From positions 73,431 through 137,430 of the forward strand of contig ONCO01000002.1 of NCBI GenBank assembly GCA_900316365.1: a DNA stretch of 64,000 nt. Direction: 5' to 3'. Below the pieces are notes generated by a model. That model saw only the letters and a program-made list of their open reading frames with translations. It was not told where the DNA came from and searched no databases. Made by a program: the position numbers and the translations under genes. Origin of the DNA: an uncultured Erysipelotrichaceae bacterium (lineage in GTDB: Bacteria; Bacillota_I; Bacilli_A; RFN20; CAG-826). Positions 1 to 64,000 of this stretch are shown one piece after another. Every line of letters begins with the position of its first letter. Position 1 is the stretch's first letter.

Positions 1-1908
1 ATCGTCATAGACGAAGTCATAAAGAATCGATGAGGCCTGACCGAATTCGAAGCTCTCCATACGAGCGCTGACGCGCTTGATGGTGTCCTGCAAGCGGGAG
101 AGGATGAATTTCTCGAGGACGCCGCACTTCTTCGGGTCGACTTCTTCAGGGACGTAATCCTCGCCTAGGGTCATCTCAACGTAACGGGTAGCGTTCCAGA
201 TCTTGTTGAGATAGTTCTGGGAAGATTTCATCTTCTCTTCGCTATAACGCATATCAAGCCCTGGGGTGCTATTGGTGGTGATGAAGTATCTTAAGGCGTC
301 AACGCCATAGGTATTGATGACGTCGATCGGGTCGATGCCGTTTCCTAAGGATTTGGACATCTTTCTGCCCTTCTCGTCGCGGATAAGACCATGGATGACG
401 ACCTGCTTGAATGGGACTTTGTCGGTGAAATGCAAGGACTGGAAGACCATACGGCTGACCCAGAAGAAGATGATGTCGTAACCGGTGACAAGAACGCTGG
501 TTGGGAAATAACGATCGAAATCCGGGGTCTTTTCTGGCCAACCAAGGGTAGTAAATGGCCATAAGCCGGAGGAGAACCAGGTGTCTAAGACGTCCTCGTC
601 CTGCTTCCAGATCTTTGGATCCATGTCTTCTTCGGTGACGACCATCTCGCCGGTTTCAATGTTGGTGAAAGCCGGGATGCGGTGACCCCACCAAAGCTGA
701 CGGGAAATGCACCAGTCATCGACGTTTTCCATCCATCTAGTCAAGACTTTCGCGAAACGCTTCGGAAGGAACTTAACGCCTTTATCACTCTTTTGTTCGG
801 CTAAGACGCGCTCAGCAAGAGGCTTCATCTTGACGAACCACTGCTTGGAAAGCATTGGCTCAGCGACGACACCGCTTCTTTCGCTGTGTCCGACGGAGTG
901 GACCATCTTCTCGATGTGGTCTAAATGGCCAGAGGCTTTGATATCCTCAACGAGAGCCTTGCGGCATTCGTAACGGTCCATGCCCGCGTATTTGCCGGCG
1001 ATTGGGAGTAAATGGGCGCCATCATCAAGGACTTTGATGAATGGGAGGTTATATTTCTTGGCTAAGTTGAAGTCGTTCGGGTCGTGCGCAGGAGTGCATT
1101 TCATCGCGCCGGTACCGAAAGCGATATCGACATAGCTATCGGCCATGATCGGGAGGAGATCGCCATTGGCTGGGTTAACGACCTTCTTGCCGATGAGGTC
1201 TTTGAATCTCTTATCCTTTGGGTTAACGAAGACGGCAACGTCGCCAAACATCGTCTCTGGACGGGTGGTCGCGACGATAAGCTGCTTGTCGCTTCCTTCA
1301 ACGTCATAAAGGAAATAGAAGAACTCGCCTTCGTCATCGCTATGGACGACTTCGATATTAGAAAGCGCGGTCTTAAGTTCTGGGTCCCAGTTGATGATGC
1401 GTTCGCCCTGATAGATGAGACCTTCGTTATAAAGGGTGACGAAAACCTTGCGGACGGCTTTATTCAAACCTTCATCAAGGGTGAATCTTTCTCTGGTGTA
1501 ATCGACGGAAAGGCCGAGTTTCTTCCACTGCTCATGGATGGTTTTGGCGTATTCGTCTTTCCATTCCCAAGCCTTTTCGAGGAACTTCTCGCGGCCTAAG
1601 TCATAACGGGAGATGCCCTGCTCACGAAGCTTTGCTTCCACTTTGGCCTGGGTGGCGATACCCGCGTGGTCCATGCCTGGAACCCAAAGGGTATCAAAGC
1701 CTTTCATCTTCTTGTAACGGATGATGATATCGTCAGGGATAGTGTCCATGACGTGGCCTAAATGGAGTTTACCCGTGACGTTTGGTGGCGGGATAACGAT
1801 TGAGAATGGTTGTTTGCTCTTATCACCAGCGGTGAAATAGCCTTTTTCGACCCAGCCGTCGTACTTTCCTTCTTCGACGACCTTCGGATCATAATGGGTG
1901 TCTAACAT
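1..1908 (-). CDS. valS: Valine--tRNA ligase (3' part outside window)
   Basis: Class I aminoacyl-tRNA synthetase charging tRNA-Val in the cytoplasm. The first 636 residues are present and the reading frame runs off the left edge, so the anticodon-binding end and C-terminal coiled coil are missing from view. The N-terminus reads [19 protein letters not shown]. The HIGH-type site is [13 protein letters not shown] near residue 40-52, and the KMSKS loop [14 protein letters not shown] lies near residue 520. The ATG at 1906-1908 follows an AGGAGG Shine-Dalgarno directly after the T-box terminator, which fixes the start. The insertion editing domain (with [13 protein letters not shown]) is intact. 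Regulation by uncharged tRNA-Val through the upstream T-box is inferred. A valS close to engB and lon is the usual Bacillus-type neighbourhood. Confidence 0.97.
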
Positions 1909-1920
1909 GAATCAAGACCT

Positions 1921-2131
1921 CCTAGTAAATAAAAAACGCCTGCCACATAAGGGCGCGGCGCGCGGTACCACCTTAATTCCCTAAGAATATCTCTTAGGCT
2001 CATTGGCTTTAACCCAGCTAAGGATTCTCTCCCCGCGACGACTCATGGACCTTGGATGACCCCTTCGCAGCTTCCGGGGCTCTCTTACATCTAGGCTTCC
2101 AATCCCTTCGGGATCTTCAAGACGGGGGTAT
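1921..2131 (-). promoter_or_regulatory. T-box leader of valS (GUC specifier)
   Basis: On the minus strand the leader carries the T-box core GGTGGTACCGCG (complement of 1961-1972), which base-pairs with the tRNA acceptor end. A GC-rich hairpin with a T6 run follows (1931-1963) and serves as the terminator. A stem I apical motif of the AGAGAGCC..GGAAGCTG type lies upstream. Aligning the specifier-loop region with the ileS and pheS leaders of this window places the specifier at complement 2058-2060, GTC followed by A, which matches valine. Uncharged tRNA-Val should stabilise the antiterminator and allow valS transcription; this is known for the family and inferred here. Confidence 0.93.
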
Positions 2132-2140
2132 TATCCACCA

Positions 2141-2170
2141 AAAAGAGGCAAAGAAAAAGCCCCCTCTTTT
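2141..2170 (-). terminator. Probable terminator of the lon-engB unit
   Basis: On the minus strand AAAAGAGG pairs with CCTCTTTT (stem 2163-2170 with 2141-2148) and runs into a short T stretch. The left arm overlaps the engB stop codon. The loop is long and the T run short, so it may be weak. Confidence 0.5.
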
Positions 2171-2732
2171 AGAGGAGGCCGTCAATCGCCTTCTTGATCG
2201 CGTTAAGCGAGGCCGTTGAGCCATCGGAGAGGATTGGGTCATATAAGCCAGCCTCCCCTGCTCTACGCTTCGCCTTGGACTTCTCGCTTTGATTCATGAG
2301 GTCGACCTTGGTGAGGACGGCCACCACTGGTTTACCAGAATCCTGAAGATACTTCAGGAAGGCTAAGTCGTCTTTGCCCATATCTCTTCTTAAGTCTAAG
2401 AGAAGGACAATGCCGACTAAGCGATTATCCGGGAGGAAGGATTCCATCATGCTGGAGAATTGGGCCGTGGAGACGGTCGCATAGCTGGTGGAGCCATACC
2501 CTGGCGCATCGACGAGATAGAAAGAATCGTCGATGAGGAAGAAATTGAGGTACTTCGTTTTACCGGCTTTTTTGGAGACGTAGCTGATCTTCTGCCCCGT
2601 AAGTTTATTTAGGAGCGTCGATTTGCCAACATTCGTGCGGCCGATGAAAAGAATGGACTTCTTCGCGTCTTTCGGCGCGAAACTCGCATCAGGCGCGCTA
2701 ATTACGTAACGCGCCTTGGCGAAGTTGATCAT
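2169..2732 (-). CDS. engB: Ribosome-biogenesis GTPase EngB/YsxC
   Basis: Small TRAFAC GTPase that helps assemble the large ribosomal subunit. Its 187 residues are close to the usual 195. G1 is GRTNVGKSTLLN near residue 32, G3 is DAPGYG near residue 75, and G4 is TKVD near residue 142. The start codon overlaps the lon stop in an ATGA tetranucleotide (2729-2732), so translation is coupled to lon, as in Bacillus lonA-ysxC. It probably shares the CIRCE-controlled promoter ahead of lon. Confidence 0.95.
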   Translation of the reverse strand: MINFAKARYVISAPDASFAPKDAKKSILFIGRTNVGKSTLLNKLTGQKISYVSKKAGKTKYLNFFLIDDSFYLVDAPGYGSTSYATVSTAQFSSMMESFLPDNRLVGIVLLLDLRRDMGKDDLAFLKYLQDSGKPVVAVLTKVDLMNQSEKSKAKRRAGEAGLYDPILSDGSTASLNAIKKAIDGLL

Positions 2733-5080
2733 GCCTCTGGGTGGACGAGGGCAATCGCTAAAGCATCATCCACGCAGGTCATGAAGTTGATTTTGAGGGT
2801 CTTTTTGACTTCTTCAGGAAGTTCGGAGACGTCTTTCTTATTGTCGATTGGGACGATGATCTCCTTGATGCCACTTCTTAAGGCGGCAAGGGATTTCTCG
2901 CGGAGACCGCCGATGGCGAGGGCTTTACCTCTTAAGGTAACCTCACCCGTCATAGCGACGTTCGCGTTGACTGGGGTGTGGCTAAGGCAAGAGATAATCG
3001 CCGTGGTGATAGCAACGCCAGCAGATGGACCATCCTTTGGCACCGCGCCCTCTGGGACGTGGATATGGATGTCGTTCTTCTGGAAGATTTCGTCATCGAT
3101 ATGGTATTTCTTGGCGTTCGCGCGGACATAGTCCAAAGCGATCGTTGCAGATTCCTTCATGACATCGCCGAGCTTACCGGTTAAGACGAGACCGCCTTTG
3201 CCCGGGAAAAAGGTGACTTCGATCGGGAGGATATCGCCGCCGAATTCGGTATAAGCGAGTCCGGTAACGACGCCGATCTGGTTCTCCTTCTCCTTCTTGC
3301 TGCCCTCGAAGATCTCGACGCCAAGATATTCAATGGCTTTTTCGACCGTGATCACGACCGGTTTCTTGGTCTCTGGGTTAGAGAGGATATCGACGACGGC
3401 CTTACGGCAGATCGAAGCGATAAGCCTTTCGAGGTTACGGACGCCGGCTTCCATCGTGTAATGCTCGATGATTTCCTTGATCGCCTCTTCCTCGAAGACG
3501 ATATCGCCTTCGGCTAAACCATTGGCCTTCATCTCTTTCGGGACTAAGAAACCAGTGGCGATCTTGATCTTCTCAAGTTCGGTGTAGCTTGGGACCTCGA
3601 TCAATTCGAGACGGTCACGGAGTGGCGCTGGAACGTTTTCAAGGTAGTTCGCGGTCGCGATGAATAAGACGTTGCTGAGGTCATATGGCTCTTCGATGAA
3701 GTTATCGTTGAAGGCGAAGTTCTGCTCTGGGTCAAGGACCTCAAGGAGAGCGGAGCTTGGGTCGCCATGCAAGGAGGAGCCGCCAACCTTATCGATTTCG
3801 TCCAAAAGGAAGACTGGGTTGGTGACGCCGCTCTTGGTCATACCCTGGATGATACGACCAGGCATGGAACCGACATAGGTACGTCTATGGCCTCTGATTT
3901 CGGATTCATCGGAGACGCCGCCTAAAGAGGCCTTGAAGAACTTGCGGTCTAAGGCTCTGGCGATGGACTTCGCAAGCGAAGTCTTACCGGTTCCTGGCGG
4001 GCCGTAGAAGCAAAGGATCGGGGCTTTGAGGTTACCGGTCATCTTCTTGACGGCTAGGTACTCGATGATACGTTTCTTGACCTTTTCAAGGCCGAAATGG
4101 TCTTCGTCGAGGATCTTTCTGACGTTGTTGAGGTCATCATTATCCTCGGTCTTCTGATACCAAGGGGCGGCCAAAAGGGTGTCGATATAGCTCATGATGA
4201 GGGAAGCCTCAAGGGAGCTTTCCGGCATCATCTCGAATCTCTTTAATTCGCGTTTGACCTTGGCTTTGACGTTCTCTGGATATGGGTTCTTCTCGAGTTT
4301 CGATTTAATCGCGTCAGGACCATGCTCGTCATCTTTACCTTCGCCGAGCTCTTCCTTAATCGCCTTCATCTTCTCGCGGAGGAAGTATTCCTTCTGGGCT
4401 TTCTCGCTGTTGATGCGGACTTTCTCAGAGATGTTCTGGTCCACTTCCGCCATAGACTTCGCGGCGGAAAGGATGGAAAGGAGCTTCTTTAACCTTTCGG
4501 AAACGCTGGCTTCCTCAAGGATGGCTTCCTTCTCTTCAATGGTGATTGGCAAGTAGCCTGCAAGGTTATCTGCCAAAGTGGCACTATCGACGCCTTTGGT
4601 TATTGTCGCGATAGCGGACCTCGGGATTTCTCTGCCGATGGCTGGGCTATTCTCAATCGCGGAGATGATCTCTTTGACGAGACGGACTTCTTCGTTACGG
4701 TCGGTGACGACGTCTTCGACGATTTCCGCTTCGGCCATCTTGACGCCACGTTCTTCCTTAAAGGATAAGAAATGGACTCTCTTGCTGCCGACGACGCGGA
4801 TGCGATAGCTGTTCGTGCCGTTGACGTAATTGATAATGCGGCAAAGGGTGCCGTAGGCAAATAGATCTTCTTCGGCTGGGTCTTCTTTCTGCGCGTCACG
4901 CTGGGCGACGACAAAGATAAGGCTGTTTGTATTGGCTTTCGCCTCATCGACCGCGGCCATGGAGAAGGCGCGTCCGACTTCGATGGTCTCTCCCATATTC
5001 GGGAAGACGATTAAACCACGGGTGATAAGTAGAGGAAGACTTAAAGTCTTCTTCTGGGGGGTCATTGTTTCTTCGTTCAT
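2729..5080 (-). CDS. lon: ATP-dependent protease La (Lon)
   Basis: Cytoplasmic AAA+ serine protease of 783 residues, full length for bacterial LonA. It has an N-terminal substrate-binding LON domain (about 10-210), a coiled-coil helical part and an AAA+ module with Walker A GPPGTGKTSLAKS near residue 360 and Walker B VFLLDEIDK. The C-terminal protease domain has the Ser of PKDGPSAGVAI and the catalytic Lys in the later REKSLAAL segment, forming the Ser-Lys dyad. GGAGG lies six bases before the ATG at 5080. A consensus promoter sits between two CIRCE inverted repeats upstream, so HrcA heat-shock repression is likely. clpX, which often lies between tig and lon in Bacilli, is absent here. Confidence 0.98.
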   Translation of the reverse strand: MNEETMTPQKKTLSLPLLITRGLIVFPNMGETIEVGRAFSMAAVDEAKANTNSLIFVVAQRDAQKEDPAEEDLFAYGTLCRIINYVNGTNSYRIRVVGSKRVHFLSFKEERGVKMAEAEIVEDVVTDRNEEVRLVKEIISAIENSPAIGREIPRSAIATITKGVDSATLADNLAGYLPITIEEKEAILEEASVSERLKKLLSILSAAKSMAEVDQNISEKVRINSEKAQKEYFLREKMKAIKEELGEGKDDEHGPDAIKSKLEKNPYPENVKAKVKRELKRFEMMPESSLEASLIMSYIDTLLAAPWYQKTEDNDDLNNVRKILDEDHFGLEKVKKRIIEYLAVKKMTGNLKAPILCFYGPPGTGKTSLAKSIARALDRKFFKASLGGVSDESEIRGHRRTYVGSMPGRIIQGMTKSGVTNPVFLLDEIDKVGGSSLHGDPSSALLEVLDPEQNFAFNDNFIEEPYDLSNVLFIATANYLENVPAPLRDRLELIEVPSYTELEKIKIATGFLVPKEMKANGLAEGDIVFEEEAIKEIIEHYTMEAGVRNLERLIASICRKAVVDILSNPETKKPVVITVEKAIEYLGVEIFEGSKKEKENQIGVVTGLAYTEFGGDILPIEVTFFPGKGGLVLTGKLGDVMKESATIALDYVRANAKKYHIDDEIFQKNDIHIHVPEGAVPKDGPSAGVAITTAIISCLSHTPVNANVAMTGEVTLRGKALAIGGLREKSLAALRSGIKEIIVPIDNKKDVSELPEEVKKTLKINFMTCVDDALAIALVHPEA

Positions 5081-5096
5081 TGTTAACCTCCTAGAT

Positions 5097-5123
5097 TTAG
5101 CAGTCTTTTAATTCGATTGCTAA
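5097..5123. promoter_or_regulatory. CIRCE operator, promoter-distal copy near lon start
   Basis: TTAGCAGTC-N9-GATTGCTAA. Each half has one mismatch to the CIRCE consensus (TTAGCACTC-N9-GAGTGCTAA) and the spacer is exactly 9 bp. It lies just downstream of the lon -10 hexamer, where bound HrcA would block transcription. Confidence 0.8.
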
Positions 5124-5126
5124 CTC

Positions 5127-5154
5127 ATTATAGAGACAGGTTTAGCACTGTCAA
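5127..5154 (-). promoter_or_regulatory. SigA promoter of lon-engB
   Basis: TTGACA (complement 5149-5154), 16 bp spacer, TATAAT (complement 5127-5132): a consensus vegetative promoter. The -35 lies inside the upstream CIRCE and the -10 between the two CIRCE copies. Confidence 0.9.
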
Positions 5155-5168
5155 GCAACAAGTGCTAA
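5142..5168. promoter_or_regulatory. CIRCE operator overlapping the lon -35
   Basis: TTAGCACTG-N9-AAGTGCTAA, 16 of 18 consensus positions. The lon -35 hexamer falls within its spacer. It is the target of the HrcA repressor in other Firmicutes. Confidence 0.88.
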
Positions 5169-5174
5169 CGGGTG

Positions 5175-5222
5175 AAAAAAGCCCGTCCCCTATCCTTATT
5201 ATTATAAGGACGAAGAACGGGC
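5175..5222 (-). terminator. Terminator of tig
   Basis: Minus-strand stem GCCCGT...ACGGGC with an inner TCCTTAT/ATAAGGA stem, followed by a T6 run (complement 5175-5180). It separates tig from the lon promoter. Confidence 0.93.
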
Positions 5223-5242
5223 AAAATCGACATTAGGAAGAC

Positions 5243-6517
5243 TTATTTGTTGTTGGCAAGAATGAATTCCTGGATCTTTCTGTTGGTGATGTTGCTCTTG
5301 AGCTGGTCAAGCTGTGGCTCGATCGCCTTTTTGATTTCTTCAGGCTTCATCTTGTAGTTCTCGGCCATCTTGGCGATTTCGGCATCGACATCCTCATCGG
5401 TGGCGGTGAGTTTCTCGTTGCGGCCAATGGTCTGGAGAACGAAGAATTCGGTAAGGTTCTTGCGGCAATCGTCAGCGAGCTTCTTGCGGAAGTCCTCGAT
5501 CTTTTCGCCGGTGATTTCGAGATACTGTTCGAAGGTGAGACCCTGGGACTCGATTCTCTTCTTCATGTTCTCTTCCTGTTCCTTGGCTTCGCCTGCGACG
5601 ATTTCGTCGGCGATTTCGATCTTCGCACCAGCGACGATCTGATCAAGGATGGCGGAGAAATAGGCGCGTTCGGCATCGTTGACCTTAGCGGCAAGGATGT
5701 CGGCCTTGTTCTTTTCCTTCAAGGCTTCGACGGTTTCGACGCCGGCGATGCCGAGGTCTTTGACCGCTTCGTCATTGAGTTCTGGGATCTTGCGTTCCTT
5801 GATCTCGTGGACTTTGCACTTGAAGAGGGCGTCTTTGGAAGCGAGTTCCTTGACGTAGTTCTCTGGGAAGGTGATGCGGACGTCCTTCTTTTCGCCGGTC
5901 TTGACGCCGACTAAGGCTTCTTCAAAGCCTGGGACGAAGCTATGGGAGCCGAGCTCTAAGGCATAGTTGTCGGCTTTGCCGCCTTCGAAGGCCTTGCCAT
6001 CGACATAACCTTCGAAGTCGATGACGACGGTGTCGCCCATCTTGGCTTCGCGGTCGACGACTTCAAGGGTCGCAGCGCCTTTGAGCTGGTTCTGGATGCG
6101 CTCCTCGACTTCCTTATCGGAAACGGATGGAGCTTCTTTCTTGGCGGTTAAGCCTTTGTACTCGCCGAGCTTGACGCTTGGCATGACGGAGACGGTGAAT
6201 TCGACTTCGAGTTCTTCGTCGCTTAACTTAGTGACGGTGATGGCTGGCTGGCCGTATGGCTGAACGTCAGCTTCACGGATGGCTTTGCCATAGAGCAAAG
6301 GGAGAATCTGGTTGATAGCTTCGTCGAAGATCTTGTTTGGATCGATCTTGCCGCGGAGCATGGATTCTGGGTATTTGCCTGGGCGGAAGCCGTCGACCTT
6401 AACCTTGGTCGCTAATTTGTGGAAAGCCTTTTCCTGGGCGTTCTTCCAATCTTCTTTGATCGCAGCGGTCTTGAAGGAAACTTTTCCTTCGGCCACTTTC
6501 TTAAATTTTTCTGCCAT
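5243..6517 (-). CDS. tig: Trigger factor (peptidyl-prolyl isomerase chaperone)
   Basis: Ribosome-bound folding chaperone of 424 residues (usual 430). The N-terminal ribosome-docking domain carries the GFRPGKYPESML signature near residue 44. An FKBP-type PPIase domain follows (about 150-240, with VVIDFEGYVDGKAFEGG), then the helical C-terminal cradle. AGAGG lies about 10 bases ahead of the ATG at 6517. It has its own promoter and terminator. clpX does not follow it, which differs from the common tig-clpX-lon order. Confidence 0.97.
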   Translation of the reverse strand: MAEKFKKVAEGKVSFKTAAIKEDWKNAQEKAFHKLATKVKVDGFRPGKYPESMLRGKIDPNKIFDEAINQILPLLYGKAIREADVQPYGQPAITVTKLSDEELEVEFTVSVMPSVKLGEYKGLTAKKEAPSVSDKEVEERIQNQLKGAATLEVVDREAKMGDTVVIDFEGYVDGKAFEGGKADNYALELGSHSFVPGFEEALVGVKTGEKKDVRITFPENYVKELASKDALFKCKVHEIKERKIPELNDEAVKDLGIAGVETVEALKEKNKADILAAKVNDAERAYFSAILDQIVAGAKIEIADEIVAGEAKEQEENMKKRIESQGLTFEQYLEITGEKIEDFRKKLADDCRKNLTEFFVLQTIGRNEKLTATDEDVDAEIAKMAENYKMKPEEIKKAIEPQLDQLKSNITNRKIQEFILANNK

Positions 6518-6551
6518 TAGTAAAAACCTCTAATACTTTGTAGCGAGACAA

Positions 6552-6580
6552 AATATACCCTATCTAAAGATAGTTCTCAA
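6552..6580 (-). promoter_or_regulatory. Promoter of tig
   Basis: TTGAGA (complement 6575-6580), 17 bp, TATATT (complement 6552-6557), about 35 bases before the tig start. Confidence 0.75.
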
Positions 6581-6583
6581 ATA

Positions 6584-6618
6584 AAAACGACCATTTGGGG
6601 TTAATAAATGATCGTTTT
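6584..6618 (-). terminator. Terminator of the 6635-7543 gene
   Basis: Minus-strand stem AAACGATCATTT paired with AAATGGTCGTTT (one G-T pair), followed by T-rich sequence. Confidence 0.85.
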
Positions 6619-6634
6619 GTGGAATATGTAGGTT

Positions 6635-7543
6635 TTAGAAGGCGACAGACTCGCTCTTTTCGAGGTCGTTTTCGATGCTCTCGCTGAGTTTTTTGGCCTT
6701 CTCTTCGTCGATGCCAGAAATAAGTAACTCCGCCGCGGCGCCTAAATATTTGGCGGCCAAGAGCAAATAAGCGGCCGCGTTAAGCTTAAGGTCTTCTTCC
6801 CCTGTCTCAGGGTAGATAGCCAAGACCTCGTTATCATATAGCGATTTGGCGGCCTGGATAATCGAGGTGTTCTTAGAGCCGCCTTCGATAAAGGAGAGAG
6901 TCTTCTTATAGGTTTCGTTAACGAAAGGGGCCTCCAAAGCGCTTGGGATGAGCTTATATTCCTTTTCGCGTTTAACGAAGGTGATTTCCTTCTCGTCTTT
7001 GGCCTGAACCAAAAGTAAGAGAGCGAAGGTTCTAAGGGAATCGTTACGGTCGCTGGAGACGATGCTTCGAATCTCGCTTAGATATTTGGAAGGATCGGCT
7101 TCGACTTTGCTTAAAAGCTGGAGCAGCATGAAATCGTCTTTGGTGGTCAGAAGTTTTTCCTTAAGTTCCTCTGGCTCCATCTTTTCGTAATGGAAGGCCG
7201 CTCTTTCGTTCGCGCGGATATAGCCATTTAAACCACGGAGTACCTCTTCGACTTCCTGCGAGACATAAGGCCTATTCTCGAAATCCTTCATGTCCTCATA
7301 CGCTTCATCGAACTCTTTGAGGGCGAAACGGATCTCAAAGGTCGATTTCATGGTCAAAACCGGGTTATCGGCCCAAAGGATATCGCGGTTGGATAAAAGG
7401 ATATCCAAGGCCTTTTTGCCGTCATTTAAGGCTAAATATGCAGAGGCGCTATAGAAGAGGGATTCTGGGTCCTTCTTGCCTTTCGCCTCTTCAAGGAGAG
7501 AGAGGTATTCCTTCTTCTCCATCAGTTCTTTGTAATTGCTCAT
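6635..7543 (-). CDS. Helical-repeat (TPR-like) cytoplasmic protein, unknown function
   Basis: 302 residues without signal peptide or membrane segment. The whole chain is helical with TPR-like spacing (YKELMEKKEYLSLLEEAKG, then SASAYLALNDGKKALDILLS near residue 32-50). It probably mediates protein contacts, but I recognise no named family. It is monocistronic, with its own terminator downstream. The start at 7543 has no Shine-Dalgarno; instead TACAAT lies six bases upstream, predicting a leaderless message. Confidence 0.8.
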   Translation of the reverse strand: MSNYKELMEKKEYLSLLEEAKGKKDPESLFYSASAYLALNDGKKALDILLSNRDILWADNPVLTMKSTFEIRFALKEFDEAYEDMKDFENRPYVSQEVEEVLRGLNGYIRANERAAFHYEKMEPEELKEKLLTTKDDFMLLQLLSKVEADPSKYLSEIRSIVSSDRNDSLRTFALLLLVQAKDEKEITFVKREKEYKLIPSALEAPFVNETYKKTLSFIEGGSKNTSIIQAAKSLYDNEVLAIYPETGEEDLKLNAAAYLLLAAKYLGAAAELLISGIDEEKAKKLSESIENDLEKSESVAF

Positions 7544-7549
7544 GGGGTA

Positions 7550-7555
7550 ATTGTA
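7550..7555 (-). promoter_or_regulatory. -10 box, leaderless start of the TPR-like gene
   Basis: TACAAT on the minus strand, then exactly 6 nt, then the ATG. The transcription start would coincide with the start codon. No good -35 is visible at 17 bp. Confidence 0.55.
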
Positions 7556-7573
7556 TGCCTAAAGGCAGTTAAC

Positions 7574-7597
7574 AAAAAGGGCGAGCTAGGCCCGCCC
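7574..7597 (-). terminator. Terminator of the acetylesterase gene
   Basis: Minus-strand GGGCG-N9-CGCCC stem followed by TTTTT. Confidence 0.88.
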
Positions 7598-7616
7598 TGA
7601 GAAAGTTGGATTGCTC

Positions 7617-8687
7617 TTAGATTAAGAGGTCATTATCCAAGATGATGTCAGCAAAGGCATTGCCGAGTTTCATCATCGAATCCATCGAATAATGGTACTG
7701 ATCGCCGTTTTCCTGCTGGTCAAGCTGGAGGCCAAGGCCGGTAGCAACGGTCGTATCGATGAGGAAGTTGTTATCAGATTCTTCGCTCACGGCGCGTTTG
7801 GAGTCGTTGAGGATGGTGTGGTTCTTCCATTGGGTGTTCGGGCCATCATAGATGAGAGCATCGATGAAGGCGATGTTATCTCCATCTTCTTTGAAGGCGT
7901 AGGAAGCGAAGTCATTGCGGAAGGTCTCGACCATCTTGGATTCGAAGGTCGCATAATCAGCGGCGGATTGCGCGGTATCGGAGTCGGTCTCGCCCTGCAT
8001 CCAAAGGAAGCCGCGGATGACCGGCTGCTTGCCGGTGTCCTCAATGAGCTTTAAGCAGTTTTCGGTGTACTGCTTCAATTCGTCGTAAAGGGTTTTGGTG
8101 CCTTCTTCTTCGACGCCGTCGGCGGCGGTATGCCAGGTAAGGTGCATTCCTTTCTGCTTGTCGTTATTCTGGGATTTGAAGCCAGAGCCGGAGATCGCGT
8201 CTTTGATGAGATAGATCGGCTTATCTTCATTCGCGTGTTCTTCCAAGACGTCGGCGATACCGAGTTCTGGGCCGATGCAGGAATTATTTAAGCCCTGGCC
8301 TGCTTTGGTGTTGACGAATCTGCCAGAGAGCTTGTCGCTTCCGGTGCTTGAGGTATATGGGTTGATGGAGCCGCCGTACGGATAATATCCGTAATAGCTA
8401 TGCTGGATGAATTCAAAGCCGGTGGTATTGAATTTGTTGTAATCCTTCTCGTTCGCGGTGCACCAATTCTTGAGGTAATTGGTGTTGCCACCATACATTG
8501 GGGTGATTCTGGTATTGCCCTGCATGTTGGACTGGCCGGCCATAACGAAGACAGGCACCATGTTGGAGGTGTCGATAACCTCTTCTTCGCTGGAAGCTGG
8601 GGCAACGCTTGGGGCTGGCTTAGCAACGCAAGAGGCTAAACCCAATAAAGAGGTCGCCGCTAAAAATAAGAAATTACGATTTTTCAT
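7617..8687 (-). CDS. Lipoprotein of the sialate O-acetylesterase (SASA, PF03629) family
   Basis: 356 residues. The N-terminus is a lipoprotein signal peptide with lipobox LASC (Cys near residue 20) and then a Ser/Pro/Glu-rich linker, so the enzyme is tethered outside the cell. The SGNH-like block VMAGQSNMQGN near residue 50 supplies the nucleophile Ser. FLWMQGETDSD near residue 230 is the family's second signature, and the YHYS segment near residue 333 may supply the catalytic His. Such enzymes remove acetyl groups from sialic acid or plant polysaccharides; the substrate cannot be told here. It is a single-gene unit with SD AGAGGA and a terminator. It may act with the extracellular GH3 locus at 16-20.6 kb. 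Confidence 0.88.
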   Translation of the reverse strand: MKNRNFLFLAATSLLGLASCVAKPAPSVAPASSEEEVIDTSNMVPVFVMAGQSNMQGNTRITPMYGGNTNYLKNWCTANEKDYNKFNTTGFEFIQHSYYGYYPYGGSINPYTSSTGSDKLSGRFVNTKAGQGLNNSCIGPELGIADVLEEHANEDKPIYLIKDAISGSGFKSQNNDKQKGMHLTWHTAADGVEEEGTKTLYDELKQYTENCLKLIEDTGKQPVIRGFLWMQGETDSDTAQSAADYATFESKMVETFRNDFASYAFKEDGDNIAFIDALIYDGPNTQWKNHTILNDSKRAVSEESDNNFLIDTTVATGLGLQLDQQENGDQYHYSMDSMMKLGNAFADIILDNDLLI

Positions 8688-8772
8688 TTATGATTCCTCT
8701 GATACGTTTTTACTTTAGGTAGAGGGAGGGATATCCCCTAGGACAAATATGCTAAAAACAGCGGACAATTCG

Positions 8773-9321
8773 CTACTTCAGGAAGCCTAATTGTTTCTTT
8801 AGGTCATCCCTAATAAGCGGGATCTCCGCTTTGGCTTTCTTGTTCTTGGTTCTTTCTAAGGCCGCTTCCATAAGGGCCAAAGAAAGGGTATTCGCGTAAT
8901 ATTCGATCGGAGACAGCATCTTTTCATCGCCTTTACCGAGGGATTTGTATTCCTTATCGATCCTCTTTAACACCTCATATTTAGGCGAGGAAGCAAGGAT
9001 GAAATGGCTTGATTCATGGACCAGCGAAATGAATAAAAGACCAGGCTTAGAATAGATGCCTTTTGGGAGGGTCAGAACGCCCTCCTCCAACATATACGGC
9101 GCTTCATTTTCTTCCCCGGCGGTGAGCTTAAGTTTCTTGTGTAATGCCTGCCCTAAAGCGTCCATCCAGGCCTTCACGTAAAAACGCCTGGTTAAAGGAT
9201 TCAAGGAGAACGCCTGAGCAAGCAAATCCAAAGGCATAGAAAGGCATAAGCCTTCGAACTCCTCGATGTCGGATTTTTGCTTTTCTTTTAGTTTAATAAA
9301 ATCGTTTAAAGTTTCGACCAT
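8773..9321 (-). CDS. HExxH-motif protein (putative zincin), unknown family
   Basis: 182 residues, no signal peptide, mostly helical with a Lys/Glu-rich N-terminal coiled stretch. The motif HESSH near residue 102 fits the zinc-protease HExxH pattern, preceded by hydrophobic LLFISLV as in metallopeptidase active-site helices. SPIEYYANTLSLALMEAAL about 35 residues later could provide the third ligand (Glu). It lies 11 bp after the kinase-like gene on the same strand and is probably co-transcribed. A weak AAGG precedes the ATG. The HExxH match alone does not prove catalysis. Confidence 0.65.
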   Translation of the reverse strand: MVETLNDFIKLKEKQKSDIEEFEGLCLSMPLDLLAQAFSLNPLTRRFYVKAWMDALGQALHKKLKLTAGEENEAPYMLEEGVLTLPKGIYSKPGLLFISLVHESSHFILASSPKYEVLKRIDKEYKSLGKGDEKMLSPIEYYANTLSLALMEAALERTKNKKAKAEIPLIRDDLKKQLGFLK

Positions 9322-9332
9322 ATCTTACCTTT

Positions 9333-10508
9333 TTAGCATTTATCGTATGAACGTTTACCTTCGGGATAATAGCAATCATCCACGAAGCTCTTGATGTAAC
9401 TTTTGCCATGATTCCCCATCAATTCCTCGCGTAGATCATCGATGGTCCAATCCGCCTCTTTCTTAAGGAAATTAGGGTTAGCTTTCTTGCTCTTTTCGAG
9501 GGCGGATTTTACCTTGGCTAACCTCTTAAGTAGAGCCTTCATTTCGTCTTCGTTAAGGAGGTCATTAAGAGGTTCTAAATCCTTCTCTTCGATGGTCTGT
9601 AAACGATTGGCAAAATCTTCATCCACTCCAACAAGATTTAAGGCGCCGTCTTCGTTGATTAACGGGGCCACTCCTAAAGGAAGTTTCTGGAAATAGGAGA
9701 GTTGCGAGAAAGCAGATGGGGAATCATTGTCATAGCTTCTGATTCCGACAAATAGTCCTCCTTCGTTTCTTACAACGTGATAGTTATTCGGGGTATGGTC
9801 TTTGTCTCCGCAGATGGCGTCAAAGATAGCTAAAGAAGACATGTCCTTTAATAACAATGGAGAAGTCTTGGCCAGGCGTTCTCTTGGGGTTAATTTGCAG
9901 ATGCTCTCCCCCATCACTTCGCTAGAAAGGATGCCATAACGGATCTTGCAGGCAAGTTTCATCTTCACGAACTCTACCTTTGGTAGGGCGTAATCAAAGC
10001 CGAGGAGTTTAGCCATAAAATCTTCTCCTAAAGAACGAATCGCCCCAAAGGTTTCTAACTCCTTATTGTTCGCGTAAATATTCATGCGTTGGGCCCTGAT
10101 CTCCGCGGAAACGAAGAAGACTAAAGGCCTAAATATATCTTTCTCCTCATCTATGTCTTTAAAACCAAGAATGGTCGGATCGTTGCTTTCGAGATAGCGA
10201 TTAAAGAGGGAGCCTTCTTCGGCTTTATTGCCCAAAGAGAAGAACTTTTCCCTGACGTGGTTATATTGAAGGGCAGCTAAAACCCTATCCTTGATTAAGG
10301 ACTTAGGTTCGACGCCGTCGAAGAATTCCTTCGCCGCCCTATCGAGAGTCTCGTCTAGGGATAGATGCTCTTTGCTTTCTTTGAAGTAATAGACTCCTTC
10401 TGGAGAGGTGATCCTCACCACGTTATTGGTGTAGCCCAAAATATGCTCAAGCTTAACGACAGGAAAAGACGTTAAAACGGCGACCGTTTTCATATCTCGA
10501 CACTTCAT
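9333..10508 (-). CDS. Putative kinase-fold protein (HipA/PI-kinase-like motifs)
   Basis: 391 residues, cytoplasmic. I do not recognise the family, but the order of motifs resembles the atypical kinase fold of HipA and PI3/4-kinases. It has GVYYFKES near residue 38 (candidate ATP-binding Lys), a hinge-like ILSSEVMGE near residue 196, CGDKDHTPNNYHV near residue 235 (catalytic-loop Asp-His with following Asn), and RSYDNDSPSAF near residue 258 (metal-binding DxD). A Lys-rich helical tail follows. The ATG at 10508 has AATAAT six bases upstream, consistent with leaderless transcription. It is paired with the HExxH gene downstream, close to the 3' end of tRNA-Arg. The substrate is unknown. Confidence 0.6.
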   Translation of the reverse strand: MKCRDMKTVAVLTSFPVVKLEHILGYTNNVVRITSPEGVYYFKESKEHLSLDETLDRAAKEFFDGVEPKSLIKDRVLAALQYNHVREKFFSLGNKAEEGSLFNRYLESNDPTILGFKDIDEEKDIFRPLVFFVSAEIRAQRMNIYANNKELETFGAIRSLGEDFMAKLLGFDYALPKVEFVKMKLACKIRYGILSSEVMGESICKLTPRERLAKTSPLLLKDMSSLAIFDAICGDKDHTPNNYHVVRNEGGLFVGIRSYDNDSPSAFSQLSYFQKLPLGVAPLINEDGALNLVGVDEDFANRLQTIEEKDLEPLNDLLNEDEMKALLKRLAKVKSALEKSKKANPNFLKKEADWTIDDLREELMGNHGKSYIKSFVDDCYYPEGKRSYDKC

Positions 10509-10766
10509 ACCTCTATTATTAACGCTTTTCGCGCGTTAGGAATACTTTTTTGCTATTTTCTAAGATGGCAGCCCTTCATAAGATAACGGGCAAGCGAATA
10601 ATCATCGCTACAAATGGCGATACATCAAACGTAATTGGTAGTTTTACATCCATCAACTATCACTATTTTTTCTAGACAGTAGCGTACCAATTGACTATTT
10701 ATTCGTATTCATTTAGAGTGGAGTTAGAAGTTTCAACAACATAGAGAGGCTAACCTTTAAGCCAAA
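10509..10766. other. AT-rich intergenic region, no gene seen
   Basis: Between the kinase-like gene and the tRNA terminator. It holds no convincing ORF. It contains an inverted repeat of about 8 bp (TAATTGGTA near 10630 and TACCAATT near 10685) and a small hairpin ATCGC-N8-GCGAT at 10604-10621. It is more AT-rich than the neighbouring genes. Confidence 0.5.
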
Positions 10767-10790
10767 CAAAAAACCCAGGAAATCCTGGGC
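10767..10790 (-). terminator. Terminator downstream of tRNA-Arg
   Basis: Minus-strand CCCAGGA-TT-TCCTGGG followed by T6 (complement 10768-10773). Confidence 0.95.
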
Positions 10791-10801
10791 ATTTTTATCG
10801 A

Positions 10802-10878
10802 TGGCGCGCTCGAGGCGATTCGAACGCCTGACCTACGGCTTAGAAGGCAGTTGCTCTATCCAGCTGAGCTACGAGCGC
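10802..10878 (-). tRNA. tRNA-Arg(TCT)
   Basis: 77 nt with encoded CCA. The acceptor stem GCGCTCG/CGAGCGC is perfect, with discriminator G and then CCA at complement 10802-10804. The D-arm has GCTCAGCTGGATAGAGC, the anticodon loop is CTTCTAA (anticodon TCT, reading AGA/AGG), and the T-arm holds GTTCGAATC. It has its own promoter and terminator. Confidence 0.98.
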
Positions 10879-10887
10879 ACGACCATT

Positions 10888-10916
10888 AATATACGCTACT
10901 TCGTAGGAAGTGGCAA
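10888..10916 (-). promoter_or_regulatory. Promoter of tRNA-Arg
   Basis: TTGCCA (complement 10911-10916), 17 bp, TATATT (complement 10888-10893). The -10 ends 9 bp before the mature tRNA 5' end, so the 5' leader would be only a few nucleotides. Confidence 0.8.
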
Positions 10917-10924
10917 AAAGAATG

Positions 10925-12691
10925 TTAAGAATGTAGCAAATTAAATAATTTTTCCGCTACTTCGCTCGGCAAGATCTGACGAAGTTCGTCGAGACTTGCG
11001 CTTTTAAGCGCCTCTAAGGTCGAATAATGCTTTTCCAAGACTTCTTTGCGTTTGGCCCCGATGCCCGGAATGGTGTCGAAGACGGAAGTAAGCATGCTCT
11101 TGCTGCGCATGGACTTATGGAAGGAGATGGCGAAACGGTGCACTTCATCCTGCATGCGCATCAATAAGAAGAATAATGGCGATTTCCTATCGATTGGATG
11201 GGCGTTTCCGTTTTTATCCATCAAACCTTCGGTCTCGTGCTTGTCGTTCTTATATAAACCAGCGAGATTGATGTCCACCCCTAATTCGCTTAAGGCTTCC
11301 TGCGCGGCATGGATTTGGGTAAGGCCACCATCGACGAGCAGTAAGTCAGGGAAAGACGTCCCCTCCTCCTTGATTCTTCCATAACGGCGATAAGTTACTT
11401 CCTTCATGGAATGGTAATCATCACCGGCATCTTCTTCCTTAAGGTGGAATTTGCGGTACATCTTCTTGGCGGGCTCGCCATTGATATAGCAAACCATCGC
11501 GCCAACCGGGTTAGAGCCCTGCAAATGTGAATTATCGAATAATTCTATGCGATAAGGGGTTTCGATATTTAAGATTCTGCCTAGTTCCTCTAAGAGGGTG
11601 AGTTTATCATCCTCTAACCTGGCTGACATAAAGTGGGCATCGATTCCCTCTCTGGCATTTAATTCCGCCAAATTGACCAAGTCAACGAGTCTACCTTCAT
11701 GCGGATAGACAATCTTTGCATCAGGGAAAACGTCGCCTATATCTTCTTTTAATGAGGGAAGTCTAGAGACGATTTCCTGTGGGACATCGTGGTTGCTGTA
11801 ATATTGCTCGATAAGCTCAGTGACCTGCTCATTGGCTTCGCCGAAAGCGGCGACGACGTGCACCTTTTTTCCTAAAAGCAATCCTCTTCTATAGCTAAGG
11901 ATGGCGATGCTCCTATAGCCTTCTCTTTCCGCATAGGCGAAAACATCGCGGTTAACCTTATCGCCGATGATCTCGACCCTTTGCTTTTCAGTGACCGCTT
12001 TTAAGGCATCGAGGGTTTTCTTATATTCGGCGGCTTCTTCGAAAGCCAATCTTTCCGCGGCTTTAAGCATCTTTTCTTTTAAAACAGCTTCCGCTTCCGC
12101 CGTATCGCCATTAAGGAAAGCCTTGATATCGTCATAAAGCTTCTCATAGACCTTTGGATCGATCTTGTTGATGCAAGGCGCTAAGCACTGCCCCATCTGA
12201 TAATAAAGGCATGGTTTATCGGGGATATTCTTGCATTTCCTGGTCGGGAAAATCTTATTAAGCAGCTCGATGGTTTTGGCGCAGTCACCGGCATTAGGGA
12301 AAGGACCGAAATAGTAATACTTCGGGTCTTTGGAACTCCTAAGTAGCCTTAGATACGGGTCACCACCCTTACGGATGCCGATATATGGATAATGGGAATC
12401 ATCCATCAGCATGATGTTGTAACGCGGATAATGTGTCTGGATGAGATTCATCTCTAAGATGAAACTCTCTTTATTCGTCCCTACGACAATGGTGTCAAAA
12501 TGGTCGACGTGGGAAACCATGGCCGCGACTTTGCCTTCCTGGGGACGGAGAAAATACTGGCTGACCCTCTTTTTAAGGTTCTTGGCTTTGCCGATGTAGA
12601 TGATTTTGTCATCGGCGTCCTTCATCAAATAGCAGCCAGGCTTATTCGGTAAGAGGTCGATTAGGCTTTTTAGTTTCTCCGTGAGAATCAT
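10925..12691 (-). CDS. uvrC: Excinuclease ABC subunit C
   Basis: Incision subunit of nucleotide excision repair, 588 residues (usual about 600). The N-terminal GIY-YIG nuclease shows CYLMKDADDKIIYIGKAK near residue 20. A Cys cluster CKNIPDKPC...CLAPC near residues 150-172 matches the UvrC iron-sulfur region. The UVR motif (FEEAAEYKKTLDAL) lies near residue 215, the RNase H-like endonuclease half near residues 370-500 (LFDNSHLQGS, LLVDGGLTQ), and tandem HhH (FDTIPGIGAKRK) at the C-terminus. The start overlaps the mutS2 stop by ATGA, giving a coupled mutS2-uvrC operon. Confidence 0.98.
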   Translation of the reverse strand: MILTEKLKSLIDLLPNKPGCYLMKDADDKIIYIGKAKNLKKRVSQYFLRPQEGKVAAMVSHVDHFDTIVVGTNKESFILEMNLIQTHYPRYNIMLMDDSHYPYIGIRKGGDPYLRLLRSSKDPKYYYFGPFPNAGDCAKTIELLNKIFPTRKCKNIPDKPCLYYQMGQCLAPCINKIDPKVYEKLYDDIKAFLNGDTAEAEAVLKEKMLKAAERLAFEEAAEYKKTLDALKAVTEKQRVEIIGDKVNRDVFAYAEREGYRSIAILSYRRGLLLGKKVHVVAAFGEANEQVTELIEQYYSNHDVPQEIVSRLPSLKEDIGDVFPDAKIVYPHEGRLVDLVNLAELNAREGIDAHFMSARLEDDKLTLLEELGRILNIETPYRIELFDNSHLQGSNPVGAMVCYINGEPAKKMYRKFHLKEEDAGDDYHSMKEVTYRRYGRIKEEGTSFPDLLLVDGGLTQIHAAQEALSELGVDINLAGLYKNDKHETEGLMDKNGNAHPIDRKSPLFFLLMRMQDEVHRFAISFHKSMRSKSMLTSVFDTIPGIGAKRKEVLEKHYSTLEALKSASLDELRQILPSEVAEKLFNLLHS

Positions 12692-14991
12692 TTTAAGTAG
12701 GCAATCGTCGCCCCAAGGCCTCCTTCATATTGGTCGGCGTCTTCGTATTTCTCGACGAACTCCTTGTGCTCTTTTAGATAATTCTGGGTCATGCGGCGAA
12801 GAACCCCACTGCCCATGCCATGGACGATTCTCACGCGTTTATTGGACGATAAACGACAGGAATCAAGGTAGTTTTCCAAAGCGCGTTTACCTTCGTCAAA
12901 TCGCATTCCTATGATGTTTAATTCAAGTGGCACCGACGAGGATAACATACGATCAACCCTGGCTAATTTCTCTTTCTTCTCGGCAGGTTTACCAACCTTT
13001 TGGACCTTCTTTGGGGAGATGGAGAAAGATAGTCCATCAGGGCTTACGACTTCGATCTTGTTATTGCTTACTTTAGTAACCCTGCCACGGACGTTATAGG
13101 CTGGGATTAAGACATAGTCGTCTTTCTTAATCTCTTCGTTGTTCTCAAAATTGGATTCTTCTTCCTCTTCGAATTCCTCGAGTTTCTTCTTCGCGGCGAT
13201 AGCTTCGTGGAGCTTAACGTCAGGCTTGGAGAGGATAGAGATGGCTTCCTTAAGCTCTGCCTTGGTTTTGGCTAAAAGCTCTTGCTGCTTCTTCTTAATC
13301 TCCTCTTGGAAATGCTCTTCCCTCTTTTGGAAGGAAAGAGCCTTTTGTTCTAAAGCAGCCTTTTCTTTTCTAAGTTCTTCTTTCTGCTGGATCAGTTCTT
13401 CTTTTAGTTTCTCTTCTTCGATTGTTAATTCGAGAAGACGTTTGGAACCCGCTTCGGCATTCGCGTCTTGGTTTTCGCCTAAATAGGTCTTCGCCTCATC
13501 GACGATCTCCTTGCTTAAACCATAACGTTCCGCGACTTCAAAGGCATAGGATTCACCTGGAAGACCACGTTTAAGCTTATAGGTTGGGCGGAGTTTGCTT
13601 TCATCGAAAAGCATCGATGCCGAGACGAGATTTCGATTGCTTAAGGCATATGCTTTTAAGCCATGGAAATGGCTGGAGATTAAGGCGAATGAACCTTTCT
13701 TAAGTAACTCTTTTACCGAGGCATAAGCGATAGCTTCGCCTTCCTGAGGGCTGGTGCCCGTACCGATTTCGTCCAAAAGGATTAGGTCATTGGAACCCGC
13801 TTTTGAGAAGATTTCTGCGACCGAGCTGATATGGGCGGCGAAGGTCGAAAGATTCTCTTCGATTGACTGACCATCGCCGATATCGCAATAGACGTTATCG
13901 ACATAGGAGATTTCCGCGCCGACGGAAGCAGGAATCGCCAAACCGGCCTCATGCATCATGACCATAAGGCCTAAGGTCTTCAAAGCGACGGTTTTACCAC
14001 CGGCATTAGGACCGGAGATGATGACGATTCTTTCGTTCTCATATAAAGCGAAGTCATTGGCCACTACTTTGCTTTGATCTAGCAATGGATGACGAGCGCC
14101 ATAGATGACGATTTCCTTACGCTCAGAGACATTCGCGGTATTGGCCTTATATTTCTCCGCGTATTTGGCTTTAGCCTGTAAGAAATCAAGCTTAGCGATC
14201 TTCTCGTTAGCCTCTAAAATCTCCCCTTTACGGGAAGCAACGTCTAGTGATAAAGCGCGAAGAATCCTTGCGATTTCGTCTTTTTCTTCCGCTTCGGCCT
14301 CGGCGATCTGGTTATGGATCATCAAGAGTTCTGCCGGTTCGACGAAGACGGTCTCGCCCGAAGAAGAGACATCTTGGAGAGCGCCGCTGACCTTTGACTT
14401 ATAAGCGTTCGCCACAGGTAAGCAATAATGGCCATTCTTCAAGGCGAAAGAAGAACCATTAAGGTAAGGGCGGTATTTGTTTAAAAGAATCGATAAAGAA
14501 GAGAGGCTCTTCTCCTCAAGGCGTTTCCTCTTGATGCGGATGTTCCTTAAGGCAGGAGAGGCATCATCTAAGACCTCAAGGTCAGGTCCTATGACGTGAT
14601 GGATCTTCTCCTCCACTTCATCAAGGATCGGGAGGGTCTTGGAATAATCGATTAATAATGGTGATAATTCGACCTTCTTGAAGTAGTCACGAAGGTTGTT
14701 AAGGGTCTTCGCGTCGGTAGCGACGGCCTCAAGTTCATGCGCGCTTAAAACACCACCCCTAGAGGCATATTCCATGACATTGCGTAAATCAGCGCTGGAA
14801 TCGATTGGAAGATAGCCATATCTAGCGATGAGGTCGATGGTTTCCTTTAGATAGGAAAGTTCTTCGATAAGCTCGTCTTTGGCTAATCTTTTTAAGTTTA
14901 AGGAAGACTCCTTACCCCGCTCACTATGGGCGAAGAAAGATACTTCTTGGGCTATTTTTGGAAATTCGAGGATGATAGACGCATTTTGCAT
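12688..14991 (-). CDS. mutS2: Endonuclease/ribosome-rescue ATPase MutS2
   Basis: 767 residues. It contains the MutS core and ATPase domain (Walker A SGPNAGGKTVALK near residue 325; Walker B LILLDEIGTGTSP), a long Glu/Lys-rich coiled coil (about 505-600), a KOW-like segment and a C-terminal Smr domain with HGMGSGVLR. In the Smr domain the usual LDLR nuclease motif reads LNII, so the acidic residue is lost. MutS2 of other Bacilli suppresses recombination and splits collided ribosomes. Transcription starts from TATAAT six bases ahead of the ATG, with no Shine-Dalgarno, and uvrC is co-transcribed. Confidence 0.97.
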   Translation of the reverse strand: MQNASIILEFPKIAQEVSFFAHSERGKESSLNLKRLAKDELIEELSYLKETIDLIARYGYLPIDSSADLRNVMEYASRGGVLSAHELEAVATDAKTLNNLRDYFKKVELSPLLIDYSKTLPILDEVEEKIHHVIGPDLEVLDDASPALRNIRIKRKRLEEKSLSSLSILLNKYRPYLNGSSFALKNGHYCLPVANAYKSKVSGALQDVSSSGETVFVEPAELLMIHNQIAEAEAEEKDEIARILRALSLDVASRKGEILEANEKIAKLDFLQAKAKYAEKYKANTANVSERKEIVIYGARHPLLDQSKVVANDFALYENERIVIISGPNAGGKTVALKTLGLMVMMHEAGLAIPASVGAEISYVDNVYCDIGDGQSIEENLSTFAAHISSVAEIFSKAGSNDLILLDEIGTGTSPQEGEAIAYASVKELLKKGSFALISSHFHGLKAYALSNRNLVSASMLFDESKLRPTYKLKRGLPGESYAFEVAERYGLSKEIVDEAKTYLGENQDANAEAGSKRLLELTIEEEKLKEELIQQKEELRKEKAALEQKALSFQKREEHFQEEIKKKQQELLAKTKAELKEAISILSKPDVKLHEAIAAKKKLEEFEEEEESNFENNEEIKKDDYVLIPAYNVRGRVTKVSNNKIEVVSPDGLSFSISPKKVQKVGKPAEKKEKLARVDRMLSSSVPLELNIIGMRFDEGKRALENYLDSCRLSSNKRVRIVHGMGSGVLRRMTQNYLKEHKEFVEKYEDADQYEGGLGATIAYLK

Positions 14992-14997
14992 GGACGA

Positions 14998-15003
14998 ATT
15001 ATA
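14998..15003 (-). promoter_or_regulatory. -10 box of mutS2 (leaderless)
   Basis: Extended -10 TGCTATAAT on the minus strand, then 6 nt, then the ATG at 14991. The initiation point would be the start codon itself. Confidence 0.75.
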
Positions 15004-15026
15004 GCACGAGCGGGCGCGTGGAGCGT

Positions 15027-15032
15027 TATAAT
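15027..15032 (+). promoter_or_regulatory. -10 box of rnhC
   Basis: TATAAT ending 9 nt before the ATG at 15042. It leaves at most 2-3 nt of 5' leader. Only 23 bp separate it from the divergent mutS2 -10. Confidence 0.65.
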
Positions 15033-15041
15033 AGGCAGGCC

Positions 15042-15968
15042 ATGGATAATAGCAATAACGTCATCACCCTTTCCCTCAGCGTAGAAGACGCCCGCAAAGC
15101 GGAATCTTTTTACGAGGGCGAGATGGTCGAGAACGCCAATCCATATGTCGCCTGGGCCGCGAAACACGACGGTACCAGCATCGTTTGCTTTAGCAAAGTC
15201 CATAAAGACGGCACCCAAAAAGTGGTCTTCCAGGGCGAAAACCCAATCAAGGAAGCCACTATTTTCGGCGCGAAGGAAGAAAAGAAGGTCGAAGAGAGAC
15301 CATTTATTAAAAGAGAGAAGACCTCCCCATATCATTTCGCCCCGCAGATCGGCTCTGACGAAGTCGGCACCGGCGATCTTTTCGGCCCTGTCTGCGTCGT
15401 CGCTGCTTATTTGGATTTAAAGGATTATATCCTGGCCCAAGAACTCGGCATCACCGACTCCAAAAAGATGAAAGATGATTACATCTTGGAGATTGGCCCT
15501 CGCCTTGTTAAAGAATTCGCCTACTCCTCCTTGTCCTTAGACAACGAGACCTATAACAAAGTCCATAACGCCGGGACCAACATGAATGCCATCAAGGCCA
15601 AGATGCATAACAAGGCCCTGCTTAACTTAAAGAAACGTTATCCTCTCGCTAGGGTTTACCAAGACCAATTCGCCGAGCCAAAACTCTATTACTCCTACCT
15701 TAAACACGAAGACGAAGTTCTCGATGACATCACCTTCTCCACCAAAGGTGAGCTCGCCTTCCCTAGCGTCGCTCTCGCCTCGGTATTAGCAAGATACAGC
15801 TTCCTAAGGAAAATGCAGGAATTATCGAAGAAATATAAGATGGAATTCCCGTTTGGCTCCGGAAAAGACGCGGATGAATTCATCGCTAAGTTCGTCGAAA
15901 AATACGGCAAAGAAGAACTTAAGAAAGTCGCTAAACTCAACTTCAAGAACTTCAAAGACCTCGCCTAA
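15042..15968 (+). CDS. rnhC: Ribonuclease HIII
   Basis: Removes RNA from RNA-DNA hybrids. The 308 residues include an N-terminal TBP-like DUF3378 domain (about 5-80) and the RNase HII/III fold with IGSDEVGTGDLFGPV near residue 105 (the D-E pair; the Gly-rich GTGDxFGP form marks HIII), and TDSKKM near residue 138. An in-frame GTG at 15018 would add 8 residues, but the codons there overlap the -10 box, so the ATG at 15042 is preferred. Divergent from mutS2 across a 50-bp gap. Confidence 0.95.
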   Translation: MDNSNNVITLSLSVEDARKAESFYEGEMVENANPYVAWAAKHDGTSIVCFSKVHKDGTQKVVFQGENPIKEATIFGAKEEKKVEERPFIKREKTSPYHFAPQIGSDEVGTGDLFGPVCVVAAYLDLKDYILAQELGITDSKKMKDDYILEIGPRLVKEFAYSSLSLDNETYNKVHNAGTNMNAIKAKMHNKALLNLKKRYPLARVYQDQFAEPKLYYSYLKHEDEVLDDITFSTKGELAFPSVALASVLARYSFLRKMQELSKKYKMEFPFGSGKDADEFIAKFVEKYGKEELKKVAKLNFKNFKDLA

Positions 15969-15971
15969 AAC

Positions 15972-16012
15972 AAAGAGCAGCCCCCTTTCGGGAAACTGCT
16001 CTCTTTCTTTTT
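15972..16012 (+). terminator. Terminator of rnhC, also usable by the convergent gene
   Basis: GAGCAG-N15-CTGCTC followed by TCTTTCTTTTT on the plus strand. A-rich sequence on the other side makes it plausibly bidirectional. Confidence 0.88.
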
Positions 16013-16024
16013 GTAGCGAGCCGA

Positions 16025-17578
16025 TTAGTCAGCGTAAATCACGAAGTGACTCTTGCTGGTAAGGTTAGTTGGGATGTCATCGTAAGAGATGGCCTGGACG
16101 GTGAAGGTCTTGTTGCTTAAATACTGCCATTCGTCTCTGGTGTTGTATTCCAAGCAGCTATTAAGCGTGATGGAGGAGCCATTCATCGTGTAGGTGCACT
16201 TCAAGCAGAGCGCCTCATCGCCGTTCCAAGTCCAGTTCCAGAAGGCGGTAAGGTATTCCTCGCAATTGATGGCGAAGTAAGTATTGCCAGTCTGGGATGG
16301 GCCAGTCGTACCGCCGGTGCCGTTGTTGGCTTTGGTGGTCGACATGTAGTAACGGGTGGTGACGATCTTCAAGGTGCCGTTATCGTCTTCGATGCCGATG
16401 CTCTTCGGAAGAGCGGCGAAGGCTTCATCGTCGCCGCTAAGCTTCTCTAAGACTTTGATTCGGGCTAAGCCTTTGCCGGAGAGGGAAACTTTCGCGGTGC
16501 AGCTCTTGCCGTCAATGGTCGCGGAGATCTCGTTTTCGGAAGTGAGAACGATGCTCGCATCCTTATTGCTGAGGGTGCCGGTGAAAGTGTTGCTTTCAGC
16601 GGACTTATCGATGGTAACATCGATGGCATGGACGGATTTTGGCGAGCACTTAAGCAGGACTTTGCTATTCGCGTAGTCGATGGAATAAGCGTATTTGCTG
16701 CCATCCCCATTCTCTTCTTTGTAATGCTTCGCGTCTTCAGGATTACCGAGTCTCTTGGTGACTTTGATCTTGCTGACGTCTGGAAGTTCGCAGAGTCGAT
16801 AGGAGGTTGGGAATTCATCCGTATCGACCTCATACTCGGCAAGGTAGACATCAACGTCAGTCATAACCGTGAGGTTACGGATATCTGGCATGACGTAGAG
16901 GTAGGTCTCCTTGTTCTTGTAAGGGTTATATGCGCTGGTGGTGAAGGTGACGGTGTTCTCGCCCTTAAGGAGGAAGGTATCCTTCATGATGAAGTGCGAG
17001 AATTCCCTGGAATCGCTCAGATCGATGCTGCTGGCGTCGACTTCAAGGCCATTGACCTGGATCTTGATGTAGGAGCTTAAATCCTTCATCTCGACGTATT
17101 TGCCGTCATCATCGACCCAGTTGGTGCGGAGAGCGACGTCGATGTCGCTATAGCCATGATCCTTAGTAAGGATGGAGAAGCTGACGGCACCGCCTTTCCT
17201 GTCTAAGCCAGAGATGGCTTCGCCAAGGTAAGTGTCATCGATTTTGACGTATTCCTGCGCAACATCGGAGTTGGCTGGAGCAATCGCCGCGTCACGGGCG
17301 TAGAAGGTGAAATCCTTCTTGTATTTGGATTTCGACTTGACGACTTTTCCGCCGTCCTCGTCGAATTTGAGGAAGTCATTATCAAGGGCAACGGCTTTCG
17401 GTTTGGCCGGGAAGGTGGCGAGGAGCTCAGACTGCTCCTTGTTGTATTTCCCTTCGTAGGCCGCGTATTTGGCACGGTCGGCGATCATGACCGAACCAGC
17501 GGCGACCACCGCTAAACCGGCAAGACCAATAGCAATGCTGTTGATCGGGTTCTTCTTAACTAAATCGAGGAATCCCAT
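16025..17578 (-). CDS. Membrane-anchored extracellular protein, partner of GH3
   Basis: 517 residues. A single N-terminal transmembrane helix (INSIAIGLAGLAVVAAGSVM, about residues 12-31) points the rest outside. The ectodomain is beta-rich. A segment near residues 150-230, with DTFLLKGENTVTFTTS, resembles galactose-binding or carbohydrate-binding jelly rolls. A Gly/Thr/Asn linker (NNGTGGTTGPSQTGN) near residue 425 leads to a C-terminal module with Trp-rich FWNWTWNGDEA and four Cys. The gene follows the GH3 gene by about 1 bp, so translation is likely coupled. A role in binding glycan for the neighbouring hydrolase is inferred; I recognise no named family. Confidence 0.75.
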   Translation of the reverse strand: MGFLDLVKKNPINSIAIGLAGLAVVAAGSVMIADRAKYAAYEGKYNKEQSELLATFPAKPKAVALDNDFLKFDEDGGKVVKSKSKYKKDFTFYARDAAIAPANSDVAQEYVKIDDTYLGEAISGLDRKGGAVSFSILTKDHGYSDIDVALRTNWVDDDGKYVEMKDLSSYIKIQVNGLEVDASSIDLSDSREFSHFIMKDTFLLKGENTVTFTTSAYNPYKNKETYLYVMPDIRNLTVMTDVDVYLAEYEVDTDEFPTSYRLCELPDVSKIKVTKRLGNPEDAKHYKEENGDGSKYAYSIDYANSKVLLKCSPKSVHAIDVTIDKSAESNTFTGTLSNKDASIVLTSENEISATIDGKSCTAKVSLSGKGLARIKVLEKLSGDDEAFAALPKSIGIEDDNGTLKIVTTRYYMSTTKANNGTGGTTGPSQTGNTYFAINCEEYLTAFWNWTWNGDEALCLKCTYTMNGSSITLNSCLEYNTRDEWQYLSNKTFTVQAISYDDIPTNLTSKSHFVIYAD

Positions 17579-17579
17579 A

Positions 17580-20500
17580 TTAGAACACCTCCTTTTTGCC
17601 GAAGAGGCCTTTGACAGCGTAGAGACCGCCGATGACTAAGCCGGTATAGGCAAGGATATCAACGGAGATAAGGGTCGGTTTCCACCAAGTCCATGGAAGC
17701 TTGGTTTCGACGACTACTACTGCATCCTCTGGATCAGCGGATTCGTTGTAGTTGGCGTTCTTCCAAAGCGCGTGGGAATAGGAATAGGCGATTTCGTGCA
17801 TGGCCTCTCTCATTCTCATCTGGAGACGAACTGGGGTATTCGATGGGGAGGCGTCGTTGCCACCGAAGTTGAAGCCGGTGCAATAGCCACCACCGAGGTT
17901 GATGTTACCGCCAGCTCTTAAGTTGGCGCCGATATTCATGTGGTCATCGCTCTCGGTCATATCGGTGATGATCTGGCCGCGGAAGCCCCACTCCTCACGG
18001 AGGACGCCGGTCATAAGGGCTTCGTTACCGCCGGCCCAAATGGCGCCTAAACGGTTGAAGGAAGTCATGACACCGGTGGAATCGCCATACTTAATGGCTT
18101 CTTCGAAGGTGCGGAGATAGATTTCGCGGAGGGCCTGCTCGTTGGTCCAGGTATAAAGGGCCATACGGTTGAAGTCCTGGTCATTGACGACGAAGTGCTT
18201 GACGAAGGTGGTTCTGCCATAGACGCCTAAGCCACGGATGACGTTGGCGATGACTCTGCCGGAGAGGTATGGGTCTTCGGACTGATAACCGGAGTTACGT
18301 CCGCCATATGGGGAACGATGGATGTTGCAAGCCGGGGAATAGAGAGCGTCTTTACCGGCTGGGCCCATATCGTTACCTTCGGATTTACCGAACATATAGG
18401 CCAAGACCTGGTTCCAAGTCTGGGCAAGGACGGTCGAGCCTGGATAGCCTGGGCAGCTGGTGCCTTTGGCCATAACGCCGTTACCGACCTGAGACGCGCC
18501 TTCAGCGTGCTGGAAGGCACCGTCATCGTTGCTTCTAAGACCGATGGCTTCAACGCCAGGAGCCTTGTACTGAGTATCCATGGTCAAGTAATGCTTGACG
18601 TGGTCCCATGGAAGCTGGTTGAGGAGTTCTTCCCACATCGGGTTATCGAAATCGTTGGCCATGATCTTGCCTTCATCGGTAAGACGGCCGCCTTCGATGA
18701 GTTTGAGTTTTGGAGCGGCATCCCAAGTTGGTTTCTTACGGGTGATTGGGCGTCCCCTCCAGTCGACTTCGGCATCATCCCAGTCAGAAGCCATCTGCGC
18801 GGTGAAGATGCTCTTTGGGGCGGTACGATCGTTGCTTCTTCTGAGCAACTCGCTATTCCACGGCTTATTTGGCTCAACGGCATCAAGAAGCTCAGGGAAC
18901 TCGTTACGATGGACGAAGTCGATGTCCTGACCGACGTTGGAACCATCGATGGAGATGGTCTCATAGGCCTCGTTCTCCGGAGTGTTCGGATCGTCAGTGA
19001 AGAGGTTTTTGACCTCGGTGCCGGTCTTTTCGTCGGTACGAATGAGGATATCCTCGGCGACGTTGTACTCGATGGTGTTGGTATTCATCTCTTTGAGATG
19101 ATGGGCATCGGTCATGAGTTTGAGCTCATATTTGCCCTCTTCCAACTCGTAGCCTTTGAAGCCGTTTTCGTTGGCGTCGTTATAGTCGTAGGACTTGAAA
19201 TCCTTCGCGTCGACTTCGATTTCGACGTTGGCCTTCTGCCCTGGCTTAAGCTCTGGGCTCTTGGCGTAGGCGACAAGTTTGACGTAGGACTTCTCAATGC
19301 CGCCTGGAGTATATGGGGCGGTGAGATAAACGCCGATAACGTCTTTGCCGGCCATATCACCGGTGTTGGTGACCTGGACGGTGAGTTTGATTTTGCTTTC
19401 GTTGGTGATGTTGGAACCCTTAGCGAGGGAAGTATCAGTTAACTCCCAATCGAAGGTGGTATAGGAAAGACCATAGCCGAATGGGTACTGGACAACGGCG
19501 TCATAGCCCGTCTTGGTGCTGTCATCAGCAAGTCCTTCGAGGGTGTAGTTGTCCCAGAAGCCTTCCTTGTAGGCGGTCTCGAACCAGCGATAGCCGACGT
19601 AGATGCCTTCGGTGTATTCGACGTAGCAGGAAGTGTTGTAGAAAGCTGAACCACCAACACCCATCATCGTGCAGCTGCTTGGCGCACCTTTGTATTGGTG
19701 GGTGAATTTGCAGTTACCACGGAAATAGGTGATGTTGTACTTGTGATCGTAAGGATAAGTATCGGTCAAATGGCCGGATGGCGAAGCATCACCCCAGAGG
19801 ATTTCTGGGATGGAGAGGGCGCCTTGGTTACCAGTCGCGCCGACGCTGATGCATCCGTCGATGCCTTTGATCTTATCGAGGAAGTCGAGCTGAACCGCAT
19901 TCGTCGAGTTGATGACGATGATGACATTCTCGAAGTCTTCGGCGATTTTTCTAATCGCATATTCCTCTTCGGTGGAAATCTGAAGGTAGGTGCGGTTTTG
20001 ATCCTTTGGCTGACCTTCGGTCTTGGTCTGATAATGCGGAGCGTCGGAGTTTTCGCCAGCATGCCTCGACACGACGAATAAGGCGGTGTTGGAGAAAGTC
20101 TTCGCGCGCTCGTAAATCTCTTGATATTCACCAGAAGTCTCCAAGGATGGCTCGCGTACCTGATAATAATTGTCGAGCGCGGCCGTGATGGTGTTACTGT
20201 CGCCTTCGGCCTTATGCCACTTCAGATAATACTCAGGGATCTCCTGGTTAACTTGGATGCCGTATTTGGCAAGCGCTTGGTTAAGGTCATATTTATCCTG
20301 ACCATCGGAACCGACCATTTCAGAACCGGATGACATGGTGTACCAGTCGACGGATCCATGGCCAAAGACGTTGACCTTGCTAATAGACCTAGCAAGAGGA
20401 AGGGTCCCGTCATTCTTAAGCATGACGATGCCTTCGCGTTCAATCTCGCGAGCGAGCTGGTTGCCCATGTTCTTCGCGGATTTGCTATTGCCCAGATCCG

Positions 20501-20648
20501 AATTGGCCGTGTCGGTCGTATGGTGGGTAATAACAGTTGCGTACTTTCCAAAGGCCAATCCGTTACCTACGCCAAGGGCTACGCCCCCTGCGACTATCGC
20601 GGATAATGCTGCAATGGAAAGGACTTTACTCTTCAATGGATTGCCCAT
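17580..20648 (-). CDS. Circularly permuted family 3 glycoside hydrolase, membrane-anchored
   Basis: 1022 residues. The domain order is reversed from ordinary GH3 enzymes: the alpha/beta GH3_C domain comes first (REGIVMLKNDGTLPL near residue 70; GDASPSGHLTDTYP near residue 280), then the fibronectin-III-like domain (about 410-530), and last the TIM barrel (about 600-970) with the nucleophile Asp in IITDMTESDDHMN. Such permuted beta-glucosidases are known in rumen clostridia. There is a transmembrane segment at each end (about residues 9-33 and 990-1012), so the enzyme may be held to the membrane at both termini. Start chosen from AAGGAGAA eight bases upstream. The sugar specificity cannot be read from sequence. 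Confidence 0.93.
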   Translation of the reverse strand: MGNPLKSKVLSIAALSAIVAGGVALGVGNGLAFGKYATVITHHTTDTANSDLGNSKSAKNMGNQLAREIEREGIVMLKNDGTLPLARSISKVNVFGHGSVDWYTMSSGSEMVGSDGQDKYDLNQALAKYGIQVNQEIPEYYLKWHKAEGDSNTITAALDNYYQVREPSLETSGEYQEIYERAKTFSNTALFVVSRHAGENSDAPHYQTKTEGQPKDQNRTYLQISTEEEYAIRKIAEDFENVIIVINSTNAVQLDFLDKIKGIDGCISVGATGNQGALSIPEILWGDASPSGHLTDTYPYDHKYNITYFRGNCKFTHQYKGAPSSCTMMGVGGSAFYNTSCYVEYTEGIYVGYRWFETAYKEGFWDNYTLEGLADDSTKTGYDAVVQYPFGYGLSYTTFDWELTDTSLAKGSNITNESKIKLTVQVTNTGDMAGKDVIGVYLTAPYTPGGIEKSYVKLVAYAKSPELKPGQKANVEIEVDAKDFKSYDYNDANENGFKGYELEEGKYELKLMTDAHHLKEMNTNTIEYNVAEDILIRTDEKTGTEVKNLFTDDPNTPENEAYETISIDGSNVGQDIDFVHRNEFPELLDAVEPNKPWNSELLRRSNDRTAPKSIFTAQMASDWDDAEVDWRGRPITRKKPTWDAAPKLKLIEGGRLTDEGKIMANDFDNPMWEELLNQLPWDHVKHYLTMDTQYKAPGVEAIGLRSNDDGAFQHAEGASQVGNGVMAKGTSCPGYPGSTVLAQTWNQVLAYMFGKSEGNDMGPAGKDALYSPACNIHRSPYGGRNSGYQSEDPYLSGRVIANVIRGLGVYGRTTFVKHFVVNDQDFNRMALYTWTNEQALREIYLRTFEEAIKYGDSTGVMTSFNRLGAIWAGGNEALMTGVLREEWGFRGQIITDMTESDDHMNIGANLRAGGNINLGGGYCTGFNFGGNDASPSNTPVRLQMRMREAMHEIAYSYSHALWKNANYNESADPEDAVVVVETKLPWTWWKPTLISVDILAYTGLVIGGLYAVKGLFGKKEVF

Positions 20649-20934
20649 TTTTGAACGTTCTCCTTTTTTGAATTTGATTCATTTTAGCCATGCGGTTTCG
20701 ATGATTAAAGACCTAACGCAAGATTGTCAGTCACCGCCGACAAGATTGCCTTATTTCAGCCGAATCGAGAGCATTTTTTTAAGTAAGAACAGTGATTTAA
20801 ACAATTATGAAACGTGTATAAATATCTAGATTCTTTTGTCACCGAAGACAAATAATCGGTCCGGACCGTGTCGAAGCGGCCCTAATAATCACGATTGAAA
20901 AGGCGAAAGGTCACTATTTCGCAAAAGAGTCTTA
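20649..20934. promoter_or_regulatory. GH3 upstream region with inverted and direct repeats
   Basis: A gene-free stretch of nearly 300 bp ahead of the GH3 operon. It contains a perfect 12-bp palindrome CGGTCCGGACCG at 20857-20868 and the inverted repeat TTTGTC-N6-GACAAA at 20835-20852. Two similar 14-mers, GTCACCGAAGACAA (20838-20851) and GTCACCGCCGACAA (20730-20743), lie 108 bp apart. GCGAAA-N8-TTTCGC lies at 20903-20922. I could not fix the promoter. The repeats suggest one or more regulator sites. Confidence 0.5.
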
Positions 20935-20968
20935 AGAAAAAACACGGCGGATCAACTCCCGCCGTGTT
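20935..20968 (-). terminator. Terminator of the ileS-lspA-rluD operon
   Basis: Minus-strand AACACGGCGG-N8-CCGCCGTGTT followed by a T run. Confidence 0.96.
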
Positions 20969-20994
20969 ATTTTTGATGGAACCTATCCTTATTA

Positions 20995-21897
20995 TTATTT
21001 AAGGGAAGAAAGGACCTTTTCGAAGTGTTCTGGCAATGGGGCCGTAAATGACATCTCTTTGCCGCTGCTTGGATGGATAAAGGTCAACTTGTAGGCATGT
21101 AATAGTTGTCCCGCGTCGTAGATTCTCCGATTTCCGGTGCCATAAAGCGGGTCGCCGATGACAGGGTGGCCGATATAGTCCATATGGACGCGAATCTGAT
21201 GGGTCCTACCAGTTAAAAGACGGCAGCTCACCAAAGTGACTTCGCTCTCTTTATAACGCTTCTCGACATGGAAGAAAGTGATAGCTTCCTTACCGTGCAA
21301 GACATCGACGCAATTTCTGGTTGGGCGATTCTTGTCCCTAGCGATTGGGGCGTTAATCTTGCCATCGTCTTCGAGGATGACTCCTTTGACGAGCGCGTAA
21401 TATTCGCGATGCATCGTGTGGGTCGAAAGCTGCTCCTGGATTTTCCTATAGGCGTTATCGTTCTTGGTGACAAGCAATAAACCAGAGGTATCCTTGTCGA
21501 TACGATGGACGATGCCAGGGCGATCAGGATCGCCTTCGCTTAAGGCCATTTCGCGACCGATAAGGGCGTTGACTAACGTACCCTCATAATGGCCGTTTCC
21601 TGGATGAACAACCATGCCGACAGGCTTGTTGATGAGCAAAACGTCATCATCTTCATAGACGATGTCGAGAGGGATATCTTCGCCGGCTAAATCAGCCTTT
21701 GGGGCGCTATATTCAAGAGCGACAAGAAGATCGTTCTCGCGGAGATTATAATGCGGTTTCTCAACCTTTCCGTTGATGGTGACTTTACCCTCAACAATCA
21801 TTTTCTTCGCAACCGATCTAGAAGGATAGAATCCAGACGAAGTCAGGGTCTCATCGAGTCTTTTACCGACAAGACTTGCATCAATCCTCTTTTCCAT
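20995..21897 (-). CDS. rluD: RluD-family ribosomal large-subunit pseudouridine synthase
   Basis: 300 residues. An N-terminal S4 RNA-binding domain (SRSVAKKMIVEGKVTING, about 25-45) precedes the RsuA/RluA catalytic domain with HRIDKDTSGLLLVTKN near residue 132, whose Asp is the catalytic residue. Third gene of ileS-lspA-rluD; its start lies 17 bp inside lspA. The exact uridines modified are inferred from the family. Confidence 0.94.
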   Translation of the reverse strand: MEKRIDASLVGKRLDETLTSSGFYPSRSVAKKMIVEGKVTINGKVEKPHYNLRENDLLVALEYSAPKADLAGEDIPLDIVYEDDDVLLINKPVGMVVHPGNGHYEGTLVNALIGREMALSEGDPDRPGIVHRIDKDTSGLLLVTKNDNAYRKIQEQLSTHTMHREYYALVKGVILEDDGKINAPIARDKNRPTRNCVDVLHGKEAITFFHVEKRYKESEVTLVSCRLLTGRTHQIRVHMDYIGHPVIGDPLYGTGNRRIYDAGQLLHAYKLTFIHPSSGKEMSFTAPLPEHFEKVLSSLK

Positions 21898-22552
21898 CTT
21901 CCTTTTTCTCCTCGCTTAAAGAGCCTTTAGGCATAGGGTTTTCATAGATGATTGGGGATTCCTCTTCCTTCTTTTTCTCCTTGGCTTCCTTGATAGAATC
22001 CAAGATTAAGTAAACGATGAAGAGGATGATGCCGATGACGAGATAGCTATCCGCCATATTGAACGTCGGGAACGGATTGAACGGAATACCGCCATTCTGT
22101 GGTTTGGATGGTCCGCCGCCAAGATAGAACTGAATGAAATCGATGACGCCGTCGAAACCGACGATGCCTTTGAAATAGAAAGCCCTATCGATGAGGTTTC
22201 CCACCGCACCGGCGGCCAAAAGGGCAAGGATGGCCTGGAAGAATGGGGTCTGCTTTTTACGTCCGATAACCATGTAGGCGATAATGGCCGCGGACATGAT
22301 GAGGGAGACCGAGATTCCTAAGATTCTGCCGAAGACGCCATCAAGACCGATCGAGAAAGCGGCCTTGGTGTTGTAGCTAAGGGAGAAATAGAAGAAACCA
22401 TCGATCACAGCGACAGTCTGATTTGGGAGTTCGGAAAGGATATTATGCGCCACCCACTTGGTAACAAAGTCCAAGACGACGAGCGCAAAAGCGATTGCTC
22501 CGAAGAGAATCAGATAGAAAGTCGGGCTTTTTTGCTTCTTGTTTTCTTCCAT
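21881..22552 (-). CDS. lspA: Lipoprotein signal peptidase (type II)
   Basis: Membrane aspartyl protease cutting prolipoproteins, 223 residues against a usual 150-170. Four membrane helices are visible. The catalytic Asp residues are in NLIDRAFYF near residue 118 and FNMADSYLVIG near residue 171. The extra length is an N-terminal stretch and a Lys/Glu-rich cytoplasmic tail after residue 190. The ATG immediately follows the ileS stop. Its substrates would include the lipobox protein at 7.6 kb. Confidence 0.95.
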   Translation of the reverse strand: MEENKKQKSPTFYLILFGAIAFALVVLDFVTKWVAHNILSELPNQTVAVIDGFFYFSLSYNTKAAFSIGLDGVFGRILGISVSLIMSAAIIAYMVIGRKKQTPFFQAILALLAAGAVGNLIDRAFYFKGIVGFDGVIDFIQFYLGGGPSKPQNGGIPFNPFPTFNMADSYLVIGIILFIVYLILDSIKEAKEKKKEEESPIIYENPMPKGSLSEEKKEDGKED

Positions 22553-25273
22553 TTATTCTCCTTTAAGCGCAGTCGCGCAACGATCGCAGATATGGTCATC
22601 GCCGTGTTCGTGGGTATGCGGGACGATTCTTCTGCAGCGATCGCAGAGTTCGCCTTCCGCCACCACGACTTCGGCTTTATTCTCTTTGCCTTCTTCCAAA
22701 GAGATGGAGGCAACGATTAAGTTGGAGGCAAGTTCTTCGCTAGAGAAGGAAGCGAGGAGATCATAATCTTCCTTAACCAAGCTGAGCTTTAAGCTACCAG
22801 CGCTGGATTGGCCGATGAGGCCATTCGCACGGGCGTCTTCAAGAGCCTTAAGAGCAACGTCTCTGACTTTCTTGAAGCGAGCGAATTCCGCTAAAACGTC
22901 TTCGCCATATTCGTGGCTTTCCTTTGGCATGTCCTCGAACTGTGGGGATTCTTTCTTCATGCCCGGGATAGCGTGGTAAACCTCGTCCATGGTGAAGGAA
23001 AGGATTGGGTTGAGCAATAAGCAAAGCTCGTATGCGCACTGATATACGACATACTGGATGGCCTTTCTTCTAGAAGAGTCGGCGGCATCGCAATAAAGCG
23101 CATCTTTCGCCTGGTCAAGATAGAAAGAAGATAAGTCGCCAGACATGAAGCTGGTAACGACGGTTGTAACCCCGGCGAAATCAAACTTCTCGTAGCAGGC
23201 AAGAGCGCGGTTTTTGACGTCCTCGAGTTCAGCGAGGATATAGGTATCGAGTTTAGAAAGGGTTGGCTTTTCGCCTGCGACATATGGCTTATCGCCATCA
23301 TGGAGGTTGGCAAGTAAGAAACGGAAGGTGTTTCTGATCTTTCTGTAGGTATCAGAAATGACCTTGATGATGCCCTCGCTTAAGCGGACATCCGCGGTGT
23401 AATCGATTTCCGCGGCCCAAAGACGAAGGATATCCGCGCCGAATTGATTGGCGATCTTGCTTGGGTCGATGCCGTTTCCTTTGGATTTGGACATCTTCTC
23501 CCAATTCTCGTCCATGACCCAACCATGGGTAAGGCAGGTCTTGAATGGGGCCACGCCATTGGTGGCCATGGAAAGGATGAGGGAGGCGTTGAACCAACCG
23601 CGATACTGGTCGTTGCCCTCAAGATAGAGGTCGGCTGGGTATTTGATGCCTCTTTCCCTTAAGGTGCCGTTCCAGGAAGAACCGGAGTCAAACCAGACGT
23701 CCATGATGTCTTTTTCCTTAACGAAGGCGCCATTCGGGGATTTTTTGTTCTTATAACCTTCTGGGAGGAGGTCTTTGGCCTCTTTCTCGAACCAGATGTT
23801 GGAGCCATGCTCTCTAATGAGTTTGGCGATATGTTTGAAAACAGCTTCCTCTAAGATTGGGCTACCATCTTCGTTATAGATGATAGGGAGAGGAACGCCC
23901 CAGACACGCTGACGGGAAATGCACCAGTCGGCGCGGTCTTTGATCATGTTGACCATCTTCTGTTCGCCCCAGGCCGGAACCCATTTGATTTCATGGACGG
24001 CCTTAAGCAAATCCTCGCGGATTGGCTCGATGGAGCAGAACCACTGCGGAGTCGCGCGGAAGATGACCGGTTTCTTGGTTCTCCAGTCATGCGGATAGCT
24101 ATGGACGATATCGACTTCCTTCAAAAGGTGCCCATTCGCCTCAAGCATCTCCACCACTTTATCGTTAGCCTCGCCATAGAAGAGGCCGTTAAGTGGGTCG
24201 TTTTCCTCAAGGTGCATATAGCCGCGATCATCGACTGGGCAGGTTGGCTTGATGCCGTACTTCATGCAGGCGTTGAAGTCATCAAGACCGAAGTCAGGCG
24301 CGGTATGGACTAAGCCGGTACCGGAATCGCTGGTGACATAGGAGTTGACGATGATCGGGGAAACTCTCTCATAGAGAGGGTGCTTATATTGGACGAATTC
24401 CATGTCCTGGCCATGGAAGGACTTAAGAAGCTCGCACTCGGTTAAGCCAAGTTCCTGGACCAAGGTTTCCTTTAAGTCTTCGAGGAAAACGAGCTTGCCG
24501 CGGTTGGTCTGATACATGCCGTAGCTAAACTTCGGGTTGACGGTGACGGCTTGGTTGCCTGGGATGGTCCATGGGGTCGTGGTCCAGATGACGATCTTCG
24601 CATCGTTATCGATTAAGCCTTTGCCGTCGACGACATCAAAGGTGACGTACATCGTACGGGCTTCGATATCGTGGTATTCGACTTCGGCTTCCGCTAAAGC
24701 GGATTCGCTCGATGGGGACCAATAAACTGGCTTAAGGCCTTTGAAGATCAAGCCTTTGAGGGCCATGGTGGCGAAGACTTCGATCTGTCTCGCCTCATAT
24801 TCGTGGAGGAGGGTGAGGTATGGATGGTCATAGTCGCCTAAAACGCCGAGACGATGAATCTGGCTCTTCTGGGTCGCGACTTGGTTTCTGGCGTAGTTCT
24901 CGCAGATGTTGCGGAATTCTGGAAGCGGGGTCTTCTTACGGTCAACGCCGCTCTTGGTGACCATGTTCTCGATAGGAAGGCCATGGGTGTCCCAACCAAA
25001 AATGAATGGGGTCTTATAGCCAGCCATGTTCTTATAACGGACTACAAAGTCCTTTAAAAGACGGTTGAGCATGTGGCCGCAGTGCATGTTGCCATTCGCG
25101 TATGGTGGGCCATCATGAAGAATGTATTCTTCGCATCCCTCGCGATTCTCATTCATCTTTTCGTAAAGCTTCATCTCATCCCACTTCTCAATGAGCTTTG
25201 GCTCCTTGAGGTTGAGATTGCCGCGCATCTCGAAGCTGGTCGACGGCATTAATAGGGTTTCTTTAAGTGACAT
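22553..25273 (-). CDS. ileS: Isoleucine--tRNA ligase
   Basis: Class I synthetase, 906 residues. HIGH-type motif PPYANGNMHCGHMLN near residue 55, KMSKS in WEKMSKSKGNGIDP near residue 590, and a C-terminal zinc finger CDRCRR...CDRC near residues 875-900. An upstream in-frame TTG at 25285 falls in the Shine-Dalgarno itself (GGAGGGAAAT), so the ATG at 25271-25273 is taken. First gene of the ileS-lspA-rluD operon, controlled by a T-box leader. Confidence 0.98.
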   Translation of the reverse strand: MSLKETLLMPSTSFEMRGNLNLKEPKLIEKWDEMKLYEKMNENREGCEEYILHDGPPYANGNMHCGHMLNRLLKDFVVRYKNMAGYKTPFIFGWDTHGLPIENMVTKSGVDRKKTPLPEFRNICENYARNQVATQKSQIHRLGVLGDYDHPYLTLLHEYEARQIEVFATMALKGLIFKGLKPVYWSPSSESALAEAEVEYHDIEARTMYVTFDVVDGKGLIDNDAKIVIWTTTPWTIPGNQAVTVNPKFSYGMYQTNRGKLVFLEDLKETLVQELGLTECELLKSFHGQDMEFVQYKHPLYERVSPIIVNSYVTSDSGTGLVHTAPDFGLDDFNACMKYGIKPTCPVDDRGYMHLEENDPLNGLFYGEANDKVVEMLEANGHLLKEVDIVHSYPHDWRTKKPVIFRATPQWFCSIEPIREDLLKAVHEIKWVPAWGEQKMVNMIKDRADWCISRQRVWGVPLPIIYNEDGSPILEEAVFKHIAKLIREHGSNIWFEKEAKDLLPEGYKNKKSPNGAFVKEKDIMDVWFDSGSSWNGTLRERGIKYPADLYLEGNDQYRGWFNASLILSMATNGVAPFKTCLTHGWVMDENWEKMSKSKGNGIDPSKIANQFGADILRLWAAEIDYTADVRLSEGIIKVISDTYRKIRNTFRFLLANLHDGDKPYVAGEKPTLSKLDTYILAELEDVKNRALACYEKFDFAGVTTVVTSFMSGDLSSFYLDQAKDALYCDAADSSRRKAIQYVVYQCAYELCLLLNPILSFTMDEVYHAIPGMKKESPQFEDMPKESHEYGEDVLAEFARFKKVRDVALKALEDARANGLIGQSSAGSLKLSLVKEDYDLLASFSSEELASNLIVASISLEEGKENKAEVVVAEGELCDRCRRIVPHTHEHGDDHICDRCATALKGE

Positions 25274-25285
25274 ATTTCCCTCCAA

Positions 25286-25500
25286 TAAATAAAGCGTCCC
25301 CTAGACGAAGGGCGTCTAGGGGACGCGGTACCACCTTGTTTCTGGGCTATTGCCCACTCAATGGTCTTAACGCGACCGACGGCCTCCTTACTGCTTTCAG
25401 GAAGCATGCTCCGAAGTGATAACCTTTCGCTTGCCCCTTCTCAGCTGCCAGGGCTCTCTGTCTTTTGCTACTAGGCGTTGTCTTCTTCAACGCGGTGTTA
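25286..25500 (-). promoter_or_regulatory. T-box leader of ileS (AUC specifier)
   Basis: The T-box core GGTGGTACCGCG precedes a very strong terminator stem GCGTCCCCTAGACG/CGTCTAGGGGACGC (25294-25326). The stem I apical motif GGCAGCTGAG is present. The specifier ATC followed by A is at complement 25418-25420, matching isoleucine. Confidence 0.96.
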
Positions 25501-25529
25501 ATGATAGACTCTTAGATAAATCTAAGCAA
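25501..25529 (-). promoter_or_regulatory. Promoter of the ileS T-box transcript
   Basis: TTGCTT (complement 25524-25529), 17 bp, TATCAT (complement 25501-25506). An inverted repeat AGACT..CTTAGAT-TT-ATCTAAG..AGTCT spans -35 to -10 (25506-25533). It could also act as a weak terminator for the SPFH gene. Confidence 0.6.
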
Positions 25530-25550
25530 GTCTCTTGGCCTTAGAGGCGA

Positions 25551-26660
25551 TTAGGAATTCGGCACGATGATGCTGAGGGCATCGTCGCCGGAAACGACAT
25601 CTGGAAGTTCGCCATTCCACTTCTCGAGATAAGCGAGGTATTTGAGATAATCCTCGACGAGGACCTTGAATTGATCCTGACCTGGGCCGCTGGTGAGATC
25701 GATGACATATTTGGTGCCAAGATAAATGGTAGTCTCGCTTTCGGCTTGCTTAGCGGCGAATTCTCTTTCGACGCCTTCGACGGAATAAAGATAAGTCTCA
25801 TTGACGGTGTAGCCGACAGTTTTGGCGAGCTCGACGATGTTATAAGTCGCCGCTTCGGCGCTCGCCTGAGCGATGATCTTCTGAGCTTCGGCGTTACCGC
25901 GAGCCTCCTCGATCTTCTTCTGAGCTTCGAGCTTAGCGACTTCGAGTTCGGCCTCGGCGCGGGTGATGGCCGCCTGCTTCTCCTGTTCGGCGATGACTTT
26001 ATCTTCGACGGAGCGTTCAAACTCGTTGGTGAAATCGATGTTGGTTAAGACGACGTCTTTGACGTTGACGTAATAATCGTCGCTGATGCCTTCCCTAACG
26101 GAGGCGGAGACGCTATTGGAGAACTGGGAACGGTTCTGGATGATTGTCATGGCCTCGGCGCTCGACATAACCGCTTTGGTTTTTTCGATCGTCACGGTTT
26201 CGATTCGAGCCTGAAGGGCGTCGAGATTGCCATATTCGGTCGCGATTTTGACGACGTTCTCGCTTTGGATCTGATACTGAAGGAAGACTTCCAAGACCAT
26301 GGTCTGACCGTCTTTGGAATAGGCGGAGGTAGTGATTTTATCCTGCTGGACCTTGGTGTCATAGACTTCGTAACTGTTGACCATATAGAAGTCGAAATAG
26401 GTGCCGGGACCCCTGGTGCCTTTGATCTTACCGAGATTTCTAACGACCGCGACGGTACCGGTCTCGACCTGATGGAAGCTGCCTGGGATGGTCGCAAATA
26501 GGGCCACGCCGACAAGGGATAAAATAGCTAAAGTACGTGGAAGCGCCTTCTGGCCCTTCTTTTCGTCCTTATTATTGCTTTTGACCCAGAAATAGGTCGT
26601 CGCAACGATCATGGCAATCGTGAAGATCGCGAACACTGCGAACAAAATTCCTCTAATCAT
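25551..26660 (-). CDS. SPFH/Band-7 domain membrane protein
   Basis: 369 residues. Two N-terminal hydrophobic helices (about 4-26 and 43-62) are followed by a band-7/prohibitin domain (about 65-225, starting GSFHQVETGTVAVVRNLGK). An Ala/Glu coiled coil (about 225-275, with AEAELEVAKLEAQKK) leads to a conserved helical C-terminus. Such proteins form large membrane rings or flotillin-like microdomains and often work with FtsH or NfeD partners, neither of which is seen here. Start chosen from AAAGGA eight bases upstream. It lies just downstream of ftsZ on the same strand. Confidence 0.88.
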   Translation of the reverse strand: MIRGILFAVFAIFTIAMIVATTYFWVKSNNKDEKKGQKALPRTLAILSLVGVALFATIPGSFHQVETGTVAVVRNLGKIKGTRGPGTYFDFYMVNSYEVYDTKVQQDKITTSAYSKDGQTMVLEVFLQYQIQSENVVKIATEYGNLDALQARIETVTIEKTKAVMSSAEAMTIIQNRSQFSNSVSASVREGISDDYYVNVKDVVLTNIDFTNEFERSVEDKVIAEQEKQAAITRAEAELEVAKLEAQKKIEEARGNAEAQKIIAQASAEAATYNIVELAKTVGYTVNETYLYSVEGVEREFAAKQAESETTIYLGTKYVIDLTSGPGQDQFKVLVEDYLKYLAYLEKWNGELPDVVSGDDALSIIVPNS

Positions 26661-26792
26661 GTTTTTTTCCTTTCAACTATTGGGCTTTACCCACGGCAAA
26701 CGCCGCTTTAAAGGTTCGCCTCCACCGCAACTAAGGAGACGCTTTCCTGATGGTCAGGGACCTTTTTATATCAACAAGTTGATATTTTTAGC
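26661..26792 (-). promoter_or_regulatory. Possible structured leader of the SPFH gene
   Basis: About 130 nt between the ftsZ stop and the SPFH start. The minus strand can fold into successive hairpins: CTGA-N3-TCAG, GTCTCC-N11-GGAGGC, GCGGC-N4-GCCGT and GGG-N5-CCC, ahead of the AAAGGA ribosome site. At its 5' edge lies a palindrome ATATCAAC-TTG-TTGATAT flanked by A and T runs. It matches no riboswitch class I can name. Confidence 0.45.
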
Positions 26793-27947
26793 TTAATTGC
26801 CTTCGCCGGCATTCGGGTTGAATGAGCCTTTGAGGAAGTCTGGGAGAATCGAATCGGCGACCGAGGATTCTTCCTGCTTCTCGGCTTCATCGTTCTCGAT
26901 GTGCCTGACGGTTTCCTGCTGGGTCTCGAGGACCGAACGGCCAACGGCTTCTTTCTTCGGCGCATGGAACTGTGGGATCGAAGTGAAGTCGTATTCTTCC
27001 GTGAAGTCACTGGCGATGACGGAGACGAGGATCGTATCGGCAAGCTGGTCGTTGATGGAGACGCCGAACTTGATGTCGATGGCGCTGCCAGCCTGCTCGA
27101 TGATGCGGTTCACGCACTCCTGAGCTTCGTAAAGCGAGACATTCGCGCCGCAGGTAACCGCGCAGATAGCGCGTCTTGCGCCGGAGATGGAAGCTTCAAG
27201 AAGCGGGGAGTTGATCGCGTTTTCCGCAGCCTCTTCCGCTTTATTCTCCCCACTGCCCATACCAAAGCCGATGAGCGCGATGCCAGAGCCCTTGAGGGTG
27301 CTCTTGACGTCAGCGAAGTCGAGGTTGATGACGGCTGGGAGAAGAATCAAATCCGTGACGGTTTTGACCGATTGGGCCAAGACCTTGTCGGATTCGGAGA
27401 AAGCTTGGGAGATTGGGGCGTTACCGCTGGCCATGAGAAGTTTGTCATTAGAGACAATGATGATCGAATCAACCGCGTCCTTAAGCTCGGTAAGACCACC
27501 GACGGAATTGGCGATACGCCTTTTGCCTTCAAAGGTAAACGGACGGGTGACGATGGCGATGGTAAGCGCGCCTTCATCTCTCGCGATCTGAGCAACAATT
27601 GGGGCGGCACCGGTTCCGGTACCACCGCCCATGCCGGCCGCGATGAAGACCATGTTGGCGCCATGAACGATTTCGCGGATGGCGGCCTGACTCTTCTCAG
27701 CAGCGGCTTTGCCGACGGCTGGATCGCCGCCTGCGCCTAAGCCCATGGTGACTTCCTCGCCCAAAACGATGCGGTTCGGGGCCTTGGAGGTGGCGAGGGC
27801 CTGTTTATCGGTATTGAGGACGTAGAACTCTACGTTATTGATGTTTTCGTCGATCATGCGGTTGACGGCATTATTGCCGGCTCCGCCTACGCCGATGACA
27901 ACGATACGGGCTACTGGCTCGAAATTGTCTAAATCCATTTCACTCAT
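26793..27947 (-). CDS. ftsZ: Cell division GTPase FtsZ
   Basis: Tubulin homologue forming the division ring, 384 residues. The N-terminal VIGVGGAGNNAVNRM, the GTP-binding GGGTGTGAAP loop near residue 110 and the T7-type loop region are intact. The C-terminal partner-binding peptide is ILPDFLKG, unusually followed by about a dozen more residues instead of ending the protein. AAAGGAGAG lies 6 bases before the ATG. It sits 11 bp downstream of ftsA. Confidence 0.98.
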   Translation of the reverse strand: MSEMDLDNFEPVARIVVIGVGGAGNNAVNRMIDENINNVEFYVLNTDKQALATSKAPNRIVLGEEVTMGLGAGGDPAVGKAAAEKSQAAIREIVHGANMVFIAAGMGGGTGTGAAPIVAQIARDEGALTIAIVTRPFTFEGKRRIANSVGGLTELKDAVDSIIIVSNDKLLMASGNAPISQAFSESDKVLAQSVKTVTDLILLPAVINLDFADVKSTLKGSGIALIGFGMGSGENKAEEAAENAINSPLLEASISGARRAICAVTCGANVSLYEAQECVNRIIEQAGSAIDIKFGVSINDQLADTILVSVIASDFTEEYDFTSIPQFHAPKKEAVGRSVLETQQETVRHIENDEAEKQEESSVADSILPDFLKGSFNPNAGEGN

Positions 27948-27958
27948 ATCTCTCTCCT

Positions 27959-29230
27959 TTAAATGATTTCGTCCTCATCACGGGACGGTTTGACTTTTAA
28001 TCTTCTGGCGCCTTTCTTGCCGCCATCGTTATTCGCATCTCCCCTGGAGACGCTGATGACGCCGTGGGTGCCATCTTCGAGGGAACCACGATAATGGGAG
28101 CAAGCCCTGACAAGGCCAAGAAGCGGGCTCCATTTCGATTCTCTCGCCCCGATGGATCTCGGGGTGACTACCAAGAGCTTGCGGCTCTGGAAGTGATTCT
28201 TAAGGATCTTAAGCAAGCCATTGAGGCGGCTGGATCCACCGGTGAAGAGAATCGGCAAGGAATCTTTTCCATTGCCCATATTCTTAAGAGTGGTATCGAT
28301 GGCCGCATTGAGATGCGGGAGGTAATCATCGACCCATTCCACGATGGCTTGGTTGAGGTCTTGCTGGAAATACTGGGTTTCCACGCCTTTCTCATTCTTC
28401 CCGGTGACGATCGGCGGATTGTAGGAGATTCTCCTATCATCGTAGCCGAAGCGGCATTTAAGCCTTTCCGCGGCATCGAGGGATATACGTAAGGAGGAGG
28501 CGATCTTCTCGGTGAGGGAAGCGCCGCCTCTAGCGAAATTGAAGGCGCGGTATGGGGAGCATTTGCCGATAAGGGAGACGGTCGTGATGTCCGAGCCGAT
28601 ATCGACAAGAAGGTAAGATTCCGGCAAATCCTTGTAGGTCTTGTGGAGTTCGGCGTAGCTATAGGCCGCGACGGCGCATTGCTTAACGCGGAAGCCCGCA
28701 CGCTCAACCGCGGACTTATAGCCGTGGACGATCGTGGTTGGCAGACCGAAGACCTTGGCCTGGATGGCGAGGGTTCTGCTCTTGAGGCCAAGCGGAGGTT
28801 CGCTCCTTCTTTGACCATCATCGAGGATGAAGTCATCCGGGATGATATCGACGATGGAGATGCCTGCTGGCGCCATTTCCTTATTGATCTGGGTAAGGAC
28901 GTTGGTGATGTCGAGTTTAGCCACTTTGTAATCCGGGCTGACGACGACGGTGCTCTTCTGGGAGGTGTAGACGCTTAAACCGCAGCTCGGTAAGAGCAAG
29001 CACACTTCCTGGATGGTGATATGAAGCTTGGCGTTCTCGTCGTTGATGGATTGGAAGGTGCGAAGGGTTTCGATTAATCCATTCGCGTCTTTTAAGGTTC
29101 CATCAGGGTTGAGAAAAGAGCCTTTCTCTTCTTTCGTGTAGACCACGACGATACCGTCCGAAAGCTCGTAACCGATAAGAAGTCGGACGGCTTGGGATGA
29201 GATTTCAAAGCACGCTAAAGGTTTGTCCAT
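27959..29230 (-). CDS. ftsA: Cell division protein FtsA (divergent)
   Basis: Actin-fold ATPase that links FtsZ to the membrane, 423 residues. It shows the N-terminal ACFEISSQAVRLLIGY, the ATPase block LLVDIGSDITTVSLIG near residue 212, and FTGGSSRLNGL near residue 335. The C-terminus is GGKKGARRLKVKPSRDEDEII, charged, with no visible amphipathic membrane-targeting helix, which is unusual for FtsA. No clear Shine-Dalgarno precedes the ATG at 29230. Position directly before ftsZ supports the call despite divergence. Confidence 0.88.
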   Translation of the reverse strand: MDKPLACFEISSQAVRLLIGYELSDGIVVVYTKEEKGSFLNPDGTLKDANGLIETLRTFQSINDENAKLHITIQEVCLLLPSCGLSVYTSQKSTVVVSPDYKVAKLDITNVLTQINKEMAPAGISIVDIIPDDFILDDGQRRSEPPLGLKSRTLAIQAKVFGLPTTIVHGYKSAVERAGFRVKQCAVAAYSYAELHKTYKDLPESYLLVDIGSDITTVSLIGKCSPYRAFNFARGGASLTEKIASSLRISLDAAERLKCRFGYDDRRISYNPPIVTGKNEKGVETQYFQQDLNQAIVEWVDDYLPHLNAAIDTTLKNMGNGKDSLPILFTGGSSRLNGLLKILKNHFQSRKLLVVTPRSIGARESKWSPLLGLVRACSHYRGSLEDGTHGVISVSRGDANNDGGKKGARRLKVKPSRDEDEII

Positions 29231-29336
29231 AATATTAACGGCTATATCTTAATATAGAACTTCCGCTTTTACACGCCTAATCGATAAAAAATTAGTAGTT
29301 TTTCGTTCTTTTAATAGTCAAAGGAAAAATGGGCAA

Positions 29337-29370
29337 AGAAAAAGCCCTGGGGGAGAGAGATCCCAGAGCT
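29337..29370 (-). terminator. Terminator between the small membrane gene and ftsA
   Basis: Minus-strand AGCTCTGGG-N10-CCCAGGGCT followed by TTTT. It implies that ftsAZ have a promoter of their own in 29231-29336. Confidence 0.85.
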
Positions 29371-29382
29371 TTTGGATGGAGG

Positions 29383-29616
29383 CTATTCTTCAATCGGGGC
29401 GGAGTAGATTTCTTCCACTTCGTCTTCGCTTTTTTCGACTACGACCGGGGTTTCTTCCGCTTTGGCCTTAGCCTGCGTGACGCTGGTTAAGGTGGCGAGA
29501 ACCGGGATGGCGCCGACGGCCATTAAGCCCAGCGCGAAGGCCGTTACGCGGAGGCCGCGGAAAAAGCGATGATACAATTTCTTGTGTCCGGTTTTAACCA
29601 ATTTGTCTTTCATCAT
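29383..29616 (-). CDS. Small bitopic membrane protein in the FtsL position
   Basis: 77 residues: a basic N-terminal segment (about 1-24), one transmembrane helix (AFALGLMAVGAIPVLATL, about 31-48), then a short acidic tail (about 50-77). The location right after rsmH is where ftsL lies in other Firmicutes, and the topology fits, but the outer part is far too short for a typical FtsL coiled coil. Its role in division is an inference from position only. A good AGGAGG precedes the start, and a terminator follows. Confidence 0.7.
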   Translation of the reverse strand: MMKDKLVKTGHKKLYHRFFRGLRVTAFALGLMAVGAIPVLATLTSVTQAKAKAEETPVVVEKSEDEVEEIYSAPIEE

Positions 29617-29638
29617 TTTCGCTACCTCCTTTCGCTTT

Positions 29639-30568
29639 TTAGAGTCTTTCGATGCCGCGGAGCTTAGCGGAGACGGAACGATGGTTCTCCTCCACTTCCT
29701 GCTCGCTTGGGGCGATCGGTTTTCTGGTTAGATCCAAGAATTCTGCTTCTTTGATCTCGTCTGGGAGTTCGAAGCCAGTACGGCTTCCCTCCACGGTGGT
29801 TAATTCGCGGAATCTCTTCTTGACCGCTCGATCGTCGAGCGACATGAAGGTGATGATTGCGAGTCTACCACCTTTGGCTAGCCTTCTCGGGGCGTCCGCT
29901 AAAGCGCGGTCTAACGCGGCTGTCTCATGGTTCACTTCCATGCGAATGGCCTGGAATGTCTGTTTGGCCGGGTGACCTTTTTGGAGCAATTTTGCCCTCG
30001 GTTTAGCGAGTTTCACGATTTCGGCTAACTCAGTTGTGGTTTCGATTGGCTTTTTCTTCCTCGCCTCTACTATGTGGTAGGCAATCGAGTAGGCGTCTTT
30101 ATCTTCCCCATATTCGCGAATCACTCTGGTGAGTTCATCTTGGCTATAGGTGTTGACAACATCTCTGGCGGTTAAGAATGCGGATTGGTCCATTCTCATG
30201 TCCAGCGGCGCTTCCTCCTTATAGGAGAAGCCCCTTTCGGCTTCATCTAGCTGCGGGCTAGATACGCCTAAGTCCATCAATATTCCGTCCACTTCTTCGA
30301 TTCCGAGTTCGTCGAGCCTTTTGGCCACGTTCTCGAAATTGTCGTGGATGATGGTGAAGTTAGACCCGATGGCGGAGAGTCTTTCTTTACTCTCGCGGAT
30401 CGCTTCTTCGTCTTGATCGAAGGCGATGAGTCTGCCATGGGGGATCCTCTTGAGGATTTCGGAGCTATGCCCCGCCCTGCCGAGGGTCAAGTCGAGATAG
30501 GTTCCGCCGTCGCGAATGTGAAGGAGTTCGATCGCTTCGTTGAGCAATACTGGAATGTGTTTACCCAT
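29639..30568 (-). CDS. rsmH: 16S rRNA (cytosine-1402 N4) methyltransferase RsmH
   Basis: 309 residues, AdoMet-dependent enzyme also called MraW. The N-terminal HIPVLLNEAIELL is the family signature. YLDLTLGRAGHS near residue 31 is the AdoMet loop, and DGILMDLGVSSPQLD near residue 95 and the C-terminal SVSAKLRGIERL are typical. The start lies 8 bp inside mraZ. Second gene of the reduced division cluster. Confidence 0.97.
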   Translation of the reverse strand: MGKHIPVLLNEAIELLHIRDGGTYLDLTLGRAGHSSEILKRIPHGRLIAFDQDEEAIRESKERLSAIGSNFTIIHDNFENVAKRLDELGIEEVDGILMDLGVSSPQLDEAERGFSYKEEAPLDMRMDQSAFLTARDVVNTYSQDELTRVIREYGEDKDAYSIAYHIVEARKKKPIETTTELAEIVKLAKPRAKLLQKGHPAKQTFQAIRMEVNHETAALDRALADAPRRLAKGGRLAIITFMSLDDRAVKKRFRELTTVEGSRTGFELPDEIKEAEFLDLTRKPIAPSEQEVEENHRSVSAKLRGIERL

Positions 30569-30992
30569 TTTTCCTCCTATTCGCTAAGGCTTCGTAATTC
30601 TTGGAGTTCTCGAGGTTGTAGCGGGCGTAGGCCATCGCGTCCCAGATCTCGAAGTGGTCAAGCACCCCGATGATGGTGACGTTCTCCCCTATCGCGTAAT
30701 CACGGCAAGTGTCTTTACCAAGGAGTACACGGCCATGGCTATCAAGAGGGAGCTCTTGGATAGATGAGGATACGAGACGGATGAAGGTACGGCTTTCCGG
30801 ATCCATGAAGTCCATGGACTCAAGTTTGGCCTGGAGTTTTTCGAAGGCGTCTTCCTCATAGACGGAGAGGCAGCCTTCAAAGCCACGCAGGATGTAGTAA
30901 CTCTTGACGCCCTCGCTAAGCAGCTTGCTGGGAATCAGGAGACGTCCTTTGGTGTCGAGGCTTCGTTGATAGGTCCCGAAAAACTTTCCCAC
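30561..30992 (-). CDS. mraZ: Transcriptional regulator MraZ
   Basis: 143 residues with two SpoVT/AbrB-like repeats: residues 1-55 (GTYQRSLDTKGRLLIPSKL) and 75-125 (LDSHGRVLLGKD). MraZ rings bind repeats upstream of their own operon and control the division cluster in other bacteria. The start is GTG at 30990-30992, with AAGGTGGT about 6 bases ahead. No obvious triple GGGA-type MraZ boxes are seen in the 70 bp upstream. Confidence 0.95.
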   Translation of the reverse strand: MGKFFGTYQRSLDTKGRLLIPSKLLSEGVKSYYILRGFEGCLSVYEEDAFEKLQAKLESMDFMDPESRTFIRLVSSSIQELPLDSHGRVLLGKDTCRDYAIGENVTIIGVLDHFEIWDAMAYARYNLENSKNYEALANRRKNG

Positions 30993-31013
30993 TTTTTACC
31001 ACCTTGTAACCAA

Positions 31014-31042
31014 AATATAGCATCGACCTTTTTCTCTGGCAA
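31014..31042 (-). promoter_or_regulatory. Promoter of mraZ-rsmH
   Basis: TTGCCA (complement 31037-31042), 17 bp, TATATT (complement 31014-31019). These are the same hexamers and spacing as the tRNA-Arg promoter. Confidence 0.8.
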
Positions 31043-31083
31043 GGCGCAATGCAATCTTTTTTAAGCAATCCTATACAGTGTAT

Positions 31084-31109
31084 AAAAAAGGCAGGTACAA
31101 GTACCTGCC
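31084..31109 (-). terminator. Terminator of the pheS-pheT-yceD operon
   Basis: Minus-strand GGCAGGTAC-TT-GTACCTGCC followed by T6. Confidence 0.96.
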
Positions 31110-31127
31110 ATGTGTTTGGGATGATTT

Positions 31128-31616
31128 TTAATTCTTGTCTGGAAGATCTAGACCAAGCAAAGCGTCGAAGGGGGAAGAATGTTCCTCTTCCGCTTCATCT
31201 TCGCCCCTGACCGAGTAATTTGTCCCACTTTTCGGGAGTTTGCTGCCCGGGGCTAAGACCTTGATTGGGAGGGAGAAACGGATGATGGCGAGGCTAAGTT
31301 CCTCGACATCAATAAACTTGCCAGGGATGATGAAGCCATCGTCCTCGCCGTTTTCCTCTTCCAAGATATCGGTTTCTTCCTCCACCTTGACGTTCTTCTC
31401 AAACGGCTTCGCGGTGTAGGAATCCTCCAAGATGATGCGTCCGCTGATTTTCATGACGGCATGCACCACCGCATTATCGCGGCTGAATTCCGCTTGGAGG
31501 TGGAGCTTCTTAACCCCAAGGATCGGGTAAGAGGAGGCGAAATGGGACGCTTCAAAATGAAGGTCTTCGTCGACGTATAGCGGTCTCGCGGTTAAATGGC
31601 TCTTGATAAGCTGCAT
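31128..31616 (-). CDS. yceD: YceD/DUF177 protein
   Basis: 162 residues. The C-terminal half carries the family pattern PGKFIDVEELSLAIIRFSLP and the ending SPFDALLGLDL. DUF177 proteins are linked to 23S rRNA or ribosome assembly and normally sit before rpmF (L32). Here rpmF is absent and the gene instead follows pheT by a single base, with AGAGG inside the pheT end. An acidic middle stretch (EEETDILEEENGEDDG) is notable. Confidence 0.85.
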   Translation of the reverse strand: MQLIKSHLTARPLYVDEDLHFEASHFASSYPILGVKKLHLQAEFSRDNAVVHAVMKISGRIILEDSYTAKPFEKNVKVEEETDILEEENGEDDGFIIPGKFIDVEELSLAIIRFSLPIKVLAPGSKLPKSGTNYSVRGEDEAEEEHSSPFDALLGLDLPDKN

Positions 31617-31617
31617 A

Positions 31618-34008
31618 TTAGCCTCTGATCTCCGCGCCGAATTTCACGCGCATGATTTCGATCGCCTTCTTCATGACGGATGCGCTCTCTTCGTCTTTAA
31701 GGGTGTGGTCTTCGGAGAGGAGGGTCATGCGGATGGCGAGGGACTTCTTGCCTTCTTCCACTCCCGCGCCCTGATAGACGTCGAAGACATTGACGTCCTT
31801 GATGAGGGCGTCGGCCTTCTTAAGGGCGCGCTCGATTTCCTCGTAGGCGACTTTCTCGTCGATGGTGAAGGCGAGGTCGCGCTCAACGCGTGGGAAGCGG
31901 GCTGGGATGCTGGCCTTGATCGGGCTGGTCTTTAAGTCGAGTAAGGCGGCCAAGTCGAGTTCGCAGAAGACGGCGTTCTTAACACCGAGCTCCTTCAAAA
32001 GGAGAGGATGCGCTTCGCCAAAGACGCCGAGGAGGGTTTTGCCCATTCTGAGTTCGGCGCTTCTGCCTGGGTGGAATTCTTCTCCGCCGAGGCTCCACTT
32101 AACGATCTGATAACGGTTCTTGGTCAAGCCAAGGATCGAAAGGATGCCTTCGATATAGCCCTTCATGTCGTAGAAGTCATATGGTTCGTGCTTCATTAAG
32201 CCCTGCTCATACTTCTCGCCGGTCAAAACGAGGCCGATATGTAGTCCTTTTTTGCCAACCGGGTCGACGTCGGAGATTTCGAAGAATGATAAATCCTTAT
32301 TCTGGTGACCAACGTTATAGGAAAGGATCTGGAGAAGGGATGGGAGGAGGTTACGACGGACGATTTCGCGGTCCTCGGTCATCGGGTTTTTCAAGACGTG
32401 GCATTCGCCTTTTTCGAGGTAGGCGAAGGAGTCGTTGAGTTTCTTGCTGACTAAAGTGTAGCTAAGGACTTCGTCCAAACCATTCGCGCGGAGGTAGGAT
32501 CTGATTTCGCGTTTCTTCTCCTGCTTCGGGGTTAAGCCCTGGAGCATGAGTTCGGTGGTCGGGAGGGCGGAGATGACGTTCTGATAGCCGCGGATGCGTA
32601 TGACTTCCTCGGAGATATCGGCTTCGCCGTCCATGTCGATACGATAGCTTGGGATTTCGAAGGTGTATTCCTCGCCCTTCTTCTCGATGAGCTTAAGGCC
32701 ATCGCAGGTAAGGGTGTGGAGGACTTCCTCTTCGCTAAAGGCGGTGCCTAAACGGCCATTGATATAGCCAAGGCTGGTCTTGATGTGTTTCTTTTCGTGC
32801 TTGATGACGTCATAGACCTTGGATTCATAGATTTCAGATGCGCCGCAGAGCTCTTCGAGAAGGTCAACGGTTAAGCCAAGGACATATTCGGATTGGTTCG
32901 GATTGATGCCTTTGCAGAAACGCATGGAGGAATCAGAGGCCAAGCCAATGCGGTTGGAGGTGCGACGGATTCTGGCGCCATCGAAATAAGCGGCCTCCAC
33001 TGCCACGTTCTTGGTATTCTCATCGATCGTGCATTCTAAGGCAGTCATGATGCCGGCAAGGCACATTGGCCTGCCATCGCTGGTGACGACGAGGTCGCCC
33101 TTTTCTAATGGGTAGCTCTTCTCGTCCATCGCGACGAATTCGCCCTCTAAGTCGTCTCTGACGATAAGGGACTTCTTCGGGAGCTTGTCATAGTCATACA
33201 TGTTGAGCGGCTGACCGGTCATCAACATGATGTAGTTACCGATATCAACGATGTTGTTGATGGAACGGATGCCTTCGCTGGTCAAGGCGCTGCTAAGCCA
33301 TTTCGGGCTTGGGCCGACTTTGATGTTCTTGACCACGCGGATCGAGAACTGCGGGCATTTTTCCGAGGTAGAGCCAACTTCGAAATCGCTCTTGAGGAGT
33401 TTTCTTTCTTTTGGCTCAGGGATTTTGACTTCCTTCTCGTAGAGGGTGCCGATTTCCCTGGCGATGTTATTGATCGCGTAGAGGTCTGGGCGGTTAGCGA
33501 GTAAGTCGAGGTCGATGACAACGTCATCAAGCCCTAAATATTCGAGGACGTTCTTCTCGCCAACAGGCGCGTCGGCAGGGAGCTCTTCGATTCCGGCGGT
33601 TTGGGCTTCGGAGAGGAATTTCTTATCGACGCCAAGCTCAACCAAGGAGCAGCACATGCCATCGCTTTCGACGCCGCGGATGACGCCTTTCTTGATGGTG
33701 ACTTCCGGGAGCACCGCGCCTTCTCTGGCGACGATGACCTTAAGTCCTTTTCTGGCATTAGGCGCGCCGCAGACGATCTGATGGACGCCGAATTCCTTGC
33801 CTTCATCGACCTGAAGGATATGGAGATGGTCGCTATCTGGATGGGCCTCGCAGCTAAGGATCTCGCCGATGACGAGTCCAGTCGCGTTAGCCAAACGGAA
33901 GACGCCTTCGCTTTCAACGCCGGCGAAGGTGAGCTTATCTGCAATCTCTTCTGGGGTTAAGCCCTCGAGATCGATGTATTTCTTTAACCAATTGATGCTA
34001 GCTTTCAT
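31618..34008 (-). CDS. pheT: Phenylalanine--tRNA ligase beta subunit
   Basis: 796 residues. An EMAP-like tRNA-binding domain (about 40-150, HPDSDHLHILQVD) is followed by B3/B4 editing and B5 domains, a catalytic-like core and the C-terminal anticodon-binding FDX-ACB domain (FPRVERDLAFTID near residue 708). It pairs with PheS as an alpha2-beta2 enzyme. It lies 12 bp downstream of pheS. Confidence 0.98.
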   Translation of the reverse strand: MKASINWLKKYIDLEGLTPEEIADKLTFAGVESEGVFRLANATGLVIGEILSCEAHPDSDHLHILQVDEGKEFGVHQIVCGAPNARKGLKVIVAREGAVLPEVTIKKGVIRGVESDGMCCSLVELGVDKKFLSEAQTAGIEELPADAPVGEKNVLEYLGLDDVVIDLDLLANRPDLYAINNIAREIGTLYEKEVKIPEPKERKLLKSDFEVGSTSEKCPQFSIRVVKNIKVGPSPKWLSSALTSEGIRSINNIVDIGNYIMLMTGQPLNMYDYDKLPKKSLIVRDDLEGEFVAMDEKSYPLEKGDLVVTSDGRPMCLAGIMTALECTIDENTKNVAVEAAYFDGARIRRTSNRIGLASDSSMRFCKGINPNQSEYVLGLTVDLLEELCGASEIYESKVYDVIKHEKKHIKTSLGYINGRLGTAFSEEEVLHTLTCDGLKLIEKKGEEYTFEIPSYRIDMDGEADISEEVIRIRGYQNVISALPTTELMLQGLTPKQEKKREIRSYLRANGLDEVLSYTLVSKKLNDSFAYLEKGECHVLKNPMTEDREIVRRNLLPSLLQILSYNVGHQNKDLSFFEISDVDPVGKKGLHIGLVLTGEKYEQGLMKHEPYDFYDMKGYIEGILSILGLTKNRYQIVKWSLGGEEFHPGRSAELRMGKTLLGVFGEAHPLLLKELGVKNAVFCELDLAALLDLKTSPIKASIPARFPRVERDLAFTIDEKVAYEEIERALKKADALIKDVNVFDVYQGAGVEEGKKSLAIRMTLLSEDHTLKDEESASVMKKAIEIMRVKFGAEIRG

Positions 34009-34020
34009 TGTTTCGCCTCC

Positions 34021-35052
34021 TTATTTGCCGATGTAGTCCTTCAAGAAGCGGACGTCGTCGGTGTAGATACGGCGAATATCGTCGATGCCATAACGGAGCA
34101 TGGCGACGCGCTCGACGCCGACGCCAAAGGCGAAGCCGCTCCATTCTTTCGGGTCATAGCCGCAGGCCTCAAGGACCTTCGGGTTGACCATGCCGGCGCC
34201 AAGGATCTCAATCCAACCGGTGCCCTTGCAGGTCTTGCATCCTTTGCCGCCACAGGCGAAGCAAGAGACGTCAACCTCAACGCTTGGCTCGGTGAATGGG
34301 AAGTAAGAAGAACGGAGACGAATCTCCCTCTTCTCGCCGAACATCTTCTTCGCGAAGAGTTCAAGGGTGGCCTTTAAGTTGGCCATAGAGATATTGTGGT
34401 CCACCACTAAAGCCTCGATCTGGGCGAACTGGTGGCTATGGGTCATATCATCGTCATCGCGACGGTAGGCTTTGCCCGGGGAAATCATGCGGATTGGGGT
34501 CTTAACTTCTTTTTCCAACATGGTGTGGGCCTGGGCCGCGGAGGTCTGGGTGCGGAGCAAAAGATCGCTGCCCTCGAGATAATAGGTATCCTGCATATCG
34601 CGGGCTGGGTGATCCTTTGGAACGTTGAGGAGCTCGAAGTTGAAACGGTCGGTTTCGACGTCGCGTCCTTCGACGACCTGATAACCCATGTCGAGGAAGA
34701 TGTCGGTGACTTCGTCAATGACCGCGTAATACGGATTGATGTGGCCGATGTTCTTGTTTTTGGCTGGAAGGGTGATGTCGATCGCTTCCTTCTCGAGTCT
34801 TTCGGCGAGTTTCTTCTTCTCGATTTCCGCGCGCTTAGCCTGATAGGCGGCGGTCGCGGCGTTTCTCGCATCGTTGACCGCTTTGCCGAATGAGGCTTTC
34901 TCCTCTTTTGGGAGTTTGCCCATCTGGCTCATGAGTTGGCTGATTTCGCCTTTCTTGGAGAGATACTTGTTATAAGCCTCCTCCAAAGCGGACTCTGTGT
35001 CCGCGCTTCCGAATTCTTTTAGGGCTCTTTCGGTGATTTCGCTGATTTCCAT
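34021..35052 (-). CDS. pheS: Phenylalanine--tRNA ligase alpha subunit
   Basis: Class II catalytic subunit, 343 residues. An N-terminal coiled-coil arm binds tRNA. Motif 2 lies around residue 195-230, with RRDDDDMTHSHQFAQIE. The Cys-rich turn CFACGGKGCKTCKGTGW near residue 262 is typical of Firmicutes PheS. Motif 3 is GFAFGVGVERVAMLRYGI. AAGGAGGGG precedes the ATG right after the T-box terminator. Confidence 0.98.
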   Translation of the reverse strand: MEISEITERALKEFGSADTESALEEAYNKYLSKKGEISQLMSQMGKLPKEEKASFGKAVNDARNAATAAYQAKRAEIEKKKLAERLEKEAIDITLPAKNKNIGHINPYYAVIDEVTDIFLDMGYQVVEGRDVETDRFNFELLNVPKDHPARDMQDTYYLEGSDLLLRTQTSAAQAHTMLEKEVKTPIRMISPGKAYRRDDDDMTHSHQFAQIEALVVDHNISMANLKATLELFAKKMFGEKREIRLRSSYFPFTEPSVEVDVSCFACGGKGCKTCKGTGWIEILGAGMVNPKVLEACGYDPKEWSGFAFGVGVERVAMLRYGIDDIRRIYTDDVRFLKDYIGK

Positions 35053-35061
35053 TACGCCCCT

Positions 35062-35316
35062 CCTTGTAAAAAATAAAAAGACGGCCGGGAACGGTCATAC
35101 GACCGCGGTGCCATCCCAATTCGACATAAGATAGATGTCGCTCTTAAATCCCTTTAACGCTGGGCGCGGCCCATTTTCCTTCCGGGCATCCTCCAAGGTG
35201 AACTGGCGGAATCATCTTAGGATGGTCTCACTATCCATCCCTCCCTCAGAAGGTGATTGTCCCCGCTTTTTGCCTTTTCTTAGGACCGAGAGATATTCTA
35301 ATCCCTCTTTTCTTAA
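35062..35316 (-). promoter_or_regulatory. T-box leader of pheST (UUC specifier)
   Basis: The core reads GGATGGCACCGCGG, the usual phenylalanine variant with GGCACC. A terminator stem GCGGTCG/CGGCCGT with T5 follows (35077-35104 region). By alignment with the ileS and valS leaders, the specifier is TTC followed by A at complement 35200-35202, matching phenylalanine. Confidence 0.93.
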
Positions 35317-35326
35317 AAGAAAAAGG

Positions 35327-36052
35327 TTATTTGATGAGAGAAAAGCGCTGCATGAGGATGCCGCCCGCCACGCCGACGTTCAAAGAGTCGATGTTGGCGA
35401 TAGGGATCTTCACGTTGATATTGGTCTCGTTAAGGAGAGTTTGGCTGACCCCTTTGCCTTCATTGCCAAGCAATAAGCAAAGCTTACCTTCTGGAAGGGC
35501 GAAGTCGGTAAGAGAGACCGCTCTCTGCAAGGAAGTGCCGACGACGAAATAGCCGTCTTCCTTGAGTTTGTTGATAATCGTCTCTTCTTGATCCTGGAAG
35601 ATGTTAAGCATGAAGATGGCGCCTTGGCTGGCTAAAAGTGACTTCGCGTTATATGGGTCGCAAGAACCTTTGGTCAAGATGACGTCGTTATAGCCAAAGG
35701 CCAAAGCAGTCCTAAGCAAAGTGCCGATGTTGCCTGGATCTTGGACCTGATCAAGCATCAAGACGCGGCTAGAGGAAAGGCGCCCCACTTCTCTTTTCTT
35801 GCAGAGGGCGACGATGCCTTCTGGGTTCCTCGTTGATGAAAGCTTATCGATGATTTCATCGGTGACGAGATATAAAGGCGTGCCTTTGGTGTCGATTTCA
35901 CGTAGAGCGAAAACCGAGACGGCCAAACGGGCCTCAAGGGCCATCATGACGGTATGGAAGCCTTCGACGAGGAAATAATCCCCGATGTTCTTTTTGTAGG
36001 CGAAAGCCTCTAAGACCTTTGGGTTTTTGCGGCTGGTCAGCTTCTCACTCAT
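35327..36052 (-). CDS. TrmH/SpoU-family RNA 2'-O-methyltransferase (YsgA-like)
   Basis: 241 residues. A small N-terminal substrate-binding domain is followed by the knotted SPOUT domain with motifs LDQVQDPGNIGTLLRTA near residue 98, LLLGNEGKGVS near residue 191 and the C-terminal IANIDSLNVGVAGGILM. It modifies an unidentified ribose in rRNA or tRNA. It lies upstream of pheST, as ysgA does in B. subtilis. Its start overlaps the end of the metallopeptidase gene by 8 bp. Confidence 0.93.
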   Translation of the reverse strand: MSEKLTSRKNPKVLEAFAYKKNIGDYFLVEGFHTVMMALEARLAVSVFALREIDTKGTPLYLVTDEIIDKLSSTRNPEGIVALCKKREVGRLSSSRVLMLDQVQDPGNIGTLLRTALAFGYNDVILTKGSCDPYNAKSLLASQGAIFMLNIFQDQEETIINKLKEDGYFVVGTSLQRAVSLTDFALPEGKLCLLLGNEGKGVSQTLLNETNINVKIPIANIDSLNVGVAGGILMQRFSLIK

Positions 36053-36677
36053 ACATCTTCTTCCTCAATCTTGTATGGAGCCTTTTATACTCCGGGCAAT
36101 ATTTCAGCACCACATTATAGAATTTCTGGCTATGGTCGAACACATAATGATGGGCCAGTTCGTGCACCACCACCGAATCAATAATCTCGATTGGGTAATG
36201 GATGAGCACGCTGGCGAAGCATAAGGAATGGGTCTTCCTGGAGTTGGAGCCATAACGGGAGGACATCTTCTCCACCCTTACTTTGTAAGGCGGGAATACC
36301 CCCATCTCTTTTTCATATAACCTAACGCGTTCTTCGACTACCTTGAGGAGACGTTTTTTCAGATACATCTCGCGCTCTTTTTCGTCTTCGAACTCCGCTT
36401 CGATCTTTTCTCCCAAGATATAGACCCAGCCATCTCCATATGGCAAAGCGGCATCGACCTTCTTGCTTCTTTTGATTAGTTTAGGAAGGAATTCGCTGAC
36501 CATTTTGTCGATTCTTTCCACGCTTGAATAGTATGGGGCCGAGAGTCTTAAGGCATTCTCTTCTTTGCCCAAACGCAAAACGATATTCCTCATACGCTTG
36601 AAGGTGATTTTGGCGATATAGAGGTTACCGTTATAGGTGTAATTGCGATTAATGATCGTCCCAACTTTATACGACAT
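36045..36677 (-). CDS. YgjP/DUF45-type metal-dependent hydrolase
   Basis: 210 residues, cytoplasmic. The zincin motif HELAHHYVFDHSQKFY near residue 168 has HExxH plus the downstream His and conserved Phe typical of YgjP proteins (M48-like, SprT-related fold). SSRYGSNSRK near residue 127 matches the conserved family block. The biological substrate is not known for the family. It is divergent from the DUF523 gene across a 51-bp symmetric promoter region. A GGAG before the ATG may not be transcribed if the visible -10 is used. Confidence 0.85.
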   Translation of the reverse strand: MSYKVGTIINRNYTYNGNLYIAKITFKRMRNIVLRLGKEENALRLSAPYYSSVERIDKMVSEFLPKLIKRSKKVDAALPYGDGWVYILGEKIEAEFEDEKEREMYLKKRLLKVVEERVRLYEKEMGVFPPYKVRVEKMSSRYGSNSRKTHSLCFASVLIHYPIEIIDSVVVHELAHHYVFDHSQKFYNVVLKYCPEYKRLHTRLRKKMYE

Positions 36678-36687
36678 GACGTCTCCT

Positions 36688-36718
36688 AGTTTACTAAAGT
36701 AACTTGTTAAGGTAAACT
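36688..36718. promoter_or_regulatory. Symmetric divergent promoters, ygjP-like and DUF523 genes
   Basis: Plus strand: TTTACT (36690-36695), 17 bp, TAAACT (36713-36718). Minus strand: TTTACC (complement 36711-36716), 17 bp, TAAACT (complement 36688-36693). Each -35 overlaps the opposite -10, and each -10 lies exactly 10 nt from its ATG. The two promoters should exclude each other. Confidence 0.6.
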
Positions 36719-36728
36719 TTTGCCCGCA

Positions 36729-37457
36729 ATGAAAAAGATTTTAGTTTCAGCCTGCCTTCTAGGCACCCCTTGCCGCTTCGATGGAGCTAGCAAGAAATAC
36801 GAAGACATCGAAGAGCTTCGTAGGAAATATGACATCATCCCATTCTGCCCGGAAGTCGAAGGCGGCCTTAAGACCCCACGCACTCCGTGTGAGATTCGCG
36901 GTGGCAAGGTCATCAACAAGAAAGGCGAAGATTACACCAAGGCCTATATGCTCGGCGCTGAGAAAGCCCTCAAGCTCTGCAAATTCCTCGGCATCGAAGT
37001 CGCCATTCTCAAGGAGAACTCCCCTTCTTGCGGTACCAGCAAGATCCATAACGGCATGTTCGACGGCAAACTCATCAACGGCATGGGTCTCACCGCCAAG
37101 CTTTTGAGCGCCAATGGCATCAAGTGCTACAGCGAGAACACCGTCCTTGATTTCCTCGTTGAGGAAAAACAGAAAGAGGACGCGATCCACGAAGCCTTTT
37201 TAGCCAGAGAAGCCAAGAAAGCCGAGAGGAAAGCCGCGGCCGAAGAGGCCAAGAAGGCCAAAGAAGAAGCCAAAGCCAAGATGGACGAGAAGAAGCCATA
37301 TAAGAATGGCAAATTCTCCAAGAGACCATACGGCGGAAAGAAATTCGACAACTTCAAGAAGCCTTACCGCAAAGACGGCAAGAAGCCTTACAGCAAAGAC
37401 GGCAAGAAGTCTTTCTCCAAGCCATCTCGCAAGCCAAGCGACAAGAAACCATATTAA
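36729..37457 (+). CDS. DUF523 (TudS-like desulfurase) with basic repeat tail
   Basis: 242 residues. Residues 1-145 are a DUF523 domain with the conserved Cys blocks SACLLGTPCRFDG, FCPEVEGGLKTPR and KENSPSCGTSKI. Related TudS enzymes hold a [4Fe-4S] cluster and remove sulfur from thiouracil. Residues 150-185 are a Lys/Ala/Glu helix, and residues 190-242 are a strongly basic low-complexity tail with KPYxKDGKK repeats, not part of the usual domain. An upstream TTG at 36720 is less likely than the ATG at 36729. The ECF gene follows after 23 bp. Confidence 0.85.
   Translation: MKKILVSACLLGTPCRFDGASKKYEDIEELRRKYDIIPFCPEVEGGLKTPRTPCEIRGGKVINKKGEDYTKAYMLGAEKALKLCKFLGIEVAILKENSPSCGTSKIHNGMFDGKLINGMGLTAKLLSANGIKCYSENTVLDFLVEEKQKEDAIHEAFLAREAKKAERKAAAEEAKKAKEEAKAKMDEKKPYKNGKFSKRPYGGKKFDNFKKPYRKDGKKPYSKDGKKSFSKPSRKPSDKKPY
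37359..37406 (+). repeat. Two 24-bp tandem repeats in the DUF523 tail
   Basis: Units 37359-37382 and 37383-37406 are identical but for one base and encode KPYRKDGK and KPYSKDGK. A third, decayed copy (KSFSKPSRK) follows. Confidence 0.9.
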
Positions 37458-37480
37458 TGGAATAACAGCGAGGCGTTCGT

Positions 37481-38005
37481 ATGAGCCAGCAAAATCAAGT
37501 TAAGAGAATTGTAAATGTAGCCCTTTTCGGTGCGCTTTCATTTGTGTGCGCCCGTTTTTGCCAAATCCCTTTTGGGATTGGTTACCTAAATATCGGTGAC
37601 CTCATCATCATCCTCGCCGCGATGCTGGTGGGTCCAATCGACGGTGCCCTCGCAGGTATGATCGGCGGATGTTTCGCGGACCTCGCCGCGGGCTTTGGGA
37701 GCTTTATTCCCTTCACCATCGTCGCGAAGGCCTTGCTCGGTATCACCGTCGGTTATTCCTTCAAAGGCTTGGAGGATAAGAAATACGCCCCAATCGCCAT
37801 TTTCGCCGGCGCTTATGTCCAGGCCCACATCTACTTCTACGCCTATTATTCGCATAACTATGACGCATTCGAAGGCAACTACATCATCAGCGCCTTTACC
37901 TCCGCTTTCATGGACTTCCTCCAAGGCATCGTCTGCGGTATGGCGGCCTTACCTCTATATAGGGTCTTAAGCCGGATGAACTATTTCTCGGCGAAGTTAT
38001 CTTGA
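37481..38005 (+). CDS. ECF transporter S component (vitamin uptake)
   Basis: 174 residues, about five to six membrane helices. GYLNIGDLIIILAAMLVGP near residue 27 and GMIGGCFADLAAG near residue 57 are typical of substrate-binding S components that partner with a shared EcfAAT module, which lies outside this window. The vitamin cannot be assigned. GAGG lies about 8 bases before the ATG. It is probably co-transcribed with the DUF523 gene. Its end overlaps the convergent 82-residue gene by 25 bp. Confidence 0.88.
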   Translation: MSQQNQVKRIVNVALFGALSFVCARFCQIPFGIGYLNIGDLIIILAAMLVGPIDGALAGMIGGCFADLAAGFGSFIPFTIVAKALLGITVGYSFKGLEDKKYAPIAIFAGAYVQAHIYFYAYYSHNYDAFEGNYIISAFTSAFMDFLQGIVCGMAALPLYRVLSRMNYFSAKLS

Positions 38006-38229
38006 TCCTCCTCTTTGGAATCAAGCTCTTCTTTTAAGACCTTGCCTTCTTCGTTTTTGATATAGGCGCCACCTAAAAGGGTGCAGCCTAGCATCATGAA
38101 CCCGCCCATGACGATGGGATCATGACCCTTTAGCAGGACCCCTGCTCCACCTAATAAGAACAAGCCAAGCCCGGCGATAAGCATCACGAGCTTGGCGTTT
38201 TTGCATTTCTTGATTGAATACTCTTCCAT
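37981..38229 (-). CDS. Small two-helix membrane protein, unknown
   Basis: 82 residues with two hydrophobic helices (about 14-32 and 39-56) and an acidic, Lys-rich C-terminal tail. GAGG lies five bases before the ATG. Overlaps the ECF gene tail-to-tail. No family recognised. Confidence 0.7.
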   Translation of the reverse strand: MEEYSIKKCKNAKLVMLIAGLGLFLLGGAGVLLKGHDPIVMGGFMMLGCTLLGGAYIKNEEGKVLKEELDSKEEDQDNFAEK

Positions 38230-38252
38230 AAGACCTCGCTTTCCGGAGGAAA

Positions 38253-38283
38253 TAAAAAGCCCTCCTTTATATAAGTAGGAGGG
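38253..38283 (-). terminator. Terminator of the PucR-type regulator gene
   Basis: Minus-strand CCCTCCT-N10-AGGAGGG followed by CTTTTT. Confidence 0.92.
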
Positions 38284-38308
38284 AAATCTAATCTCGCATC
38301 GAAATATG

Positions 38309-38875
38309 TTATTTGACTCTCATGCGGAGATAGTAATCAAGGAGCATCGCGTTATGGTAATCGCGGATATCGACGCCTGAGGCTTCGATGAAGCGGTTTA
38401 ACCTATAGTTAAAGGTATTGCGATGGACGATTAATAAGTCTGCGGCTAATTTAGCGTCTAGCCCGGCGGATAAATAGGCTTTGCCAGTCTCTAAAAGCTC
38501 TTCTGGAAGAGAACGGAATAAGGCGCTTAAGAAGGCGAAGGAAGAGAAATCGCCAAAGGACATCTGCTTAAGGATGAGATCGCTCATGAAGGAGACTTGC
38601 CCTGGGTAATATTTCGGGGCGATGGAATGGAGCATCATCTCGGTCCAGCCATCATTCGCGTGGCTGATGACGAACGTGACTTCGTTGCCGGCGGCCTTCT
38701 CTTTCGCGACGAAAGAAAAAATCGAAAGCAACAAGGAATCGTCGGCGACGATTTCCCCTTCTTTCACCGAGACGAGACGGAAAGAATCAATCGAGCAGCC
38801 TTCTTTCTCAAAGAAGCCCTTAAGTTCATTGATATCGATTATTTCCTTAGAAAGGTAACAATAATGCCATTTCAT
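38309..38875 (-). CDS. PucR/CdaR-type helix-turn-helix regulator
   Basis: 188 residues. The C-terminal 60 residues match the PucR/CdaR HTH: AYLSAGLDAKLAADLLIVHRNTFNYRLNRF, then SGVDIRDYHNAMLLDYYLRM. The N-terminal part is too short for the usual GGDEF-like or purine-catabolism domains, and its ligand is unknown. The ATG at 38873-38875 is chosen over an upstream TTG (38923) because GATAAT lies 7 nt ahead of it. It is divergent from the ABC exporter genes across 111 bp, so it may regulate them. Confidence 0.83.
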   Translation of the reverse strand: MKWHYCYLSKEIIDINELKGFFEKEGCSIDSFRLVSVKEGEIVADDSLLLSIFSFVAKEKAAGNEVTFVISHANDGWTEMMLHSIAPKYYPGQVSFMSDLILKQMSFGDFSSFAFLSALFRSLPEELLETGKAYLSAGLDAKLAADLLIVHRNTFNYRLNRFIEASGVDIRDYHNAMLLDYYLRMRVK

Positions 38876-38882
38876 CGGCTCT

Positions 38883-38911
38883 ATTATCCCGATTCGAAAA
38901 GAATTAGGCAA
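38883..38911 (-). promoter_or_regulatory. Promoter of the PucR-type gene (near-leaderless)
   Basis: TTGCCT (complement 38906-38911), 17 bp, GATAAT (complement 38883-38888), 7 nt before the ATG. Confidence 0.6.
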
Positions 38912-38972
38912 CGAAGGTTTCAATTATTCGTCTTCTTTCGCGTGCGCTCGTGCATAAACTAGCCTATTGGGT

Positions 38973-38978
38973 TATCAT
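38973..38978 (+). promoter_or_regulatory. -10 box of the ABC exporter operon
   Basis: TATCAT ending 8 nt before the ATG at 38987, with no Shine-Dalgarno. The -35 is weak. Confidence 0.45.
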
Positions 38979-38986
38979 TTCGACGT

Positions 38987-40786
38987 ATGACTTTTTGGAA
39001 GACCGCATGGAAATTAATGAAGGGGGCTAGAGGGCTCTACCTCCTCTCGATGATCGTCCAGACTCTGGTCGTTTTCTCCACGCTTTTCACGACCTTCCTT
39101 TCCAAGGTCCTTACCGATACCTTGATGGCCTCTTTTAATGGCGAGCCTCTTGTGGCCGATTCCCTGCTCGAAGGCTGGGCTATCAACATCATCACCTTTG
39201 GCGCTGGAGAGGAATATCTCCTCGACCACCTCTATATCCTGCCGATCGCTATCCTCGTCAGCGGTCTACTCTCCGCCTTATTAACCTGCTTACGCTTCTT
39301 CACCAGGGTCAAAGCCAGCGCCACCATCAACAAGACCTCTCAGATGGCGGTATTTAGCAAAATCACCGAACTGCCTTATGCCCATTTCAAGAAGACAAAG
39401 TCCGGTGAATTGCTCCAGACGGCCACCAGGGACCTCGATGTTTTCCGCCGCTTCATCATGCAGGACTTCGGCTCCATCAACTACACCTTCTGGATGGTTC
39501 TTATCTGCTTAAGCGTGCTCCTATCTTTGAACTGGAAATACACCCTTATCTCCTTCTCACCGTTCCCAATCATGTTTATCTATAGCTTCTTCCTTATCAA
39601 GAAGGTCCGCTCTCTATATAGAGAGACCGATGATAGCGAGGCGAGGATGACCGATAAGATTGCCGAGAATCTCAATGCCGTCCGCATCGTCAAAGCCTAT
39701 AACGCGGAGACTTATGAAATCGCGGAATTCGAAGGGAAGCTCAAGGATTACCGCAAGCACTTCATCTCCTGGCGTAAGTTCTCCTCCTTCTTCTTTTCCT
39801 CCAGCGACATCTTCGTCTTCGGCGCGGATGCCATTTCCTTAATCTATGGTTTGGCCCTTTGCTTCAACGGGGAGATTAAGCCTGGCACCTTAGTCGTGGC
39901 CGTAAGCTTTGTCTCAATGACCGTCTGGCCATTAAGAAACGTGGCCACCATCCTTTCTAATGTCGGTCAGGTTTTAGCCTCCGTCGACCGCATCAACTTA
40001 ATCCTTAATGCCGAAACGGAAGATAGGAAAAGCGGGCTTACCCCGGAAATCAAAGGACATATTGTCTTTGACCACGTCTCCTACCATTATGAAGACGAAG
40101 ATAGCGGGGTCATCAAAGATGTCTCCTTCGAAGTTAAGCCAGGGCAAACCATCGCCATCATGGGCAAAACCGGTTCTGGAAAGAGCACCCTGCTTTCCTT
40201 ATTGACCCGTCTTTACGATTACACCGGCGGGGAGATTCTCCTTGACGGCACGCCTTTAAAAGACATCCAGAAAGAGCATCTTCGCCATAATATCGTCCCA
40301 GTCCTTCAGGACCCATTCCTTTTCTCCAAGAGCATCTACGAAAACATCAGATTGGCCAATAAAGACGCGACCAGGGCAGAGATCGAAAGATCCGCCAAGA
40401 TCGCCGCGGTACATGAGACCATCTCATCCTTTAAGGATGGCTATGACACCCCAGTAGGCGAAAAAGGCGTCACCCTTTCAGGCGGCCAAAAGCAAAGGGT
40501 CGCGATCGCCAGAACCATCGCCAGCAAAGCGCCGATCCTTTTATTCGACGACTCTTTAAGCGCGGTCGATACCGAGACCGACTTAGAGATCCGTTCCCAT
40601 TTAAAGGAACTCGGTAGTAGCGTAACCACTATCATCATCACCCACAGGGTCATGACCGCCAAAGACGCCGACTTAATCGTCGTTTTGGATGATGGCCGCG
40701 TTTCGGAAATGGGTAAGCACGAAGACTTAATCAAACAGGAAGGGCTCTACAAGGACATCTACGAAATTCAGAGCCAAACCGCATAA
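38987..40786 (+). CDS. ABC exporter half-transporter, degenerate-site subunit
   Basis: 599 residues: six membrane helices (about 15-310) and an ATPase domain. Walker A is GKTGSGKSTLLS near residue 392 and the signature is LSGGQKQR. The Walker B segment reads ILLFDDSLSAVD, with Asp instead of the catalytic Glu. This is the hallmark of the non-hydrolysing site in heterodimeric exporters such as BmrCD or TM287/288. The partner with an intact site follows after 15 bp. Export of drugs, lipids or peptides is possible; the substrate is unknown. Confidence 0.95.
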   Translation: MTFWKTAWKLMKGARGLYLLSMIVQTLVVFSTLFTTFLSKVLTDTLMASFNGEPLVADSLLEGWAINIITFGAGEEYLLDHLYILPIAILVSGLLSALLTCLRFFTRVKASATINKTSQMAVFSKITELPYAHFKKTKSGELLQTATRDLDVFRRFIMQDFGSINYTFWMVLICLSVLLSLNWKYTLISFSPFPIMFIYSFFLIKKVRSLYRETDDSEARMTDKIAENLNAVRIVKAYNAETYEIAEFEGKLKDYRKHFISWRKFSSFFFSSSDIFVFGADAISLIYGLALCFNGEIKPGTLVVAVSFVSMTVWPLRNVATILSNVGQVLASVDRINLILNAETEDRKSGLTPEIKGHIVFDHVSYHYEDEDSGVIKDVSFEVKPGQTIAIMGKTGSGKSTLLSLLTRLYDYTGGEILLDGTPLKDIQKEHLRHNIVPVLQDPFLFSKSIYENIRLANKDATRAEIERSAKIAAVHETISSFKDGYDTPVGEKGVTLSGGQKQRVAIARTIASKAPILLFDDSLSAVDTETDLEIRSHLKELGSSVTTIIITHRVMTAKDADLIVVLDDGRVSEMGKHEDLIKQEGLYKDIYEIQSQTA

Positions 40787-40801
40787 GGAAAGGAGGGAAG
40801 T

Positions 40802-42745
40802 ATGGCAAATCGTTCATTCGAAGAAGAAAAGCTGCCGGAGAAACTTAATTTCGGCGTCTGGCTGAAAATCGGCAAATATGCCATCAAGCATTGGCTTCTT
40901 TTAAGCCTGCTCGCCATCACCATGATCCTCTCCTCCTTCTACGATTCATCCTTCGCTCCCTCGATGAATAAAGCGGCGATCGATATCATCGATACCTTAT
41001 CATCCCAAAACGCTTTGGGCGGAGACGTCTGGAATATGATGCTCACCCCGAAATTCTTAGGCATCGAAGTCACGATGTCCTTTAAGGCTTACCTGATTCT
41101 CTTCTGCGTGATGATTCTCGTTAGAAGCGTCACCATCTTCTGCATCTTCTTCTTAACCAACTACATCGGCATGCTCATCATGGTTGATTTGCGTAGGGAC
41201 ACCTTCGAGAAGATCCAGTTGCTCTCCTTCTCTTATTTCGATAAGACCAGCTCCGGTTGGCTCATCGCCCGTATGCAAAACGACACCTCCTCCATCGGCG
41301 ACACCCTCTCTTGGGGCATCATCCAGATGGTTTGGGGCGTTTTGGACATCGTCTTCACCTTAATCACCATGTTTACCATGGATTGGAGACTCTCCCTTAT
41401 CGTCGCCGCTTCCCTCCCAATCGTCATCATCATCGTCCCGATATTCGAGAAAGCCGTCCTGAAAAGACATAGAACGGCCAGAAACGCCTATAGCCATTAT
41501 GTCGGCTGGTTAGCCGAAAGCATCGACGGGGCGAAGACCATCAAAACCTTGGCTATCGAAGATAAGGTCGTCGATGAAGCTGACGAAATCACCACCGACG
41601 TCATGAAGAAGAGATTCCGTGCCGGAAGAGTAAACGCCTTCTTCCAGCCGGCTATTTCCCTTATCTCGACCATGATGGTCGCCCTCGTCATTTTCATCGG
41701 CTTAATAGCGAAAACCGACCCAAAGTGGCCTATCTCCATTGCCCTCATCGTCGTCTTCACCAATTTCATCAGGCAGATCTATAACCCAATCCAGGAGATT
41801 GCCGAGACCTTCTCTGAATTCATGGCCACCCAGGCGGGCGCCGAAAAGGTCATGCAGCTTCTTGAGGCCGAACCAGCCATCCAAGACAAAAAGGAAGTCG
41901 TCGATAAATATGGCGACTTGCTCCATCCGAAAGAAAAGAACTACGAGAAGGTCGAGGGGGAAATCACTTTCGATGGGGTCGATTTCGATTACGGTAACGG
42001 CGTCAAGGTAATCGATAACCTTAATCTTAAGATTAAAAAAGGCACATCTTTGGCTATCGTCGGCGAAACCGGCTCCGGCAAGACCACTACCGTCAACCTC
42101 TTATGCCGTTTCTATGAGCCGACAAGCGGCAAGATCCTCATCGACGGCATCGATTATATGGAGAGGTCTTTAGGCTGGCTTAGAAGCAATATCGGTTACG
42201 TCCAGCAAACGCCATATGTCTTTACCGGCACCTTCAAGGAGAATATTTCCTATGGCAACCACAACGCGAGCCAAGAAGAGATAGAAAAGGCCGCGAAGAT
42301 GGTCGGCATCCATGATTTCATCATGTCTCAGCCTGATGGCTATGACACGTATTTAAAAGACGGCGGAGGAAACTTATCCCAGGGCCAAAAGCAATTAATC
42401 AGCTATGCCCGCGCGATCATCCGTAATCCTGCCATCCTCATTCTTGATGAGGCCACTTCCTCCATCGATACCGAAACCGAGAGATCGCTCCAAGAGGCCA
42501 CCGCAAGCTTATTGAAAGGCAGGACCTCCATCGTCATCGCCCACCGTCTATCCACCATCGTCGGCTGCGATAGAATCCTTCTTTTGGAACATGGCAAAAT
42601 CAAAGAGGACGGCGACCATAAGAGCCTTATGGAAAAGAAAGGCGAATACTACAAGCTCTATATGAACCAATTCCGCGACCTCGCGATCGACGAGCAGATT
42701 GACGATTATAAGAAGAACATCAAAGGAAAGGGCATAAAACTCTAA
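40802..42745 (+). CDS. ABC exporter half-transporter, catalytic subunit
   Basis: 647 residues with six membrane helices (about 30-360), Walker A GETGSGKTTTVN near residue 418, signature LSQGQKQ and Walker B AILILDEATSSID with the catalytic Glu. It should form a heterodimer with the preceding protein. AAAGGAGGG lies 6 bases before the ATG. The stop overlaps the ylmH start (TAATG). Confidence 0.96.
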   Translation: MANRSFEEEKLPEKLNFGVWLKIGKYAIKHWLLLSLLAITMILSSFYDSSFAPSMNKAAIDIIDTLSSQNALGGDVWNMMLTPKFLGIEVTMSFKAYLILFCVMILVRSVTIFCIFFLTNYIGMLIMVDLRRDTFEKIQLLSFSYFDKTSSGWLIARMQNDTSSIGDTLSWGIIQMVWGVLDIVFTLITMFTMDWRLSLIVAASLPIVIIIVPIFEKAVLKRHRTARNAYSHYVGWLAESIDGAKTIKTLAIEDKVVDEADEITTDVMKKRFRAGRVNAFFQPAISLISTMMVALVIFIGLIAKTDPKWPISIALIVVFTNFIRQIYNPIQEIAETFSEFMATQAGAEKVMQLLEAEPAIQDKKEVVDKYGDLLHPKEKNYEKVEGEITFDGVDFDYGNGVKVIDNLNLKIKKGTSLAIVGETGSGKTTTVNLLCRFYEPTSGKILIDGIDYMERSLGWLRSNIGYVQQTPYVFTGTFKENISYGNHNASQEEIEKAAKMVGIHDFIMSQPDGYDTYLKDGGGNLSQGQKQLISYARAIIRNPAILILDEATSSIDTETERSLQEATASLLKGRTSIVIAHRLSTIVGCDRILLLEHGKIKEDGDHKSLMEKKGEYYKLYMNQFRDLAIDEQIDDYKKNIKGKGIKL

Positions 42746-43527
42746 TGGAAGACGAATACCTTCTCTCGCATCTAGAGGACCTCTATCACGAGATGGAGGC
42801 TAATTCCTATCTCACCCACAGCGCTTTCCTATCTTTCGATGAGCAGGCGGCATATTTAGAGTTATTCAAGCAAAAGAAGCGCGAACCATCGTCTCTTTTC
42901 CTTTATGGCGGGGCTTTAGAGGCCGAACGCAAGATGGCTGTTTTCCTTCCATATTACATGGACAAAGACGCCTTCTTGGAGAACGAAAGAAATCACCAAA
43001 CCCTTTTGCATCTCCTTTTTATCTATCCAAAGAGCGAGAAGTTCGGAGAGACTTCTTTAACGCATCGCGACTTCTTGGGCGCGCTTATGAACATCGGCAT
43101 CGAAAGAGACTGCGTTGGGGATATCTACACCGATGGGAAAATCGCTTACGCCTACATCAAAGACGGACTCGAGGAAGAGATTAAAAACTCCCTAAAGAAG
43201 GTCAAACACACCGACGTGAAGATCGAGGAAGTTAATCCCTTCGACTGCCCTCTGGCCCCGCATTTTGAAGAGTTAACCGGCTCGGTTTCATCTTTAAGGC
43301 TCGACTCAATCCTTTCTTTCGCTTTTCATCTTTCCAGGGAAAAGGCGAAGAATTATATCGATGGAGATTTAGTATCCGTAAATGGGGTCGTATCGCATTC
43401 CGCCACCATGAGCCTAAAACCAGGCGATAGGGTCTCATGTGCCTCGAAAGGCAAATTCGTCTACCAAGGGGAAATAAAAACGAGCCGGAAAGGCCGGCTC
43501 ATTATCGGAATCTCGATCGCTAGATGA
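42745..43527 (+). CDS. ylmH: YlmH-type S4 RNA-binding protein
   Basis: 260 residues. The N-terminal YlmH domain (AYLELFKQKKREPSSLFLYGG near residue 31) and central part (LGALMNIGIERDCVGDI near residue 112) precede the S4 domain near residues 184-235 (LRLDSILSFAFHLSREKAKNYI). YlmH binds ribosomes and has been implicated in ribosome quality control in Bacillus. It normally lies between ftsZ and divIVA; here it is translationally coupled to the ABC exporter. Its last codons contain the terminator of the convergent CBS gene. Confidence 0.92.
   Translation: MEDEYLLSHLEDLYHEMEANSYLTHSAFLSFDEQAAYLELFKQKKREPSSLFLYGGALEAERKMAVFLPYYMDKDAFLENERNHQTLLHLLFIYPKSEKFGETSLTHRDFLGALMNIGIERDCVGDIYTDGKIAYAYIKDGLEEEIKNSLKKVKHTDVKIEEVNPFDCPLAPHFEELTGSVSSLRLDSILSFAFHLSREKAKNYIDGDLVSVNGVVSHSATMSLKPGDRVSCASKGKFVYQGEIKTSRKGRLIIGISIAR
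43472..43500 (-). terminator. Terminator of the CBS gene, embedded in ylmH
   Basis: Minus-strand GAGCCGG-N5-CCGGCTC followed by GTTTTTATTT. It lies wholly inside the ylmH coding sequence, about 20 bp past the CBS stop codon. Confidence 0.88.
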
Positions 43528-43915
43528 TTTCTTTCATCACGCTCTTACGGGTGATGATGCCGATGAAAATGCCTTTATCATCCACGACTGGAACATAATT
43601 CTGCCTGACAATAAGGGCTTCAAGGACGCTGAAATCCGCCCTAACTGAAACCGGCATCGTATTTCTAAGCGGCTTAACCGCGGTAAGGGGAATGTCTTTT
43701 AGAGAATCCCAAGCGACGTTATGGGACTTGAGGTAATAAAGAATCGCCCCTTCGGAGATCGAATAAAGATATTGGCCGCTCGCATGGTCTAAAACCGGAA
43801 TGACCGCGTAGGCGTGATATTCCATCTTCTCCACCGCTTGACGCAAAGTAAAATCATCGAGCAAATATGCCACGTCTTTCTTTAATGTCAGAAGGGAAAT
43901 AAGATTCTTTTCCAT
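43520..43915 (-). CDS. Paired CBS-domain protein (YkuL/CbpB-like)
   Basis: 131 residues forming one CBS pair: residues about 10-60 (LDDFTLRQAVEKMEYHAYAVIPVLD) and 75-130 (SVRADFSVLEALIVRQNYVPVVDDKG). Similar small proteins (DarB/CbpB) bind cyclic di-AMP and regulate Rel or pyruvate carboxylase; that role is only a suggestion. An upstream TTG (43951) is rejected because TACAAT sits exactly 6 nt before the ATG at 43915. Converges with ylmH with an 8-bp overlap. Confidence 0.85.
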   Translation of the reverse strand: MEKNLISLLTLKKDVAYLLDDFTLRQAVEKMEYHAYAVIPVLDHASGQYLYSISEGAILYYLKSHNVAWDSLKDIPLTAVKPLRNTMPVSVRADFSVLEALIVRQNYVPVVDDKGIFIGIITRKSVMKEII

Positions 43916-43921
43916 ACCAAA

Positions 43922-43951
43922 ATTGTAAATGCAGAATGGCTTCGTGGACAA
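43922..43951 (-). promoter_or_regulatory. Promoter of the CBS gene (leaderless)
   Basis: TTGTCC about 18 bp upstream of TACAAT (complement 43922-43927), which ends 6 nt before the ATG. Confidence 0.6.
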
Positions 43952-43972
43952 GAAAAGGCGGAAGAAAGCGCA

Positions 43973-44470
43973 TTAATACTTATTTTCTTGTCTGGTGTGG
44001 TTTACTTTTAACTTCTTAAGGTAGGCTTCTTTGGCTTCCATTCCGGAGAAACCGAAAAGAGGAAGCAAATCTAGATACATCCCAAAGGCTTTTTCGTATT
44101 GGGATGCGGAATAATCCTCATGGAGTTTGGCCGCTTCTTGATAAACCTCAAGGATCGCGGTAGCTGGATCGATGTCTTTCTTAACTAATTCTTTCTTTAA
44201 GCTGGTGACCCCGAGTGGAATGCCAAGAGAAAGGAAGAAATGCATGCCGTCCGCATATTCGTCGAGCACCACTTCTTTCTCGCTCATCGGCTTGAGGGAC
44301 CAATACTTAAAGCACCTGGTTTCATTCGCGAATTCGCCAAATTCCACCAATAAGGCCAAAAGCCTCTTATCCTTCGTGGACTCATAAGAGACGTTATGCC
44401 TCTTGGCGATATCCTCATCAAGATCCTTCTGGAGAGGATAAAGGTCATCCAAAACGATCACATCATTCAT
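43973..44470 (-). CDS. Dimeric all-alpha dUTPase (dUTPase_2 family)
   Basis: 165 residues. The family motifs LVEFGEFANETRCFKYWS near residue 41 and LDEYADGMHFFLSLG near residue 68 supply the Glu/Asp metal ligands of MazG-like nucleotide pyrophosphatases. It hydrolyses dUTP to dUMP and diphosphate to keep uracil out of DNA. The start lies 8 bp inside glgP, an odd operon partner. Confidence 0.92.
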   Translation of the reverse strand: MNDVIVLDDLYPLQKDLDEDIAKRHNVSYESTKDKRLLALLVEFGEFANETRCFKYWSLKPMSEKEVVLDEYADGMHFFLSLGIPLGVTSLKKELVKKDIDPATAILEVYQEAAKLHEDYSASQYEKAFGMYLDLLPLFGFSGMEAKEAYLKKLKVNHTRQENKY

Positions 44471-46886
44471 CGTAATTCACGCTCAGCTTTCTTAAATGCC
44501 AGATGTCGCGGTTATATTCCTCAATCGTGCGGTCGGTGGTGAAATAGCCGCTGCCGGCGATGTTATTGAGGCAAGCCTCGGCCCATTTGGCTTTGTTTTT
44601 ATAAAGGGCTTCGACTTTCTTGCAGGCTTTCATATATTCGCGGAAATCGGCAAGGACAAAGAATTGGTCGTTGCCATTCATGATTTCGTCGAAGATCATG
44701 CGGAAACGGTTGGAATCGCCTTCGCACCATGGGCCGGTGAAGAGGGAATCCATGACGTTTTTGACCTTCTCGTCTTCGTTATAGACGTCCCATGGGCTAT
44801 AGGTGCCATTATCGACGAGCTCTTGGACTTCTTCCGCGGTAAGACCGAAGATGACTTCGTTTTCCCTACCGGCGAAATCGGCGATTTCGATATTCGCGCC
44901 GTCTAAGGTGCCAAGGGTGACCGCGCCATTCATCATGAGCTTCATGTTGGAGGTGCCAGAGGCTTCTTTGCCGGCGGTAGAGATCTGTTCAGAGACATCC
45001 GCGGCCGGGACGATCTTCTCAGAGAGGGAGACGCCATAGTTTTCGACGAAGACGATCTTCATGTATTTAGCGGCTTCTGGGTCGTTGTTGATGACTTTCG
45101 CGACGGCTAAGATAAGTTCGATGATCTTCTTCGCGTAGGCGTAGCTTGGAGCAGCTTTCGCGGCGAAGATATAGGTATGGGGAACCATATCGAAATCAGC
45201 CGGATTCTCCTTGAGTTTCATGTATTGGTACATGATGTGGAAGATGTTTAATAACTGTCTCTTATAGGCGTGGAGACGCTTAATCTGGACGTCGAAGATG
45301 GAATCTGGGTCGATGTCGATGTTATAGGTCTTCTTGCAGAAGGCGGCGAAATCTTCCTTATTGGCCCTCTTTAATGCCATGAAGGCTTCCTGGGATTCCT
45401 TATCGTCAACGAAATGACGGAGATTGGCGATGCGGGAGAAATCACTCTTCCAGTCATTGCCGATACGTTCGGTGATGAAATCCTTAAGCCTTGGGTTGCT
45501 ATACATCAGCCAGCGGCGATGGGTGACGCCATTGGTCTTGTTGTTGATCTTATTCGGGAAATAACGGTTAAAGGCCTCAAAGGTGTAATTCTTGAGAATG
45601 TCGGTATGGATCTTGGCGACGCCATTGACGCTATAAGCGGTATAGATCGCCATATTGGTCATATGGATTTGGCCGTCCTTGATGATGGCCATCTGGTATT
45701 TATCGGCTTCGGAAAGGTTCTTGCCATTCATCTCGATCAAGAAGCGGCGATTGATTTCCTCGATGATCATGTAGACGCGCGGAACAAGGGTCTTAACATA
45801 GTTAACCGGCCACTTCTCAAGCGCTTCAGGCATGACGGTGTGATTGGTATAGGCGAAGATCTTCTGCGCGATGGCCCAGGCCTTATCCCAACCATAGTTA
45901 TATTCGTCCATCATGAGTCGCATGAACTCAGGGATGGCGAGGATTGGATGGGTATCGTTAAGCTGGAAGACGAAGAAATCAGCGAAATTATCGAAGGTAT
46001 GGAATCTTCTATAATGAGATCTCATGCAGGACTGCAGACCCGCGGAAACGAGGAAATATTGCTGACGGAGGCGGAGCATGCGGCCATGCTCGGTGGAATC
46101 GTCAGGATAAAGACCATGGCAGAGTTCCTTTAAAGTCTGGAGATAATCATCGAAGGATTGATCGGTTGGGAGGTTCTGCTCGCTTGGTTCGGCCGACCAT
46201 AAACGAAGGGTGTTGCACACCCCGTTGCGGTAGCCTGGGATCGAGACGTCATATGGCATAGCCCTGACGCAAGTGGCATTCGCGGTGCGAAGACCGTATT
46301 CGCCATTTGGCTTAAGGTATGTTTCGGCGTTCCCATAGAATTGGACTTCCACCGCATGCTTTGGCTTTCTGACCTCGAAGGCAAAGCCGTTGGAGAGCCA
46401 TTGATCTGGGAGCTCAACCTGTTTGCCATCGACGAATTTCTGACGGAAGAAACCATATTCATAACGGATGGTGTTGCCGTGTCCTGGATAGCCAAGGGAA
46501 GCGATGGAATCGAGGAAACAAGCGGCAAGACGGCCTAAACCGCCATTGCCGAGCCCGGCATCGGATTCCTGCTCAGCGAGGTCCTTAAGATCGATGCCCA
46601 TCTCCTTAAGTCCGTCCCTGGTCATCTTATAGATGCCGAGGTTATGGAGGTTGGAGATAAGGAGTTTGCCGATAAGGAACTCCATGGAGAAATAGACTAA
46701 TTGCTTATAGTTTTCGTGGACCAAGGATTCGCGGGAGACTCTCCACTGGGAGCCGGCGTAGTCCCTGACCATCTCACCGAGGACTTCGTATTGCTCGGTG
46801 ATGTGGCTATCCGCGACGGTGCGGCCGTATTTTTCGCTTAAGCGACGTTCAAAGGTTTGCTTAAAATCAAGTTTGTTATCGAACAT
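44463..46886 (-). CDS. glgP: Glycogen/maltodextrin phosphorylase
   Basis: 807 residues, GT35 family. It releases glucose 1-phosphate from alpha-1,4-glucan. Pyridoxal phosphate attaches to the Lys in EASGTSNMKLMMNGAVTLGT near residue 650. The substrate and phosphate-site block NKTNGVTHRRWL near residue 450 and the N-terminal FLIGKLLISNLHNLG are typical. AGAGAGGT precedes the ATG. The TGA stop shows UGA is not recoded. It follows glgB by 5 bp. Confidence 0.97.
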   Translation of the reverse strand: MFDNKLDFKQTFERRLSEKYGRTVADSHITEQYEVLGEMVRDYAGSQWRVSRESLVHENYKQLVYFSMEFLIGKLLISNLHNLGIYKMTRDGLKEMGIDLKDLAEQESDAGLGNGGLGRLAACFLDSIASLGYPGHGNTIRYEYGFFRQKFVDGKQVELPDQWLSNGFAFEVRKPKHAVEVQFYGNAETYLKPNGEYGLRTANATCVRAMPYDVSIPGYRNGVCNTLRLWSAEPSEQNLPTDQSFDDYLQTLKELCHGLYPDDSTEHGRMLRLRQQYFLVSAGLQSCMRSHYRRFHTFDNFADFFVFQLNDTHPILAIPEFMRLMMDEYNYGWDKAWAIAQKIFAYTNHTVMPEALEKWPVNYVKTLVPRVYMIIEEINRRFLIEMNGKNLSEADKYQMAIIKDGQIHMTNMAIYTAYSVNGVAKIHTDILKNYTFEAFNRYFPNKINNKTNGVTHRRWLMYSNPRLKDFITERIGNDWKSDFSRIANLRHFVDDKESQEAFMALKRANKEDFAAFCKKTYNIDIDPDSIFDVQIKRLHAYKRQLLNIFHIMYQYMKLKENPADFDMVPHTYIFAAKAAPSYAYAKKIIELILAVAKVINNDPEAAKYMKIVFVENYGVSLSEKIVPAADVSEQISTAGKEASGTSNMKLMMNGAVTLGTLDGANIEIADFAGRENEVIFGLTAEEVQELVDNGTYSPWDVYNEDEKVKNVMDSLFTGPWCEGDSNRFRMIFDEIMNGNDQFFVLADFREYMKACKKVEALYKNKAKWAEACLNNIAGSGYFTTDRTIEEYNRDIWHLRKLSVNYDE

Positions 46887-46891
46887 ATGTT

Positions 46892-48760
46892 TTAACCTCT
46901 CTTACGATTGGAATGACGTTTTGCTTTTGGGATGCGGCGTTTGAGGATCAAGGCCCCATAGCTCGCTAATTTGACGCTGACGTGATAAGGACGGTTCTCT
47001 GGACCGCCAGGCTTAGCCTCAAGCGCTAAACCATTATACTGGTTTAAACCGCCATAAACATCCTTATCGCTATTGAAAATCTCATCATATTCGCCAGGCT
47101 CGAAGCAGCCGACGTCATAGGATTCATAGAAATTAGGCGTCATGTTGAAGACGAAGAGGAGATCGCTCCCCTCGACGCTCCTTCTGAAGGCGAAGACCGA
47201 TTGATCGGCATTATCAACCATCGCCCACTGGAAACGGAGAGGGTTATATTCCTCTTTATGCATCGCCGCTTCCGCTTGGTAGATGAGGTTAAGGTCCCTC
47301 ACCATGCGGCGGATGGAATCGTGTTTCGGGAAAGATAATAGAACCCATGGGAGGGAACGATTCTCATTCCATTCGTCAAAGCTCGCCAGCTCATTGCCCA
47401 TGAAGTTGAGTTTCTTGCCTGGATGGGCGAATTGGTAGGTATATAGATTCCTGAGCAAGGCGAATTTCTGCTCATAGTCGCCATGCATCTTGTTGATGAT
47501 GGTGCCTTTGCCATGCACGACTTCGTCGTGGCTAAGCGGCAAAAGGAATCGCTCGCTCCAGAAATACATCATCGAGAAGGTGATTTTGTTATGTTCGTAT
47601 TTCTTATAGACCGGGTCGAGATGGTAGTACTTTAAGGTGTCATTCATCCAGCCGAGGTCCCACTTATAATCGAAGCCTAAGCCGTTTTCATGAGTCGGAT
47701 GGGTAACGCCCGGGAAATCGGTGCTATCTTCGGCGATGGTGATGACGTTCGGATGCTTGATATGGAGCTTACCGTTTAGGCGCTTCATGAATTCGACCGC
47801 GCCGTCATTGGCGCCTTTATTCTTATTGCCATCCCAATAGACCATATTGCTGACCGCGTCGAGGCGGAGGCCATCGAAATGGAAATAGCTGATGAAATAA
47901 TCCATCGCGCTCATCAGGAAGCTCCTGACTGGGTCTTTGCCGAGGTCAAACTGGGCGCTGCCCCACGGGGAAAGGGTGTGTTCTGGATCACTATATTCAT
48001 AGAGGCAAGAACCATCGAATTCCCTTAAGCCAAACGGGTCTGTGGCGAAATGAACAGGCGCGAAGTCAAGCAAGACTCCAAAGCCCGCTTGGTGCATGCG
48101 GTCAACAAAGGACATCAATTGTTTTGGATTGCCATAACGGCTATCGACAGAGAAGAATCCCGTTGCCTGATATCCCCAGGAACCATCGAACGGATATTGG
48201 CAGATAGGCATAATCTCGCAATGGGTGAAACCATTGTCTCTCATATACGGGATTAAATAATCCGCAACCTCTTCGTAAGAAATGAACCTATCACCAATCT
48301 TTCCTTTCCAGGAGCCGAGGTGAACCTCGTAGATGGACATCGGTTTATCAAAGCTGGATGTCTGGTTTTTCAGGTATTTGTCATCATGCCAGATGAAGTT
48401 CTCGATATCGAATAAACGGGAACCGCTTTTCGGGCGATGCTCAGAGCAGAAAGCAAAGGGATCGGCCTTATCGACGTATTCGCCCTTGCAGTTACGGAAA
48501 TGGTATTTATAGGTCTCGTATTCATGGAGGCCCTCGATGAAGAGCTCAAAGACGCCGGAATCATCGACTTTGGCCATCTTGTCCCTGGTGACGTCCCAAC
48601 CATTCCAATCACCGATGACGGAGACATCATCCGCCAAAGGAGCGTAGAGGCGGAACATTACCCCGGAACGACCGTCTTTTTCGACGAAGTGCGCGCCGAA
48701 ATAGCGATAAGCCTCGATGGTTTGGCCCATCAAGAAGTCGTAAAGAATCCCGTATGCCAT
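46892..48760 (-). CDS. glgB: 1,4-alpha-glucan branching enzyme
   Basis: 622 residues, GH13. An N-terminal CBM48-type domain (FRLYAPLADDVSVIGDWNGW, about 33-55) precedes the barrel with DFAPVHF, the nucleophile Asp in GLRLDAVSNM near residue 290, the acid Glu in ITIAEDSTDFPG near residue 334, and PLSHDEVVHGKG near residue 445. The upstream in-frame start at 48874 is rejected; AAGGAGGG precedes the ATG at 48758-48760. glgA and glgC are not in the window, so the glucan may come from elsewhere. Confidence 0.96.
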   Translation of the reverse strand: MAYGILYDFLMGQTIEAYRYFGAHFVEKDGRSGVMFRLYAPLADDVSVIGDWNGWDVTRDKMAKVDDSGVFELFIEGLHEYETYKYHFRNCKGEYVDKADPFAFCSEHRPKSGSRLFDIENFIWHDDKYLKNQTSSFDKPMSIYEVHLGSWKGKIGDRFISYEEVADYLIPYMRDNGFTHCEIMPICQYPFDGSWGYQATGFFSVDSRYGNPKQLMSFVDRMHQAGFGVLLDFAPVHFATDPFGLREFDGSCLYEYSDPEHTLSPWGSAQFDLGKDPVRSFLMSAMDYFISYFHFDGLRLDAVSNMVYWDGNKNKGANDGAVEFMKRLNGKLHIKHPNVITIAEDSTDFPGVTHPTHENGLGFDYKWDLGWMNDTLKYYHLDPVYKKYEHNKITFSMMYFWSERFLLPLSHDEVVHGKGTIINKMHGDYEQKFALLRNLYTYQFAHPGKKLNFMGNELASFDEWNENRSLPWVLLSFPKHDSIRRMVRDLNLIYQAEAAMHKEEYNPLRFQWAMVDNADQSVFAFRRSVEGSDLLFVFNMTPNFYESYDVGCFEPGEYDEIFNSDKDVYGGLNQYNGLALEAKPGGPENRPYHVSVKLASYGALILKRRIPKAKRHSNRKRG

Positions 48761-48787
48761 GGAAGGTGCCCTCCTTCTATCTCTCCT

Positions 48788-48815
48788 ATTATAAGTAAGT
48801 GCGACTATTTCGCAC
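48788..48815 (-). promoter_or_regulatory. glgB promoter with overlapping palindrome
   Basis: TATAAT at complement 48788-48793. Just upstream is the palindrome GTGCGA-N5-TCGCAC (48799-48815), covering the -35 position; the -35 itself is poor. Probable operator for the glgBP-dUTPase operon. The rest of the glgB-ackA gap holds a TGCCCC-TAA-GGGGCA palindrome near 48916 and nothing else recognisable. Confidence 0.6.
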
Positions 48816-48981
48816 GAGAAAAGCCATGCGTTAAGCGTTTTCACTTCCCCTTTTGGAAGATAGCCCTTACCCACCTATCAATTATTGAAGCGAATAATGG
48901 CCATAATGCGTCTGATTTGTTGCCCCTAAGGGGCATAAAGGGGTATCATGACACCACGAGAAAAGAGGATATATCTAAAGT

Positions 48982-50187
48982 ATGTACAAAGTCATCTCCG
49001 TTAATGCCGGCAGCAGCTCCCTCAAGTACAAGGTATTCGAAATGCCTGAAGAAAAGGTGCTTTGCTCCGGTTTGGCCGATCGTATCATGCACGACGACGC
49101 CATCTTCCGCATCAAGTATGACGGAAAGAAATTCGAAAAGGTCCTTCCAATCAAAGACCACGCGAAAGCCGTTGAGCTTCTCTTAGAAGCCCTCATCGAA
49201 CACGGCATCGTCAAAGACCTCAACGAACTCAAGTGCGTTGGCCACCGCGTCGTTCAGGGCGGTAAGTACTTCTCCAAGTCCGTCGACTTCAACGAGGACA
49301 CTGAGGCTAAGATCACCAAGCTCATCCCGCTTGACCCGCTTCACGCCCCTGCTCACTTAGTCGGCTACCACGCCTTCAAGAAGGCCCTCCCAGACGCCAA
49401 AGTCATCGCCGTCTTCGATACCGCCTACCATCAGACCATGGAACCTGAAGACTATGTCTTCCCAATCCCATACGAAATGACCGAGAAGTACGATTGCCGC
49501 CGCTACGGTGCGCACGGTACCTCCCATAACTATCTTGCCGACCGCGCCATCAAGACCATCTTCGGCGGCAAAGCCGAAGGCACCAGAATCATCTCTTGCC
49601 ACATCGGTTCCGGCGCTTCCTTATGCGCGATTAAGGATGGCAAATGCGTTGCTACCTCGATGGGTCTTACCCCACTTGGCGGCGTCATGATGGGCACCCG
49701 TTCCGGCGACCTCGATCCATCCGTCGTCGATTATCTCTGCAACCAGACCGGCAAGAGCGTCGACGAAATCTATGACATCCTCAACAAGAAGAGTGGCCTT
49801 TTAGGCGTCTCTGGCATCTCCAACGATACCCGCGACGTTGAAAAGGCGGCCGCGGAAGGCAACGAAAGAGCCATCCTCACCATCAAGCTCTATGCGAGAA
49901 GAGTCGCTGACTATATCGGCCAATACTTTGTGAGACTCGGCGGCGCCGACCTCATCATCTTCTCCGCCGGTGTCGGCGAGAACGGCCCAATCTATCGTGA
50001 GACCATCTTAAAAGACGTTGAAGAAGCCCTCAACCTTAAGGTTGACTACAAGCTCAACGTCGAGAAAAACGGCCAGGAAGCCATCATCTCCAAACCAGAG
50101 AGCAAGATCAAAGTCGCCATCATCCCAACCGATGAGGAGATCATGATCGCCAGAGACTGCTACAAAGCCATCGAAGGAACCCTCTAA
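48982..50187 (+). CDS. ackA: Acetate kinase
   Basis: 401 residues. It makes ATP from acetyl phosphate during fermentation. Signatures: VNAGSSSLKYKVFE near residue 5 and CHIGSGASLCAI near residue 203, with HRVVQGGKYF near residue 87. No pta gene is nearby. AGAGGA lies about 12 bases before the ATG. The upstream region has TATCAT near 48939 as a possible -10. nrnA follows after 3 bp. Confidence 0.97.
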   Translation: MYKVISVNAGSSSLKYKVFEMPEEKVLCSGLADRIMHDDAIFRIKYDGKKFEKVLPIKDHAKAVELLLEALIEHGIVKDLNELKCVGHRVVQGGKYFSKSVDFNEDTEAKITKLIPLDPLHAPAHLVGYHAFKKALPDAKVIAVFDTAYHQTMEPEDYVFPIPYEMTEKYDCRRYGAHGTSHNYLADRAIKTIFGGKAEGTRIISCHIGSGASLCAIKDGKCVATSMGLTPLGGVMMGTRSGDLDPSVVDYLCNQTGKSVDEIYDILNKKSGLLGVSGISNDTRDVEKAAAEGNERAILTIKLYARRVADYIGQYFVRLGGADLIIFSAGVGENGPIYRETILKDVEEALNLKVDYKLNVEKNGQEAIISKPESKIKVAIIPTDEEIMIARDCYKAIEGTL

Positions 50188-50190
50188 TTC

Positions 50191-51189
50191 ATGAACCCAG
50201 AAATCAAAAAATACGGCGAGCAATTCAAGACCCAGTACGCGAAGATCCGCGCGGCGATTAAGCATTACGACAAGATTGTCGTCTATCGTCACATCAAGCC
50301 AGATTTTGACGCGATGGGCACCCAGATGGGCTTAGTTACCTTCCTCAAGGACAATTTTCCAAACAAGGAAATCCACTTTGTGGGCGATAACCACGTCTCT
50401 TTCACGCCGCGCCTCTTCCCTGAGACTGAGCGTTTGAACGACGAATTCTACAAAGGCAAGAACTGCCTCTCCATCATCTGCGACGTCGGCGACCACGAAA
50501 GAATCGCTGATCCTCGTTACGTTAACGCCCGCGCGATTGTCAAATTTGACCACCACCCATTCAAGAGTGAGATCGCCAAGGTCTCCGTCCTTGATTTAGA
50601 GGCTGCATCGGCCGCGGAAATCGTCGCCGACTTCTGCCTCAATTGGAAGGGCATGAAGATGTCCCCAGAGGCTGCGAGCTACTTCTATACCGGCATTGTC
50701 GGTGATTCTGGACGTTTCCTTTATAGCTCCACTTCCCCGCATACATTCGCAGTCGCGGAAACGCTCATCGGATGTGGTATCTCGATTACTTCGATATACC
50801 AGAAGATGTACGAGAAGACCATCCATAGCCTTGAGATTCAGGCTTATGTGTTGACCCACTTCCACGTCTCCCCTCACGGCGTCTCTTATTACCTCCTCCC
50901 AACCGAGGTCCAAAACGAACTCGGCATCACTTCGGAGCAAGGCAAAGAGAACGTCAACATGTTCTCCAATATCGCCGGCATCAACGCCTGGTGCTCCATC
51001 ACCCAGGACGATTCCCCGAAAGAACCATGCTGGAGAATCTCTATCCGTTCCAAAGGAAAAGACATCTCTGGCGTCGCCAACAAATGGGGCGGAGGCGGAC
51101 ATAAGCAAGCCTCCGGCGCGAAGATCGACACGATCGATCAGCTGGACGCCTTCATCAAGGACCTCGACGACTTGTTCGTTGAGCAATAA
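50191..51189 (+). CDS. nrnA: Bifunctional oligoribonuclease/pAp phosphatase NrnA
   Basis: 332 residues, DHH/DHHA1 family. HIKPDFDAMGTQMG near residue 35, the DHH motif in KFDHHPF near residue 116 and the C-terminal WGGGGHKQASGAKI near residue 298 are intact. It degrades nanoRNA and 3'-phosphoadenosine 5'-phosphate. It is co-transcribed with ackA and ends at a strong terminator. nrnA also lies near dnaE in B. subtilis. Confidence 0.95.
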   Translation: MNPEIKKYGEQFKTQYAKIRAAIKHYDKIVVYRHIKPDFDAMGTQMGLVTFLKDNFPNKEIHFVGDNHVSFTPRLFPETERLNDEFYKGKNCLSIICDVGDHERIADPRYVNARAIVKFDHHPFKSEIAKVSVLDLEAASAAEIVADFCLNWKGMKMSPEAASYFYTGIVGDSGRFLYSSTSPHTFAVAETLIGCGISITSIYQKMYEKTIHSLEIQAYVLTHFHVSPHGVSYYLLPTEVQNELGITSEQGKENVNMFSNIAGINAWCSITQDDSPKEPCWRISIRSKGKDISGVANKWGGGGHKQASGAKIDTIDQLDAFIKDLDDLFVEQ

Positions 51190-51198
51190 GAACGAACG

Positions 51199-51224
51199 AA
51201 CCTCCGGGAAACTGGAGGTTTTTT
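51199..51224 (+). terminator. Terminator of ackA-nrnA
   Basis: AACCTCC-N8-GGAGGTT followed by TTTT. Confidence 0.92.
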
Positions 51225-51264
51225 CGATCATCAAGAGACTTAGTCTCTTATTGGCCGATTATCC

Positions 51265-51273
51265 TGTTATAAT
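51265..51273 (+). promoter_or_regulatory. Extended -10 of dnaE (leaderless)
   Basis: TGTTATAAT, an extended -10, ends exactly 6 nt before the dnaE ATG at 51280. There is no Shine-Dalgarno. Confidence 0.75.
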
Positions 51274-51279
51274 TAGTCC

Positions 51280-54200
51280 ATGCGTTTCGTCCCTCTCCAT
51301 CTCTATAGCGGTTATTCCTTCCTTCGCAGCGGTCTTTCGATTCACAAGATTCTTTTAAGCGCGAAGAAAGCCGGCTATAGCCAGGTGGGCTTATCTGATT
51401 TTGAGACCCTTTCCGGTTATCCAGAGTTCTATCACGCTTTCGAAAATAGCGGCATCACCCCTACTTTCGGCATGGACGTCGAGATAGACGGGACAATCTT
51501 CTCGCTTTTCCTCAACTGCGAGGAAGGCTATAAGAACCTCATCAAGATCGCCTACGAAAAGAGCAAAGGGCCAATCGATTTATCTTTCCTTAAAGAACAT
51601 CAAGAAGGCCTTGTAGTCGTTTTACCGGCTGAGACCTCCCCTATCCATGACTTATACAAAGATAACCTAGAAGGCGTCGTCTCTTACCTTTTAAAAACCA
51701 GCAAGGGATTCTCCCGTTTCTACTTAGGCATCCCGTATCTCCCGAAAGAAGAGGACTTTCTATCTTTCCTAAGGGAATTCACCTCCAAATATCCATACGA
51801 CAAAGTCGCCTTTCCGCATATCCTCTACGCGAAGGCAAACGACGCGATTGTTTTGGACATCGTAAGAGCGATCGCCGAGAAAACCCAACTCAGTGAAAGA
51901 GAAAAAGTCGGCGATAACTATTTCCTCAGTCAAGAAGAAGCCGCTTCTTATTTCAGCGAAGATGAAATAGCGAACTCCGAGAAGATCGCTTCCTCATCTT
52001 CTTTCGTCTTCCTCCAGAAGCGCGGCGGCCTTTTGGTTTATCCAACCCCCGAAGGCGAAACCTCATCTTCCTATCTAAGGAAACTCGCCTACGAAGGTTT
52101 GGCCAAAAGAAACCCTGGTTATAGCGAAACGTACAAAGAACGACTCGACTACGAATTAGCCGTCATCGACAAGATGGGTTATAGCGATTATTTCCTCATC
52201 GTCGCCGATTACGTCAACTACGCGAAAAAGCAGAATATCCCAGTCGGCCCAGGCCGTGGCTCTGGCGCAGGGTCTTTGGTCTCCTACGCTCTTAACATCG
52301 TTACTCCTGACCCAATCAAATATGACCTTCTCTTTGAGCGTTTCCTTAACCCCGAACGAAAGACCATGCCTGATATCGACGTCGACTTCTCCGATTTAAG
52401 GCGCGAGGAAGTCGTCAAATACCTCCAAAAGCGTTATGGCACCGAACGCGTCTCCCATATCGTCACCATGCAGACTATCGGACCGCGCGAATCTTTAAGG
52501 GATATCGGCAGGGTCTATAACTACGAGCAGCGCGAAATCGACTTAATCGCCAAGACGATTCTATTTAGCGACGCCACATTGGCGGATAGCTACCGTCATA
52601 ACAAAGCCTTCCGCTCCCTCATCGACAGCGACAAATATTACCTCGGCATCGTCCAATTGGCCGCGAAGATCGAAGGACTTCCTCGCCAAGCGGGCTTACA
52701 TGCCGCCGGCATCGTCTTAAACGACAAGCCACTCGATGAGGCTATCCCTGTCTTTGAGGACCCTAATATCGGCTCCGTGGCCGGCTTCGAGATGAATTAT
52801 CTCCAAGAACAAGGCTTCCTCAAGATGGACTTGTTGGGCCTAAGAAACCTCACCATCATCGAAGAAACCATCATGCAGGTTAAAGCCAATGGTGGACCTG
52901 ACATCGATTTGCTTACCATCCCTTGGGAAGATAAAGACGCGATCAGGCTGATTGCCTCTGGCAAGACCATGGGTTTATTCCAATTAGAGTCCGCCGGCAT
53001 GAAGCGCGCCATCAAAGAGATCGATCCAGAATGCTTCGATGACGTCGTCGCCTTGCTCGCTCTTTTCCGTCCGGGCCCAATGGCGAATATCCCTTCCTAC
53101 GCAAGAAGGAAGAAAGGGTTGGAACAGGTAAACTACCTAGTCCCTGAATTTAAGAACTACCTCGCTTCCACTTACGGCATCATCGTCTATCAGGAGCAGA
53201 TCGTCCAAATCGTTAGGGCGATGACCAACGCCTCGCTTGGAAAGGCCGACGTCTTTAGACGCGCCATCTCCAAAAAAGACACCGCCAAACTCTTGGCTTT
53301 GAAAGACGACTTCATCCGCGATTCAATCGCCGCTGGCCACAATAAGGCCCTAAGCGAAAAGGTCTTTGACCTTATCTTCCGCTTCGCCAATTACGGCTTT
53401 AACAAGAGCCATTCCCTTTCTTACGCGATCCTCGCCTGCCAGATGGCTTATTTAAAGCTCAATTATCCTTTGGAGTTCTACGCTTCCGTCTTAGATAACG
53501 GCGAAGGCGCAGGCAGCAGCAAATTCGCGGAGACCATCTCCGAAATCAAGAAGATGCATATCACGCTGGCGCTGCCTGATATCAACGAAGCCTCAACCCA
53601 TTATGTGGTCCATGGCGATAAGCTTTATTACCCGCTTTCGGCCATCAAGAACCTTCCTAACATGCTCGCGAAGAACATCGTTAACGAAAGAGATGTCCAT
53701 GGCCCTTATAGCGACATCTATGACTTTGCCAAGAGGGTTAAACCTTATGGTTTATCTCTGGTCCTTTTGGTACGTTTGATCGATGCAGGCGCGCTTGATT
53801 CCATCGCCATTAACGGCAATAGGTCCCAACTTAGGGCCTCCGCTTCTGGCGCCATGTCTTACGCGGATATGTTCTCCACTTCTAGCGGTCAGCCGACCTT
53901 ATTCGAACTCAATATCCCAAAGCCGGTTCTAAAAGACGTTCCTAATGACGTCATGGAGAACCTTGAAGCCGAGAAAGAGGCCTTAGGCATCATGATCTCT
54001 GGCAGCCCTCTTAGTTTCTATGAAAACGAGATTTCAAAGATCAACTACACGCCTCTAGGCGAGATTGATGCAGAAAGCGGTGACTTCCTCACCATCGGGG
54101 CGGTCAAATCTATCCGCACGATCACCACGAAGAAGGGCAGCACCATGGCTTTCTTAGGCGTATATGATGACACCAAAGAGGCTGACTTCACCCTCTTCAG

Positions 54201-54330
54201 CGAGGCCTATGATGCGGCCTACCCACTACTCAAGAAAGATAACGTCCTCCTCTTGAAGGGTCATAAAGACACGAGAAGGGAAGACACCTACATCCTCGAT
54301 TCCGCTTCCGCCATCGAGAAAGGAGAATAA
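51280..54330 (+). CDS. dnaE: DNA polymerase III subunit alpha, DnaE type
   Basis: 1016 residues, at the short end for DnaE. The N-terminal PHP domain is degenerate: HLYSGYSFLRSG and GLSDFETLSGYPEF have lost the His and Asp-His metal ligands. The polymerase core has GPGRGSGAGSLVSYAL near residue 325 and catalytic PDIDVDF near residue 365. HhH motifs and a C-terminal OB fold (GAVKSIRTITTKKGS near residue 935) follow. In Firmicutes DnaE works beside PolC, which is not in this window. polA starts 3 bp after its stop. Confidence 0.97.
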   Translation: MRFVPLHLYSGYSFLRSGLSIHKILLSAKKAGYSQVGLSDFETLSGYPEFYHAFENSGITPTFGMDVEIDGTIFSLFLNCEEGYKNLIKIAYEKSKGPIDLSFLKEHQEGLVVVLPAETSPIHDLYKDNLEGVVSYLLKTSKGFSRFYLGIPYLPKEEDFLSFLREFTSKYPYDKVAFPHILYAKANDAIVLDIVRAIAEKTQLSEREKVGDNYFLSQEEAASYFSEDEIANSEKIASSSSFVFLQKRGGLLVYPTPEGETSSSYLRKLAYEGLAKRNPGYSETYKERLDYELAVIDKMGYSDYFLIVADYVNYAKKQNIPVGPGRGSGAGSLVSYALNIVTPDPIKYDLLFERFLNPERKTMPDIDVDFSDLRREEVVKYLQKRYGTERVSHIVTMQTIGPRESLRDIGRVYNYEQREIDLIAKTILFSDATLADSYRHNKAFRSLIDSDKYYLGIVQLAAKIEGLPRQAGLHAAGIVLNDKPLDEAIPVFEDPNIGSVAGFEMNYLQEQGFLKMDLLGLRNLTIIEETIMQVKANGGPDIDLLTIPWEDKDAIRLIASGKTMGLFQLESAGMKRAIKEIDPECFDDVVALLALFRPGPMANIPSYARRKKGLEQVNYLVPEFKNYLASTYGIIVYQEQIVQIVRAMTNASLGKADVFRRAISKKDTAKLLALKDDFIRDSIAAGHNKALSEKVFDLIFRFANYGFNKSHSLSYAILACQMAYLKLNYPLEFYASVLDNGEGAGSSKFAETISEIKKMHITLALPDINEASTHYVVHGDKLYYPLSAIKNLPNMLAKNIVNERDVHGPYSDIYDFAKRVKPYGLSLVLLVRLIDAGALDSIAINGNRSQLRASASGAMSYADMFSTSSGQPTLFELNIPKPVLKDVPNDVMENLEAEKEALGIMISGSPLSFYENEISKINYTPLGEIDAESGDFLTIGAVKSIRTITTKKGSTMAFLGVYDDTKEADFTLFSEAYDAAYPLLKKDNVLLLKGHKDTRREDTYILDSASAIEKGE

Positions 54331-54333
54331 ACC

Positions 54334-56955
54334 ATGCAGAACAACAAAAAGATCTTCGTAATCGACGGCAACTCCTTGCTTTTCCGCGCTTTCTTCGCCA
54401 CCTCGATGGGCGATACCACCAATATCATGCGCACTAGCACCGGCATTCCGACCAATGCCATCTTTGCTTTTAGCAACATGATCAGCAAAATCATGTCCTC
54501 TATGAAGCTGGGCGACTCCATCTTCATCGCTTTCGACGCCGACAGCCATACGTTCCGCAAAGAGGAATTCGACCAATATAAGGCCAACCGCAAGCCAACC
54601 GATCCAGCCTTGATTGAGCAATTCCCAATCTCCAGGGAATTCTTAGACGCCCTCTCCATCGTCCATTACGAGGAGCACGGCATTGAGGCCGATGATATCG
54701 CCGGCACCGTCGCTAAGATGGCTTCCAAAGAAGGCTATACCGTAGAGATCTACACAAGCGATAAGGATTATCTTCAGTTGATCGATGACCATATCACCGT
54801 CAATCTCCTTAAGACCGGTCTCTCCAACATGGAGCCAATGACCGAGAAGGCGATGCTCGAACACCCGAAATTCGGATACAAACCGGCCCAGATCATTGAT
54901 TTCAAAGGTCTTAGAGGCGATGCGAGCGATAACCTTCCAGGCATCCCTGGTATCGGCGATAAAGGCGCGGTCGACCTCATTAAGAAATACGGAAGCTTAG
55001 ATGCGATTATCGACGCGGCCAAAAAAGGTGAAATCAAAGGTAAGCTCGGCGAGAAGATCGTCGCTGGAGAAGAGATGGGCAGAACCTGCTATAGGCTCGC
55101 GACCATCATGACCGACGCGAAGCTTCCTTTCACTCTCGATGACTTAATCTACGATGGCTATAGCTTCGAGACTATCAATGAATTCGCCCAGAAATACGAA
55201 TTCAAGAACCTCGTTTCCAAACTCCCTTCTTCTTATAAAAAGAAGAGCCTTACCGACGTCGATATCGAATTTGTGACCGTCGAATCTTTTAAAGACATCA
55301 AGGTTCCGGAACATATCGGCTTATCCCTCGATTTAGAGGAAGAGGACTATAACGACGCGCCGATTGAAGGCATCTCCATCGCCTTTGATGGCAAAGCCTA
55401 TTACGAGCCCCTCGAAGATTTAAAGAAAGACGACACTCTTAAGGCAATCCTTAGGAATCCAGACATCAAGAAGAACGTCTATGATGGCAAGCTCGTCGAA
55501 GTCGGCTTAGCTAGACTTGGTTTAGAAATCAAAGGCATTTCCTTCGACGTCTCCATCTGCGGCTACCTCCTTGATTCTTCCATCACCGGAGGTTATCGCG
55601 GAGTCTATGCCTACTTTGGAATGGACGTTAACGAGAAGGACGAGGCACCATCCTTATTCGAGGTCGGGCATCCTAAAACCAACGGCAAAATCGCTTCTTT
55701 TGCCCTCGCTATCGAAGATAAGGCCATTTCCTTATTAAGGCAGAACGACGCCTTAAAGCTCTATGAGGAAGTCGAATTCCCTCTCTCCCACGTTTTAGCG
55801 AAGATGGAAATCGAAGGCTTCCCGTTAGACGGAAAAGTGCTCTCTGAATTCGGGGATGAATTCAAAGCCAAGGTTAAGAGCCTCGAAAAAGAAATCTATG
55901 AGATGGCTGGCCATCCATTCAACATCTCTTCCCCAAAACAAGTCGGCGAAGTCCTTTATGGCGAGCTTAGCATCGGAGATGGCAAAGAGAAGAGCACTTC
56001 AGTGGATACCTTAAAGTACCTCTCCCCTCGCCACCCAATCATCGCGAAGATTCTTGAATACCGTAAATACGCGAAACTCGTCTCCACTTATATCGAGGGC
56101 TTCCTTCCACATATCAAAGAGGATGGCAAGATTCATACCATCTTCAACCAGACCGAAACGAGAACCGGACGCCTTTCTTCCTCCAACCCAAATCTTCAGA
56201 ACATCAGCGCCAGGGACGAAGAAGGCAAACTTATCCGTAAGGCTTTCTATTATCCAGACGAGAATTACCAGATTCTCTCTTTGGACTATAGCCAGATCGA
56301 ATTAAGAATCCTCGCCGCCTTAAGCAACTGCAAAGACTACATCGACGTCTTTATGCATGACCGCGATGTCCATTCGGAAACCGCGAAAAAGATCTTCGGG
56401 ACCGAAGAAGTCACGCCTCTTATGAGACGTCGTGCGAAAGCGGTCAACTTCGCAATAATCTATGGTTCCACCGCTTTCGGCTTAGCGGAGCAAATCGACG
56501 GAACCCCGGGCGAAGCCAAACGCATCATCGATAGCTTCTATCGTTCTTACCCGGAAATCGGCGATTATCTTTCCTCCATCATCGATGAAGTCGAAAGGAA
56601 AGGCTATGTCACCACGATGTTTGGCAGAAGAAGATATCTTAGAGATATCACCGACCCAAATTACGCGAAAAGAGAGGCGGCGAAAAGACAAGCCCTTAAC
56701 GCCCCGGTCCAAGGTAGCGCGGCCGACTTAATCAAGATCGCCATGCTCCATATCGATAAATTCCTCTCCGAAAAAGGTTATAAGACAAAGATGGTCCTTC
56801 AGATTCACGACGAACTCCTCTTTAAGGTTCCTCATGATGAAGCGGATGAGATTATCCCTCTCTTATCAGCATTAATGACCACTGCCGTCGAATTACCTGT
56901 TAAATTAAGTGTCGAAGGAAGTCTAGGAAAGACTTGGTACGACGCGAAGGATTGA
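54334..56955 (+). CDS. polA: DNA polymerase I
   Basis: 873 residues. The 5'-3' exonuclease domain (about 1-290) opens with IFVIDGNSLLFRAFFA. The 3'-5' exonuclease-like domain (about 315-480) keeps Asp and Glu in LSLDLEEEDYND, so proofreading cannot be excluded. The polymerase domain has DYSQIELRILA near residue 650, RRRAKAVNFAIIYGS near residue 700 and LQIHDELLFKVP near residue 822. It acts in Okazaki-fragment processing and repair. AAAGGAG precedes the ATG. The TGA stop is followed closely by the mutM-coaE gene. Confidence 0.97.
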   Translation: MQNNKKIFVIDGNSLLFRAFFATSMGDTTNIMRTSTGIPTNAIFAFSNMISKIMSSMKLGDSIFIAFDADSHTFRKEEFDQYKANRKPTDPALIEQFPISREFLDALSIVHYEEHGIEADDIAGTVAKMASKEGYTVEIYTSDKDYLQLIDDHITVNLLKTGLSNMEPMTEKAMLEHPKFGYKPAQIIDFKGLRGDASDNLPGIPGIGDKGAVDLIKKYGSLDAIIDAAKKGEIKGKLGEKIVAGEEMGRTCYRLATIMTDAKLPFTLDDLIYDGYSFETINEFAQKYEFKNLVSKLPSSYKKKSLTDVDIEFVTVESFKDIKVPEHIGLSLDLEEEDYNDAPIEGISIAFDGKAYYEPLEDLKKDDTLKAILRNPDIKKNVYDGKLVEVGLARLGLEIKGISFDVSICGYLLDSSITGGYRGVYAYFGMDVNEKDEAPSLFEVGHPKTNGKIASFALAIEDKAISLLRQNDALKLYEEVEFPLSHVLAKMEIEGFPLDGKVLSEFGDEFKAKVKSLEKEIYEMAGHPFNISSPKQVGEVLYGELSIGDGKEKSTSVDTLKYLSPRHPIIAKILEYRKYAKLVSTYIEGFLPHIKEDGKIHTIFNQTETRTGRLSSSNPNLQNISARDEEGKLIRKAFYYPDENYQILSLDYSQIELRILAALSNCKDYIDVFMHDRDVHSETAKKIFGTEEVTPLMRRRAKAVNFAIIYGSTAFGLAEQIDGTPGEAKRIIDSFYRSYPEIGDYLSSIIDEVERKGYVTTMFGRRRYLRDITDPNYAKREAAKRQALNAPVQGSAADLIKIAMLHIDKFLSEKGYKTKMVLQIHDELLFKVPHDEADEIIPLLSALMTTAVELPVKLSVEGSLGKTWYDAKD

Positions 56956-56958
56956 TTT

Positions 56959-58353
56959 ATGCCAGAACTCCCAGAAGTAGAAACAGTTAGACGGATCCTT
57001 GAGCCGATTGTCAAAGATGAGACCATCGCCTCCATCAAGGTATACCGCGAGAAGAACATCCTTACGGGTGCGGACCTTTTCGTTTCCTCCCTTATCGGCG
57101 AGAAGTTCCTATCTGTCTCTAGGGTTGGCAAATATCTTTTGTTCCACCTCACCAACGATAAAGTCATCGTCTCCCATCTTAGGATGGAGGGCAAATACTT
57201 TGAAAGAGAAACCCCGAAAGAAGAGAAGCACGATATCCTCTGCTACGTCTTTAAATCAGGAAAGTGCTTAGTCTATAACGATGTCAGAAAGTTCGGCGTC
57301 ATCGAACTTTATAAAGAAAACGAAATCATGACCAAGAGCCCGATCCACAAGCTTGGGAAAGAGCCTTTCGTCATGGAAAAAGAAGAACTGCTCGCTTCTC
57401 TTTTGAAGAAGAAAAAGACCCCTATCAAGACTGCCTTATTGGATCAAACCATCATCGCTGGATTAGGCAATATCTATGTCGATGAAGTTTGCTTCGCGAG
57501 CGGTTTAAACCCATTAGAAAATTCCGGGAACGTCACCCTCTCTGATTGCGAGAAGATCATCAACGAATCCCGTCGCATCTTAAAAGAAGCCATCGATTTA
57601 GGTGGCTCCACCATCAAGAGCTATCACCCGAAAGAAGGCGTTAATGGCGAGATGCAGAATGAGCTCCTCGTCTATAACCATCCAGGCGTTCCTTGCCCAC
57701 ATTGTGGCCTGCCATTAAAGAAAATCACCGTCGGAGGAAGAGGCACTACATATTGCCCTAGATGCCAGAAAAAGAAAGGCTACCCCTTCGTGGTAGGGGT
57801 CACCGGACCAATCCATTCAGGCAAAAGCACCGCAGCGAAATATCTCGAGAATAAAGGTTATACCTATATCTCCTGCGACGAGGAAATCCATAAGCTCTAT
57901 GAAGATAAAGCCGTCCTTAAAGGCGTTATTTCCTTGTTGGGTAAAGACGCCGTCAAAGGCGGCAAACTTAACGCCTCTTACGTCAGGAAAAAGCTAAGCA
58001 AAGACGATAAGAAGAACGAAGAACTTAAAGCTTATCTTTACCCACTTCTTAAGAAGAAGATCGAGAAGTCTCTTTTAGACTTAGGGGAAGATAAAAAGGT
58101 CGTTCTTGAGGTGCCTCTTCTAGCAGGTTCTGGCTTAGAAGATCTTTGCTCTTTCACTATCCTTGTAACCACGGACTTCTCAAAGCAAAAAGAAAGACTT
58201 CTAAGCGAAGGAAAAGATGCGGATACATTATTGAAACTCAACGAAGATTACCCTCTCGAAGATAATAAAAAGCTCGCCTCCATCGTCATTGTTAACGATT
58301 ATCCAGAGCACGAGCTAAGTGAGAAACTTGCTAAGCTATCTTACCTTTATTAA
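56959..58353 (+). CDS. MutM-CoaE fusion: Fpg DNA glycosylase + dephospho-CoA kinase
   Basis: 464 residues in one frame. Residues 1-275 are formamidopyrimidine-DNA glycosylase: MPELPEVETVRR (Pro2 catalytic), the helix-two-turn-helix region, and the zinc finger CPHCGLPLKK...TYCPRCQ. Residues about 276-464 are a dephospho-CoA kinase-like P-loop domain with GVTGPIHSGKSTAAKYL, SCDEEIHKLY and LEVPLLAGSG. The kinase half lacks several usual Arg residues in its lid and C-terminal part, so activity should be tested. In B. subtilis mutM and coaE are separate neighbours after polA. AAGGAT inside the polA end serves as Shine-Dalgarno. Confidence 0.92.
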   Translation: MPELPEVETVRRILEPIVKDETIASIKVYREKNILTGADLFVSSLIGEKFLSVSRVGKYLLFHLTNDKVIVSHLRMEGKYFERETPKEEKHDILCYVFKSGKCLVYNDVRKFGVIELYKENEIMTKSPIHKLGKEPFVMEKEELLASLLKKKKTPIKTALLDQTIIAGLGNIYVDEVCFASGLNPLENSGNVTLSDCEKIINESRRILKEAIDLGGSTIKSYHPKEGVNGEMQNELLVYNHPGVPCPHCGLPLKKITVGGRGTTYCPRCQKKKGYPFVVGVTGPIHSGKSTAAKYLENKGYTYISCDEEIHKLYEDKAVLKGVISLLGKDAVKGGKLNASYVRKKLSKDDKKNEELKAYLYPLLKKKIEKSLLDLGEDKKVVLEVPLLAGSGLEDLCSFTILVTTDFSKQKERLLSEGKDADTLLKLNEDYPLEDNKKLASIVIVNDYPEHELSEKLAKLSYLY

Positions 58354-59264
58354 TAGACGTTAAGCGCATCGAGAACCGCTTCTTTTCCGCACATGGATTT
58401 GATGAGGCTGATGAGCTGTTTTGCGCGTGGAAGACCAACGCTTTTGCCATACATTTCCTCGATGTCTTTATAAGAGAAATCAGAGGAGAAAAGGGTAATC
58501 TTTTTCGCTCTGGCGCGTTCGGCTAGAAGCGGATAAAGAACCGTGCTAAAAGCGAAATCAGACTTATATTCGTTGCCGAAACCATCCAGGACCAAAAGCG
58601 GCACATCGACCAATTGGCCCATCTCACTTGAGAAGGCCTTTTTGTCTTTGATCGAATTATTGCGGAGTCTATCAATAAGTTTGGTTGTATCCGCGAAGGC
58701 CACCGTTTCATTCTTCAAATCGGCATAGTCGTTGGCAAAGCAGGCGAGAATGTATGATTTACCGCTATTGAAAGGACCGGTAATGTAGACCCAATTGCCC
58801 TTAGTATTAACGGTAAAGAGCTTCGTTAATTGCTCCTTGCGCGTCTTCGAGAGTTCAACATCTTTCCTGAAGGTCTTTTCTTTTAAATCGTCAGCGAAAT
58901 CGCAGACAAGGTATCTGGCGTCCCGTTTCATGCGAAGGACGACTTTAGAACATGGGCTAAAACGCCGTTCTAAATAGCCATTGTCTTTAGTGATATCTAA
59001 GGCATAGCCTGGGTTGGATTTCGGGCATTTCTCTAAGCCTGGGCAATTTCTGCAGATCGAGAAATCGGCTTTGTAATCAAGGAGCATGCCGAGGTTATCC
59101 CCTACTTCTTTACGGGTCAAACCGAGCTCTTTGATGCGGGCATAGACATCTTCGTCAGCCCTAAGCTCAGCCTCAAAGGAAGCAGCGGCGGCGTCTAAAT
59201 CAACATCCTTCGCCGGAACGAAAGAGATGATATCCGATAGGTTTTTAAAATCTGAGTTGGCCAT
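58350..59264 (-). CDS. dnaI: Primosomal helicase loader DnaI
   Basis: 304 residues. The N-terminal zinc-binding part has CRNCPGLEKCPKSNPG near residue 78, and the C-terminal AAA+ domain has Walker A GPFNSGKSYILACF near residue 163 and Walker B LLVLDGFGNE near residue 215. It loads the replicative helicase DnaC onto DNA. It converges with the mutM-coaE gene, the two stops overlapping by 4 bp, and follows dnaB by 2 bp. Confidence 0.95.
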   Translation of the reverse strand: MANSDFKNLSDIISFVPAKDVDLDAAAASFEAELRADEDVYARIKELGLTRKEVGDNLGMLLDYKADFSICRNCPGLEKCPKSNPGYALDITKDNGYLERRFSPCSKVVLRMKRDARYLVCDFADDLKEKTFRKDVELSKTRKEQLTKLFTVNTKGNWVYITGPFNSGKSYILACFANDYADLKNETVAFADTTKLIDRLRNNSIKDKKAFSSEMGQLVDVPLLVLDGFGNEYKSDFAFSTVLYPLLAERARAKKITLFSSDFSYKDIEEMYGKSVGLPRAKQLISLIKSMCGKEAVLDALNVY

Positions 59265-59266
59265 GG

Positions 59267-60538
59267 TTATTTTTGATTATAGAACTTCGCCATTAATGTA
59301 TCGAAGTCTTCTTCTGCTTCTTCTTCCTGCTCGACTGGTTTTTCCTCGCTGACATTGGTTGGCGTATCTTCATATGCCACTTTGGCACTTTGCTTATTCT
59401 TCTTAATGCCATTGCGTTTTTTACGTAAGCCGTTGAGGTAGTCCATCGCGTCGCGGGCGTTCTTCACGCCTTCGCGAAGCATACCAGCTGCTGTTTTTTC
59501 GCAGAAAGTGCGATTGAGGATATTGTCATTGGTTTGGAGAGCGTAATCGATAAGCGCGTTGACGGCACCGTTAGGAAGTTTTAGGTCTTTCGAAAGGTAT
59601 AAAGCAATCGAGGCGTCAGAAGGAATTGGTTTCGTATTCCCCTGAAGGTAGCTAAGGAACCTGATCGGAGAGCTCTTGTCCATCATGCGGATTTTAGCCG
59701 CTAAGGCGGAATCACCGCTGACTTGGCTATCTTCTCTTTCACCACGGAGATATTTGAATTCCATGGTATCGAGACAATCACTCTCGACTTTTTTAAAGTC
59801 GACTCTTTCGCCGTATTTCGCATTGCCGTCATATCTGTTGGCGATTATCTCTGCCATCGCTTTTGGGGTGATGCTATAAAGAATGCCATATTTAGCGATA
59901 GAGGCCTTTTCATCGGAATTAAGCGACTCGCCCTTAATGCCATAGTTAGCCAAGTTGGCTAAGAAAGCAGGAAGATTGAAGTCGGTATTGATGGCTAATT
60001 CCCCTCCCACCACATCGGAATCGGAAGGATTCGTGCCGTAGACTGGGTCGTTAAAGTCTGGGTGATAGACGGCGCTAAAGGTGGTAGAAACATCCTTGAA
60101 GACAGGAAGAACTTTCGGAGCTTTGTATTTCTCACGCAATTTCTTCACGGCGTCTTCGCCGATGTATTTCTTCAATGTGCCAACGAGCAAGACGTCCTTG
60201 AAGAAGGATTTCGGCTGCTTCGGGGCATAAAGAGCATAGACGAAATAATGTAAGCCGCCCTCATCGTTGACATAGGTCTTAACCAACGCCAAAGCCTCGA
60301 GGCATTCGAGGGCGTGGTAAAACTCGCCGCTGCTGACTTGAGCCTTACGGAATAATTTATCATGGGTGGAAGCATTGCCGTTATTCGCGCTTTCGTCATC
60401 GTAAAGCATGCGGTAAACAGCAAAAGGAACCGGTCCAAGAAGAGGTAAATAAAAGTCGCTCGCATAGCCCCATTCCAAGTCGGAAATCTGGTTCATGCGT
60501 TTGACTTCGTAAAAATCTTTAGGACCGACAGTTTTCAT
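59267..60538 (-). CDS. dnaB: Replication initiation/membrane attachment protein DnaB
   Basis: 423 residues of the Firmicutes DnaB (DnaB_2/DnaD-like) type, not the helicase. A winged-helix N-terminal domain (about 20-110: YLPLLGPVPFAVYRMLY, SSGEFYHALECLEALALV) and C-terminal DnaD-like helical repeats (FLSYLQGNTKPIPSD near residue 295; VNALIDYALQTNDNILN near residue 328) are visible. It helps recruit the helicase and its loader to oriC. TATAAT lies 13 nt before the ATG, and DnaA boxes lie upstream. Confidence 0.94.
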   Translation of the reverse strand: MKTVGPKDFYEVKRMNQISDLEWGYASDFYLPLLGPVPFAVYRMLYDDESANNGNASTHDKLFRKAQVSSGEFYHALECLEALALVKTYVNDEGGLHYFVYALYAPKQPKSFFKDVLLVGTLKKYIGEDAVKKLREKYKAPKVLPVFKDVSTTFSAVYHPDFNDPVYGTNPSDSDVVGGELAINTDFNLPAFLANLANYGIKGESLNSDEKASIAKYGILYSITPKAMAEIIANRYDGNAKYGERVDFKKVESDCLDTMEFKYLRGEREDSQVSGDSALAAKIRMMDKSSPIRFLSYLQGNTKPIPSDASIALYLSKDLKLPNGAVNALIDYALQTNDNILNRTFCEKTAAGMLREGVKNARDAMDYLNGLRKKRNGIKKNKQSAKVAYEDTPTNVSEEKPVEQEEEAEEDFDTLMAKFYNQK

Positions 60539-60614
60539 CTTTGCGAAAATGATTATAGACGCGAATAGGAACCGAATCTATAAAAGATTTGATGTTATCT
60601 TGTGTTTTACTACT

Positions 60615-60682
60615 TTATCCACAATGGAAAATTAGGCATAATCACGAAAAATTGAGTTTTCCACAATTTCACTTGTGGATAT
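60615..60682. promoter_or_regulatory. Cluster of three DnaA boxes
   Basis: TTATCCACA (60615-60623, perfect), TTTTCCACA (60657-60665, one mismatch) and TGTGGATAT (60674-60682, inverted, one mismatch), in AT-rich DNA between dnaB and pfkA. Likely DnaA control of dnaB-dnaI; an origin is less likely because dnaA is not adjacent. Confidence 0.75.
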
Positions 60683-60721
60683 TTTTCAACGTTTTGTGCA
60701 TTATTCCTTTTATAACGAATA

Positions 60722-60740
60722 CAATGATATATAATCATTG
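60722..60740. promoter_or_regulatory. pfkA-pyk operator and -10 box
   Basis: Perfect 19-bp palindrome CAATGAT-ATATA-ATCATTG. The -10 TATAAT (60730-60735) lies inside it, so a bound protein would block the promoter. The -35 is weak. About 22-27 nt of leader with AGGTA remain before pfkA. Confidence 0.65.
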
Positions 60741-60763
60741 CGCCTTTTCAGGGTAGGTACACT

Positions 60764-61732
60764 ATGATTAAGAAAATTGGAATTCTAACATCTGGCGGCG
60801 ATGCGCCAGGAATGAACGCCGCGGTCCGTGCTGTAGTCAAGACCGCCATCAATAGCGGCGTTGAAGTATACGGCATTTTAGACGGCTATCGTGGCATCCT
60901 CGAGAACCGCATTATAAAAATGGAGAAAAGCGACGTCGCTGGCATCCAGTCCAGAGGCGGCACTATTTTAGGCACCGTCCGCTATCCGGAATTCAAGAAC
61001 GCCGAAGTCCGCGAAGCCACCGCTGCTAAATTAAAGGAACTCGGCATCGAAGCCCTCGTCTGCATCGGCGGCGACGGCACCTATATGGGCGCTATGAGAC
61101 TCACCGAACTCGGCATCAACTGCATCGGTATCCCTGGCACCATCGATAACGATATTTCCTCCACCGACTACACCCTCGGTTTCGATACCGCGATGAATAC
61201 CATCGCCTACTGCATCGATCATCTCCGCGACACCAGCTCCAGCCACCATCGCTGCACCGTCGTCGAGGTCATGGGCAACCACTGCGGTGACCTTGCTATG
61301 TTCTCCGCCGTCGGCCTTGCTGCCGAAATCGTCGTCACCCCACAGCATATGATGAGCGTCGACCAGATCATCGATAAGCTCAACAGTTTCCGTGGCCAAG
61401 GCAGAAAGCAGACCACCGTTCTCGTTTCCGAGAAGATGGCCGAGATGAATGTCGTCGACCTTGCTGCTGAAATCGATAAGAGAACCAAATACGAAGCCAA
61501 ATGGGAAATCCTCGGCCGTATTCAGCGTGGCGGCGCCCCAAGCGCCTTCGACCGTTTGCTCGGTGCCACCCTTGGCGGTTATGCCACCCAGCTCCTTCTC
61601 AAGGGCAAAGGCGGTCTTGCCGTTGGCATCCACAATAACCAGTTAGTCGCTAACCCAATCTACGAAGCTCTTAAGATGCACAAAGAGCCATATTTCAACA
61701 TCAATGAGATGCTCGATCTCCTTAACAACTAA
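60764..61732 (+). CDS. pfkA: ATP-dependent 6-phosphofructokinase
   Basis: 322 residues, full length for bacterial PfkA. GGDAPGMNAAVR near residue 11 binds ATP, GGDGTYMGAMRL near residue 102, and IPGTIDNDISSTD near residue 125 contains the catalytic Asp. It commits fructose 6-phosphate to glycolysis. It is co-transcribed with pyk, as in Bacillus, under the palindrome-covered promoter. Confidence 0.98.
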   Translation: MIKKIGILTSGGDAPGMNAAVRAVVKTAINSGVEVYGILDGYRGILENRIIKMEKSDVAGIQSRGGTILGTVRYPEFKNAEVREATAAKLKELGIEALVCIGGDGTYMGAMRLTELGINCIGIPGTIDNDISSTDYTLGFDTAMNTIAYCIDHLRDTSSSHHRCTVVEVMGNHCGDLAMFSAVGLAAEIVVTPQHMMSVDQIIDKLNSFRGQGRKQTTVLVSEKMAEMNVVDLAAEIDKRTKYEAKWEILGRIQRGGAPSAFDRLLGATLGGYATQLLLKGKGGLAVGIHNNQLVANPIYEALKMHKEPYFNINEMLDLLNN

Positions 61733-61743
61733 GGAGGATCGGC

Positions 61744-63201
61744 ATGCTTCTTAATATTTCCAAGAAAACAAAGATAGTCTGCACTATCGGTCCAGCTTCC
61801 CAGACCAAAGAGAAGATGCTGGCCCTTTATAAGGCAGGCATGTCCGTCATGCGCGTTAATTTTTCGCATGGCGATTACGAAGAACAGGGCAATAAGATCC
61901 TCATCCGTAACGAACTCGAAAGCGAAGGAATCTATATTCCTTGGGCCCTTGATACCAAAGGCCCAGAAATCCGTTGCGGCAATATGGAGAACGATAAGAT
62001 CGTCGTTAAGGCTGGCCAGAACATCCGCATCAGCATGGACGACAAAGTCGTCGGCACCCCTGATAGAATCTCCGTCACCTATTCCGGTTTATACGATGAC
62101 GTCAACCCAGGCGACCGCATCTTAATCGATGATGGTAACCTCGAACTCGAAATCATCGGCAAAGACGAAGAGAAGCGCGAACTCCTCTCCGTTGCTAAGA
62201 ATGACCACGACTTAAAGTCGAAGAAAGGCGTTAACGCCCCATTTGCCCGTCTATCGATGGATTTCATCTCGGAGAAAGATGAAAGAGACCTCGAATTCGG
62301 CTGCAAGATGAATATGGATATGGTCTTCGCTTCCTTCACCAGGAGGCCGGAAGACGTCTTAGCCGTTAAAGCCGTCTTAGCAAAATATGGCAAACCAAAC
62401 ACCCCGGTTTTCGCGAAGATCGAAAACCCAGAGGGCTTAGATAAGATCGAAGACATCATCCAAGTCGCGGACGGCATCATGGTCGCCCGCGGTGACTTAG
62501 GCGTGGAAATCCCGCCTGAAGAAGTCCCGGTCGCCCAAGCCAAAATCATCAAGATGTGCAGGAAATACGGTAAACCTGTCATCACCGCCACCCAGATGCT
62601 TGATAGCATGGTCGATAACCCAAGGCCAACCAGAGCTGAAGTAAGCGACGTCGCCACCGCGATCAACGAAAGCAGCGACTGCGTCATGCTTTCCGCCGAA
62701 AGCGCCTCTGGCAAATATCCAATCGAAGCCTGCGCCATGCAAGCCGCGATTGCCAGAACTCAAGAGAAATACCTCGACTACGAACGTTTGGCCCGCGAAG
62801 CCTACGATTCCAGCGAGCGTAAAAACAACGACGCTATCGCCAATAGCATCGCCAACACCGCTCTCTTAATCGGCGCTAAGCTCATCGTTAACTTCACCGT
62901 CACCGGCAAATCCTCTAGCATCATCTCCAAGGCCCGTCCTTGCTGCCCGGTTATCTCGGTCACCAATAGACGCGACACCGTTATGCGCGCCGCCTACACT
63001 TGGGGAACATACGGCGTACTCCTTAAGACCCCACTCCCAGAATTCACCGAAGAGATGGAGGTCTTGGCTTTAAAGATCGCCCGCGACCTCGGCATCGCCC
63101 CTGGTAGCCCGATCCTCCTTAGCGGAGGTATCCCTACCGGAGCTGGTCAAACCAACTTCATGCGCATCCTCACCGTGAACAACGTCGCCGATTTCAAGTA
63201 A
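61744..63201 (+). CDS. pyk: Pyruvate kinase
   Basis: 485 residues: the A/B/C core without the extra C-terminal phosphohistidine-like domain found in Bacillus Pyk. KTKIVCTIGPAS near residue 9, MRVNFSHGDYEEQ near residue 36, the metal site MVARGDLGVEIPPE near residue 246, and ITATQMLDSM near residue 281 are intact. AAGGAGG precedes the ATG, 11 bp after pfkA. Confidence 0.98.
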   Translation: MLLNISKKTKIVCTIGPASQTKEKMLALYKAGMSVMRVNFSHGDYEEQGNKILIRNELESEGIYIPWALDTKGPEIRCGNMENDKIVVKAGQNIRISMDDKVVGTPDRISVTYSGLYDDVNPGDRILIDDGNLELEIIGKDEEKRELLSVAKNDHDLKSKKGVNAPFARLSMDFISEKDERDLEFGCKMNMDMVFASFTRRPEDVLAVKAVLAKYGKPNTPVFAKIENPEGLDKIEDIIQVADGIMVARGDLGVEIPPEEVPVAQAKIIKMCRKYGKPVITATQMLDSMVDNPRPTRAEVSDVATAINESSDCVMLSAESASGKYPIEACAMQAAIARTQEKYLDYERLAREAYDSSERKNNDAIANSIANTALLIGAKLIVNFTVTGKSSSIISKARPCCPVISVTNRRDTVMRAAYTWGTYGVLLKTPLPEFTEEMEVLALKIARDLGIAPGSPILLSGGIPTGAGQTNFMRILTVNNVADFK

Positions 63202-63205
63202 ACTC

Positions 63206-63236
63206 AGCCGCCTAATCTATAGGCGGCTTTCTTTTT
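63206..63236 (+). terminator. Terminator of pfkA-pyk
   Basis: AGCCGCCT-N7-AGGCGGCT followed by TTCTTTTT. Confidence 0.95.
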
Positions 63237-63279
63237 ACCGCCCCTTCATTATTGAGAGGAAAATGCCATCCTTATTATT

Positions 63280-63285
63280 TATAAT
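63280..63285 (+). promoter_or_regulatory. -10 box of the glycosyltransferase gene (leaderless)
   Basis: TATAAT ending exactly 6 nt before the ATG at 63292. There is no Shine-Dalgarno and no clear -35. Confidence 0.65.
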
Positions 63286-63291
63286 AGGCAC

Positions 63292-64000
63292 ATGAAACGA
63301 ATCTTCTGGGCCATTCAGCAACTAGACCGTATCGGTGGCACCGAAACGGTCTCGATCGAAATAATGAACAGATTAGCCTCGGATTACGAGATAGTCCTTC
63401 TTTCCACTTCCGCCAACCCCGATTCTTGGGTCTATAAACTAGACGAAAGAATCCAAGTCAGATCATTAGAGCTCCCGGCGGAATTAGGCCGCTTCGACCA
63501 GGAATACTCCAAGCTCAAAGGACATCCTTTCAAACGCCTTGCTTTGATTCACAAGCTAATCAAGCATTATTTCTGGAAAAAGGGGCATTATCGGAAGCGA
63601 ATCGCTAAGATGATGGACCGTGAGGATGATATCTACATCGGTTCGAGTTTAGATTCTTATTTGTTGGCCCCGAAAAACGATAAAAGAGTCATCTTCCACT
63701 TCCATTTCGACGAGAAGAGTTTCTTAAACGGCGGGTTCCAGATGGCGATGGGCATCTCTAGGAAACCATCCAATTGGGTTTTCTTGTCCGCTTCTTGTTT
63801 GGACGCAATCGTCAAGAAGAAACCTAAGCTATCCTCTTCCAGCGTCTACATCTATAACCCAATCCGCTTCAAAAGGACTTACACCGAACCCCCATTCAAG
63901 GGCAAACTCCTTTTCGTCGGCCGTTATAGCGAGCAGAAAGACCCTCTCTTCGCATTAAGCATCATGAAGGAACTTAAAGGCAAGCCATATCATCTGGACA
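63292..64000 (+). CDS. GT4-type glycosyltransferase (5' part only)
   Basis: 236 codons are visible before the right edge. The N-terminus MKRIFWAIQQLDRIGGTETV has the Gly-rich loop of GT-B glycosyltransferases (GGTE). LLFVGRYSEQKDPLFAL near residue 210 begins the PF00534 nucleotide-sugar binding half. Likely transfers a sugar in surface glycan or glycolipid synthesis at the membrane; donor and acceptor unknown. Confidence 0.88.
   Translation, partial: MKRIFWAIQQLDRIGGTETVSIEIMNRLASDYEIVLLSTSANPDSWVYKLDERIQVRSLELPAELGRFDQEYSKLKGHPFKRLALIHKLIKHYFWKKGHYRKRIAKMMDREDDIYIGSSLDSYLLAPKNDKRVIFHFHFDEKSFLNGGFQMAMGISRKPSNWVFLSASCLDAIVKKKPKLSSSSVYIYNPIRFKRTYTEPPFKGKLLFVGRYSEQKDPLFALSIMKELKGKPYHLD

What the first reader, a model, noticed from the sequence alone, without database searches (positions are those of the whole stretch)
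8773..10508. Unrecognised kinase-fold plus HExxH gene pair beside tRNA-Arg
The 391-residue protein shows motifs in the order expected for a HipA/PI-kinase-like fold (Lys in GVYYFKES, CGDKDHTPNN catalytic loop, DND metal site). The 182-residue neighbour 11 bp downstream carries HESSH after a hydrophobic helix. Neither belongs to a family I can name. A modifying kinase coupled with a small protease near a tRNA 3' end resembles an accessory regulatory, toxin-like or defence module, and it is the best candidate in the window for an undescribed two-gene system.
Basis: partly seen in the sequence, partly recalled or inferred. Interest (0 to 1): 0.62.

Follow-up and report, generated by a model that had tools for sequence, protein, structure and literature searches.

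The report
Rare kinase–zinc-peptidase gene pair
Two adjacent genes in an uncultured gut-type bacterium encode a very divergent kinase-like protein and a small probable zinc peptidase; the same pair recurs in only one other genome of the order, so it looks like a rare accessory module, not a housekeeping one, with a function still to be found.

Summary
At 8773-10508 (minus strand) lie two real genes 11 bp apart: KIN (391 aa) and ZN (182 aa, HESSH). Neither matches Pfam, NCBIfam, PHROGs, PADLOC or the PDB significantly. Among 279 genomes of the order each occurs in only two, and they are the same two: this one and rumen MAG RUG11821 (same genus; 29% and 35% identical). There they form a tight operon, KIN–DUF92–ZN, at a different chromosomal site, so the pairing is conserved, though in two loci only.

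The kinase fold is supported indirectly. The KIN profile matches 784-945 aa proteins that hit PF00454 (PI3/PI4 kinase) and Fam20C weakly; across six sequences the predicted catalytic D237, N242, D260 and D262 are 4 of 12 invariant columns. The AlphaFold model is poor (pLDDT 43), so the fold is not shown. ZN's model (pLDDT 70) is closest to IrrE/PprI, with a conserved third-ligand candidate, E140; suggestive, not significant.

The pair sits in a variable gap beside tRNA-Arg, an integration site in relatives. Best reading: a cytosolic kinase plus regulatory peptidase in an accessory (toxin-like or defence-like) module. Its biological role is inferred, not shown.

The parts
9333..10508 (-). KIN, 391 aa, divergent PI3/PI4-kinase/Fam20-like atypical kinase (putative); K43, D237, N242, D260, D262 predicted catalytic/metal residues
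   Evidence: ORF; homologue in G011 (E 4.7e-35); profile match to PF00454-like proteins; invariant catalytic columns
8773..9321 (-). ZN, 182 aa, putative gluzincin-type zinc peptidase, HESSH 102-106, third-ligand candidate E140 (SPIEYYAN)
   Evidence: ORF; homologue in G011 (E 4.3e-12; HExxH and E140 conserved); AF2 model pLDDT 69.6; best PDB match PprI/IrrE 8slm, prob 0.95, E 0.18
9322..9332 (-). 11-bp intergenic spacer AAAGGTAAGAT with RBS-like AAAGGT: co-transcription likely
10802..10878 (-). tRNA-Arg(TCT), upstream boundary of the variable site
   Evidence: ARAGORN; integrase genes next to the same tRNA in relatives
10773..10790 (-). intrinsic-terminator-like hairpin after tRNA-Arg, separating it from KIN
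   Evidence: consensus match only
7617..8687 (-). SASA-type carbohydrate esterase (PF03629); other cargo of the same variable interval, not clearly part of the pair
   Evidence: not found between tRNA-Arg and TPR in the relatives examined

Best explanation
An accessory two-gene operon. KIN is a cytosolic, very divergent kinase-fold phosphotransferase of the PI3/PI4-kinase/Fam20/HipA kind. ZN is a small cytosolic zinc peptidase of the IrrE/ImmA kind. The most likely mechanism is that KIN modifies a cellular target (probably a protein) and that ZN, activated by a stress or invasion signal, cuts KIN itself or a regulator or target tied to it, making the pair a switchable regulatory, toxin-like or defence-like module. 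Shown: two real, adjacent, co-occurring genes with conserved putative catalytic residues, at a variable site. Inferred: kinase chemistry, peptidase chemistry, their functional link and the biological role.
For: KIN and ZN occur in only 2 of 279 genomes of the order, the same two, on the same strand and in the same order: KIN then ZN here; KIN, DUF92, ZN in G011, with an 18-bp gap and a 4-bp overlap. The two sites differ: uvrC/tRNA-Arg here, rex-adjacent in G011, where uvrC is on another contig. hhalign of the KIN pair against the PF00454-like proteins gives prob 97.3, P 1.6e-11; one of those passes the PF00454 cut-off (27.3 vs 27.1 bits) and all four scanned hit Fam20C weakly. In the six-sequence alignment D237, N242, D260 and D262 are among 12 invariant columns (chance about 2.5e-6 for at least 4 of 5 named residues). 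The combined profile's best PDB matches are PI4K type 2 (E 0.008-0.04) and FAM20A. ZN: HExxH, S137-Y141 and E140 conserved; best fold match PprI/IrrE. The interval carries different cargo in relatives, including an integrase. The G011 contig also carries matches to two PADLOC candidate defence families, PDC-S02 and PDC-M42B, 3-4 kb beyond KIN.
Against: The KIN AlphaFold model is unreliable (pLDDT 42.9) and its fold search uninformative. The ZN fold match is not significant (E 0.18), Pfam M78 does not detect ZN, and profile alignment to M78 covers only the 17-residue HExxH helix. There is no Xre-type repressor gene beside the pair, as would be expected for ImmA- or CapP-type peptidases. Only one independent second locus exists, so 'conserved pair' rests on n = 2. 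Nothing in the window itself shows defence or toxicity.
Confidence: 0.42

Rival explanations
1. Lipid or polyprenol-linked enzyme module: KIN phosphorylates a lipid or isoprenoid-type substrate (PI-kinase-like), working with DUF92 and UppS-like proteins, and ZN is an accessory peptidase.
For: In G011 a 491-aa membrane protein with DUF92 (E 6e-39) is inside the operon between KIN and ZN, and a UppS-like prenyltransferase lies about 2 kb away.
Against: No DUF92 or UppS relative of these in this window, and G000 lacks DUF5685, the neighbour in G011. The window pair works, if it works, without DUF92 next door. DUF92 elsewhere in G000 was not searched.
Confidence: 0.15
2. KIN keeps the kinase fold but is a non-phosphorylating enzyme (AMPylase) or a pseudokinase scaffold for ZN.
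For: H238 of the catalytic loop becomes F in the homologue, and K43 is not aligned to Lys in the larger relatives. SelO and SidJ show that the fold can do other chemistry (established knowledge).
Against: D237, N242, D260 and D262 are invariant in all six sequences and K43 in both KIN homologues.
Confidence: 0.18
3. A chance pair: two unrelated orphan genes that landed together at a tRNA hot spot.
For: The interval is a cargo site, and both genes are rare.
Against: Same two of 279 genomes, same order and strand, at different loci after divergence to 29-35% identity.
Confidence: 0.08
4. A HipBA-type toxin-antitoxin: KIN is a HipA-like toxin kinase and ZN its antitoxin.
For: Two tightly spaced small genes at a variable site, and a kinase-like catalytic loop.
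Against: No match to HipA_C or any HipA model in Pfam or NCBIfam; the partner is a putative peptidase, not an HTH protein.
Confidence: 0.1

Closest known systems
PI3/PI4-kinase-like and Fam20-like atypical kinases of bacteria (PF00454, PF06702; SCO1664 family TIGR03843)
   Same: Order of motifs: D-x4-N catalytic loop followed by a DxD metal site; transitive profile link
   Different: No direct significant match of KIN itself; small stand-alone protein paired with ZN
HipA kinases / HipBA and HipBST modules
   Same: Small operon with a kinase-type catalytic loop
   Different: No HipA_C match; no HTH antitoxin or HipS partner
IrrE/PprI and ImmA (peptidase M78, COG2856)
   Same: HExxH helix plus downstream E..AN-like third-ligand motif; best PDB fold match 8slm; small cytosolic protein. 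COG2856 peptidases are described as partners of Xre regulators in mobile stress modules (PMC2701414)
   Different: Below Pfam M78 detection; no Xre-type partner; the partner is a putative kinase

Membership tests
Kinase fold, PI3/PI4-kinase-like (PF00454 clan) | Catalytic Asp and Asn (D-x4-N) and metal-binding Asp conserved in homologues | tested here: met
   D237, N242, D260, D262 invariant in six sequences
Kinase fold, PI3/PI4-kinase-like (PF00454 clan) | Direct match to the family profile | tested here: not met
   KIN and its homologue have no PF00454 hit; only the larger relatives do
Kinase fold, PI3/PI4-kinase-like (PF00454 clan) | Bilobal kinase structure | tested here: inconclusive
   Model pLDDT 42.9, pTM 0.35; strand/helix order compatible, no significant fold match
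HipA | HipA_C domain and HipB-type HTH partner | tested here: not met
   No HipA match in Pfam/NCBIfam; the partner is ZN, without any family match
Peptidase M78 / IrrE-ImmA (COG2856) | HExxH plus third ligand Glu in E..A[ND] | tested here: met
   HESSH...E140YYAN here; HELSH...EYMTD in the homologue, so E kept, A/N replaced by T/D. Motif only; zinc binding not tested
Peptidase M78 / IrrE-ImmA (COG2856) | Match to PF06114 profile | tested here: not met
   No hit at E up to 10; none in G000 by genome search
Peptidase M78 / IrrE-ImmA (COG2856) | IrrE-like fold | tested here: inconclusive
   Top match 8slm, prob 0.95 but E 0.18, TM 0.41
Peptidase M78 / IrrE-ImmA (COG2856) | Associated Xre-type repressor substrate | tested here: not met
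   Window neighbours are SASA, TPR and uvrC; in G011 the operon holds DUF92, and the nearest regulator is rex, a core gene. A repressor elsewhere in the genome is not excluded
Known anti-phage defence system | Match to PADLOC models | tested here: not met
   Only a 44-residue weak match of KIN to PDC-M03A, E 0.027

The most novel reading that the evidence does not exclude
An undescribed two-gene (sometimes three-gene) anti-phage or stress system in which a PI-kinase-like enzyme and an IrrE-like zinc peptidase act together, the peptidase sensing the signal and releasing or removing the kinase.
Probability: 0.2. Interest if true: 0.68.

Novelty: new variant of a known kind. Interest (0 to 1): 0.42.

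Why it matters
Bacterial kinase-fold proteins outside the classical families keep turning out to be toxins, effectors and defence enzymes, and IrrE/ImmA peptidases are switches of stress and mobile-element responses. A module that joins the two without an HTH repressor would be a new control logic, and KIN would add a kinase family that current profiles miss. The case rests on two loci, so it matters mainly as a well-defined candidate for a test.

Tried and rejected
Direct family searches (Pfam, NCBIfam, PHROGs, PADLOC, PDB) gave nothing significant for KIN or ZN. Weak hits such as spectrin, Imm3, MobP3 and a Salmonella phage tail match of the G011 ZN cover coil or non-catalytic parts and were dismissed. 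Scans of viral contigs found no relative; plasmid records had none for KIN or ZN, and phage records none for the window's own proteins. Two genome-contig scans returned only RUG11821; they depend on short patterns, so distant relatives can be missed. Class and phylum samples (about 390 genomes each) added only a weak partial match of KIN in G568. Direct repeats of the tRNA 3' end (attL/attR) of 12 bases or more were sought in the window: none. HipA membership was rejected for lack of any profile match. The rSAM/DUF5685/UppS genes next to the G011 operon were considered as part of the system and set aside because G000 has no DUF5685. Fold search of the KIN model listed Bud32, Rio2, PI3K and mTOR among many non-kinases, all non-significant; not used as evidence.

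Full report
What is there. Two minus-strand genes lie at 8773-10508: KIN (9333-10508, 391 aa) then ZN (8773-9321, 182 aa), 11 bp apart with an RBS-like AAAGGT in the spacer. The start of KIN is not settled: the RBS-like AGAGG abuts the first ATG, and a second ATG follows at codon 6. tRNA-Arg(TCT) is at 10802-10878 on the same strand, with a terminator-like hairpin between it and KIN. Neither protein has a likely membrane span.

Are they a unit? Searches of all 279 genomes held for the order found full-length KIN matches only in this genome and G011, and ZN matches only in the same two. G011's contig is the record CACYCS010000113.1, MAG RUG11821, titled uncultured Erysipelotrichaceae bacterium. 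There the order is KIN, DUF92, ZN on one strand, with an 18-bp gap and a 4-bp overlap. Identity is 29% for KIN and 35% for ZN. The contig is short (9.8 kb) and G011 is listed with 6% contamination, but its only rex gene, on this contig, is 59-64% identical to rex of several genus members including G000, so the contig most likely belongs to the genus. The two loci lie in different surroundings: in G011 the uvrC–tRNA-Arg–TPR–Tig–Lon region is on another contig and has no pair. This is good evidence of linkage, from two loci only.

Site. In the relatives the arrangement uvrC–tRNA-Arg–(variable)–TPR–Tig–Lon is widely kept. G016 has only about 0.8 kb in the gap; many have an acyltransferase gene; G010 has a phage-type integrase, and G014 an integrase fragment, beside this tRNA. 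The window has a SASA esterase, ZN and KIN there. GC of KIN and ZN (0.44) is below the window mean (0.49) but close to uvrC and mutS2 (0.46), so it is weak evidence of foreign origin. No attachment repeats were found.

KIN. No direct match to any family library or the PDB. A two-sequence KIN profile finds, in five genomes of the family, proteins of 784-945 aa (E 8.7e-12 to 1.2e-5), over the hinge-to-C-lobe part. Those carry GNVDRHxGN and GIDND; one reaches the PF00454 cut-off (27.3 bits) and the others are below it, with weak Fam20C hits. Profile against profile gives probability 97.3, P 1.6e-11 over 179 columns. In the joint alignment only 12 columns are invariant and four of them are D237, N242, D260 and D262; the chance figure of 2.5e-6 is rough, because the alignment was centred on the part where these residues lie. 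K43 is kept in the true homologue but is not aligned to Lys in the large relatives. The combined profile's best PDB matches are PI4K type 2 and FAM20A, at borderline E-values. The AlphaFold model, from two sequences, is poor. Kinase fold: likely. Enzymatic activity: inferred.

ZN. HESSH and the motif SPIEY are conserved, giving candidate ligands H102, H106 and E140 and the general base E103. The model (pLDDT 69.6) has the order helices, three strands, HExxH helix, E140 helix. Its best PDB match is Deinococcus PprI/IrrE (prob 0.95, E 0.18); IrrE 3dte and jannalysin are further down. Profile comparison with 17 M78-type sequences of the order aligns only the HExxH helix, and Pfam M78 does not detect ZN. 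I call it a putative gluzincin that may work like IrrE/ImmA, not a member of M78.

Mechanism. COG2856 peptidases cut Xre-type repressors in mobile stress modules (PMC2701414), and HipA kinases arrest growth by phosphorylating a translation component (PMC9758233). Here the peptidase has a kinase-like partner and no Xre-type gene beside it. The most likely logic is that KIN modifies a target and ZN controls KIN or that target by cleavage. This is inference. The lipid-kinase rival is kept because of DUF92 inside the G011 operon. Candidate defence genes (PDC-S02, PDC-M42B) on the G011 contig are weak support for a defence setting.

Verdict.

Noticed in passing
L005 (G011:C113) 5552-8301: Divergent DUF5685, radical SAM/SPASM (near dynobactin and sulfatase maturases) and UppS-like genes next to the KIN-DUF92-ZN operon; possibly an unrelated peptide or isoprenoid cluster.
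   Followed up: partly
L008-L012: Family of 784-945 aa proteins with a PI3/PI4-kinase-like core (CGNVDRHxGN, GIDND) in several genera of the family, near or above the PF00454 cut-off, unnamed in NCBIfam.
   Followed up: partly
window 7543-10802 and L018-L036: The gap between tRNA-Arg(TCT) and the TPR-Tig-Lon block is a cargo hot spot in the genus: acyltransferases, an MFS transporter, HTH genes, an integrase element in G010.
   Followed up: partly
L005 8454-9800: Genes matching candidate defence families PDC-M42B (E 1e-9) and PDC-S02/YhcG nuclease (E 1e-83) at the end of the G011 contig.
   Followed up: no
L028 7130-7420: 96-aa protein in the same hot spot of G024 with a leader-like stretch ending in ELTEEQLTEVNGGG, reminiscent of double-glycine (Nif11-type) peptide precursors.
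   Followed up: no
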